DNA of 38,301 nt from Pseudobdellovibrionaceae bacterium (GTDB lineage Bacteria; Bdellovibrionota; Bdellovibrionia; Bdellovibrionales; Bdellovibrionaceae). A model generated the notes under the pieces. That model was not told the DNA's origin. It saw only the letters and a list, made by a program, of their open reading frames with translations, and searched no databases. Position numbers and translations under genes: made by a program. The stretch is from the NCBI GenBank assembly GCA_947449255.1, contig CANFQX010000022.1:1-38301 (forward strand), read 5' to 3'. Below, piece by piece: positions 1-38,301 of the stretch (its first letter is position 1; each line of letters starts with the position of its first letter).

Positions 1-281
1 GTTGTGATTTCGATCCTGTCTAATTTTGAAACGTACTTTCGTCAAAAAGCGTCTCAATTTTAGAAGGTGTTGGAATAATGAATCAACCAGACCGTTCCTC
101 AAAATAGCCACACCGTGTCTTGGTGTCATAAATAATGAATAAATGCGCTGGAAAATATTTGCTGGTCTTTTCTTTGATCTCCATTGAGTTCCTTGAACTT
201 CATCCGATAGGGAAGGGTCAGTTTAAAATACTTCCCAATCCTTGCTTGAATGGCAGGATGCTTAAATGATCAGGAGGCGCT
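1..281. other. Intergenic region upstream of cheY-like gene
   Basis: No convincing gene is visible in these bases on either strand. The segment is AT-rich and presumably holds the promoter and leader of the downstream receiver gene, but no clear -35/-10 pair stands out. A purine-rich Shine-Dalgarno (AGGAGG, 272-277) lies at its right end. The left edge may contain the far upstream region of a gene outside the window. Confidence 0.5.
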
Positions 282-695
282 GTGTTTCCAGTAGCGACAA
301 AAATTTTGGTGGTTGATGACTTTTCTACGATGCGAAAAATCATCATCAGAGAACTCAAAACTCTTGGCTTTTTAAATATAGAAGAAGCCGATGATGGCAT
401 CACGGCCTGGCCTAAAATCAAGACAGCACAAGAGTCTGGCCAACCTTATGGATTTATTATCTCAGATTGGAACATGCCAGAAATGAAAGGCATCGATCTG
501 CTTAAGTCCTGCAAGAAAGAGGAAAAATTAAAAAATATTCCCTTTATCATGCTCACCGCTGAATCTGAACAGCATTGTATTGATGAAGCGAAAGCCTCTG
601 GTGCTGCGGATTATATCTCTAAGCCCTTTGATGCAAGTACTCTGAAGGTGAAGCTTGATGACATTTGGAGCAAATCTCAAAATAAAGCTGCCTAA
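282..695 (+). CDS. cheY: CheY-like chemotaxis response regulator
   Basis: This is a single-domain receiver protein of 137 residues, slightly longer than the roughly 129 of enterobacterial CheY. CheY carries phosphate from a CheA-type histidine kinase to the flagellar or other motor switch in the cytoplasm. The acidic pair D12-D13 sits in the motif VVDDFSTMRKI. The phosphoacceptor is D62 in ISDWNMP, the switch threonine T92 in MLTAE, the aromatic Y111, and the invariant lysine K114 in SKPF. These segments are very close to E. coli CheY, more so than generic receivers. The start is GTG at 282, chosen because AGGAGG lies 4 bases upstream. No output domain follows. No kinase or flagellar gene is adjacent, so the target motor cannot be read from context. 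A gliding-type complex lies 3 kb away, but a link to it would be speculation. Confidence 0.9.
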   Translation: MFPVATKILVVDDFSTMRKIIIRELKTLGFLNIEEADDGITAWPKIKTAQESGQPYGFIISDWNMPEMKGIDLLKSCKKEEKLKNIPFIMLTAESEQHCIDEAKASGAADYISKPFDASTLKVKLDDIWSKSQNKAA

Positions 696-719
696 AATTC
701 TTTTTAATTATTTATTTGT

Positions 720-755
720 TCGGCAGGGATAACCATTGCACCTGCCGATTTTTTT
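720..755 (+). terminator. Rho-independent terminator after cheY-like gene
   Basis: A perfect 7-bp GC-rich stem CGGCAGG / CCTGCCG (721-727 with 741-747), extendable by a T-A pair at 720/748, closes a 13-base loop. A run of seven T (749-755) follows. It lies 25 bases after the cheY-like stop codon and ends that transcript. Confidence 0.85.
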
Positions 756-791
756 GAGTCAATTTACGATTTGATTTCAGTCCATTCCTTG

Positions 792-821
792 ATTCTAATT
801 CTAATTCTAATTCTAATTCTA
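792..821. repeat. Hexanucleotide tandem repeat ATTCTA x5
   Basis: Five exact head-to-tail copies of ATTCTA (792-797 through 816-821) are followed by degenerate TCTAAA-like units to about 840. The array lies between two convergent genes, about 30 bases beyond the stop codon of the propeptide-like gene on the minus strand. It is a simple sequence repeat prone to slippage, and no coding role is apparent. Confidence 0.9.
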
Positions 822-852
822 AATATTAAATCTAAATCTGATAATTGCAGAT

Positions 853-1713
853 TTAATAGTAAACAAGATCGCGCTCGAAAAGAATTTTTCCGGTTGATGC
901 GCTGACTAGAAAATCTGAAGAATGCGCTCTTTGATCCTTGAACCATTGAGCATGGACAAGCCAAGATAATACACCTAAAGTTTCAGTCGTGTAAAACACC
1001 AGGGGGTTCGCATCAGCGGAGAGCTTAGTAGGAAGAGCCGGGGACATAATTTCTTTTAGAATGATGTCCTCTGCGGCATTGGCTGAGAACGTGATATCTT
1101 GATTCAGAGTCGCTACGGGCTTGAGTTCATTGTTAATGATGACAGGTGTGGATTCTTCAGGATGAGTGATGACTCGAACCCTACCGCCATAGACTGTGTA
1201 GCCATTAAAGGTCTGCTCGAGGTCATATTGATGAGGTATTTCATTTGCTTTCACTAAGGTGAGATTTGCATTTGGTGCTCCAAAAAGAGGTCTTAGTTTT
1301 TCTACAAAATCAGTGATATTTTGTTCATCCAAGACAGGACCTTCTGTGTTGCTAACTAAGATCGAGCGCACTTTAGTTTTACTGTTTTGATTGCTTGTGC
1401 TTGTGCTTGAGCTTGAGCTCCAGCCCATTCCAAAATCAGTGATGAGCTCTTCCATGCTGCTATAGAAAGCGCGTCCTGTAGGCGCTCCTTGAGGGATTCG
1501 AGCTGACTTGTATGCGGAAGCCGGGGCAATGGATATTTTATTTTTAGAATTTCCCTTTGCTTTGCTTTGATCGCCACCCTCATTCTTTAATTTGTCTGAG
1601 GATAAACTGAGCGAACCCTGAGTTGTCTGTTTTTGATTGATCGAAGAATTCAAATTCGCAAAGGCAATGAGAACTATGAGAGCTAGGAAACCAAAAAATA
1701 TTCTTTTTTTCAT
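853..1713 (-). CDS. Stand-alone FTP/PepSY-type metalloprotease propeptide protein
   Basis: The 286-residue protein has an N-terminal signal or anchor segment (about 4-20) and a low-complexity Lys/Ser/Gly linker with a Ser/Thr tract at 99-107. An FTP (fungalysin/thermolysin propeptide) region follows at about 125-205, recognisable from EQTFNGYTVYGGRVRVITH. A C-terminal PepSY-like part (about 206-286) ends in a pattern close to VSASTGKILF. In M4 and M36 proteases this module is the N-terminal intramolecular chaperone and inhibitor, but no catalytic domain follows here. The ATG directly abuts the TAA stop of the upstream metalloprotease gene, with zero bases between. The Shine-Dalgarno GAAGGGG lies inside that gene, so the two are almost certainly translationally coupled. 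I infer that it folds or inhibits the neighbouring protease in trans. The domain match is by eye and moderately sure. Confidence 0.72.
   Translation of the reverse strand: MKKRIFFGFLALIVLIAFANLNSSINQKQTTQGSLSLSSDKLKNEGGDQSKAKGNSKNKISIAPASAYKSARIPQGAPTGRAFYSSMEELITDFGMGWSSSSSTSTSNQNSKTKVRSILVSNTEGPVLDEQNITDFVEKLRPLFGAPNANLTLVKANEIPHQYDLEQTFNGYTVYGGRVRVITHPEESTPVIINNELKPVATLNQDITFSANAAEDIILKEIMSPALPTKLSADANPLVFYTTETLGVLSWLVHAQWFKDQRAHSSDFLVSASTGKILFERDLVYY
1393..1416. repeat. In-frame hexanucleotide repeat in propeptide gene
   Basis: Four consecutive hexamers GCTTGT, GCTTGT, GCTTGA, GCTTGA (plus strand) encode, on the minus strand, part of the Ser/Thr tract of the propeptide-like protein. Gain or loss of a unit would change the linker by two residues without a frameshift. 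Confidence 0.7.
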
Positions 1714-3153
1714 TTAAAAACCCCTTCGCGCGCATTCAGCTGTGAGAATAGCCGCAACCAAACCACCATCGGTAGAATTCGCCAGTGCGATTGATTTTTG
1801 GCAGGCTGATAAAAAGTCATCGTCACCAGTTAAGGCTGCCAAATGAGCTGAAAAAACTTTATCAATGGATCTAACACCGCGAGCTCCAATTTGGCTGTTG
1901 GCGGCTAATCGGGCTTCATACCAAATCGAACCCCAAATTCGACCAAGAATATGAATTTCACCATCGACCACCGTTCCTGCCGGTGAGCTGTAGACTTCTT
2001 GGGGTAAAAGGGCTCCTAGTTTAGAATAATTTCTGCGCAGTGTTCCTTCAAGAAATCCATCGACATTATTTACTAAAGACTCACCAATCGCTGTATTTTT
2101 TGGAAACATAATCAAAGCGTGATAGTCGGCAAGTCCTTCATTAATGGCTCGGAAACAGCCCTTATAAGTATCGCAGCACAAGCTTTTGCCAGAACTGCCA
2201 CACGCGATATTTTTAGTATGATCTTCAATGGCGTTGGCTGCAAAAAATACATTTCCATGACCGGCTTCGTGAAGGTAAACTTCCGCACTCAATGCCGTCT
2301 CTTGCAAGGCTCCGACAGGGTTTATATTCGTCTTAAAACCACCCATAAAAATAAGCCCAGAGCCCGTTGCAGTATCACCACTAAAGGCGGCATTGTTGTC
2401 ATAGGATGGTTTCGCAATGTAACTGAGGACTTCGATGTTTTTACCGGAACTGTACCAATGACCTGTCCAATTTAGCATAAAAGTCTTTTGAAAATTGAGA
2501 TAATGATGCGCCATCACGGCAGCTAATCTAAATGTGGTATCATTGCGATACGGCACTTTGAAATCCAGGCCAGGGAAGCAGGCATCATTAACGGTGACTG
2601 TCGTTGCAGTCCAGGTGATATCAGTCCTGATTCTATAAGTGGAATTCTTTAAGCAACCTGTAGCAACCTCATAGGAGGCAGGATCAAGGTTTACAGCAAA
2701 ATTTTGATAGCTGCTGAGGTCCATTGAGTTATTAGCAACCGTCGGAAAAAGGCTTCCCTTACTGGCCACTGGATTTTTAAAAAACAAACAAGCGTTGCTG
2801 CTTTTATCAGCGAAACAGTTTGTCGCTGTCGTTTGATTTGTTTGACCAAGAATCAATTGCGCATCCTGCTCCTTTTTTTTGCAGTCAGCGGCAGTGGTGC
2901 ATCCTAGTAAATTGCCATCAGTGGCTGGTGGATTTTGCGTGGGTGGAGGATTAGATGTGGGCGGAGTAACAGGCGGCACTGGTGGAGTCGTCGGATTAGT
3001 CGGAGTCACAACAGTTCCCGCGATTGTTGGATTAATAGTGTTGACCGAGTCAAATCCTTGGTTTGAGCAATTCTGAAAAAGAATCGTCATTGAAAAGAAG
3101 GCCAATGTTACCTTAGATATTTGCCCAAGCTTGTACCGATGGACAGAACTCAT
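1714..3153 (-). CDS. Secreted gluzincin metalloprotease lipoprotein (M36/M4-like)
   Basis: The protein has 479 residues. An N-terminal export segment ends in LFQNC with C29 as probable lipid-attachment Cys. The lipobox is non-canonical, but FQNC sites recur in Bdellovibrio-like lipoproteins. A Pro/Thr-rich linker spans about 45-80. The zinc motif HEAGH is at 295-299, and E339 in INEGLADY is the likely third ligand. H401 in EIHILGRIWGSIWYE matches the second active-site histidine segment of fungalysins (VHxxGxxW). The four Cys between motifs (318, 326, 327, 333) suggest disulfides outside the cytoplasm. No FTP propeptide precedes the catalytic part; it is encoded by the next gene downstream. 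The start is ATG at 3153 with AAGGGG 6 bases upstream. A surface or periplasmic protease is likely; the substrate is unknown. Assignment to M36 rather than M4 is tentative. Confidence 0.8.
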   Translation of the reverse strand: MSSVHRYKLGQISKVTLAFFSMTILFQNCSNQGFDSVNTINPTIAGTVVTPTNPTTPPVPPVTPPTSNPPPTQNPPATDGNLLGCTTAADCKKKEQDAQLILGQTNQTTATNCFADKSSNACLFFKNPVASKGSLFPTVANNSMDLSSYQNFAVNLDPASYEVATGCLKNSTYRIRTDITWTATTVTVNDACFPGLDFKVPYRNDTTFRLAAVMAHHYLNFQKTFMLNWTGHWYSSGKNIEVLSYIAKPSYDNNAAFSGDTATGSGLIFMGGFKTNINPVGALQETALSAEVYLHEAGHGNVFFAANAIEDHTKNIACGSSGKSLCCDTYKGCFRAINEGLADYHALIMFPKNTAIGESLVNNVDGFLEGTLRRNYSKLGALLPQEVYSSPAGTVVDGEIHILGRIWGSIWYEARLAANSQIGARGVRSIDKVFSAHLAALTGDDDFLSACQKSIALANSTDGGLVAAILTAECARRGF

Positions 3154-3196
3154 CTAATTCCCCTTTTTTGGATGTTCGCTGATTTGTCGACATCCC

Positions 3197-3215
3197 ACCT
3201 TAGTTTACATAAGGT
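3197..3215. promoter_or_regulatory. Dyad symmetry upstream of protease gene
   Basis: A perfect inverted repeat ACCTTA / TAAGGT with a 7-base spacer lies 44 bases upstream of the metalloprotease start. It also sits between divergent genes. It could be an operator or a leader hairpin, and no regulator binding it is known. This is a weak call. Confidence 0.3.
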
Positions 3216-3396
3216 CCTGGCCTACTTAAAATAGTTATTCATATTTTTTGGTGGGGGAGGTTTAAACAGGATCTAAAAAAAAAGAAATCTATATTTGAGT
3301 CAATGTCAGCGGAGGGCTAGCGAAATTTTGAAAAAAAGGGTTCAATTCCTGCAAAGAATGATTCCCTTACGCACCAAAACAAGACATCCTCTTGGT

Positions 3397-3648
3397 ATGA
3401 AAATATTTTATTTTTTCGCAATATTGATGATAAGTTCTGGTGTTTTTGCGCAAGATTCTACAAAAATCAACAAGCGCGTGGATCTTGAAGATGTAAAAAT
3501 CAAAGGGGAAGCCAATAAAGGAAACGTGAGCTTTTCAAATCGTTCCCGTCATAGTTTGAATGATCGAGTGAAATTGCGAAAAGATTTTAACAAGGAGATT
3601 CTTGAAAATCTGCCTGAAGAATTCAACTCGCAGAAGAAGGGTCAATGA
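3397..3648 (+). CDS. Small secreted protein of unknown function
   Basis: The 83-residue protein has a clean signal peptide (MKIFYFFAILMISSGVFA, cleavage expected before QDSTK). A short, highly charged mature part has about 65 residues with many Lys, Arg, Asp and Glu. It is not a family I recognise. The reading frame is open further upstream, to a TTG at 3295 and an ATG at 3358. ATG 3397 is preferred because it gives the textbook signal peptide, although no strong Shine-Dalgarno is present. Its 3' end overlaps by 26 bases the end of the convergent ExbD-like gene, last in the envelope-motor operon. It may be a periplasmic accessory of that system, but position is the only hint. Confidence 0.65.
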   Translation: MKIFYFFAILMISSGVFAQDSTKINKRVDLEDVKIKGEANKGNVSFSNRSRHSLNDRVKLRKDFNKEILENLPEEFNSQKKGQ

Positions 3649-4201
3649 TAAAGTTGATTCCCGTCCAGCCCTCATCAACCAGCACCCTCATCACTTTTTT
3701 GACTTCTTCGATAGGTGTTTTCTCATCAGCCTGCAAATTAACCTGACCTCGGAAATTTTTTTCTCCTCCAATTTGTCGTTCAATTTTACGCATGGCCTGA
3801 AGCATTTTTCTTAATTTGGGCAATTGGCCCTCGTTGATATCTTCGACATAAAGGGACTCGCCGCCATCAGCATTTTCAGCGTCAAACATCACTTTTTCTT
3901 TTACCACGGAAATCAAAGGGAATGACTGAAGCGGTTGTCCTTTTGAAGCTTTAGGAATGATGATATCTTTGGAAACGAAAAAAATTTCTCCCGTCGAAGA
4001 AAAATTCATAATTAGGTAGATCACAAGAATTGAAAACATATCCACCATGGGCGCCAAATTTAATGTAAAACTTTTTTTCTTTGCCTTGCGATGCCCAATG
4101 AGATGCCTGGTGTGAGCCATGTCAAACTGCGGATGAATGTGATTTCCTGGCACTTGCACCAGTCGATTCATGTTGCCTTTTACTTTTTCATTTTCTGACA
4201 T
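3623..4201 (-). CDS. ExbD/TolR-like motor subunit, extended N-terminus (AglS-type)
   Basis: Inner-membrane protein of 192 residues and last gene of the gliding-type envelope operon. ExbD/TolR proteins work with a TolQ/ExbB channel to harvest proton motive force. The single transmembrane helix (about 47-68) contains APMVDMFSILVIYLI, and D54 matches the essential proton-carrying Asp of TolR. A periplasmic domain of about 120 residues follows. The cytoplasmic tail before the helix is about 45 residues and rich in His and Lys, clearly longer than the 10-20 of standard ExbD/TolR, and may contact the FHA partner or the cytoplasm. The start is ATG 4201, five bases after the stop of the preceding ExbD-like gene. 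The pair of unequal ExbD-like proteins with one ExbB resembles Myxococcus AglR-AglQ-AglS. Confidence 0.85.
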   Translation of the reverse strand: MSENEKVKGNMNRLVQVPGNHIHPQFDMAHTRHLIGHRKAKKKSFTLNLAPMVDMFSILVIYLIMNFSSTGEIFFVSKDIIIPKASKGQPLQSFPLISVVKEKVMFDAENADGGESLYVEDINEGQLPKLRKMLQAMRKIERQIGGEKNFRGQVNLQADEKTPIEEVKKVMRVLVDEGWTGINFIIDPSSAS

Positions 4202-4206
4202 AATCT

Positions 4207-4659
4207 TCAGTTCGGATTGATTCCGACTTCTGGCCAGTCAGACTGGATCAAAAGATCGTACATTTTAATTAACTGCCCATAAGTGACCTGTGCCTCTGAA
4301 CTTAAAATAACATCCTTTTTCTCAGGAAATTTGTTTCGCCAGTCAGCTAATTTTATTCTCAGGGCTGTGACATCCCAAGACCCACTCACATTAGGAAATG
4401 ATGTTTCAACCTCATCTTCTAACAGAACAATTTTTACTGGATACATAAACACAGTCAACTTAGTCTTCTTTAAAGGTGGCTTGTCCGGCGGATTCAATGG
4501 ATCTGTTGCAGCTTCATTGGGAGCAGGAACTTTTTCAACTTGAACACTGACAGATTCGAGCTGTATCCATGCGGCCGTCATCAGCAGAAAGCAAATCAAC
4601 ACCGAAAATAAGTCGATAAAGGGAGTTAAATTAGGTTCGTTGCTGCCGCCCGCTGCCAC
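4207..4659 (-). CDS. ExbD/TolR-like motor subunit (AglQ-type)
   Basis: Second biopolymer-transport subunit, 150 residues. The short cytoplasmic tail leads into a transmembrane helix with LTPFIDLFSVLICFLL, where D16 is the predicted proton-carrying Asp. A Pro/Lys-rich linker and a periplasmic TolR-like domain follow. Its start is a GTG (4657-4659) that shares one base with the TAG stop of the ExbB-like gene (TAGTG), so translation is coupled and a fixed subunit ratio is expected. With the ExbB-like and the longer ExbD-like proteins it should form one channel. The specific AglQ label is an analogy from gene arrangement. Confidence 0.87.
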   Translation of the reverse strand: MAAGGSNEPNLTPFIDLFSVLICFLLMTAAWIQLESVSVQVEKVPAPNEAATDPLNPPDKPPLKKTKLTVFMYPVKIVLLEDEVETSFPNVSGSWDVTALRIKLADWRNKFPEKKDVILSSEAQVTYGQLIKMYDLLIQSDWPEVGINPN

Positions 4660-5309
4660 TATTTCTGCCTTTTTATTATTTTTTCTTTATTCACTAAAAT
4701 AAAATTTAAAGTCGCGACGCTGGCTTCATGAACATCATCAATAACTTTTGACGACCAAGAATTTAGCCAACCCCAACAAGTAAAAAGGACAATCGAAACC
4801 AACAGCCCAAAGCCAGTGGCATTGAGGGCCTCAGCAATCGAGGAGGCTAGGACTTTGGCCTTATCTGCCGGCGGCAAGTTGGCAACGGCTCCAAAGGCTG
4901 CAATCATTCCACTGACTGTTCCAAGCAGTCCAAGCAGAACCGCCACATTGGCCAAGGCAGATAATAAATCAATTCTCCTACCCAGGCGAGGTATTTCTCT
5001 TAGTGCCACCGCATCCATAGCCGTCTGAACTTCCTCTGGGCCATTTCCATTGGCAACAGAAACTAGGCCTGCCCTTACAATATTTGAGAGGGGGCCTTTA
5101 GACTGCGAAACAGCACTGATCGCCTTCTGCAATTCACCTTGAATGCAATAGGATTGGATAAAGTTGAGCAATTCATCTTTGTCAACTGCAGCAGCAGCTT
5201 TTAAAGTGATCGCGCGTTCAACAACAATGGCAACGCCAGCGGCAGAACAAGCTGCAATTGGAAACATGATATACCAGTGATCAAAAAAAATTGTACTAAA
5301 ACCCTTCAT
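4659..5309 (-). CDS. MotA/TolQ/ExbB-like proton channel protein (AglR-type)
   Basis: The 216-residue inner-membrane protein has three predicted helices (about 13-32, 117-141, 164-184), as in TolQ and ExbB. The hallmark segment LLGLLGTVSGMIAAF (126-139 region) lines the proton path, and SSIAEALNATGFGLLVSI is the second conserved block. It pairs with the two ExbD-like proteins that follow. Together they form a proton-driven stator powering work across the envelope through the upstream FHA/TonB-like protein. A gap of 27 bases separates it from that gene. In Myxococcus the equivalent AglRQS motor drives gliding. Tol-Pal or a nutrient-uptake ExbB is less likely because no TolA, TolB, Pal or TonB-dependent receptor is nearby. 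Confidence 0.9.
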   Translation of the reverse strand: MKGFSTIFFDHWYIMFPIAACSAAGVAIVVERAITLKAAAAVDKDELLNFIQSYCIQGELQKAISAVSQSKGPLSNIVRAGLVSVANGNGPEEVQTAMDAVALREIPRLGRRIDLLSALANVAVLLGLLGTVSGMIAAFGAVANLPPADKAKVLASSIAEALNATGFGLLVSIVLFTCWGWLNSWSSKVIDDVHEASVATLNFILVNKEKIIKRQK

Positions 5310-5336
5310 ACGACACCCTTACTTTAAATTTTAAGT

Positions 5337-7310
5337 CTAATTCTTACCAAATGGGAAGCCAATACTTGCCGTTGTTGGTTTCCCATTTTTTGCTGCAGGG
5401 AATTTCATCTTTTTAAATACTCCCATGACGCATGAATTTAGAAAATCTCCATTAGCAACTTCGGACCTTTTGACAGCAGCAGTTGACACACTTCCATTCG
5501 GGTTGATTTCCCACTCGTATTCAACACGACCTACAATATTAGAATCATTAAAAAGCGCTCGCTCATAACAGCGGTGAACATCTCCTAAAATTTGATTCAC
5601 GACTTTCATCACTTCTTCATTCGTGAGTCCTTGTTCGCGGCTTACTCCTGTAAAACTTGGCCTTCCAATAACAGCTCCAGCAACGCCTTGCTTGCCTGCC
5701 TTTGAATTTTTAGCTTGTGCATAACCAATTTTCCCGGAGGCTCCACCAAGACCTAAGCCCACTGTAGTGTTGGTGTTTGCCGATTCTGAGCCTCCCAAAC
5801 CAGACACTCTAATACCTGATTTTGCTGTTCCTGCTGGCCCTTTTTTAATATTGATGGTTGTACTTTTTGTGGCCCCACCGCCACCTGTAGGTGGAGTTGG
5901 CATTGAATTAAATAGATTTTCTAAGTCTTGTTCGGCCGATTTTTCTTTTATAGGTGGCGACGATGAAGCCTGTTTTTTTGCGATCACCTGCTGTGGCTTT
6001 TGAGGCAGTGAGATTTCCTTTGGTTTGGCTTTAACCAGGGAGGATTTCAGGACAGGCTTGGGCTTTTGAATTTTTTTTATTTTCTCTATTTTCTTTTCCA
6101 CCTTTTTTTCCTCTGCTTCTTTTGGTACCTCAATTGGCACTTCAATAGGAGGAGGGGGTGGTGGTTCAAATGCAAAAGTTTGCTTGGGTGGCTCTATAAG
6201 CAGTTTTGCAAAGCGCTGAGGCATATTTTTTATTTTAGGACCTTCTGACTTGGGGGCTAATGCGATAGCTAAAAAGCTCAAGATCAAATGTATAAATATT
6301 GAAATGGTAATAGCACTATTGAATTCATCCCTGTTCTCAATCCATGTTTTTTTTACTAAGGGCCTTGGAATGGGAACATAGCGAAGTCGAAACTGCATTC
6401 CAAAGCCAAGTTCAAGTGACACAACTTCATTCAATCCCACAATCAGACCGTATTTTGTGCTGATATCAGTAAGAGAGCCCGCTCCTAGTAAATTGCCCCT
6501 TGGAATGTCGACGCCATCACGATATAAACTCCAGTTCATTCTTTTTGAAATGGTTAACTGAGCCCCAATCTCTTTGAAACAACCAAAATCAAGTTCTCCC
6601 TGAAAGGTCGGAATATAAAGAGGCTCCGTTTGGCTGGGACCTAATTTGATTCGGTCACCTAAGTCAAAGTTTCGTATATCATAAATTTCATCTTGCCAGA
6701 TCAAAGCTCCTTGCAATGCTAAATCCTCTAACCCAAGATTTCTGATCTCAGGATCGGGTAGAATAGAAAAATCAATTCGCTCCCAAAGAAATTTTGAAGC
6801 TGGGGATTTTTTAAAAGGTACTGAATCCTCTATCTGCATATTTTTGTGTTCAGAGGGAGAAACAGGTTTTGAACTCGGCAAATTGATTTTATTATTTTTC
6901 TGGTTTAATATTGGGATATCACTGGGCAATTTTGGTAGGGCAACCTTAGCTGTAATGGTTAAGGTTTTGTCTAAGTCAGGATTTGAATTTTTTTCTTGAT
7001 CATTCTCAAGCTTCAAATTAAAAGTCAGATTTTTAATCTGAAATGAGCCTTCTTGCTTAAAATAAAAATGGTCCTCAAGTTTTTTTCCAAAAAGAATACC
7101 GTGAGAGCTATTGAGATCAGTGACCAAAATATTATTTTCTTCAACAGCAATGCTTCCGTGACTGCGTGAGACATAACTATAATCCTTCAAACAGAGATGA
7201 CAATCTTTGCTTCGGCCAAAAACGATTGGAAATCGATCGAAACTATCCTCAAGGATACAATTGCCGTCGATCAGGACCTGCACCCGCAGTTTATTTTGGT
7301 GAAGATTCAT
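5337..7310 (-). CDS. FHA-domain transenvelope protein with AgmX/TonB-like C-terminus (GltG-like)
   Basis: The 657-residue protein has a cytoplasmic FHA domain (about 28-100) carrying GRS (32-34), SRSHG (48-52) and NSSHG (67-71), the phosphothreonine-binding signature. A second globular cytoplasmic region of unknown type covers about 175-315. One membrane helix spans about 331-352. The periplasmic part starts with a six-proline run and Lys/Glu/Pro-rich stretches, as in TonB, then a Gly/Ser-rich linker. A C-terminal domain of about 90 residues (565-657) follows the AgmX/PglI-type pattern, with a Cys near HRCYERAL and another in NSCVMGVF. This layout matches GltG/GltJ proteins of the Myxococcus gliding complex, which couple the TolQ-TolR-type motor to periplasmic and outer-membrane parts. 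Its ATG overlaps the preceding TAA by one base. It probably transmits force and reads phosphorylation inside the cell. Confidence 0.83.
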   Translation of the reverse strand: MNLHQNKLRVQVLIDGNCILEDSFDRFPIVFGRSKDCHLCLKDYSYVSRSHGSIAVEENNILVTDLNSSHGILFGKKLEDHFYFKQEGSFQIKNLTFNLKLENDQEKNSNPDLDKTLTITAKVALPKLPSDIPILNQKNNKINLPSSKPVSPSEHKNMQIEDSVPFKKSPASKFLWERIDFSILPDPEIRNLGLEDLALQGALIWQDEIYDIRNFDLGDRIKLGPSQTEPLYIPTFQGELDFGCFKEIGAQLTISKRMNWSLYRDGVDIPRGNLLGAGSLTDISTKYGLIVGLNEVVSLELGFGMQFRLRYVPIPRPLVKKTWIENRDEFNSAITISIFIHLILSFLAIALAPKSEGPKIKNMPQRFAKLLIEPPKQTFAFEPPPPPPIEVPIEVPKEAEEKKVEKKIEKIKKIQKPKPVLKSSLVKAKPKEISLPQKPQQVIAKKQASSSPPIKEKSAEQDLENLFNSMPTPPTGGGGATKSTTINIKKGPAGTAKSGIRVSGLGGSESANTNTTVGLGLGGASGKIGYAQAKNSKAGKQGVAGAVIGRPSFTGVSREQGLTNEEVMKVVNQILGDVHRCYERALFNDSNIVGRVEYEWEINPNGSVSTAAVKRSEVANGDFLNSCVMGVFKKMKFPAAKNGKPTTASIGFPFGKN

Positions 7311-10300
7311 TAGGCTCCACCTATTTTCATTATGGGGTGTACTGGACTTGGAGGTGAACCTATTGCTTTAGCTCGCTTAAAAATTGCATTAAATTTTTTT
7401 TCAAAAGAATACTTTTTATAAAGTCCTGCAAGTGCCCACAACGCCGAGGAATTTTTTGGTTCTTTTTTAAGTCCTTCGACAAAGGAGGCTTGTGCTGAAT
7501 CCAACTCGCTGGCATATATTTGGCAAATGCCCAAATCAGCTAGGGCTTGCCCAGATTGTGGGTTTATTTCAATCATTCGCTGAGCTATGGCCTGTGCATA
7601 TGAAAAATCTTGATCTCGAAGGGCTAGAAGCATGGCTTTTCTTAAAACGGGCAATGCGCGGGGTGTTTTTACCAGCTCGCTTTTCACCTTATCCCAATCC
7701 TTGGAAGGATTGGATTTAGATTTTATTTTCGGAGCATTTACCATGGATTCGTAGATTTCAATTTGGCCTTTTTTGTGGCAGCCCTCTACATATTTTGTGA
7801 AGACCTCAAAATCCTCCGCGGCAACCATGCACTTGCTATATATTTCATTGGCGGCGCCCAAATATTTCGCAATCTGTGGCTGAGTCATTTTTTGAAAACT
7901 AGATGGATTCATACCTGCTGGTGGCTTTGCTGATTTCAGAAATTCTGCCATTTGCTGGTTTGTTTTTGCTTCGTTCATTAATGCTGCAATAACCCATTGT
8001 CCCGCACCACTGGCGATTATTTTTTGAAAACTTGCATCAATGCTTTGAAAAGCTTGAATCTTTTTTTGCAGCAAGGGTACAGAAAAACTTTCGTCTTTCC
8101 CCATTTTTTGAAACTCTTTGACTTCTTGCTCTGCAACTATAATTCCTGCATGTGCAATCAGCATTTTTTCTTCATCTGAACTGGCGCTTGAATCTGCAGC
8201 TCTTTTTAATAAAGAAAGGCCTTCTGAAGTTTGGCCTTTGCGGTAGGTTGCAAGGCCCTGATAATACAGACCGCTTGCGCCGGTTAAATTTGTCGATAAT
8301 TTTATAAGGTCATCCCATTTTTGAGCCCGGGCTTGGACTTCGGCGGCCTTTTTTAGATCACCAATCAAAATATAGGCCTGAGATGATTCACGGCTGTCAC
8401 CGAGTTGGTCTGCTAAGAGGGCCGCCTGCGCCAATGCCTCATTCGCTGTTACTTCGCCTTTGTAGCGTTGGCCGAAGGCTAGCAAATAACTGGCAGCACG
8501 CCTATAGTCTGCGGAAATGATCGCTTTCTGGGATAAACTGACAAGGACATCCTTGCTGCGTGGGTTCGTTCCAAACTGCCCTAAATATTGTTCGCCAATT
8601 TCAAAAATCCGAGCATCATTTCCAGCTTTTAAGGCCAAAAAAGCTTCAAACAAGGCGGGCTCATTTAAACCTCCACCTTTATTTGATTTTGCAAAATCTA
8701 GGAATTTGTCAGCATAGTTTTTTGTGCCTATCTCGCCAGCTATAGACTTCACTTTCTTTAATTGGGCTTGGGAGACAACTTGGACCATTTTTGCCCTTAA
8801 AGCGGGCGTGAGTGAATTGTTTTTCTGAAGAGCTTGGCCCTCGCGCACAACGCCCTGAAAATCCTCTCTAATATAAAAAGAGTCAATTAGCAGAATAGCT
8901 GCCTGCTCGGTCAATTCATTGGTCGGAAAAGATTGAATGAACAATTTTAATTGCTCTGCGGCCTTGGCAAAATTTTGCTCATCATAAAAACTTTTTGCGT
9001 AGTTAAATTTAATGGAAGGTAGGGACGGATCTTTGGGGAACTCTTTAGTGAAGGTATTTGCAGTTTTCTGAAAGCCAGCACGGCCTTGAATTTTTTCTAA
9101 ACTGGATAATTTCTCAACCTGTGCAAAGCCTTGCGTGTAGGATTGAATAGCAGTTTCTAGGAGTTCTTTTCTTTTCGCACTTGTTTTTTGTTTAAATTTA
9201 GAAAATTCGGCAGCTTGAAAGTAATATTCGCCACCCTTGATGAAATCTTGGGCATGAAATGAGGCTTCCGCCATATTCAAATAGATTTCGGGAGCATAGT
9301 CTGACTTTGCATAGATCCATAAATATTTTTCATAGGCCTTAACGACTTCTCTCAGATCATCTTTTCGTTTGCTAGTCATTGCAGTTTTGTGAAGGGTTGT
9401 TGTAAAATCCCTAAAAAAGGCTTCGTATTTAGGCAGTTCAATTTTGCTAGCCATTTTATTTAAATCAGCTTGCTTAACCATCCACAGGGTGTTGGCAATT
9501 TCAACAGCAACCCAGGGTGGGTAGTAATCAACTTTGATATCTTTTCCTTTGAGGAAAAAATTTTCCATAGCATCTTTTTTTTCATCAACATCATCAGAAA
9601 GTCTAAAAAGCTCTAGATAGGCGAGATGGGATTCTTTGTTTTTGAGTTTTATCGCCATCCTTTTTGCAAGACGATTTAGGACCCGGCGAAAAACAGTTTT
9701 ATCCAGCGAGGCTTTCCTGTAATATTTAATGGGTTCTAAGAAGAGTTTATAGGTTCCCACCTTGTCGGGTCCTAATTCCGAAATTGGCCAGACGGAGGCG
9801 ATGAGTGCTTCTTCTCGAATGTCCTCGGAGTTTTCAACTTTTGTGTCCTTCATAATTGAAAAAGCTCTGTCAAAATGAATCATTGAATTTAAAAAATCAT
9901 CTTTATGAATGTAACAAAGAGCCGACTTATAATAAGCCATTTCTAATTTTTTATTTTTACCGGGTAGATTTATAACTTTGCGGTAATTGTCTAGAGCAAA
10001 ATCAAAATCTTTCTTATCAAAAAAGATATTTCCAATTTCAATGAGAGCCCGAGGAAAATAATCACTCTTAGTAAAATTATCAGTGATTTTTTTGAATGCC
10101 TTTAGGGCTTGATTTGAATCATTCAGGAGCAAATACTCCTGTCCTTCAGTGAATAGAACCTTATCTAACGATGCAAATCGCGGGTATCGCTCCTCAATCA
10201 ATTTGTATGTTTCTATAGCCTCAAGACGGATCTGTTTTTCTGCAGAAAAATCGAGTTCCTCATTTGGAGTGGTTGGATTTTTTTCTTTTTTTAACGAATA

Positions 10301-10519
10301 AGAGATCCTCGCTTTATCAACGAGCAGCTCGCCAAGCATAAAATAAAGATCTGGAAGATATTCGATTTCTTTAGCATCTTTTATTCTCATTTTTGTGACA
10401 TCGATAGACGAAGTGACGCTGGAGAGATTCTGCTCGATTTTTTTAAGATCGGATGCATTGGTCGTTATATTTATGCCGCAGATAAATAAGGCTATCATTA
10501 AGACTCTAAAGCGTCGCAT
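7310..10519 (-). CDS. Large periplasmic TPR-repeat protein of gliding-type complex
   Basis: The 1069-residue protein has an N-terminal signal peptide (about 1-23, ending near NASDL) and is otherwise almost entirely helical repeats. Tetratricopeptide-like units are clear around 100-235 (EGQEYLLLNDSNQALKAFKK; ALDNYRKV), 400-440, 510-560 and 965-1045 (ALADLGICQIYASELDSAQA). It should act as a periplasmic scaffold linking the motor in the inner membrane to the outer-membrane barrel. Large TPR proteins (GltE/AgmU-like, AglT-like) occupy this place in Myxococcus gliding clusters, though I cannot assign a one-to-one match. It is co-translated with neighbours: two bases separate it from the upstream gene, and its stop overlaps the next start by one base (TAATG). 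Confidence 0.8.
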   Translation of the reverse strand: MRRFRVLMIALFICGINITTNASDLKKIEQNLSSVTSSIDVTKMRIKDAKEIEYLPDLYFMLGELLVDKARISYSLKKEKNPTTPNEELDFSAEKQIRLEAIETYKLIEERYPRFASLDKVLFTEGQEYLLLNDSNQALKAFKKITDNFTKSDYFPRALIEIGNIFFDKKDFDFALDNYRKVINLPGKNKKLEMAYYKSALCYIHKDDFLNSMIHFDRAFSIMKDTKVENSEDIREEALIASVWPISELGPDKVGTYKLFLEPIKYYRKASLDKTVFRRVLNRLAKRMAIKLKNKESHLAYLELFRLSDDVDEKKDAMENFFLKGKDIKVDYYPPWVAVEIANTLWMVKQADLNKMASKIELPKYEAFFRDFTTTLHKTAMTSKRKDDLREVVKAYEKYLWIYAKSDYAPEIYLNMAEASFHAQDFIKGGEYYFQAAEFSKFKQKTSAKRKELLETAIQSYTQGFAQVEKLSSLEKIQGRAGFQKTANTFTKEFPKDPSLPSIKFNYAKSFYDEQNFAKAAEQLKLFIQSFPTNELTEQAAILLIDSFYIREDFQGVVREGQALQKNNSLTPALRAKMVQVVSQAQLKKVKSIAGEIGTKNYADKFLDFAKSNKGGGLNEPALFEAFLALKAGNDARIFEIGEQYLGQFGTNPRSKDVLVSLSQKAIISADYRRAASYLLAFGQRYKGEVTANEALAQAALLADQLGDSRESSQAYILIGDLKKAAEVQARAQKWDDLIKLSTNLTGASGLYYQGLATYRKGQTSEGLSLLKRAADSSASSDEEKMLIAHAGIIVAEQEVKEFQKMGKDESFSVPLLQKKIQAFQSIDASFQKIIASGAGQWVIAALMNEAKTNQQMAEFLKSAKPPAGMNPSSFQKMTQPQIAKYLGAANEIYSKCMVAAEDFEVFTKYVEGCHKKGQIEIYESMVNAPKIKSKSNPSKDWDKVKSELVKTPRALPVLRKAMLLALRDQDFSYAQAIAQRMIEINPQSGQALADLGICQIYASELDSAQASFVEGLKKEPKNSSALWALAGLYKKYSFEKKFNAIFKRAKAIGSPPSPVHPIMKIGGA

Positions 10520-10521
10520 GA

Positions 10522-11961
10522 TTATCCACCCTCATTGCAGCGATCAGATACTAAAACCTGATAGGAATTGATCTCATTCCACCAGTATTCACCGCCAACC
10601 GGCCAGAATAATTTTTTTATGGCATAATTATCTACTTCAAGGGCCTTGTATTCACGATTCTCAAAGCGGGCCTTCATTCGAAATTTATCTAGACTCGATA
10701 TATATTCTAACAATTTTGCCTGTTCAACATACTCTAAAAGTTCCTCGGATGCAGACTTCAGATCAGCAGCCAAGGCTTGCTTTGCAAAGTCCTTCCATCT
10801 GAATTCTCCAAGGTTGTAAGTGGCCTCAAGTTTTTGCTTAAATTTTGCTGGCCATATTTCCTTGCGAGCGCGAACGCGCTCAAGCCTAATCTGCCCAATC
10901 ATATTCCCGAGGCGCAAATTTTTAGCCTGCAACAACACCATCGATAATAAGGCTTTATTTTCAAAAAGAGGTTTCTGTCCTTTGAGGTGCTCAACCCAGG
11001 GTTTGAAAACGTTTTCAAACTCTTTATAGACGGCTCCGACGGCTTTATAATGACAAAGATCCCTATAAGTTACCATCGCTAGAATGTATTGCTCTGGATG
11101 TGTGGCTGGACGAAAATAGGGTGACTTGAGTGCTTCAATCATGCCTAGAGAGAATGAATAGTCTTTCTGAAAATATTTCACCCACGCTCGCTCAAGCAAT
11201 ATCTTACCAAGGTCTCTTCTTTCTGAAGAAAATGAAGCATAGATATTTTCTGCCTGCTTGAAATCGCGCATCTCATAGAGGACACGTGCTTGTTGCAGCC
11301 TGACAGCCTCTTTAAATTTTGGAAAGTCTTGAACGTTTTTCTCTAATTGGTTGAGTGCTTTTACGGCAGAAGCCATTTCGCCTTTTTGAACCAAGAGGAG
11401 GGCTTTAAAGAAGGCCAGTCGATTCTTCCAGTAACTTTCATTTGCAAGTCCGTTGCTGCTTTCTTTGAGCCACTCTTTCAAATTCTTTTTCAGGTTGTCT
11501 TTATAGACATAAAATGAAAGCATTGGCATGAGCTCTTCGGGAACCTCGACAAAATTTCCAATATTTATGAGTCGCTGAAGTTCATCTTCGATGATCACTT
11601 CTTTTTGCACCAAGTTTTCAAGAATAAACAATGACCCCAGAGCAGGCATTGAACCCGGGTTTTTCGTAAGAATAGAAATGGATAAATCATAGGCGCAAAA
11701 ATAGTAGTCGAGGTCCTGACAAGCAAGGGCCTTTGCATACTCTATTTCTGCGAGCTCTAGATCTGATTTTACAGTTGTTAGTTTTTCTTCGGCAATGTTG
11801 ATAATCTGTCGAGGATCTTTTTTTAATCGGTATTCTTGAATCTTTTGCCAAAAGTCCACATTAACAGGAGCATATCGCCAAGCCGTCACAGGTTGGTAGA
11901 TTTGCGCCTGAGCAGCAAGAGGTAAGAAAATGGCAACAAGCAAGGTCTTAAAAAAATTCAT
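10522..11961 (-). CDS. Periplasmic TPR-like protein of gliding-type complex
   Basis: The 479-residue protein has a clear signal peptide (about 1-19, LPLAAQA before QIYQP). Its helical mature part is consistent with degenerate TPR repeats, for instance the units around AVKALNQLEK and FKQAENIYASF. No catalytic motif is visible. It is the second gene of the operon, with a two-base gap on each side, so it should be made together with the large TPR protein and the barrel. It may correspond to GltD/AgnA-type periplasmic components, but that is inference from position and size. Two acidic and aromatic-rich blocks near the C-terminus (GEYWWNE) are unusual and may form an interface. Confidence 0.75.
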   Translation of the reverse strand: MNFFKTLLVAIFLPLAAQAQIYQPVTAWRYAPVNVDFWQKIQEYRLKKDPRQIINIAEEKLTTVKSDLELAEIEYAKALACQDLDYYFCAYDLSISILTKNPGSMPALGSLFILENLVQKEVIIEDELQRLINIGNFVEVPEELMPMLSFYVYKDNLKKNLKEWLKESSNGLANESYWKNRLAFFKALLLVQKGEMASAVKALNQLEKNVQDFPKFKEAVRLQQARVLYEMRDFKQAENIYASFSSERRDLGKILLERAWVKYFQKDYSFSLGMIEALKSPYFRPATHPEQYILAMVTYRDLCHYKAVGAVYKEFENVFKPWVEHLKGQKPLFENKALLSMVLLQAKNLRLGNMIGQIRLERVRARKEIWPAKFKQKLEATYNLGEFRWKDFAKQALAADLKSASEELLEYVEQAKLLEYISSLDKFRMKARFENREYKALEVDNYAIKKLFWPVGGEYWWNEINSYQVLVSDRCNEGG

Positions 11962-11963
11962 TC

Positions 11964-12668
11964 CTAAAGACTTCTTCCTGTTTGTGATTTATTGCCAACT
12001 TCAAAGGATAAACCCAAATTTAACATCAACAAAAGATCAGAACTTTTACTAGGAGCCGTCTGGTAATAGAGACGTCCATCAAATTTATAAGAAAGACTAT
12101 TGCTACTAAAAAAGCGAGATTCGAGACCTCCCCCAAACATCAATGCAGTTTCGCCTGACTGATACCCAACCATCCCCAGTCCACCGACAAAGCTCCACTC
12201 GCCATAGACAACGTCTCTATTAAAAAGTAAATTTTTTGAGTAAATGGGGGTGTAAACAACCTGGGAGGTGATGTAGTATTTCACGCTGTCGAGTAGACCA
12301 GCCGGCCTGAGTGAGCTTTTATCTAAGAGTTCTTGCTTTAAATTCGTGTCATTTGCGGTGGCGATGTGTGCATTGACGATTTCCCATCCTATGAAGGATG
12401 TGTAACTTTGAGTGTAGCTGATACCAAAACTCAATGCTTTATAAAAAGCGTCCAAGGGCAAAATCCCCAGTTGCACGGTAATATCGCGGTAAGGATTGAA
12501 CTTTTTATTTTCTACGGCAACAATTTGTGGAAGATCAAAGGGATCAGGCTCTTTGTTGCTGCTGCCAAAAAAAGCAAAAGGATCTTGCTCATTAGCTTCA
12601 AAGGCAAGTGAGGCTTTAGATGTGCCTAAAATAGCAACAAACAAGAGGATAGATACAATAATTCTCAT
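11964..12668 (-). CDS. Outer-membrane beta-barrel protein of gliding-type complex
   Basis: First gene of the seven-gene minus-strand operon, 234 residues. A signal peptide (about 1-22, SKASLAF) is followed by an acidic Pro/Phe motif region (DPFAFF, DPFDLP). Alternating hydrophobic and aromatic strands then form a pattern typical of an 8- to 10-strand barrel (for instance VYGEWSFVGGLGMVGYQS and SLSYKFDGRLYYQ). It resembles the myxobacterial and Bdellovibrio outer-membrane beta-barrel domain family often encoded next to Glt/Agl genes. It probably gives the complex its outer-membrane foot. The C-terminus ends in GRSL rather than an aromatic residue, which is atypical for a BAM signal. Regulation is presumably from the 12669-12935 region. 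Confidence 0.75.
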   Translation of the reverse strand: MRIIVSILLFVAILGTSKASLAFEANEQDPFAFFGSSNKEPDPFDLPQIVAVENKKFNPYRDITVQLGILPLDAFYKALSFGISYTQSYTSFIGWEIVNAHIATANDTNLKQELLDKSSLRPAGLLDSVKYYITSQVVYTPIYSKNLLFNRDVVYGEWSFVGGLGMVGYQSGETALMFGGGLESRFFSSNSLSYKFDGRLYYQTAPSKSSDLLLMLNLGLSFEVGNKSQTGRSL

Positions 12669-12807
12669 GGGTGAATTATGTCGTGAAGATTTCTAAAAAA
12701 AAATCTATGCTTTTTATAAAAATGAATTCTAGACGTCAGTCAGGGTAGTGATTGATTAACACAAAACCAGAGCTAAAAAGGTTGGAATGCAATTTCCAAA
12801 AGAGAGA

Positions 12808-12879
12808 GGGGCTTTATTTGCCCCATTCTGATGAAGCCACATAAAACTTAAGGCCGTTATCTCTAAGGTTTTATTGTGG
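12808..12879 (-). terminator. Tandem hairpins downstream of small secreted gene
   Basis: Two stem-loops lie between the small secreted protein gene (stop at 12936) and the envelope operon. The stronger one pairs 12837-12850 with 12864-12879 (14 bp with two single-base bulges, 13-base loop). The other pairs GGGGC 12808-12812 with GCCCC 12820-12824. On the minus strand the second is followed by a mixed C/T tract rather than a pure T run, so termination is likely but not textbook. They separate the two transcription units. Confidence 0.5.
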
Positions 12880-12935
12880 CATTGTATTATTTATTGGCCG
12901 TTTTGATTCTACTTATATAACTAGTGTTTTTTTGA

Positions 12936-13319
12936 CTACTCAGGACAAACAGCTTGAGTCAATTCAACTGTGAACTGGCCATTTTGCTGAGCCGTTCTGC
13001 CAAAAAAACTTTTAACCACAATCACTTGATTTTTTGGATGGTAATCAAAAAGATAATTGCTGCTAAAATGAGTTTCATAGACTAGGCCACTCAAATATGA
13101 ATCAGAGGATGCCACGGGAGTCACTTTGGTCGCAATTTCTGTCAATCCAAAAGCAAAAGTACCAGAGGAACATTGAGTGAGCACTTGATTTAAGACCTCA
13201 GCCTGCATATAGACTGGAAGATTTGAATCACTTTTAAAAACGCTGGTCACTGAATTAGCAAAAGACAGGGTTGGAATAAAAGCGAAAATGGTCAATAAAG
13301 CTAGAAAAATGGATTTCAT
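12936..13319 (-). CDS. Small secreted hypothetical protein with two Cys
   Basis: The 127-residue protein has a strong signal peptide (about 1-21, IPTLSFA before NSVTS) and a mature part of about 106 residues. The mature part contains two cysteines (C50 and C125), which could form one disulfide in the periplasm or outside. No known domain is recognised; the mixed polar and beta-prone composition suggests a small globular exported protein. The start is ATG 13319 with TTTAGGAG placed about 6 bases upstream. It is monocistronic, with hairpins on the downstream side and a structured leader candidate upstream (13477-13503). Predatory bacteria carry many such orphan secreted proteins. Confidence 0.75.
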   Translation of the reverse strand: MKSIFLALLTIFAFIPTLSFANSVTSVFKSDSNLPVYMQAEVLNQVLTQCSSGTFAFGLTEIATKVTPVASSDSYLSGLVYETHFSSNYLFDYHPKNQVIVVKSFFGRTAQQNGQFTVELTQAVCPE

Positions 13320-13566
13320 GGGAACTCCTAAAGTTTAAAGAAACAACTTAATTTGCCAAACATTTACCCAGTTTTAGTAAATTCGTCAAATTGCACGAGC
13401 AATCTAGCTAAGAATTTTTCAAATTGATCTGAGATGTTGATATTTTTTGCCTAATAAACACGCATCGAACGGCGAGCCCCGGTGATGTCGCAAGACAACC
13501 AGGGATCTTATAGAGGAATTCAAAAATTTAAGGCCATAGAGAGGAGATAAGACTGCTCGACTCTCT
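13320..13566. other. Intergenic region with GC-rich hairpin
   Basis: No gene is seen. A GC-rich island at 13461-13505 sits in otherwise AT-rich sequence and contains a stem of 11 pairs with a two-base bulge and a tetraloop (13477-13503; the core GTC-GCAA-GAC on the plus strand has a GNRA-type loop). No T run follows on either strand, so it is not a terminator. A smaller perfect stem ATTGC-ACGA-GCAAT lies at 13390-13403. Both are in the leader direction of the small secreted protein gene on the minus strand. Confidence 0.5.
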
Positions 13567-16500
13567 TTAGTCCCGAGCCAGGGTTTTAGCCGAAAAATAG
13601 GTGGCCTTTAAGTTTTGGTTCAGTTTGATCTGGCTAAGAATCACCTCTGTACCTCGCTGATTTTGAATGTTCTCAACTTTTATTTTGCCCGGTCGCCACT
13701 TATCGGTGGTGGTTTTTTTGTAGTCACTGAACTGAAGAACTTTTAGTAGCTGGCCCTTCTTGTCGAAGCATTCAGCCTTGAGCGGTAAAAAATCCACCAC
13801 TGAAACATAGGTCATTATCTTTGAATAGTTTGGTGAAGTTTTACCAACTTCAACCTCGACCACGTGGTATTTTTTCCCTTTGATGTCGATTTTGCCTTTC
13901 AGTCTGCTCTCGGCGGATTGATCATGGTTGAATTCAAAATCTTCTGAGCTGATTTCAGATCCAAGCAGGCCACCTTGATTTTTTTCTCCTGTCAATCTTC
14001 GGGTTTGCTTGGTGGAAGGAAGATAGATCCATTTGTCTTCCTGATCGTTTTTGATGCTCGCTAAAAGCGAAGTGCCCTTCAAGTCCGCTGGTTTTAGCAT
14101 GCGCACTTTTAAGAAATGCTCCTTTTTTGAAAAGCTCATCCGCCATATTTGCATTTCTCGCTCTTTGATGGCTCCATCGGCCTCAATGATTTTCATTTGA
14201 GCTACGAACTGTTCATCTTTCGTTACAAATCGCTGATTCATTTCCTGAACAATTCGATCAACTGGCGCGCTTTGGCTAAGCTGAGTGTTTGGGCTTGAAG
14301 ACTTTGCGTTGCTTAAAGCCGGTACAAGAACAATTAAAATGACCAAAGAATGGTTTCTCGCCAGGGAGATGATTGAAGGTCGCTTGAAGTGCAGCTCAGT
14401 CAGCAGCCAAGGAAAGGTTTTAAGTAAAGTGGGCAGCAAGAGCAAATCTCCAACCAAGCCCGCAAGCATAGATAAGAGCATGTAAAATCCAAAAATACGA
14501 TTCATAGAAAAGTACGAGGCCATAAAAACTGAAAACCCCATGAGCAATATCAGGCTTGAAATCAAGCAAGGATTGCCCTCGATCCAAAGTGTTTTTGTAA
14601 TCGGTAATTTTCCTGAGGCGGTCTTTTTTTGCATAGTACGCAGCCTTTCTAAAAGATAAATAGTGTTATTAAAAGCTAAACCCAGTGAAATAGAAAAAAT
14701 AATGGCAACGCTGGGTTTAATGGGAGTTTCTGTGAAGGCCAAAAAGCCCATTAAAAACGCTGGCGGCACAAGATTGGGCAGGCAGGCAATCAAGGCCCAG
14801 CGCAAGGATCGAAAAACAAAAAGCAAAATAACCCCAATGAACATCATCGACTGCCAGAAGCCAAAAATCAGTTCATGAGAGAGTTCATTATTGAGGCTAT
14901 GAATGGTCGGTCCCATTCCAGCAATTTTGACTTTCATATCAGGGAAATAGAATGAAGCCCGCGTGCGAAACTCCCTGGCTAGATCATGAATTTTGTTGCC
15001 AGGAAGGTCTTCAGTTCGGACGGCTATTCGAGTCATTGCCCCGTCTGCATTTAAAAAATTTCGCAAGGGACTTTGGTTGGATAAAGAATATAAAAAATAA
15101 ATTTCTGCCAAGGACTTGCTATTGAGCGGAGTTTCCGTCCGACTGACTTTGATGGATTTAATTAAATCAGGCAAACCAAGGACACTTCCAACACCTGGAA
15201 TGGTTCGTAGGTCTTTGAATAGTAAAGTCAGCTTTTCAATCTTTTTAAAATCATTCCAAGCCTCAGGTGGGCCAATCAATTCGATATCAAACGGAATAAT
15301 TCCACCCATTTTTTTATCTATCATTTCAGTCGAAAGCCGCACTTGATTATCAGCTGGCAAATCATCAAAGAGTCTGGCCGACCAGGACAAATGTTGACCC
15401 TTAAATCCTAAGACCACCGCAACACCAACAATTAAAATCAGCCATAAACGGCTATGGCGAAACAAATAAAGTCCCCAGCGGGCTCTCGACCAAGCCCAAG
15501 TGCGCAAGGCAACCGGTGGCAAGAAGAGCATCAGTGGATAGAGCAAAACACTTGTGGTCACCCATCCGATCAAAATGGAAAAGGCAGCCGTCCATCCATA
15601 GTCCTTAATAATGGGCACATCGGTGAGCAGAAGAGTTAAAAAGCCAACGGTTGTGGTGAGTGAGGCGATCATGTTTGGCTTAAAGATTGCTTTGATAGTC
15701 TTTTTTACGATAACTTCATGTGCAAGCAAAGGGTGATTTTTTTTGAATTCCGAATAGCGCAACAACGTGTGCAAACATAAAGACATCACATCAACGGTGG
15801 TCAAAATTGGAATCGTACTGGACATAATGGAAAGTGAATAGCCAGCTAAAGCCATCGTTGCCAGAACTAAAATATTTGAGCAAAGAACCACTATAAAAGA
15901 AATCATTAAAGGAGAGGCATTAGAAAAAACAAATCCTAAAGTCACAAAACAAGCCAGCAAGCCCAGAACAATAAAATTGCGAACTTCACTTTCTAAAAGC
16001 TCATTGATATCTGCCTGCACAGCGGGTGATCCGCCAAGTTGAACTTCGGCAAAAGGCAGAGCTTGTGATGAAATTTCCTGTATTTTTTGACGTAAGAATT
16101 TGAGGTCCTTTGTGTTCGTCGAATTGATCTGCACTACAATCGAGGCCAGTGTGCCATCACTTGAAACAAAAGTAGGGACAATCAGGGGATTCTTTGGAAT
16201 CTCAATCGACCAAAGGTCTGGTGCAAGGCTCGCAATCAGAGGCCCTAGACTAAGTCCATCACCTTGATTAAGAACTCCTTGCACGGATGCCAAACTGACC
16301 GCACTAGAGACACCCTGAATCTTTGCTAGGTCTTGTGTCAACTTCTCCAAAGATTTTATTTTTTTAATTTCATACCAAGTTGGTTTTATTTTTGCGCCAG
16401 GATTGAGTTCAAGAGTTGACTCAACAGCGAGTTTATTTTTTTTAAGTTCGGCGGTAACCACAAAAGGCTGAATCTCAGACAGGTAAAATGTTTTTCTGGA

Positions 16501-16650
16501 TTGTTCTTCTTCCTTCAGTAGAAAATTATTCAGCGGCAAAAACTGTTTCAAACTGTACTGAGTGTGAAGTTTTGGCAAAGCAAAAAAACTGGCTAAAGTT
16601 AGCCCTAGCGTGAAAATCAAAATGAGAGCGGGTTTGCGGCTTGTCTTCAT
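13567..16650 (-). CDS. RND (HAE3/MMPL-like) exporter fused to LolA-like domain
   Basis: Inner-membrane transporter of 1027 residues from the preferred start. It has two RND half-repeats: a first helix (ALILIFTLGLTLASFF), a periplasmic loop domain, a block of helices including TVDVMSLCLHTLLRY, and the second repeat with SLGLAFNNTIYLLERLR. After the last RND helix comes SLVILIVLVPALSNA, which looks like a signal peptide. From about residue 795 a 233-residue LolA-like lipoprotein-sorting domain follows (WIYLPSTKQTRRL; KLKAECFDKKGQLL-type segment). HAE3-type exporters and LolA-like proteins are usually separate neighbouring genes moving lipids or lipoproteins towards the outer membrane. ATG 16650 is chosen because GGAG lies 9 bases upstream; the frame stays open to 16749. 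It is divergent from the next gene. Confidence 0.85.
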   Translation of the reverse strand: MKTSRKPALILIFTLGLTLASFFALPKLHTQYSLKQFLPLNNFLLKEEEQSRKTFYLSEIQPFVVTAELKKNKLAVESTLELNPGAKIKPTWYEIKKIKSLEKLTQDLAKIQGVSSAVSLASVQGVLNQGDGLSLGPLIASLAPDLWSIEIPKNPLIVPTFVSSDGTLASIVVQINSTNTKDLKFLRQKIQEISSQALPFAEVQLGGSPAVQADINELLESEVRNFIVLGLLACFVTLGFVFSNASPLMISFIVVLCSNILVLATMALAGYSLSIMSSTIPILTTVDVMSLCLHTLLRYSEFKKNHPLLAHEVIVKKTIKAIFKPNMIASLTTTVGFLTLLLTDVPIIKDYGWTAAFSILIGWVTTSVLLYPLMLFLPPVALRTWAWSRARWGLYLFRHSRLWLILIVGVAVVLGFKGQHLSWSARLFDDLPADNQVRLSTEMIDKKMGGIIPFDIELIGPPEAWNDFKKIEKLTLLFKDLRTIPGVGSVLGLPDLIKSIKVSRTETPLNSKSLAEIYFLYSLSNQSPLRNFLNADGAMTRIAVRTEDLPGNKIHDLAREFRTRASFYFPDMKVKIAGMGPTIHSLNNELSHELIFGFWQSMMFIGVILLFVFRSLRWALIACLPNLVPPAFLMGFLAFTETPIKPSVAIIFSISLGLAFNNTIYLLERLRTMQKKTASGKLPITKTLWIEGNPCLISSLILLMGFSVFMASYFSMNRIFGFYMLLSMLAGLVGDLLLLPTLLKTFPWLLTELHFKRPSIISLARNHSLVILIVLVPALSNAKSSSPNTQLSQSAPVDRIVQEMNQRFVTKDEQFVAQMKIIEADGAIKEREMQIWRMSFSKKEHFLKVRMLKPADLKGTSLLASIKNDQEDKWIYLPSTKQTRRLTGEKNQGGLLGSEISSEDFEFNHDQSAESRLKGKIDIKGKKYHVVEVEVGKTSPNYSKIMTYVSVVDFLPLKAECFDKKGQLLKVLQFSDYKKTTTDKWRPGKIKVENIQNQRGTEVILSQIKLNQNLKATYFSAKTLARD

Positions 16651-16937
16651 CTGCATAAACTCCATACATTTTTCTCGGGTCATCTCATTGAAAACTGTAA
16701 TGTTAAAAATATCGACCAGCTCTTTTGCAAAATAAATTAAATTTATCATCGCAAACCAGAGAGGACTTCATATTTATGAGACTTGTAAATTTTAGGCTTT
16801 TAATTCCGTTAACGTTGTTCATATCCTTAATTCATGACAAATCAAAAAGTGCGCAAAGAAAATATGAAACCCAAAGGCTGGATATTTAAAAATATAGCCG
16901 CTGTCTTAAATTTCTTCTTAGTCTTTAATCCAAGGAG

Positions 16938-16982
16938 CTTGCCTGTGAAAGTCTTGCCTGTAAAAACCTTGCCTATGAAAAT
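16938..16982 (+). repeat. Three 15-bp imperfect tandem repeats at a gene start
   Basis: Three consecutive units related to CTTGCCTGTGAAAGT (16938-16952, 16953-16967, 16968-16982) encode the pattern L-P-V/M-K-x. The array begins right after the Shine-Dalgarno AAGGAG (16932-16937), and each unit offers a GTG, GTA or ATG at the same place. The number of units would set the length of the signal-peptide n-region. Confidence 0.7.
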
Positions 16983-18507
16983 GACGACAATTTTGTTTTA
17001 CGGTTTTTTGTTCACTTCTAGAATCTCGCTAGGAGCCTCTTTCATAGACTCTGAGTTTGAGCTGGTGCTGCCTAAAGCCTTTCAACAAAAAATAATCGAT
17101 GAAAAATGGAAGACCTTAGTGACTCAGGAATTTAATCCTCAATTTTCATTTCCTGATCAAATATTTGAAATGCCAGATGGAATTAAAATTCGTTTCAGTG
17201 GCTTGTCATTGAATCTAAAAACTTTTTTACAGAAGCCAGCCCTTGCGGAAGCTCAAGAACGTCTAGTTCTGGCCTCTCAGAATTTAGAAGTGCAACTCAA
17301 TATTGCACGAATATCCATTGATCAATCAGTGACCCAGACAGTTGGCGGAATCACCGGAACTTTTAAAATTCAAGCTCAATGCGACAAGATCGCGATGCGG
17401 CTCCCCGAAGGTAGAGGTCATTTTTCAATGTCATTAAAATCTCTGCTTGATACTGCAAAGTTGGGCGTTCAAGCGGAAGATTTCAATCTCACGTGGGACC
17501 CAGGCTTTTGGACCGCGGCTGATTTCAACTGCGTGGGCAGTCGTGGTTTTTCGGATTTAATAAAAACTCAAATACAAAAGATCTCAAATGACAGTCGAAC
17601 TTTCGTGGAGCCTAGAAGAGCACAGATTTTAGCGCTTTTAAATTCTTCCTTAGATAAAATCAACCAGCCGTTGTCACTTTCTCAGAAGTGGATGAAATCT
17701 CGTCCAGATATTAATTTTACTTTGAGAATTGATAAAATGAACGAGAATCAAGATCAGTCCGAAATTATTGCCAAAGGTCACTTGATCATGGAGTTTGAAA
17801 AATCCCAATCTAATGAAATGAAAGCTTTAACTTTACCCTCGTCCATTTCTGCACAAGGCAATCTATCAGCCCAGCAGCAGGCCCCACAATCTGAGCAGGC
17901 CCTGCTGCGATTGCCTGAGTTTTTTATTAAAGAAGTGATCTTGAAAGCCTATGAGGCCGAAACCTGGGGGCACAGATTGAACTCCAAAGGATTTTCTGGA
18001 TTTAAAACTTTAATGAGCTCTCGATTCATGCAGTTTTTTGTATGGCCTGAATTGATGAGTTATCCAAAATCCAGCCAGTTTTTATTTGATACTTATTCAA
18101 ATAAAAATCCAGAGATTGCGGGCCAGGGGTTAGACTATCAGGTTAAAATCAATTTATTAAGCCAAATGCTGGCTCCGCAACGTAGCAACTATGTTCCCTT
18201 TATGAATTTTTCAATTCCCCTGAATTCAAAAATAAACCTGAGCATCAAAGAGGGCAAGGCGGGCGTGGTGTTTAAAGATGCCAATTTAAATTTATACTAC
18301 TCCTGGGATTCAAATTATTTAAAAAGCAATTCGGCTTCTACAAAATTTAATGCCTCGCTCATAAAAAATAACTTACAAAGCTCCCTAACAAATAAAAATT
18401 TCATCTTTGAATTGCCAAAAGTAAAGGTGATGGAAGGAGTTGTCTTGAAAATAAAAAAGACGGAAACTCAGCCACATTCAGATTTACTTATTTACTTGGG
18501 CCTCTGA
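16945..18507 (+). CDS. Exported protein of unknown function, divergent from RND exporter
   Basis: The protein has 520 residues from GTG 16945. That start is favoured because AAGGAG sits 7 bases upstream and gives a signal peptide MKVLPVKTLPMKMTT followed by ILFYGFLFT and cleavage near LGASF. The frame is open to an ATG at 16834, and ATG 16864 is another option. The mature part is long, amphipathic and beta-rich, with two Cys (in QAQCDKIAMRL and ADFNCVGSRG). It resembles lipid- or envelope-binding periplasmic proteins in texture, but I recognise no family. Placement between the RND-LolA exporter and an outer-membrane barrel, convergent with the latter by 31 bases, suggests a role in the same envelope transport route. 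This is inference from context only. Confidence 0.7.
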   Translation: MKVLPVKTLPMKMTTILFYGFLFTSRISLGASFIDSEFELVLPKAFQQKIIDEKWKTLVTQEFNPQFSFPDQIFEMPDGIKIRFSGLSLNLKTFLQKPALAEAQERLVLASQNLEVQLNIARISIDQSVTQTVGGITGTFKIQAQCDKIAMRLPEGRGHFSMSLKSLLDTAKLGVQAEDFNLTWDPGFWTAADFNCVGSRGFSDLIKTQIQKISNDSRTFVEPRRAQILALLNSSLDKINQPLSLSQKWMKSRPDINFTLRIDKMNENQDQSEIIAKGHLIMEFEKSQSNEMKALTLPSSISAQGNLSAQQQAPQSEQALLRLPEFFIKEVILKAYEAETWGHRLNSKGFSGFKTLMSSRFMQFFVWPELMSYPKSSQFLFDTYSNKNPEIAGQGLDYQVKINLLSQMLAPQRSNYVPFMNFSIPLNSKINLSIKEGKAGVVFKDANLNLYYSWDSNYLKSNSASTKFNASLIKNNLQSSLTNKNFIFELPKVKVMEGVVLKIKKTETQPHSDLLIYLGL

Positions 18508-18538
18508 AAGTTTAGCGGTGTAGCAACAAAGAAAGACC

Positions 18539-19888
18539 TCAAAAGGATCGACCCAGCCCCAGCCGCCAGGATTGATTCTTATGATAAATTCCAAGGGGAT
18601 CGCGCTCACTGCCACTGATTAAATTGGCAGTGAGACTCAAGGTCCAAGCATCAAAAAATCTTCGTCCGACAGTGATTTCTTCATAATGGCTAGAATTGAT
18701 CTGATTGTAGAGGCCAATCAGGGAGCCCGACCAAATTTCACGCCAGGACAGTTGTCCACCGATCATCCAAGCGTTACGAAATATTTCTGAGAAAGACAGG
18801 TTTGAGTCATTCTGTTTTTCAGTGCGCAAAAAGGAATTCTGAAGCACTCCAACAAAGGTCCCCTCACTTAAATTGAAGGATTTCTCTAAGCCCAAAACAC
18901 TCTCATGGGTCCAGCCTGGTAAATTGATATCCTCGCCCAGGCTTTGAGTGTAGCTGGTGGAATACTTAAATAAGAAATGAGATTGATTAGAAACCAGCGT
19001 GAATCCTGCCTGACGAATGCGATAGTCTTTGAGATTTAAGGTGATATCTGGGTCCACCTGAATCACAGTTTTAGGAGAGATCTGCTGAATGGTCCCAGTC
19101 ACTTGGGGTTGAATCAGGGGATTCATGGCCAGTCCGTCAAAGGCACTGAGGCTCAAATCAAACCTTGAGATACTTTTCTGCAATCTCAGGGCGAAATTGT
19201 TTTCAGTGGCCGAGTTTAAAGACTCCCGCTGGCCATATTTATAAAGCAAATTTTTAGGTAAAATCAGGATCATGTCGTTATTAGGAACTTGTGGAATAAA
19301 CACATCCTGAGGCAACCAGCGGCTTTTTTCCCCTGGCAGAAGGGATCCCTGAGCTTGTGGAATGTATATAAAATCATAATCAAAAAAGGGCAGGGACTCG
19401 GATATAAGTAAGGAAAGGGCTCCAAGTTTTTTGCCATTCAGTGGATTAAAAAGCTGCTTCTTATTGACGACATCCACGGGGTTGTAGCCATCGGTCACAC
19501 CCCAGCTCAAAATATTGTAACCAGCTTGAATTTGAAGAGTGTTTTTTTGAATCTTGAAATAGGAATCTTGGGGATCCCAAAAGTATTTTTCAATTTCGGA
19601 CTTGTTGTCTGGATTAAAAATAAAAAGTGGATGCGAGTAAAACCGCCAGGTTTCGCCGGACTTCCAGTTCAACACCGGAGCCAACTCGAGTTTACTTAGA
19701 CTGGTGTTGGTCTCAGCATTCAGCTGCTCCGGAAAATCAATCTGCTCGAACTTGACATCAAATCCTAAGCTATATTCCGAGTGAGATTTCTTTGATCCTT
19801 CAAGACTTAATTCCGCTTTTGAATAAAGAGAGATTAAACTGAAAAATAGAATGAATAGAATGAATAGAACGAGGGAAGACCTTGTCAT
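18539..19888 (-). CDS. Outer-membrane beta-barrel, DUF1302-like
   Basis: The 449-residue protein has a hydrophobic signal peptide (MTRSSLVLFILFILFFSLIS, cleavage near YSKAEL). A barrel of many amphipathic strands follows and ends in RLGLGRSF, whose terminal Phe fits the BAM insertion signal. The segment ILSWGVTDGYNPVDVVN resembles the conserved N-terminal motif of DUF1302-type barrels (a WG followed by NPxDVxN). Such barrels often accompany LolA-like proteins and HAE3/MMPL RND exporters, which matches the fused exporter 2 kb away. The frame continues to a TTG at 19945, but ATG 19888 gives a normal signal peptide and has AAGG and AGGA upstream. Likely role: outer-membrane exit or receiving component. 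Confidence 0.75.
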   Translation of the reverse strand: MTRSSLVLFILFILFFSLISLYSKAELSLEGSKKSHSEYSLGFDVKFEQIDFPEQLNAETNTSLSKLELAPVLNWKSGETWRFYSHPLFIFNPDNKSEIEKYFWDPQDSYFKIQKNTLQIQAGYNILSWGVTDGYNPVDVVNKKQLFNPLNGKKLGALSLLISESLPFFDYDFIYIPQAQGSLLPGEKSRWLPQDVFIPQVPNNDMILILPKNLLYKYGQRESLNSATENNFALRLQKSISRFDLSLSAFDGLAMNPLIQPQVTGTIQQISPKTVIQVDPDITLNLKDYRIRQAGFTLVSNQSHFLFKYSTSYTQSLGEDINLPGWTHESVLGLEKSFNLSEGTFVGVLQNSFLRTEKQNDSNLSFSEIFRNAWMIGGQLSWREIWSGSLIGLYNQINSSHYEEITVGRRFFDAWTLSLTANLISGSERDPLGIYHKNQSWRLGLGRSF

Positions 19889-19982
19889 CCTTAAATCATT
19901 CCTGAAGTTCAAGGATAGCGCACCAATTTTCAGGAAAAGTCCCAAAACCTAGAGGGGAGGCACCTCATATTTTAAAAGGAGC

Positions 19983-20612
19983 TCACCTTCGCGCCGTAGC
20001 GATCCGTGGCAATAATGGCAGAGGATCAATGGGGCCGTGATTTTGCCGCAATTCAAAATGGAGATGAACACCCGTGGCATGTCCTGTTCTTCCCATCGCA
20101 CCAATCACTTCACCCTTGCGAACTCTTTGTCCCTCTGAAATCAAAATCTTGTCAAAATGAGCGTAAAGGGTGGCCCAGCCTTCGCCGGATTCAATCAGCA
20201 CCATTTTACCATAGCCACGAAACTCGCGGCCCGCATAGATGACGGTGCCGCTCATGGCCGCTAAAATTGGAGTCCCCCGAGGAGCCGCAAGATCAATACC
20301 TAAATGAGGCTTTCTTTTGTTTGGTAAAAATCCACGTGTCATCCTGGCTGAATCCACAGGCCAATCCAAGGTCATATCCTCGGCAACTTGAGGAGCTTCA
20401 TCTGAAGTCGAAGGGCTGCGTAAGGACGGGCTCGAACTGCTTAAATTATTTGATTTATAATGAGCATCCAAAACAGAAGTGTTTTGTGAAGAGTGGGTTG
20501 TCGTGCAGGATAAAAATGAACCCAAGACTAAAGAAAAAAAAGCGCGAAGGACTAACTTGGCCGAAGTGAATTTTTGGGTTGTTTTGAAGGCATTTTTTAA
20601 AACTAAAATCAT
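19983..20612 (-). CDS. M23/LytM-type peptidoglycan endopeptidase, probable lipoprotein
   Basis: The 209-residue protein starts at ATG 20612. An export segment ends in GSFLSC with C36 as a possible lipid site, followed by a Ser-rich linker (to about 78). The M23 domain (about 83-200) keeps all active-site residues: H103 and D107 in HLGID, H152 in YAHF, and H183/H185 in GVHLHFE. It should therefore be a zinc-dependent endopeptidase cutting peptide crosslinks of peptidoglycan, not one of the inactive activator types. The frame also opens at GTG 20651. ATG 20612 is favoured because a TATAAT box lies 6 bases before it, consistent with a leaderless message. It stands alone between the barrel gene and glyA. 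Confidence 0.88.
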   Translation of the reverse strand: MILVLKNAFKTTQKFTSAKLVLRAFFSLVLGSFLSCTTTHSSQNTSVLDAHYKSNNLSSSSPSLRSPSTSDEAPQVAEDMTLDWPVDSARMTRGFLPNKRKPHLGIDLAAPRGTPILAAMSGTVIYAGREFRGYGKMVLIESGEGWATLYAHFDKILISEGQRVRKGEVIGAMGRTGHATGVHLHFELRQNHGPIDPLPLLPRIATARR

Positions 20613-20619
20613 GGGTTCA

Positions 20620-20625
20620 TTATAT
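20620..20625 (-). promoter_or_regulatory. Perfect -10 box giving a probable leaderless start
   Basis: On the minus strand TATAAT is followed by GAACCC and then the ATG of the LytM gene. Standard spacing from the -10 box would place the transcription start at or next to the A of the ATG. The best -35 match (TTTGGA, 17-base spacer) is weak. This is a prediction only. Confidence 0.4.
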
Positions 20626-20746
20626 CTTATAGGTCCCTGAATCCAAAGCACAATTTCAAGAAAATGAAGTTCTAAAATTACCCTTCATTGAGGCTCAATA
20701 GATCACGACTTAGATCTAGTTTTATTGCTCCATTCTGATAATTCAA

Positions 20747-20768
20747 GAGGCCCATCTTCATGGGCCTC
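20747..20768 (-). terminator. Hairpin downstream of glyA
   Basis: A perfect 9-bp stem GAGGCCCAT / ATGGGCCTC with a 4-base loop starts 8 bases after the glyA stop. On the minus strand the T run (8 T) lies before the stem, and only TTGAATT follows. It is a strong hairpin but an atypical intrinsic terminator; it may instead protect the 3' end of the fab-glyA message. Confidence 0.55.
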
Positions 20769-20776
20769 AAAAAAAA

Positions 20777-22024
20777 TTAGTAGATTGGAAATTGCTTACA
20801 GAGTTGGCGAATTTCTTCATGGACCCTGTTTTTAAGATCTGCATCTTCAGCATTATTTAAAACCAAAGCAATCCATTTCGCGATTTGTTTCATTTCAAAA
20901 ACGCCCATACCTCGCGTTGTAAGCGCAGGAGTCCCAATGCGCACACCACTGGTCACAAAAGGTGAGCGCTTTTCATTGGGAACAGTGTTTTTATTCACTG
21001 TAATACCAGCTTCATCCAAAGCAATTTCAGCGGCTTTACCAGTGATTTCACGATCACTCAGATCCACTAAGATCAAATGATTGTCGGTTCCGCCGGTGAT
21101 GAGCTGAAATCCTTGCACAAGCATTTCTTCAGCCAAAGTTTTTGCATTCAAAATAACTTGCTCGCTGTATTTTTTAAATTCTGGCTTTAAGGCTTCGCCA
21201 AAAGCAACCGCCTTGCCTGCAATAACGTGCTCAAGTGGGCCACCTTGAATGCCAGGGAAAATTCTTGAGTTCATCAGTTTTGCTTTTTCTTCTGAATTTG
21301 TAAGAATCATTCCACCCCGAGGTCCACGCAAAGTTTTATGAGTGGTTGTTGTGACAAAATCAGCATAGGGAGCCGGGGAAGGGTGATGTCCTGAAGCAAC
21401 CAGGCCTGCAAAGTGAGCCATATCAACCAAAAGTTGAGCACCGACCTCGTCTGCAATCTCTTTGAATTTTGCAAAATCCAAAGTCCTTGGATAAGCACTA
21501 TAGCCTGCAATAATCAATTTAGGCTTGGACTCTAAGGCAACACTTCGAAGGGTGTCGTAATTGATTCGACCCGTTTGTGGATCCAAAGTGTAAGAGGCCG
21601 CCTTAAATAGCATTCCACTGAAATTTACGGGAGAGCCATGAGTCAAATGCCCTCCATGTGAAAGATCCATTCCCAAAATAGTGTCGCCAGCTTTGCACAC
21701 GCCCAAGTAAACCGCCATATTGGCCTGAGAGCCTGAATGGGGCTGCACATTGGCAAAGCCCATTCCAAAAAGCCTTTTCGCTCTTTCAATGGCTAAATTT
21801 TCAATCGTATCAACATTGGCGCAACCACCGTAGTAGCGTTTGCCCGGATAACCTTCAGCATATTTATTTGTCAGGATGGAGCCCTGAGCTTCCATCACAG
21901 CTTTTGATGTGTAATTTTCTGAAGCGATCATTTCTAAGCCGTATTGCTGGCGCTCGGATTCTAGATTGATTGCGGCTAGAACTTCAGGATCAACTTGGGC
22001 AAGGGACATGGATGTTGAATTCAT
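20777..22024 (-). CDS. glyA: Serine hydroxymethyltransferase
   Basis: Cytoplasmic PLP enzyme of 415 residues, the usual length. It converts serine and tetrahydrofolate to glycine and methylene-tetrahydrofolate, the main entry of one-carbon units for purine, thymidylate and methionine synthesis. The PLP-binding lysine is K230 in [14 protein letters not shown]. Other conserved blocks are [10 protein letters not shown] near 31-40, [15 protein letters not shown] (53-67) and QPHSGSQAN (94-102). The start is ATG 22024 with AGAGGT 8 bases upstream. It is the last gene of the fab-rpiB-glyA transcription unit, 54 bases after rpiB; the rpiB-glyA pair is common in bacteria. Confidence 0.98.
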
Positions 22025-22078
22025 AAGATTTACCTCTTGGAACAGAAGTATCGCTTGAATAAGTTCTTTTTGAAAGCC

Positions 22079-22555
22079 TCAACAATGAGTGTCGGCAGAG
22101 AGTTTTTGAACCCGATTTTGATGGCGTCCACCGGCGAACTTCGTCGTTGCAAATTCTTGGATCATTTTTACAGCCAATTCCGGAGAAATAAAACGCGCAC
22201 CAAGGGCTAAAATATTGGCGTTATTGTGCTCTCGAGACAGGTGAGCGATCTCTTCATTCCAGCAAACGGCCGCACGAATGAGGGGATATTTGTTTGCTCG
22301 GATGGCCATGCCCTGACCTGAACCACAAATCAATAATCCCAAAGCGGGGCCCTGACTTGAGTCTTGAATCTTATTAATTTGGTTTTGCAATTCAACTTGG
22401 TTGATTTCAGTGCAGACTTTGTCAGCAAAATCAGGGTAATCCACTGATTCTGCTGTGAAGGTTCCCATGTCTTTCCATTGAAAATTAGAAAGTTGAGAGA
22501 TCACTTTAAGTTTTAAATCTAAACCTGCATGATCGCAGCCTACATAAATAATCAA
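22079..22555 (-). CDS. rpiB: Ribose-5-phosphate isomerase B
   Basis: The 158-residue protein interconverts ribose 5-phosphate and ribulose 5-phosphate in the non-oxidative pentose phosphate pathway. The family signature is complete: GCDHAG at the N-terminus (D8, H9), CGSGQGMAIRANK with the catalytic base C77, and SREHNNANILALGAR with H110. It is about 10 residues longer than E. coli RpiB because of a polar insert (about 57-70, between the two conserved blocks). Twenty-one bases separate it from fabF, and a leader of 54 bases precedes glyA. It supplies ribose 5-phosphate for nucleotides. Confidence 0.96.
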   Translation of the reverse strand: MIIYVGCDHAGLDLKLKVISQLSNFQWKDMGTFTAESVDYPDFADKVCTEINQVELQNQINKIQDSSQGPALGLLICGSGQGMAIRANKYPLIRAAVCWNEEIAHLSREHNNANILALGARFISPELAVKMIQEFATTKFAGGRHQNRVQKLSADTHC

Positions 22556-22576
22556 AATGGACTCCCAAGCATCGCA

Positions 22577-23848
22577 CTAGCTTGAATATTTTGAGAATAT
22601 TAAGCAGGCATTCGTTCCACCAAAGCCAAAGCTATTGTTGAGAACATGATTTAATGTCCCTTTACGAGCATGAAGTGGAATATAATCCAAATCACAGTCC
22701 TCGCTCGGGTTTTCTAAATTGATCGTTGGAGGAGCGATTTGGTCTCTGACGGCCATCACACAGAAGGCAGACTCAATGGCACCAGCAGCCCCTAAAGCGT
22801 GTCCAGTCATTGATTTCGTACTAGAAACCCAAACTTTTTTAGCATGATCGCCCATCAATTTTTTGATGGCAAAGGATTCTAGGCCATCTCCCATGGGTGT
22901 GCTTGTCCCGTGAGCATTGATATAATTAATATCTGAAGCCTTAAGGCCTGCATCACGAACAGCCATCTCCATAGCCGCATAACCACCAGCGCCCTCAGGA
23001 GCTGGCGAAGTCATATGATAGGCATCAGAAGAAACTCCATAACCCGTCACTTCACAAAGGATGTGTGCTCCGCGTTTCACGGCATGCTCCAAGGATTCTA
23101 ACACCAAGACAGCAGCGCCTTCGCTCAAGACAAAACCATCACGATCTTTATCCCAAGGACGACTTGCCTTTTCAGGTGCATCGTTGCGCGTAGACAGGGC
23201 TCGCATTGCAGCGAATCCGCCGATAGCTAGTCCACACACAGTGCTTTCGGCTCCACCAGCCAGCATGACATCGGTGACACCGTCTCGAATATATCGAACC
23301 GCATCTCCAATGGAATGAACACCTGAAGCACAAGCTGAAGTCAAAGAATAATTTGGACCTTTAAGGCCGAGAGCAATAGAAACCTGGCCCGCAGCCAAAT
23401 TTGTAATGACACTTGGAATGAAAAAGGGACCCACTCGACTTGGTCCCTTTTCTTTTATTTTAAGAGCCATCTCTTCGATGATCCCAAGACCACCGATGCC
23501 GACTCCAACTATAACTCCCGCTTTGTTTTTTTCGTCCTCACTCAATTCAAGTTTGGCCATTTCCATAGCCATTTTTGAAGCAGCGATTGCGAAATGAATG
23601 AACTCGCCCATCTTTTTTTGTTCTTTTTTCTCAATGTAAAGATCAGGATTAAAACCCTTCACTTCACCGGCAAAAGTAACATCAAAACCAGTTGTTTCAA
23701 ATTTGGTTATCTTGGCAATGCCAGATTTCCCTTGGAGAGCCGCTGACCAGCTGTCCTCTATGGTATTCCCTAGAGGAGTCACTGCGCCAACACCAGTCAC
23801 TACAACACGCTTCTGAGATTTGGATGGACGTTCAAATTGGGAGTTCAT
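22577..23848 (-). CDS. fabF: 3-oxoacyl-ACP synthase II
   Basis: Condensing enzyme of type II fatty acid synthesis, 423 residues. It joins malonyl-ACP to growing acyl-ACP and also sets temperature-dependent unsaturation in some bacteria. The Cys-His-His triad is C173 (SACASG), H313 (NAHGTST) and H350 (GHALGAAG), with K345 nearby. Its N-terminus carries about 10 extra residues (MNSQFERPSK) before the standard KRVVVTG. The acpP gene ends 5 bases upstream, so carrier protein and synthase are co-translated, as in many bacteria. Confidence 0.97.
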   Translation of the reverse strand: MNSQFERPSKSQKRVVVTGVGAVTPLGNTIEDSWSAALQGKSGIAKITKFETTGFDVTFAGEVKGFNPDLYIEKKEQKKMGEFIHFAIAASKMAMEMAKLELSEDEKNKAGVIVGVGIGGLGIIEEMALKIKEKGPSRVGPFFIPSVITNLAAGQVSIALGLKGPNYSLTSACASGVHSIGDAVRYIRDGVTDVMLAGGAESTVCGLAIGGFAAMRALSTRNDAPEKASRPWDKDRDGFVLSEGAAVLVLESLEHAVKRGAHILCEVTGYGVSSDAYHMTSPAPEGAGGYAAMEMAVRDAGLKASDINYINAHGTSTPMGDGLESFAIKKLMGDHAKKVWVSSTKSMTGHALGAAGAIESAFCVMAVRDQIAPPTINLENPSEDCDLDYIPLHARKGTLNHVLNNSFGFGGTNACLIFSKYSS

Positions 23849-23853
23849 AAGAT

Positions 23854-24090
23854 TTAAGCTTTGCCTTTTTTCTCAAGGTAAGAAGCTACATCTTGAACAG
23901 TTTTCAGCTTTTCAGCATCTTCATCAGGAATTTCAAGATCAAACTCTTCTTCCATTGCCATAACTAACTCTACGATATCAAGGCTGTCAGCACCAAGATC
24001 ATCAATGAAAGAAGCTTCTGGCTTCACTTTCTCTGGATCTACGCCAAGTTGTTCTACGATGATATCTTTTACTTTTGGGTGAAGTGCCAT
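23854..24090 (-). CDS. acpP: Acyl carrier protein
   Basis: The 78-residue acidic protein is attached to 4'-phosphopantetheine at S36 in [18 protein letters not shown]. It carries acyl intermediates for all neighbouring Fab enzymes. Helix pattern and length are standard. The Shine-Dalgarno AGGAGGAATAAA immediately before the ATG is the strongest in this operon, fitting the very high ACP level needed. Confidence 0.98.
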
Positions 24091-24154
24091 TTTATTCCTC
24101 CTGTAGGGTATCCGAATAGATACAATTATTCTTTCGATTCTTAACTTTTAAAGT

Positions 24155-24928
24155 CTAATTCATGTACATGCCACCATTGACGGAGAGGGTCTGTCCAGTG
24201 ATATATTTTGATTCATCACTGATCAGAAATCTCACGGCCTGGGCAACATCAGTTCCTTCGCCAATTTTATTGAGCGGAATTTTTTCAAGAATTTTTGCTT
24301 TGACCTCTTCAGGCAAAACATCGGTCATCTCAGTGGAAATATATCCAGGCGCAACATTGTTGGCGCGAATATTTCGCGAGGCAAATTCCAAAGCCACAGA
24401 TTTAGTCAAAGCAATGGTTCCTGCTTTTGAAGCCGCATAATTTGCCTGCCCAGCGTTGCCAGTTTGGCCGATCACAGAGGTGATATTTACGATAGAGCCC
24501 CTGCGTGCTTTCATCATTGATTTTGTGAAGGCTTTGGTGACAAGAAAAGTTCCACGAAGATTTGTGGTGATCACAGAGTCAAAATCCTCGGCCTTCATTC
24601 TGATCAAAAGCTGATCTTTAGTGATTCCTGCATTGTTCACAAGGCCATCAACTTCAGGCCATTTTTCAAGAATATGAGCTACGGCCTCATTGACCGATTG
24701 TTCACTGGAAACGTCCATCTTGATATAAAAATGGCCTTCGCCAGTTAAGGACTGCGCCACGAGTTGTGCAGATTCTTCCCTGGATGAATATGTGAACGCG
24801 ACCTGCGCACCTTCTTCAGCCAATAATTTAACGATGGAGGCACCAATTCCACGGCTGCCACCAGTTACAACAATCTTTTTTCCCTGAAGAGAATTTCTAT
24901 TCAAATTCTGCTCTGAACTTTCTTGCAT
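24155..24928 (-). CDS. fabG: 3-oxoacyl-ACP reductase
   Basis: NADPH-dependent short-chain dehydrogenase, 257 residues from ATG 24928, catalysing the first reduction of each elongation cycle. The cofactor motif TGGSRGIG lies at 22-29, NNAG at 98-101, N124 in the LRG segment, and the Ser-Tyr-Lys triad is S151, Y164, K168 (YAASK). The frame also opens at ATG 24946, but the start at 24928 has AGGA 8 bases upstream. A polar 13-residue tail precedes the first beta strand, a small extension over E. coli FabG. It lies between fabD (55 bases) and acpP (64 bases). Confidence 0.95.
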   Translation of the reverse strand: MQESSEQNLNRNSLQGKKIVVTGGSRGIGASIVKLLAEEGAQVAFTYSSREESAQLVAQSLTGEGHFYIKMDVSSEQSVNEAVAHILEKWPEVDGLVNNAGITKDQLLIRMKAEDFDSVITTNLRGTFLVTKAFTKSMMKARRGSIVNITSVIGQTGNAGQANYAASKAGTIALTKSVALEFASRNIRANNVAPGYISTEMTDVLPEEVKAKILEKIPLNKIGEGTDVAQAVRFLISDESKYITGQTLSVNGGMYMN

Positions 24929-25001
24929 ATTTTGCGTCCTATGCATGCTCGTATTCTTTTCAGCAAACTTTGACCGAACTCAAGGTAAACCTCAAGAAAA
25001 T

Positions 25002-25976
25002 TTAATGACTCGAAGCTTTCAAATGCTCTTCGATCGTTTTTATTTCTTCGATCGTTGATGTGGTCATCACTTTAAAATATTCAGAATCAATTTTTTTTAT
25101 TAATCCCTGAATAACTTTACCAGCGCCGCACTCGATCATTTGCGAGTGCTCTGCCGCTTTAAGAGTGTTCATGCTCTGAGTCCACAACACTGGAGCTGAA
25201 ACTTGTCTGATTAAGTTTTCACGCAAAATTAGGCCGTCAGTTTCAAGCTTTGCATGAAAGTTTTGAACGATTGGAAAGGCCGCTCTTTTAAATTCCATCG
25301 CCGTCAGCACAAGGCGCATTGTCTCTTCGGCCGGCTTCATCATCTCACAATGAAAAGGGGCAGAAACTGTCAATGGAATTAATTTTGCACGCCTTGGAGC
25401 TTCGGCCCAGATGGATTCAGGTTTAAAATTATTTTTCAACCAATCAATTGCTTTTGCAGAGCCACTGATGACGATTTGCCCCGGGCAATTGAAATTAGCA
25501 GGGGATAAAGGACCAAATCCAGAGTTTTTAACTGCATACTGACAGAGGGTCTGAACCTGATCAGCATCCAAGCCTAAGACGGCTAGCATTCCACCCTGAC
25601 CCACGGGAACTGCGGATTGCATCGCTTGACCTCTGGTTCTGACAGCCTGGATGGCATGATCAAAGCGGATCACATCAGCGGCGACCAAGGCCGCATATTC
25701 ACCAATAGAATGTCCCGCAGCAGATTGAATTTTAATATGAAATTCACGCGCCAACACACGTTGTGTCGCTGTTGATACAGCCAAGAGGGCAGGTTGGGTG
25801 TTTTCCGTGAGAGCGAGATCTTCTTCAGAGCCCTGAAAGCAAAGTTTTTTGATGTCAAATTTTAAGGCTTCAGAGGCCTCTTCGAAAGTTTCTTTTGCAA
25901 CTCTAAAGTTTTCAAATAAAAAACGGCCCATGCCAGGTTGTTGACTGCCTTGCCCTGGAAATACCAATGTAAACAT
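25002..25976 (-). CDS. fabD: Malonyl-CoA:ACP transacylase
   Basis: The 324-residue enzyme loads malonyl groups from CoA onto ACP. The N-terminal FPGQGSQ (6-12) and the nucleophile elbow GHSIG with S90 are present. R115 in the RTRGQAMQ block anchors the malonyl carboxylate, and H209 in SAPFHC completes the dyad. Length is close to the usual 310. The start is ATG 25976 with AAGG about 7 bases upstream; only 3 bases separate it from the fabH stop. Confidence 0.96.
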   Translation of the reverse strand: MFTLVFPGQGSQQPGMGRFLFENFRVAKETFEEASEALKFDIKKLCFQGSEEDLALTENTQPALLAVSTATQRVLAREFHIKIQSAAGHSIGEYAALVAADVIRFDHAIQAVRTRGQAMQSAVPVGQGGMLAVLGLDADQVQTLCQYAVKNSGFGPLSPANFNCPGQIVISGSAKAIDWLKNNFKPESIWAEAPRRAKLIPLTVSAPFHCEMMKPAEETMRLVLTAMEFKRAAFPIVQNFHAKLETDGLILRENLIRQVSAPVLWTQSMNTLKAAEHSQMIECGAGKVIQGLIKKIDSEYFKVMTTSTIEEIKTIEEHLKASSH

Positions 25977-25979
25977 ATT

Positions 25980-26972
25980 TTAATACCTTAATAGAACAGA
26001 TCCTGAAGTAAGACCGGCTCCAAATGCTGTTAAAAGAATTTGCTGGCCTCTTTGGATCTTGCCATTTTTTACGGCCCAGTCAAAGGCGATAGGAATTGTT
26101 GCCGCCGAAGTGTTTCCCGTTTCATTGAGATAGACAACCATGCGGTCCATAGGGAATTTAAACTGATCAGCCACAGCCTCGATGATTCGCTTGTTGGCTT
26201 GGTGTGGAACGACCCAATCAATTTGATCAGGATTTACTTGATTGTGCTCCATCGCCTCTTTGCAGCAGGCGGCCATGGTGCGAACTGCATTTTTGAAGAT
26301 CTCGCGACCCTTCATTTGAACAAAGTTCTTGTTCTCATCCGGCGTTTCGGAGGTGGACAACAAGCTGCCATTGCCTTGTAGAGTCAGAAGCTCTGACAGA
26401 CCGCCATCCGCATGCATATGACTGCTTGCGATAACATTTTTATCCGTAGATTCAGCTCTAGAAACGACCCATGCGCCAGCGCCATCGCCGAAAAGAATGC
26501 AAGTTTCTCGATCTTTATAATTGATATAACGGTGGAGGACTTCTGCACCCACAACAAGAATATTTTTATAGACTCCCGTGCGGATAAATTGGTCTGCAAT
26601 TGAAATTGAATAAATAAAGCCAGAACAGGCGGCATTTAGATCAAAGGCCATTATATTAGAACAGCCCAACTTATGCTGTAAGTAGCAAGCTGTCGAGGGC
26701 ATTTGTCGGTCGCCCGATACAGTGCCCACAATGATCAAGTCGATATCTGATGGTGTGAGTTTAGCGTCTTCAAGAGCTTTCTGAGAAGCTAAGAGACAGA
26801 GATCTGAAGTGGCCTGATCTGGCGCCGCTATGTGGCGGCGTTCAATCCCAGTGCGTTCAACTATCCATTGATCATTGGTATCCACCATTTGCTCAAGATC
26901 CTTATTAGAAAGGATCTTTTCTGGAAGATATGAACCTACACCTGCTACTCGAGATCGATAAAGTCCTACCAT
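25980..26972 (-). CDS. fabH: 3-oxoacyl-ACP synthase III
   Basis: The protein initiates fatty acid synthesis by condensing acetyl-CoA (or another short acyl-CoA) with malonyl-ACP. The Cys-His-Asn triad is C116 (AACSGF), H257 (PHQAN) and N287 (NETGNTS), and the final GAGLTSGSVL block is intact. Length is 330 residues from ATG 26972. The frame stays open to 27038, which would overlap rpmF by 47 bases. ATG 26972 lies 19 bases after the rpmF stop and matches the usual FabH N-terminus, so it is preferred. In most bacteria plsX stands between rpmF and fabH; here it does not. Confidence 0.95.
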   Translation of the reverse strand: MVGLYRSRVAGVGSYLPEKILSNKDLEQMVDTNDQWIVERTGIERRHIAAPDQATSDLCLLASQKALEDAKLTPSDIDLIIVGTVSGDRQMPSTACYLQHKLGCSNIMAFDLNAACSGFIYSISIADQFIRTGVYKNILVVGAEVLHRYINYKDRETCILFGDGAGAWVVSRAESTDKNVIASSHMHADGGLSELLTLQGNGSLLSTSETPDENKNFVQMKGREIFKNAVRTMAACCKEAMEHNQVNPDQIDWVVPHQANKRIIEAVADQFKFPMDRMVVYLNETGNTSAATIPIAFDWAVKNGKIQRGQQILLTAFGAGLTSGSVLLRY

Positions 26973-26991
26973 GGAGTTACCTAACTTTGAA

Positions 26992-27177
26992 TTATTTAGC
27001 TGCGCTGATTTGCTTGCCTTTATAGTACAAAGCGCCATCTGCGCCTTTGCTTGCGCGATGTGGACGAATTAGTTCGCCTGTTTTTTTCTCAACAGCAACT
27101 GCTGGAGCTGACAAGCCGTCATGTGAACGGCGCATATCACGACGAGAGCGAGATGTTTTCTTCTTAGGAGTTGGCAT
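26992..27177 (-). CDS. rpmF: 50S ribosomal protein L32
   Basis: The 61-residue basic protein belongs to the large ribosomal subunit. The N-terminal [21 protein letters not shown] is the L32 signature. No Cys is present, so it is the zinc-free form. Start ATG 27177 with AGAGGT upstream. The yceD-rpmF-fab order is the widely conserved arrangement linking ribosome and membrane lipid synthesis. Confidence 0.97.
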
Positions 27178-27275
27178 TTCTAACCTCTTTTAAAGTTCAA
27201 ATAGAGTTCGAATCTTCATAGATTCTTACACAGGAAGTTGGGTAATGTATCTAAAGCACAATAAAAATCAAGCGT

Positions 27276-27830
27276 TTAATTGATTTTGATGTTCTTTAAA
27301 GTTGCAAAAGGGCTCTGTGGCTTTTCCGGAGGCATCTCTTCAGTGTAGCTAAAACTGCGTCCTGCAACGGGAATTTCACATATTGAGCAATTGCCATCCT
27401 CATTTTCTGGGCCTGCTGGATTAAAAGGTGCAGCAAGAGCAATCACTTCATGAATAAATTCGCCCGCATCAAAATGCAGCCCCTCGTATTCTAAGGATTC
27501 GGTGCCGTTGTCTGGCAAATCGCTGACATGGTTCACTTTTGAGTATTTACCGCCGCGAGGATGACTCTGTTTTGGAATCAATATTTCGTGAAATTTTTCG
27601 TTAATAGGAAAAGCAATGCTAATTCCGCAGCGAGAGCACTCTTCAGGAAGCTTCGTCTTCACAGAGCCTGAAAGGTCAAAATCTTTGGTCGTAATTGGTT
27701 TAATGAAAAATTCAATATGGAACTCAGCTTTACCAATAAGATCAGCCAAAATGACCGCGATGTCCTTGGTTTGATTGTTCCAGGTGTAAGAATGCCCCTC
27801 TTCGGGAATATCAGCTAGATTAATTTTCAT
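27276..27830 (-). CDS. yceD: YceD/DUF177 family protein
   Basis: First gene of the fab operon, 184 residues. DUF177 proteins are almost always found just before rpmF. The family is linked to ribosomal RNA processing in plants and bacteria, but the exact job is not settled. Seen here: the conserved ECSRC (C65, C68) in the middle, a second CxxC (C148, C151, NCSIC) near the C-terminus, and a terminal PFATLKNIKIN close to the family ending. Two CxxC pairs could bind one zinc ion, an inference. The start is ATG 27830 with GGAG about 7 bases upstream; a 98-base gap separates it from rpmF. Confidence 0.9.
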   Translation of the reverse strand: MKINLADIPEEGHSYTWNNQTKDIAVILADLIGKAEFHIEFFIKPITTKDFDLSGSVKTKLPEECSRCGISIAFPINEKFHEILIPKQSHPRGGKYSKVNHVSDLPDNGTESLEYEGLHFDAGEFIHEVIALAAPFNPAGPENEDGNCSICEIPVAGRSFSYTEEMPPEKPQSPFATLKNIKIN

Positions 27831-28333
27831 AGAGTATCTCCAAGCAAAGAGGCTTATTTAATAGATTTGGAGCGCCAGGTCAATATTTCTTTTCGGAGGG
27901 GCTTTGCTTTAACTGGAATCTCTTTTCATAAAGGTACGCCGCCGAGCTCAATGAAAAATAGACCGAGGCCTGTGTGAGTATCGTCAATATTGGACAGTCA
28001 TTCAAAAACCTGAAAATTAACTAGGTATATGACAAGCCCTCATTTTGCATTCAAGCCATCACCATGGTGGTGGCTCTCAATCAATGTCCCTAAGTTCTTT
28101 ACTCGCAAGATCACGCCAAAATTGGGCACTTTCGGCGTGACTGCAGGCCAGTCTGCGGCCCATAGCAACAGGCCCAACACTCTCAAGTCTGTTTTAATGC
28201 TCTTGAGTTTATGGCCCCACAGCGTTTTAAGGTCTTATTTTCCAGGCATGGCTCTTGCAAGGTTAGTGTTGAAAATAACAGTTTTGATCATGTAAGGAAT
28301 CAACCTTACTAAGGCTGTAAAGAGGGATTAAAA
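27831..28333. other. Long intergenic region with several dyad symmetries
   Basis: About 500 bases between the divergent yceD operon and a small secreted protein gene. One open frame (28029-28295 plus) has no Shine-Dalgarno, and I do not believe it is a gene. Several dyads stand out: a near-perfect palindrome 28054-28075 with one G-T pair; the stem TCACGCC 28111-28117 with GGCGTGA 28134-28140; and CTCAAG 28182-28187 with CTTGAG 28202-28207, enclosed by CCATA about 28160 and TATGG about 28211. This could be a structured RNA or a compound regulatory region. Promoters for both neighbours must lie here. Confidence 0.5.
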
Positions 28334-28729
28334 ATGAAATTGACACTGAAGCAAGTTTTCACCGCTATGATTGCTACTTTCGCATTATCTAATGTTTGGG
28401 CTGCTGCAAATATTTATACCTGCAATCAAGTCAAAGGCTCTGGTCAGGTTGAAATTCGTATTCAACACCCATCTATGTTGTCAGGAAAATATGTGAAGCT
28501 TTCGGATCTTCGTGATGGTGGGCATGGACCTAAATATGATTATGATGCGGTCTCATTGGATCAAGTGCCGGCTGGCATGCCAGAAGGTTCCTATGTGCTT
28601 GCGACCACCGGAATGTTGGGGCTGATCTTAGACGTAAATATGTACAGTGGTGTTCCCCAGGCTTATGCTGCTGAGGCAGAACATAATAGCACAGAGGCCT
28701 CTAGAATTTATCAATGCCAGTTGAAATAG
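28334..28729 (+). CDS. Small secreted hypothetical protein with two Cys
   Basis: The 131-residue protein has a signal peptide (about 1-24, SNVWAAA before NIYTC). Its mature part of about 107 residues has a cysteine near each end (C30 and C128), probably one disulfide closing the fold. The composition is Gly- and Tyr-rich and beta-prone. No known domain is recognised. Shine-Dalgarno GAGGG lies about 7 bases before ATG 28334. It is probably monocistronic, with a stable hairpin 108 bases after the stop (28837-28860). It shares size class and two-Cys layout with the protein at 12936-13319, but the sequences do not look related. Confidence 0.75.
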   Translation: MKLTLKQVFTAMIATFALSNVWAAANIYTCNQVKGSGQVEIRIQHPSMLSGKYVKLSDLRDGGHGPKYDYDAVSLDQVPAGMPEGSYVLATTGMLGLILDVNMYSGVPQAYAAEAEHNSTEASRIYQCQLK

Positions 28730-29031
28730 ACTTCATCAAGTTCTTTCTAGAATCAGCCATTAATTCAGGGTGATAGTTTTACTTATCACCAAGATAATTT
28801 AAGAAAAAATTAAAAGGCTCCCACAAATAAGAGTTTGCCTGCATGCAAAATCATGCGGGCGATCGCATCCTTGAATCCTTGCCCCCTGTTCCCGCCCTCT
28901 CTCTTTGAGAATCTCATTTTAAGAATTTCTTTTTTAAACTCAATGTAGTGATTTACATAGAAAATAAAAAGGAGGCTCTTTAATAAAAATCTAATATCGT
29001 ATAGTATTTTACATTGGGGGGGCAGACACTC
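28730..29031. other. Intergenic region with hairpin and G-run leader
   Basis: No gene is seen. A stable stem GCCTGCATG / CATGCGGGC (28837-28845 with 28852-28860, one G-T pair, 6-base loop) is not followed by a T run, so its role as terminator of the preceding gene is doubtful. The AT-rich stretch 28920-29015 probably holds the promoter of the following large gene. Seven G (29016-29022) sit 9 bases before its ATG and may act as a Shine-Dalgarno. Confidence 0.45.
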
Positions 29032-31317
29032 ATGGCGCTAAATGTAAAAAAAAGCAACGCGCTTTTTTCAATTATTATTCTTATTGGCTTTACATTGATT
29101 TTTTTTCAAAATGCCACTTATAGCGGGCCGAATATGATTCTAGGGAAGATCGATGCCATCTCAAAATTAGATGATGGCTTTTATTATGTCACAGGATGGG
29201 CATGTCAAAAGGATGTACCAAGATCTATCGGCGTCCATATTTATTTAGATCGATCGGCCTATGCGGTTCCATTGCAAGGGACTTTAATTCTTAAGGGTGA
29301 GGCCAACCTCCCTCACGAGAGCTCAGTGAGCATTGCCTGTGGAAACAAGATTTCACACCGATTTAAGATTAAATTAGATAATTATATTATGACTCAATAT
29401 AAAGGCCAGCTTCATCAGGTTTATGTTCATGGCCTGAGGGTTCTAGGAGGCCCAGAGATTGAAAATTCGGCCTTAGAAAATTCTGGAATGTTCAATTTAC
29501 CGGCGCAAGAGACACCAGGTTGTATGCACTCACTGCTAGCCGCAGGTAAAGAATTGCGAAGTGCATATCCCACTGGATTTCAGCAGGCCCAAAATGACGA
29601 ATGGATATATGACGCTTGGGTTTGGCGGGAGAACCCCAATGTTAACTCTAATCATAGTGTATCAATTATTAAAACGAAAGATCTGAAAAACTGGTACAAC
29701 CTCTGTGGAGAGCTGCTTACTCTTCCGATCACTGTTAAATCACCAGTCGTCATCGATCAGACTGTGATGCACGGAGGTCTTCTCAATAGACTATATCTCG
29801 GATTTGACAATAATAAATATCCCATCGTTTCTTACCAAAAATACGAGAAGCCTGAGAGCGAAGATTTAAAAAAAGAAGCCCCTACTCAGGTCTATGATGC
29901 GCAATTTAATGGAAAAGAATTTATTATTAATCAAATGACAAACTGGAAATCAAGAGATGCTTTAGAGGGTGGTGGATCGTTGCCGCACACTGATCATTCA
30001 ATCAGCTTCGGAGCCGTGACATTGATAAATGGGCAACTTGTTCAATCTTTTACCCCCTCTGACATAGATCTTAATAATCCTTTGGCCCTTCCGAAAAAAG
30101 GCAATTGGACACTAGACAACGCACAGCCTTCGCTCTCCGCGACTGCCCAAAAAGCGCCTTTCATTGATGACATCTTTTATAATTCGGGCAACCTCATTAA
30201 GCTTGGAACCGAGGCTGATGCACTAGAAAATCGTGTCCTAAAAAATCTAGTTTTTACAAAAAAAACAAAGCGGCCTCGCTTTGATGAGCGTTGGGTAATG
30301 TTAAGAGGAGATTGGTTGGGAGAAGGACAACACAGGGGCGGTGTTTTTGATCGGTTTAATAGAAAATTTGTAATTCATCTTAATAATTTTGATAATATTT
30401 TTTATTTTGGTCCAGGCACAGCTCCACTTTGGCCGCTTGTTGGTGATTGGGATCAAGATGGCAAGGACACTATCGGTGTCGAAACCCCTAAACTAATAAG
30501 TTCCCCAGCTTCATTCAAGCGTTATTTTAAAAACTCCCTAGCGGGAGGTACTGCCGACAATGTGAGTGGTAGCTCAAAAATTATTGATGGAACTTCAATT
30601 TGGCATGCCAATTCACCCAGTCTAAATTATCAACTAAAATATGAAGCACTCAACTCCAACCGCGATTATGCCTATAGTTGCGAAGGCACACAACTTGGCA
30701 CACGCACTGATCCCGATATTTTTGATGTAAGTGGTAAACTTATTGGGGGAACCACTTTTTGTAGAGATAATTTTTTGTCAAAGTTAGTCTTATGGGAGTT
30801 GTCCGGAAATGTTTGGAATCGGTCTGAGATCGATGATTTATGGTCGGGAAGTAGTGCTGATATCGATTTTATGGTTTTTAAGGACAAGCTCATTGTTGCC
30901 TATTATAACAAAGATCGATACGTCACTGTTGCTATACGATCGCGCAATGGTGGCCAATGGGCCATTCAACCTCTTTCAGACTCCAAGTTCGAAGGATGGG
31001 ACGCTCATAACTACCTCAAACTTGAAGTCGATGAAAATCACGATATTCATCTATCAGGGAACATGCACGCAGAACCACTTAATTATTGGCGATCCTCAGG
31101 CTTGAATACAAATTTTAAACGTTATTCAACCATGGTTACCAAACTCGATGAGCTACAAGTTACCTATCCATCCTTTTCAAGAACGCCAGATGGTAAGCTT
31201 CTATTTTCTTATCGTAAGGGTAAAAGTGGCGGAGGCAGTTGGATTTATAATGAATATAATATTCGAACCAAATCTTGGATACGCTTTTTAGACAAAGAAT
31301 TATTTGCTGACCACTGA
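29032..31317 (+). CDS. Exported BNR_4-type beta-propeller protein with FG-GAP-like insert
   Basis: The 761-residue protein has a signal or anchor segment (about 6-26). An N-terminal beta domain (about 38-155) carries the GWAC motif followed by a SIGVHIYL strand. The next section (about 165-360) has BNR-like propeller strands. Two FG-GAP-like repeats follow (about 420-490), with GDWLGEGQHRGGVF and GDWDQDGKDTIGVE, the second with the calcium-loop pattern D-x-D-x-D/G. The C-terminal section (about 525-750) matches BNR_4 proteins: DAHNYLKLEVD, HLSGNMH, TYPSF and FSYRKGKSGGGSW. BNR_4 propellers include putative polysaccharide lyases and sialidase-like enzymes, so a surface glycan-acting role is possible but unproven. 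The start is ATG 29032; TTG 29014 is less likely. It appears monocistronic. Confidence 0.75.
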   Translation: MALNVKKSNALFSIIILIGFTLIFFQNATYSGPNMILGKIDAISKLDDGFYYVTGWACQKDVPRSIGVHIYLDRSAYAVPLQGTLILKGEANLPHESSVSIACGNKISHRFKIKLDNYIMTQYKGQLHQVYVHGLRVLGGPEIENSALENSGMFNLPAQETPGCMHSLLAAGKELRSAYPTGFQQAQNDEWIYDAWVWRENPNVNSNHSVSIIKTKDLKNWYNLCGELLTLPITVKSPVVIDQTVMHGGLLNRLYLGFDNNKYPIVSYQKYEKPESEDLKKEAPTQVYDAQFNGKEFIINQMTNWKSRDALEGGGSLPHTDHSISFGAVTLINGQLVQSFTPSDIDLNNPLALPKKGNWTLDNAQPSLSATAQKAPFIDDIFYNSGNLIKLGTEADALENRVLKNLVFTKKTKRPRFDERWVMLRGDWLGEGQHRGGVFDRFNRKFVIHLNNFDNIFYFGPGTAPLWPLVGDWDQDGKDTIGVETPKLISSPASFKRYFKNSLAGGTADNVSGSSKIIDGTSIWHANSPSLNYQLKYEALNSNRDYAYSCEGTQLGTRTDPDIFDVSGKLIGGTTFCRDNFLSKLVLWELSGNVWNRSEIDDLWSGSSADIDFMVFKDKLIVAYYNKDRYVTVAIRSRNGGQWAIQPLSDSKFEGWDAHNYLKLEVDENHDIHLSGNMHAEPLNYWRSSGLNTNFKRYSTMVTKLDELQVTYPSFSRTPDGKLLFSYRKGKSGGGSWIYNEYNIRTKSWIRFLDKELFADH

Positions 31318-31425
31318 GTCGAGATTTATCCTTCTTAGCCTTGCGAGGACACTTTAATTTTTATGGTATTGCAGGTTAGACCAAGAAAATCGCAAATATT
31401 AGACATCAGGTTAAAAATGAGTGGC

Positions 31426-31454
31426 GGAGCCAATCCTGCAAGGATTTGGGCTCC
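31426..31454 (+). terminator. Strong hairpin after BNR_4 gene
   Basis: GGAGCCAATCCT (31426-31437) pairs with AGGATT-GGCTCC (31441-31454) across a 3-base loop with a two-base TG bulge, 12 pairs in all. A T-rich stretch begins about 7 bases later. It lies 109 bases after the BNR_4 stop and 100 before apt. It is probably a terminator, though the T tract is displaced; an RNA element in the apt leader is the alternative. Confidence 0.45.
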
Positions 31455-31553
31455 TGATCGTTTTGGTTGGTTCTTTTTTATTTTGTGTTGCTTGCGCAAG
31501 GAGACGTGCCGTTTTTTTTTGCGCCTACTTTCAAACACAGGTAATCTGCATGG

Positions 31554-32057
31554 ATGGATCTAAAAAAACAAATTCGCGAAATACCGAACTTTCCCATTCC
31601 AGGAGTCTCTTTTAAAGACATAGCTCCGCTGCTTAGTGATTCAGAGGCCTTAGAGTTTATTGCCAAAAACTTAGTGACCCCAGAGCAGCTCTTAGAGATC
31701 GACCACTTTGTTGGCATTGAATCTCGAGGCTTTATTTTGGCGATGCTTTTGGCTGCTGTTCATAAAAAGGGCTTTATTCCGATCCGAAAATCAGGAAAAT
31801 TGCCACCCCCCATTTTAGCTAGAAGTTATTCTCTGGAATACGGCCAGGCCAAGATTGAAATGGCGCCAGGAAACGGGGAGCGGGTTTTTATCATCGATGA
31901 TGTTCTAGCCACGGGTGGCACTTTGCAAGCAGCCATTGATTTAGCCCAAGAGGCTGGTTTTTTAGTCCAAGCCGTTGCGGTTCTCATCAATTTAAAATTT
32001 CTGAATCAAATGCGTTTTAATAACAGTGAGGTTTTTTCCCTTGTACAGTATGAATAG
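31554..32057 (+). CDS. apt: Adenine phosphoribosyltransferase
   Basis: The 167-residue enzyme makes AMP from adenine and PRPP, the purine salvage step. The PRPP-binding loop VFIIDDVLATGGTL (111-124) is complete. ESRGF (56-60) is the second conserved block, and NFPIPGVSFKDIAPLL (12-27) the N-terminal signature of bacterial Apt. Length is close to the usual 170-180. The start is ATG 31554; the Shine-Dalgarno is weak (AGG well upstream). The last codons overlap the next gene by 8 bases, so the two are coupled. The neighbour produces adenine, which this enzyme recycles. Confidence 0.95.
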   Translation: MDLKKQIREIPNFPIPGVSFKDIAPLLSDSEALEFIAKNLVTPEQLLEIDHFVGIESRGFILAMLLAAVHKKGFIPIRKSGKLPPPILARSYSLEYGQAKIEMAPGNGERVFIIDDVLATGGTLQAAIDLAQEAGFLVQAVAVLINLKFLNQMRFNNSEVFSLVQYE

Positions 32058-32694
32058 CTTTCAACAAAATTTACTCTTGTGGCAAAAAATGGCGGTTCAA
32101 GCCGCTGCTCAATTTTCTGGTCCATCTTTTGGGCGAGATGCCATCATTATGGCCTTACCGAGCGAGTCCAATGGACTCTTTGAAGATCTCAATATTCCTA
32201 TTTTTTACAGCGGCGTAGGCAAGGTCAATGCCACTCTCACAGCGGCTCAGGTTATTGCTAGCACACAATGCCAACGCATTATTAACTTGGGCAGTGCGGG
32301 GAGTTCAAAATTTGTGACTCACAGTCTCATTGAATGCAGTGGGTTCGTGCAGAGAGATATGGATTTAACGCCCCTTGGATTTAAGTTGGGCGTGACACCT
32401 CTTGATGAAATTTCAGACCTGATTGAAGGAACACCGTTCACGAGCCATTTACCTAAAGGCATTTGTGGATCCGGGGACAGTTTCGAAGTGGGGCCTTCCA
32501 AGGTGCCTTGTGATCTTGTCGATATGGAAAGCTATGCCCTGGCAAAAGTGGCTAAGAAACTTGGGGTCGAATTTATTTCATTTAAATATATCACCGATGG
32601 GGCTGATGAATCTGCACACAGAGACTGGAGCGCAAACTTAAACTCTGGGGCCATTGCGCTTTTTGATTTATACAAAACCCATCTTAAGGTCTAG
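32050..32694 (+). CDS. Purine nucleosidase, MTA/SAH nucleosidase-like
   Basis: The protein has 214 residues from ATG 32050. It belongs to the PNP/MTAN fold: YSGVGKVNATL (53-63), INLGSAGSS (78-86) for phosphate or ribose binding, VDMES with E160 (the MExx ribose-binding Glu), and ITDGAD with D183, the expected general acid. MTA/SAH nucleosidases release adenine from methylthioadenosine or S-adenosylhomocysteine. Overlap with apt by the sequence ATGAATAG means the freed adenine can be turned straight into AMP. The frame continues upstream to 32026 inside apt. ATG 32050 is preferred because the start and the apt stop overlap in the usual coupled fashion. Exact substrate (MTA, SAH, 5'-deoxyadenosine or another nucleoside) is not certain. 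Confidence 0.85.
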   Translation: MNSFQQNLLLWQKMAVQAAAQFSGPSFGRDAIIMALPSESNGLFEDLNIPIFYSGVGKVNATLTAAQVIASTQCQRIINLGSAGSSKFVTHSLIECSGFVQRDMDLTPLGFKLGVTPLDEISDLIEGTPFTSHLPKGICGSGDSFEVGPSKVPCDLVDMESYALAKVAKKLGVEFISFKYITDGADESAHRDWSANLNSGAIALFDLYKTHLKV

Positions 32695-32724
32695 CAATCT
32701 TAGTCCTGACATATCCTGCGGACC

Positions 32725-32760
32725 TAAAAAAGGGTCTCTGCTTTTTAGGCAAAGACCCTT
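32725..32760 (-). terminator. Rho-independent terminator of fadBA operon
   Basis: On the minus strand an 8-bp stem AAGGGTCT / AGACCCTT (pairing 32753-32760 with 32730-32737, loop 15 bases) is followed by six T and then AGG. It lies about 60 bases after the fadA stop. Overlapping it, CCTAAAAA (32723-32730) can pair with TTTTTAGG (32742-32749), a mutually exclusive fold. On the plus strand the same hairpin may stop the apt-nucleosidase transcript. Confidence 0.75.
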
Positions 32761-32818
32761 GTGAATTGCTTTTACTTTTGAATTAAAATTTTGCTTAACT
32801 TTTTATTGAAGCTTGCAC

Positions 32819-34018
<1,200 letters not shown>

Positions 34019-36235
34019 CTAAACACCCTGAATGTCAGAGTAAAAACCTTTTTCGGCCTCTGACAGTTGTTTCATCTGAGCTGTCGGCTCATAAAGATTG
34101 CCAAGGTTTTTATATTTGCCTGTCATTTCGACTAATTTTTTTAATCCAACGTTGTCAGAATATTTCAAGGCACCTCCTCTAAAGGGAGGAAAGCCAAGGC
34201 CATAAATAAGTCCCAGATCGACTTCCATAGCTGATTCAACAATTTTTTCTTCCAAGCAGCGAGAGCATTCGATGATCATGGGCAACATCATGCGCTCGAT
34301 GATTTCTTCATCGGTGACTGTCTTGGTCTCGACCATCGTGGATTTTAAAAGATTCGCGACATCGCTGTCGATTTCTTTTTTAGGAATGCCTTTTTTGTCA
34401 GCAACATATTTGTAAAAACCCAGGCTGTTTTTTTGACCAAAACGCTTGTTTTCGTACATCACATCAATGGCCGTTTTGAAAGAAGCCTTCATGCGATCTG
34501 GAAATGCCTCCGCTAAAACTGCATCGGCATGATGGGCCGTATCGATACCGACAACGTCCAAAAGATAAGCGGGTCCCATGGGCCAGCCAAATTTTTCCAT
34601 CACTTTGTCGATACGAACAAAATCAACTCCATCGCGCAATAAATTCATAAAGCCCGCGAAGTAAGGAAAGAGCACTCGATTGACTAGAAATCCTGGGCAA
34701 TCATTCACAACGATGGCTGTTTTTCCCATAGAGGTTGCATAAGCCACCGTTGTTGCAATGGCTTTTTCACTGGATTTTTGACCGCGAATCACCTCAACCA
34801 AAGGCATGCGGTGAACGGGATTAAAAAAGTGCATTCCGCAGAAGTTCTCTGGTCTTTTCAAGGACTCCGCCAACTTATTGATAGAAATTGTCGAGGTGTT
34901 GCTGGTGAGAATAGCATCGGCTTTCACATTGGCTTCGACTTCAGCCAAAACGGCTCTTTTGATGTTTTCATTTTCAACCACGGCTTCAACGACAAGATCG
35001 ACATCTTTGAATTCAGCATAGCTCAAAGTGCCATGAATGCGCGTGATTGTGGTTCCCATCTCAAGCGCCGTCATTTTACCTCGAGAAACCTGCTTATCAA
35101 GAAGCTTCATCGCTTCGCTGTATCCTAAATCAAGAGCTTTCGTGTTGATATCTTTTATGATGATCGGAGTGTTTTTTGAAGCGGACTGATAAGCCACACC
35201 TCCACCCATGATTCCAGCACCCAAGACAGCGGCTTGCTTTACGGGGTTGGCTGATTTTGAAACTTTTTTAGCCACTTTTTTGATATACTGATCGGCTAAA
35301 AAAATTCCCACAAGACTTGAGGCTGAGGTTGTGTGGGCAATTTCTGCAAATTTTTCGGCTTCAAATTTTAAAGCCTCATCGCGGTGTAAAGTGGCACCCT
35401 TTTGCATCACTTCAATGGCTGCAACTGGGGCTGGGTAATTGGGGCCAGCTTTACCGAACACAAAACCCTTTGCACCTTCAAAGACCATTGTGGATTCAAT
35501 GGGATTTAGTTTTAATGGCGATTTTTTTTCTTGCTGTCTTTTTTGCCAATCCAATTTGCCGCTGAGGGCTTGCTCCAGAATTTCAAGAGCGCCTTCACGC
35601 AATTGCTCTTGCGCCACAACGGCATCAACAACCCCTGTTTTAAGAGCGGTTTCAGCGTCGTATTGTTCTCCGCCGGCGATCCATTCGATGGCATTGTCAG
35701 CCCCTGCAAGCCGAGATAATCGAACAGTGCCGCCCCAGCCTGGGAAAATGCCAAGCTTGGTTTCTGGCAAGCCAATTTTGGCCTTGCTCGACATCACGCG
35801 AAAGCTTGCAGAAAGTGCGAACTCACAGCCACCGCCAAGGCAGATTCCATTGATGGCCATGACTGAAGGAATAGGTAAATCCTCGACATCTGAAAAAATA
35901 CCATCGACATCCAGCAGCCAAGTCATTAACTCTGCTTTTGTTTTTTTAAAGTGAGTAAGAAACTCGGTCACATCGGCACCGACCACGAAAACTTCTTTGC
36001 CACTTGTAACAACAAGTCCTTTGATTTTTTGAGCAGTCAAATCTGTCTTGATTTTGTTAACAACATCACGCAGTTCTTTAAGTGTGAGGGTGTTAAATTT
36101 ATTAACAGAATCACCCTTGAGATCCAGTTTAATTTCGGCGATTTTACCATCTGGTCTTTGAGAAGCCGAATGTAAGACATAGTGCACTGCCTGTCCCTCA
36201 AATACGGGTACAGAATTCGTAAGCGTTAATGACAT
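34019..36235 (-). CDS. fadB: Multifunctional fatty acid oxidation protein (hydratase/dehydrogenase)
   Basis: The 738-residue alpha subunit of the fatty acid oxidation complex performs enoyl-CoA hydration and then NAD-dependent 3-hydroxyacyl-CoA oxidation. The N-terminal crotonase part has catalytic E138 (GGCEFAL) and E158 (LPETKLG), spaced 20 residues as in E. coli FadB. The dehydrogenase part starts with the Rossmann motif [12 protein letters not shown] (about residue 337) and keeps [14 protein letters not shown] with its catalytic His. A slightly longer N-terminus (about 19 residues) than E. coli is the main difference. ATG 36235 follows AGAGGGAG. It forms an operon with fadA. Degrading prey-derived lipids is a plausible role, inferred. 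Confidence 0.96.
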
Positions 36236-36391
36236 AAAGAACTCCCTCTTTAGAAAATTTATCGTAAACCTCTAATTTCGGGGGGAATAGTTTTTTTTTA
36301 GAATGAATTCTTATTTGGGCAGCAGATTGTTATTTGTTTCTATTTCTGGACTTTGGTATTGAAGTGAGAGCGACGCGCATTCCAAATGGAA

Positions 36392-37018
36392 TCACACCCA
36401 ATCATAATTGAAGCTGATACTTATGCGCTCTTTTTTTGCTTCATTTCTGGGGACTTCATGGCGAGTCCAGCTTTCAAATAAAACAATTTGTCCTGCAGTG
36501 GGCTCGATAGAATGAAATCTTTGATTATGAATTTTTGCATCATGCTTGCGCGGAGGAGAGGCCATAAAGGCCTCCATGCGTGGATCCTCAAACTTGATGG
36601 CCGAGCAGCCCTTGGGTGTCTGAACGTAATAGGTGCCGCTGATGACAGAGAGCGGATGGATATGCATTGAGTGATGAACTTGAGGAGGCATGACATTGAT
36701 CCAGCAAGAGCTCATCTTGAGCTCTTTTGGATTGATATCCATTTCAAGATGCTTCACGTATTTTCTGACATGCTTGTTGATTTCTTTTTCTAACAACTCA
36801 AAGGTCGTTGAAACTTTGTGAAGTTGTGAAATAGAGCCATATGAGGTGTAGCCGCCCTTATAATTTTTTTTGGACCACAATTGGCCGGCTTCATCGATTT
36901 CGGAAAACTTAAGGCTTTCTTCTTTTAATTCCTTATTGAGTTGCTTTAATGAAGGCACGGCCTGCGCAGACGTGAGTGGTGCAGAATAAATAAAGGTTGG
37001 GAATAAGGGCTGTATCAT
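36392..37018 (-). CDS. 2OG-Fe(II) oxygenase-family protein
   Basis: The protein has 208 residues from ATG 37018. The pattern matches the putative 2OG-Fe(II) oxygenase family (TIGR02466 type): an N-terminal PLFPTFIYSAP, CWINVMPP, HIHPLSVISGTYYV (119-132) and IKFEDPR (141-147). Near the end are the metal-binding H187 in WTRHEV and R198 in ERISISFN, which should grip 2-oxoglutarate. Substrate unknown. The frame opens further to a TTG at 37057. ATG 37018 is favoured because the family N-terminus begins there; neither has a good Shine-Dalgarno. It stands alone, upstream of fadB but separated by 156 bases. Confidence 0.8.
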   Translation of the reverse strand: MIQPLFPTFIYSAPLTSAQAVPSLKQLNKELKEESLKFSEIDEAGQLWSKKNYKGGYTSYGSISQLHKVSTTFELLEKEINKHVRKYVKHLEMDINPKELKMSSCWINVMPPQVHHSMHIHPLSVISGTYYVQTPKGCSAIKFEDPRMEAFMASPPRKHDAKIHNQRFHSIEPTAGQIVLFESWTRHEVPRNEAKKERISISFNYDWV

Positions 37019-37188
37019 AGTGATGCAAATATTATTCGCAAATTGTGTTTCTGACAAGCTTCAAGATGGCATCTGAAAACTTTAGTTTTATCAAAAAAAA
37101 CCGAAAAGTTCAGGGTGTGATCTCAAGAAAAAAAATCAGCCCTTTCTAATTTTGAGATCCCAAATTGAATGTTTTGAGGTGATGGTTC

Positions 37189-38301
37189 ATGAATTTTAGA
37201 AAAGATGCTGGGCGTTTATTTAAACTCGCTTTGGCCTTTTTATTTCTATTTCAAACAGAACACAGCTTTGCTGGCGGTTTTTTTATTCCCGTGGGTTTTC
37301 ATTCGCAAATGAATATGAGCCTTTTAGCGGGGGATGTTCATGGGTCGGGAAATCTCGATGGGATGGGCGGGGAGGCTTGGTTTTACCAGCCCTTCAGTTC
37401 CGCTGTGGATGCCAGTGGGAATATCTATGTTGCCGATCAAATGAACAATACGATCCGCAAGGTCACAGCTGCGGGAGTTGTCACGACTCTAGCTGGGATG
37501 GCCGGTGTCTCGGGCTCTGCTGATGGAACCGGAGTCAATGCAAGGTTTAACAATCCATCTGGAATCGCCTTAAATTCTGCAACAGGCGAACTCTTTGTGG
37601 CGGATCAACTCAATCACACTATTAGAAAAGTAACTACGGCGGGTGTCGTCACCACATTGACTGGGCGAAATGGGGTTTCAGGCAGTAGTGATGGCAATCC
37701 AGCTGCTCTGGCGGCGCAATTCAATCAGCCCTATTCTACAGCCGTTGATGGTGCGGGAAATGTCTATGTTGCAGACTCCAATAATAATCTCATTCGTAAA
37801 ATTACTACTGCAGGAGTAACCACGATTCTTGCTGGCTCAGCCCCTTTCGCGGATGGCACTGGTACCGCAGCTCGCTTTAGAGCTCCCGCTTCAACGGCCG
37901 TTGATACTGCGGGAAATGTCTATGTTGCAGATAGTAACAACCACATCATTCGCAAGATCACTTCAGCAGGAGTGGTCACGACCTTGGCAGGACAAGCTGG
38001 ATCTGCTGGAGCTACCAATGGCACAGGGACTGCAGCATCGTTTAATGGCCCCCAAGGTGTCGCCGTGGATGCCAGCGGAAATGTCTATGTTGCCGATGCT
38101 TACAATCACCTCATTCGCAAGATCACTTCAGCAGGTGTTGTCACAACTCTGGCCGGGACAGCAGGAGTCATTGGCTCCACAAATGGCACCGGGACGGCAG
38201 CTTCATTTTATTACCCCTTGGGGGTCGCTTTGGATTCCAGTGGGAATGTCTATGTTGCAGATTCTAATAACTACCTCATTCGCAAGATTACTTCTGCTGG
38301 A
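37189..38301 (+). CDS. Secreted NHL-repeat beta-propeller protein, 3' end outside window
   Basis: The gene is open to the last base of the window (371 codons) and incomplete. A signal peptide (MNFRKDAGRLFK, then ALAFLFLF, cleavage near HSFAGG) is followed by NHL repeats. Each carries a block such as VDASGNVYVADAYNHLIRKI plus AGVVTTLAG and a Gly/Thr/Asn linker ending in A-x-F. Six units are seen to the edge, about 52-57 residues each, so a six-bladed propeller is possible. NHL propellers mediate protein or ligand binding, not a fixed reaction. Start ATG 37189 has GAGGTGA about 6 bases before. The neighbouring gene is divergent. No enzyme domain is visible in the seen part; whether one follows cannot be told. 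Confidence 0.85.
   Translation, partial: MNFRKDAGRLFKLALAFLFLFQTEHSFAGGFFIPVGFHSQMNMSLLAGDVHGSGNLDGMGGEAWFYQPFSSAVDASGNIYVADQMNNTIRKVTAAGVVTTLAGMAGVSGSADGTGVNARFNNPSGIALNSATGELFVADQLNHTIRKVTTAGVVTTLTGRNGVSGSSDGNPAALAAQFNQPYSTAVDGAGNVYVADSNNNLIRKITTAGVTTILAGSAPFADGTGTAARFRAPASTAVDTAGNVYVADSNNHIIRKITSAGVVTTLAGQAGSAGATNGTGTAASFNGPQGVAVDASGNVYVADAYNHLIRKITSAGVVTTLAGTAGVIGSTNGTGTAASFYYPLGVALDSSGNVYVADSNNYLIRKITSAG
37400..38301 (+). repeat. Tandem NHL-coding DNA repeats, about 156-171 bp
   Basis: The core TCTATGTTGC recurs at 37424, 37763, 37919, 38084 and 38249, with a diverged copy near 37594. The spacing is 156-171 bases. The later units (from about 37900) share long near-identical stretches around GGAAATGTCTATGTTGC and ATTCGCAAGATCACTTC, indicating recent duplication or gene conversion. 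Confidence 0.8.

Follow-up and report, generated by a model that had tools for sequence, protein, structure and literature searches.

A thermolysin-like metalloprotease and a propeptide homolog encoded by separate, adjacent genes in Bdellovibrionota

We describe a new arrangement of the M36/M4 metalloprotease zymogen, in which the catalytic domain and a homolog of the propeptide are encoded by two genes. The pair was identified on the minus strand of a 38,301-nucleotide stretch of DNA from a Pseudobdellovibrionaceae bacterium (hereafter the window) and recurs in Bdellovibrionota, a phylum that includes predatory bacteria. In M4 and M36 proteases the propeptide normally precedes the catalytic domain within one polypeptide, and these enzymes use it both for folding and for inhibition. 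Here, the product of the upstream gene, P1, is a complete M36/M4-type catalytic domain without a propeptide, its proteolytic activity being inferred, and the product of the downstream gene, P2, is a homolog of FTP/PepSY propeptides, as seen at the level of its family and in its predicted fold. The comparisons below establish the homologies of both proteins, the order of the domains, the pairing of the genes, the anchor-like and lipobox-like features of the sequences, and the division between the proteins at the maturation site. Most likely, P2 is anchored in the membrane and acts on P1 in trans, both as a steric chaperone and as an inhibitor, in analogy to the lipase foldase Lif; this reading was reached with neither a prediction of the complex nor biochemistry. 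The original prediction had taken P2 for a chaperone or an inhibitor, which is a well-supported inference and not a demonstration.

The metalloprotease, the propeptide homolog and their junction

Both predicted open reading frames are present on the minus strand, P1 at 1714-3153 (479 amino acids) and P2 at 853-1713 (286 amino acids). P1, an inferred lipoprotein, is a metalloprotease of the M36/M4-like (gluzincin) type, as judged from its reading frame, fold and family profile. The gluzincin site that had been recognized in the upstream gene was confirmed by alignment: the HEAGH zinc-binding and catalytic motif (residues 295-299; positions 2257-2271), the third zinc ligand E339 within INEGLAD (2137-2139), and H401 within GEIHILG, the equivalent of the M4/M36 catalytic histidine (1951-1953), are all invariant across eight intact homologs. 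The predicted structure of P1 (mean pLDDT 66.6, pTM 0.72) matches M36 enzymes with a Z score of 26.5 over approximately 300 residues and M4 enzymes with a Z score of about 22. This match begins at residue 119 and continues through residue 479 (1717-2799), corresponding to residues 1-367 of mature M36. A profile of the P1 family retrieved from the PDB the M36 protein 7qp3 (E 2.4e-8), followed by M4 enzymes (aureolysin, E 0.003), and Peptidase_M36 (PF02128) in Pfam was matched by 10 of 27 P1 homologs (best E 2.5e-8). For the window P1 alone, the Pfam score was too weak to pass the cut-off (PF01447, E 0.56).

No FTP/PepSY propeptide is present at the N-terminus of the P1 chain, where only a Thr/Pro-rich linker precedes residue 119. 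Residues 30-110 (2824-3066), which occupy the place expected for a propeptide, are mostly of low confidence in the predicted structure, and as a linker they leave no space for one. The protease thus lacks its own propeptide, as had been proposed, and an internal propeptide that would have refuted the proposal was not found. Cys29 (3067-3069), in the context FQNC-S, shares an alignment column with the canonical LxGC of other homologs and is the inferred lipid-attachment cysteine; the residue that follows the lipobox cysteine is never Asp in P1 or its homologs. From these two features we infer that P1 is lipid-anchored and, by the E. coli rule, sorted to the outer membrane.

P2 is a separate FTP/PepSY propeptide protein that appears to be membrane-anchored. 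An N-terminal hydrophobic segment (1651-1701), inferred to be an inner-membrane signal anchor, is common to all P2 proteins, the topology itself being predicted. In the predicted structure of the window P2, this segment leads into a stretch of about 80 mostly disordered residues (residues 22-104; 1402-1650), beyond which lies a confidently predicted fold (residues 105-286; 856-1401), in which ten-residue blocks mostly have pLDDT values of 72-96. The FTP/PepSY features attributed to the downstream gene were recovered by the family profile and in the predicted fold, but not by a single-sequence Pfam scan of the window protein, which matched neither FTP nor PepSY; each of these two families was matched by 3 of 14 P2 homologs, with best E values of 0.059 and 0.0016, respectively. 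When a profile built only from separate P2 genes was compared to all PDB sequences, two entries alone scored below E 0.5, namely 3nqy_A, the propeptide chain of MCP-02 (E 3.6e-4), and 5a3y, a thermolysin precursor (E 6e-4); the structures of YpeB and YycI were not matched despite their similar fold. The best structural match of the P2 model is the M36 propeptide 4k90_B (Z 11.7 over 157 residues), followed by the M4 propeptides 3nqz_A and 3nqy_A (Z 10.3), YpeB (5boi, Z 10.2) and YycI (2o3o, Z 9.5). In the alignments, the final residue of P2 falls on residue 245 of 4k90_B, one position before the mature chain begins (246), and on residue 204 of 3nqy_A. The match of the P2 profile extends to the very end of the cleaved propeptide chain of MCP-02. 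The P2 gene therefore ends at the point at which a zymogen would undergo cleavage.

The genes abut as originally described, the TAA stop codon of P1 (1716-1714) being followed by the ATG of P2 (1713-1711) with no base between. A Shine-Dalgarno-like AAGGGG lies 7 nucleotides before this ATG, within the last codons of P1 (1721-1726), and its position and the junction fit coupled translation from P1 to P2, as far as the letters alone can indicate. Promoter and terminator scans performed no better than on shuffled sequences. ExbB/ExbD-like genes (3623-5309) are found near the window pair, a neighborhood that is not kept at other loci; we rejected an operon shared with these upstream genes because they are not conserved beside the pair.

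Searches with single sequences were largely uninformative. Pfam and NCBIfam yielded nothing useful for the window P1 and P2 alone, phmmer comparison of either protein to the PDB returned zero matches, and searches of the window's own genome with PF03413 and PF02128 found none, so profiles from alignments were required. Profile searches, which had been proposed as a check on both proteins, then linked the P1 family to M36/M4 enzymes and the P2 family to M4 propeptides. A downstream protein without FTP/PepSY kinship, another outcome that would have refuted the proposal, did not materialize. Both window proteins escape the standard family models, and the system has therefore probably gone unannotated in the phylum.

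Recurrence of the pair and absence of P2 beside dead homologs

Co-occurrence of the two genes in related genomes, another proposed check, was found at about 20 loci in Bdellovibrionota. At most of these P1 precedes P2 on the same strand with a gap of at most 41 bp, often with zero gap or a 4-base overlap; the order differs in G043 (divergent), G108 (convergent) and three loci of family f11 (P2 first). Adjacency of independent homologs of both genes at about 20 loci is more than expected by chance. A scan of the collection with an eight-row P1 alignment gave seven loci, a 27-row alignment being too divergent for scanning. Among the genomes listed for the window's own genus, the pair is present in the window genome only, indicating a patchy distribution. 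Pairwise distances for P1 and P2 are correlated (r 0.74, with none of 5000 permutations as high; r 0.62 in the core family), a correlation to which shared ancestry, not removed here, contributes.

The presence of P2 follows the catalytic integrity of P1. Each of the 15 genomes that encode an intact P1 also has a separate P2 gene. In 12 of them it lies beside P1, and in the other three (G090, G040 and G031) it lies elsewhere or at the edge of a contig. It occurs in none of the 13 genomes with only a catalytically dead P1, one of which has P1 as fragments only. Counting 12 dead-only genomes, Fisher's test gives p 5.8e-8 for this association, a value that makes the evidence look stronger than it is, since all dead copies belong to a single clade and represent one coupled loss. 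In the tree, this clade has support of 100/99 and is nested within the intact copies, and only one independent contrast is available to a sign test of partner against active site. E296 and E339 are lost in all aligned dead copies and H401 in all but one. Three genomes (G074, G075 and G088) hold both intact and dead P1, with P2 beside the intact copies only.

The dead copies have a different neighbor. Directly upstream of 17 of the 18 full-length dead loci, on the same strand and with stop and start codons overlapping, lies a gene for an S8 subtilase (L048, L050, L051, L053, L058-L060, L062, L064, L065, L067, L068, L070-L073 and L076), and no FTP/PepSY partner is present at these loci. The His and Ser motifs of the subtilases are intact. 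It seems that the pseudo-metalloprotease became the coupled partner of the subtilase. We find it somewhat probable that the pair is a natural two-component zymogen, ancient and widespread in Bdellovibrionota. In this reading, the propeptide, cut off at the maturation site, would have turned into a stand-alone foldase and inhibitor that is anchored in the membrane and can be reused, and one branch would have given up both catalysis and the foldase and come to be translationally coupled to a subtilase.

Interpretation and related systems

The proposed mechanism begins with a single thermolysin/fungalysin-type zymogen that would have been divided at its maturation site into two proteins, with the gene order reversed. 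P1, the catalytic half, would be exported as a lipoprotein, and P2, the propeptide half, would be translated by coupled re-initiation directly after P1 and tethered to the inner membrane via its N-terminal anchor and flexible linker. As P1 emerges in the periplasm, it may be bound by the FTP/PepSY fold of P2 and helped to its active fold. The free C-terminal tail of P2 may then lie at the active-site cleft, leaving bound P1 inactive. Activity would begin once P1 leaves P2, for example through outer-membrane sorting, or once P2 is degraded, and intramolecular cleavage would be unnecessary for activation. Binding, assisted folding, inhibition, release, and the localization of P1 and P2 are all inferred. 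We count against this reading the three genomes in which an intact P1 has no adjacent P2, a P2-like gene in G001, a genome in which it lacks a two-chain P1, the single evolutionary contrast behind the link between P2 and catalytic integrity, the contribution of shared ancestry to the distance correlation, and the lack of a Pfam FTP/PepSY match for the window P2 alone.

The main rival explanation is that P2 is purely an inhibitor or immunity protein. P1 would then fold alone, and P2 would cap the active site and guard the periplasm until release, comparable to SUB1-ProM and emfourin. P1 has no other propeptide, whereas M4/M36 propeptides serve both folding and inhibition, and the anchor and linker of P2 resemble those of Lif, which is a foldase. 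We consider a purely inhibitory P2 unlikely for these reasons, while recognizing that a C-terminus at the cleavage site, the end point of M4/M36 propeptides, also suits an inhibitor, that the lack of P2 with dead homologs would be equally expected of one, and that free-standing propeptide-like proteins may be inhibitors only, as for SUB1-ProM (PMC6993865).

The structural proximity of YpeB and YycI to P2 and the existence of orphan P2-like genes (G001:C3 and G090:C26) raise another possibility, that P2 is a periplasmic PepSY regulator that senses or stabilizes another target and is merely co-expressed with P1. This is very improbable, since the sequence profiles match M4 propeptides but fail to match YpeB or YycI, P2 presence tracks the active site of P1, and P2 ends at the zymogen cleavage site. 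The stop codon between the two parts could also be read as a gene break or an assembly artifact in a usual single-chain zymogen. However, the two parts stand in the opposite order to that in the single chain, both genes carry an export signal of their own, and the arrangement recurs at about 20 loci, some of them divergent, convergent or P2-first; this recurrence already excludes a break or artifact.

The chaperone and inhibitor reading draws on several known systems. P1 shares its catalytic fold and motifs with the M36 fungalysin and M4 thermolysin-vibriolysin zymogens (4k90, 3nqy and 5a3y), and P2 shares their FTP/PepSY propeptide fold and ends at their maturation site. In these zymogens the propeptide is on the same chain, whereas P2 is separate, predicted to be membrane-anchored and encoded downstream, and autocleavage would not be needed. 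Lif, from the lipase A systems of Burkholderia and Pseudomonas, is encoded by a separate gene adjoining the enzyme gene and has an N-terminal anchor and a linker. P2 is likewise a protein of its own whose gene is linked to that of its enzyme, and its predicted topology is that of a membrane-anchored periplasmic protein. In organization, the pair would work like Lif and its lipase (PMC3352829). The enzymes are unrelated, as the chaperone folds appear to be, and Lif is not known to be a propeptide homolog. P2, which has the propeptide fold, had no match to Lif in Pfam, and Lif is not among the structural matches listed. In the Bacillus sleB-ypeB operon, a hydrolase is co-expressed with a PepSY-domain partner whose fold is near that of P2, and YpeB stabilizes SleB and acts in vitro as its inhibitor (PMC6660665). 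This is a distant parallel. SleB is a cortex-lytic enzyme and not a metalloprotease, and the PepSY domain is present in several copies in YpeB. Plasmodium SUB1-ProM is a free-standing propeptide-like protein, encoded beside protease genes, that acts as a potent inhibitor (PMC6993865), but it has the subtilisin (S8) propeptide fold, and its target protease, unlike P1, retains its own propeptide. Membership of P1-P2 in the Lif, YpeB or SUB1-ProM families is not shown.

In the open-access literature we came across no report of an M4/M36 propeptide encoded by a gene of its own, a search that did not cover subscription papers. Thermolysin-like propeptides have so far been studied as parts of the same chain that require removal. 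A natural trans version would uncouple folding assistance and inhibition from covalent attachment and would make them testable without artificial splitting. P1-P2 would be a propeptide counterpart of the lipase foldase Lif, arrived at from an unrelated fold.

Single-chain relatives and outlying members

A phylum-wide search also revealed ordinary proteins of 520-840 amino acids in which the P2 profile matches the N-terminal 40-215 residues and the P1 profile matches the C-terminal part of the same open reading frame. Some of these single-chain relatives score above the Pfam FTP cut-off, and profile-profile comparison of P2 to their N-termini gave a probability of 98.5% (E 2.5e-15). On a quick tree of the catalytic region, for which the root is unknown, one change suffices to relate the single-chain and two-chain forms.

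Several members depart from these patterns. M36-like proteins at L172, L175 and L176, with HExxH near residue 200, have no detectable propeptide or P2 partner, and they may possess more diverged partners. The orphan P2-like gene of G001 (L150:6138-6908, minus strand) adjoins ExbB/ExbD/TonB-like genes, with no two-chain protease nearby. One locus, L189, groups with Bdellovibrionota and is labeled Streptomyces griseus in the public record; it is probably a mislabeled metagenome bin. A two-chain member at L148:6014-9526 (minus strand) is a protein of 1170 amino acids that ends in the P1 catalytic domain and begins with a large N-terminal extension, and its gene overlaps the downstream P2 gene by 4 bp.
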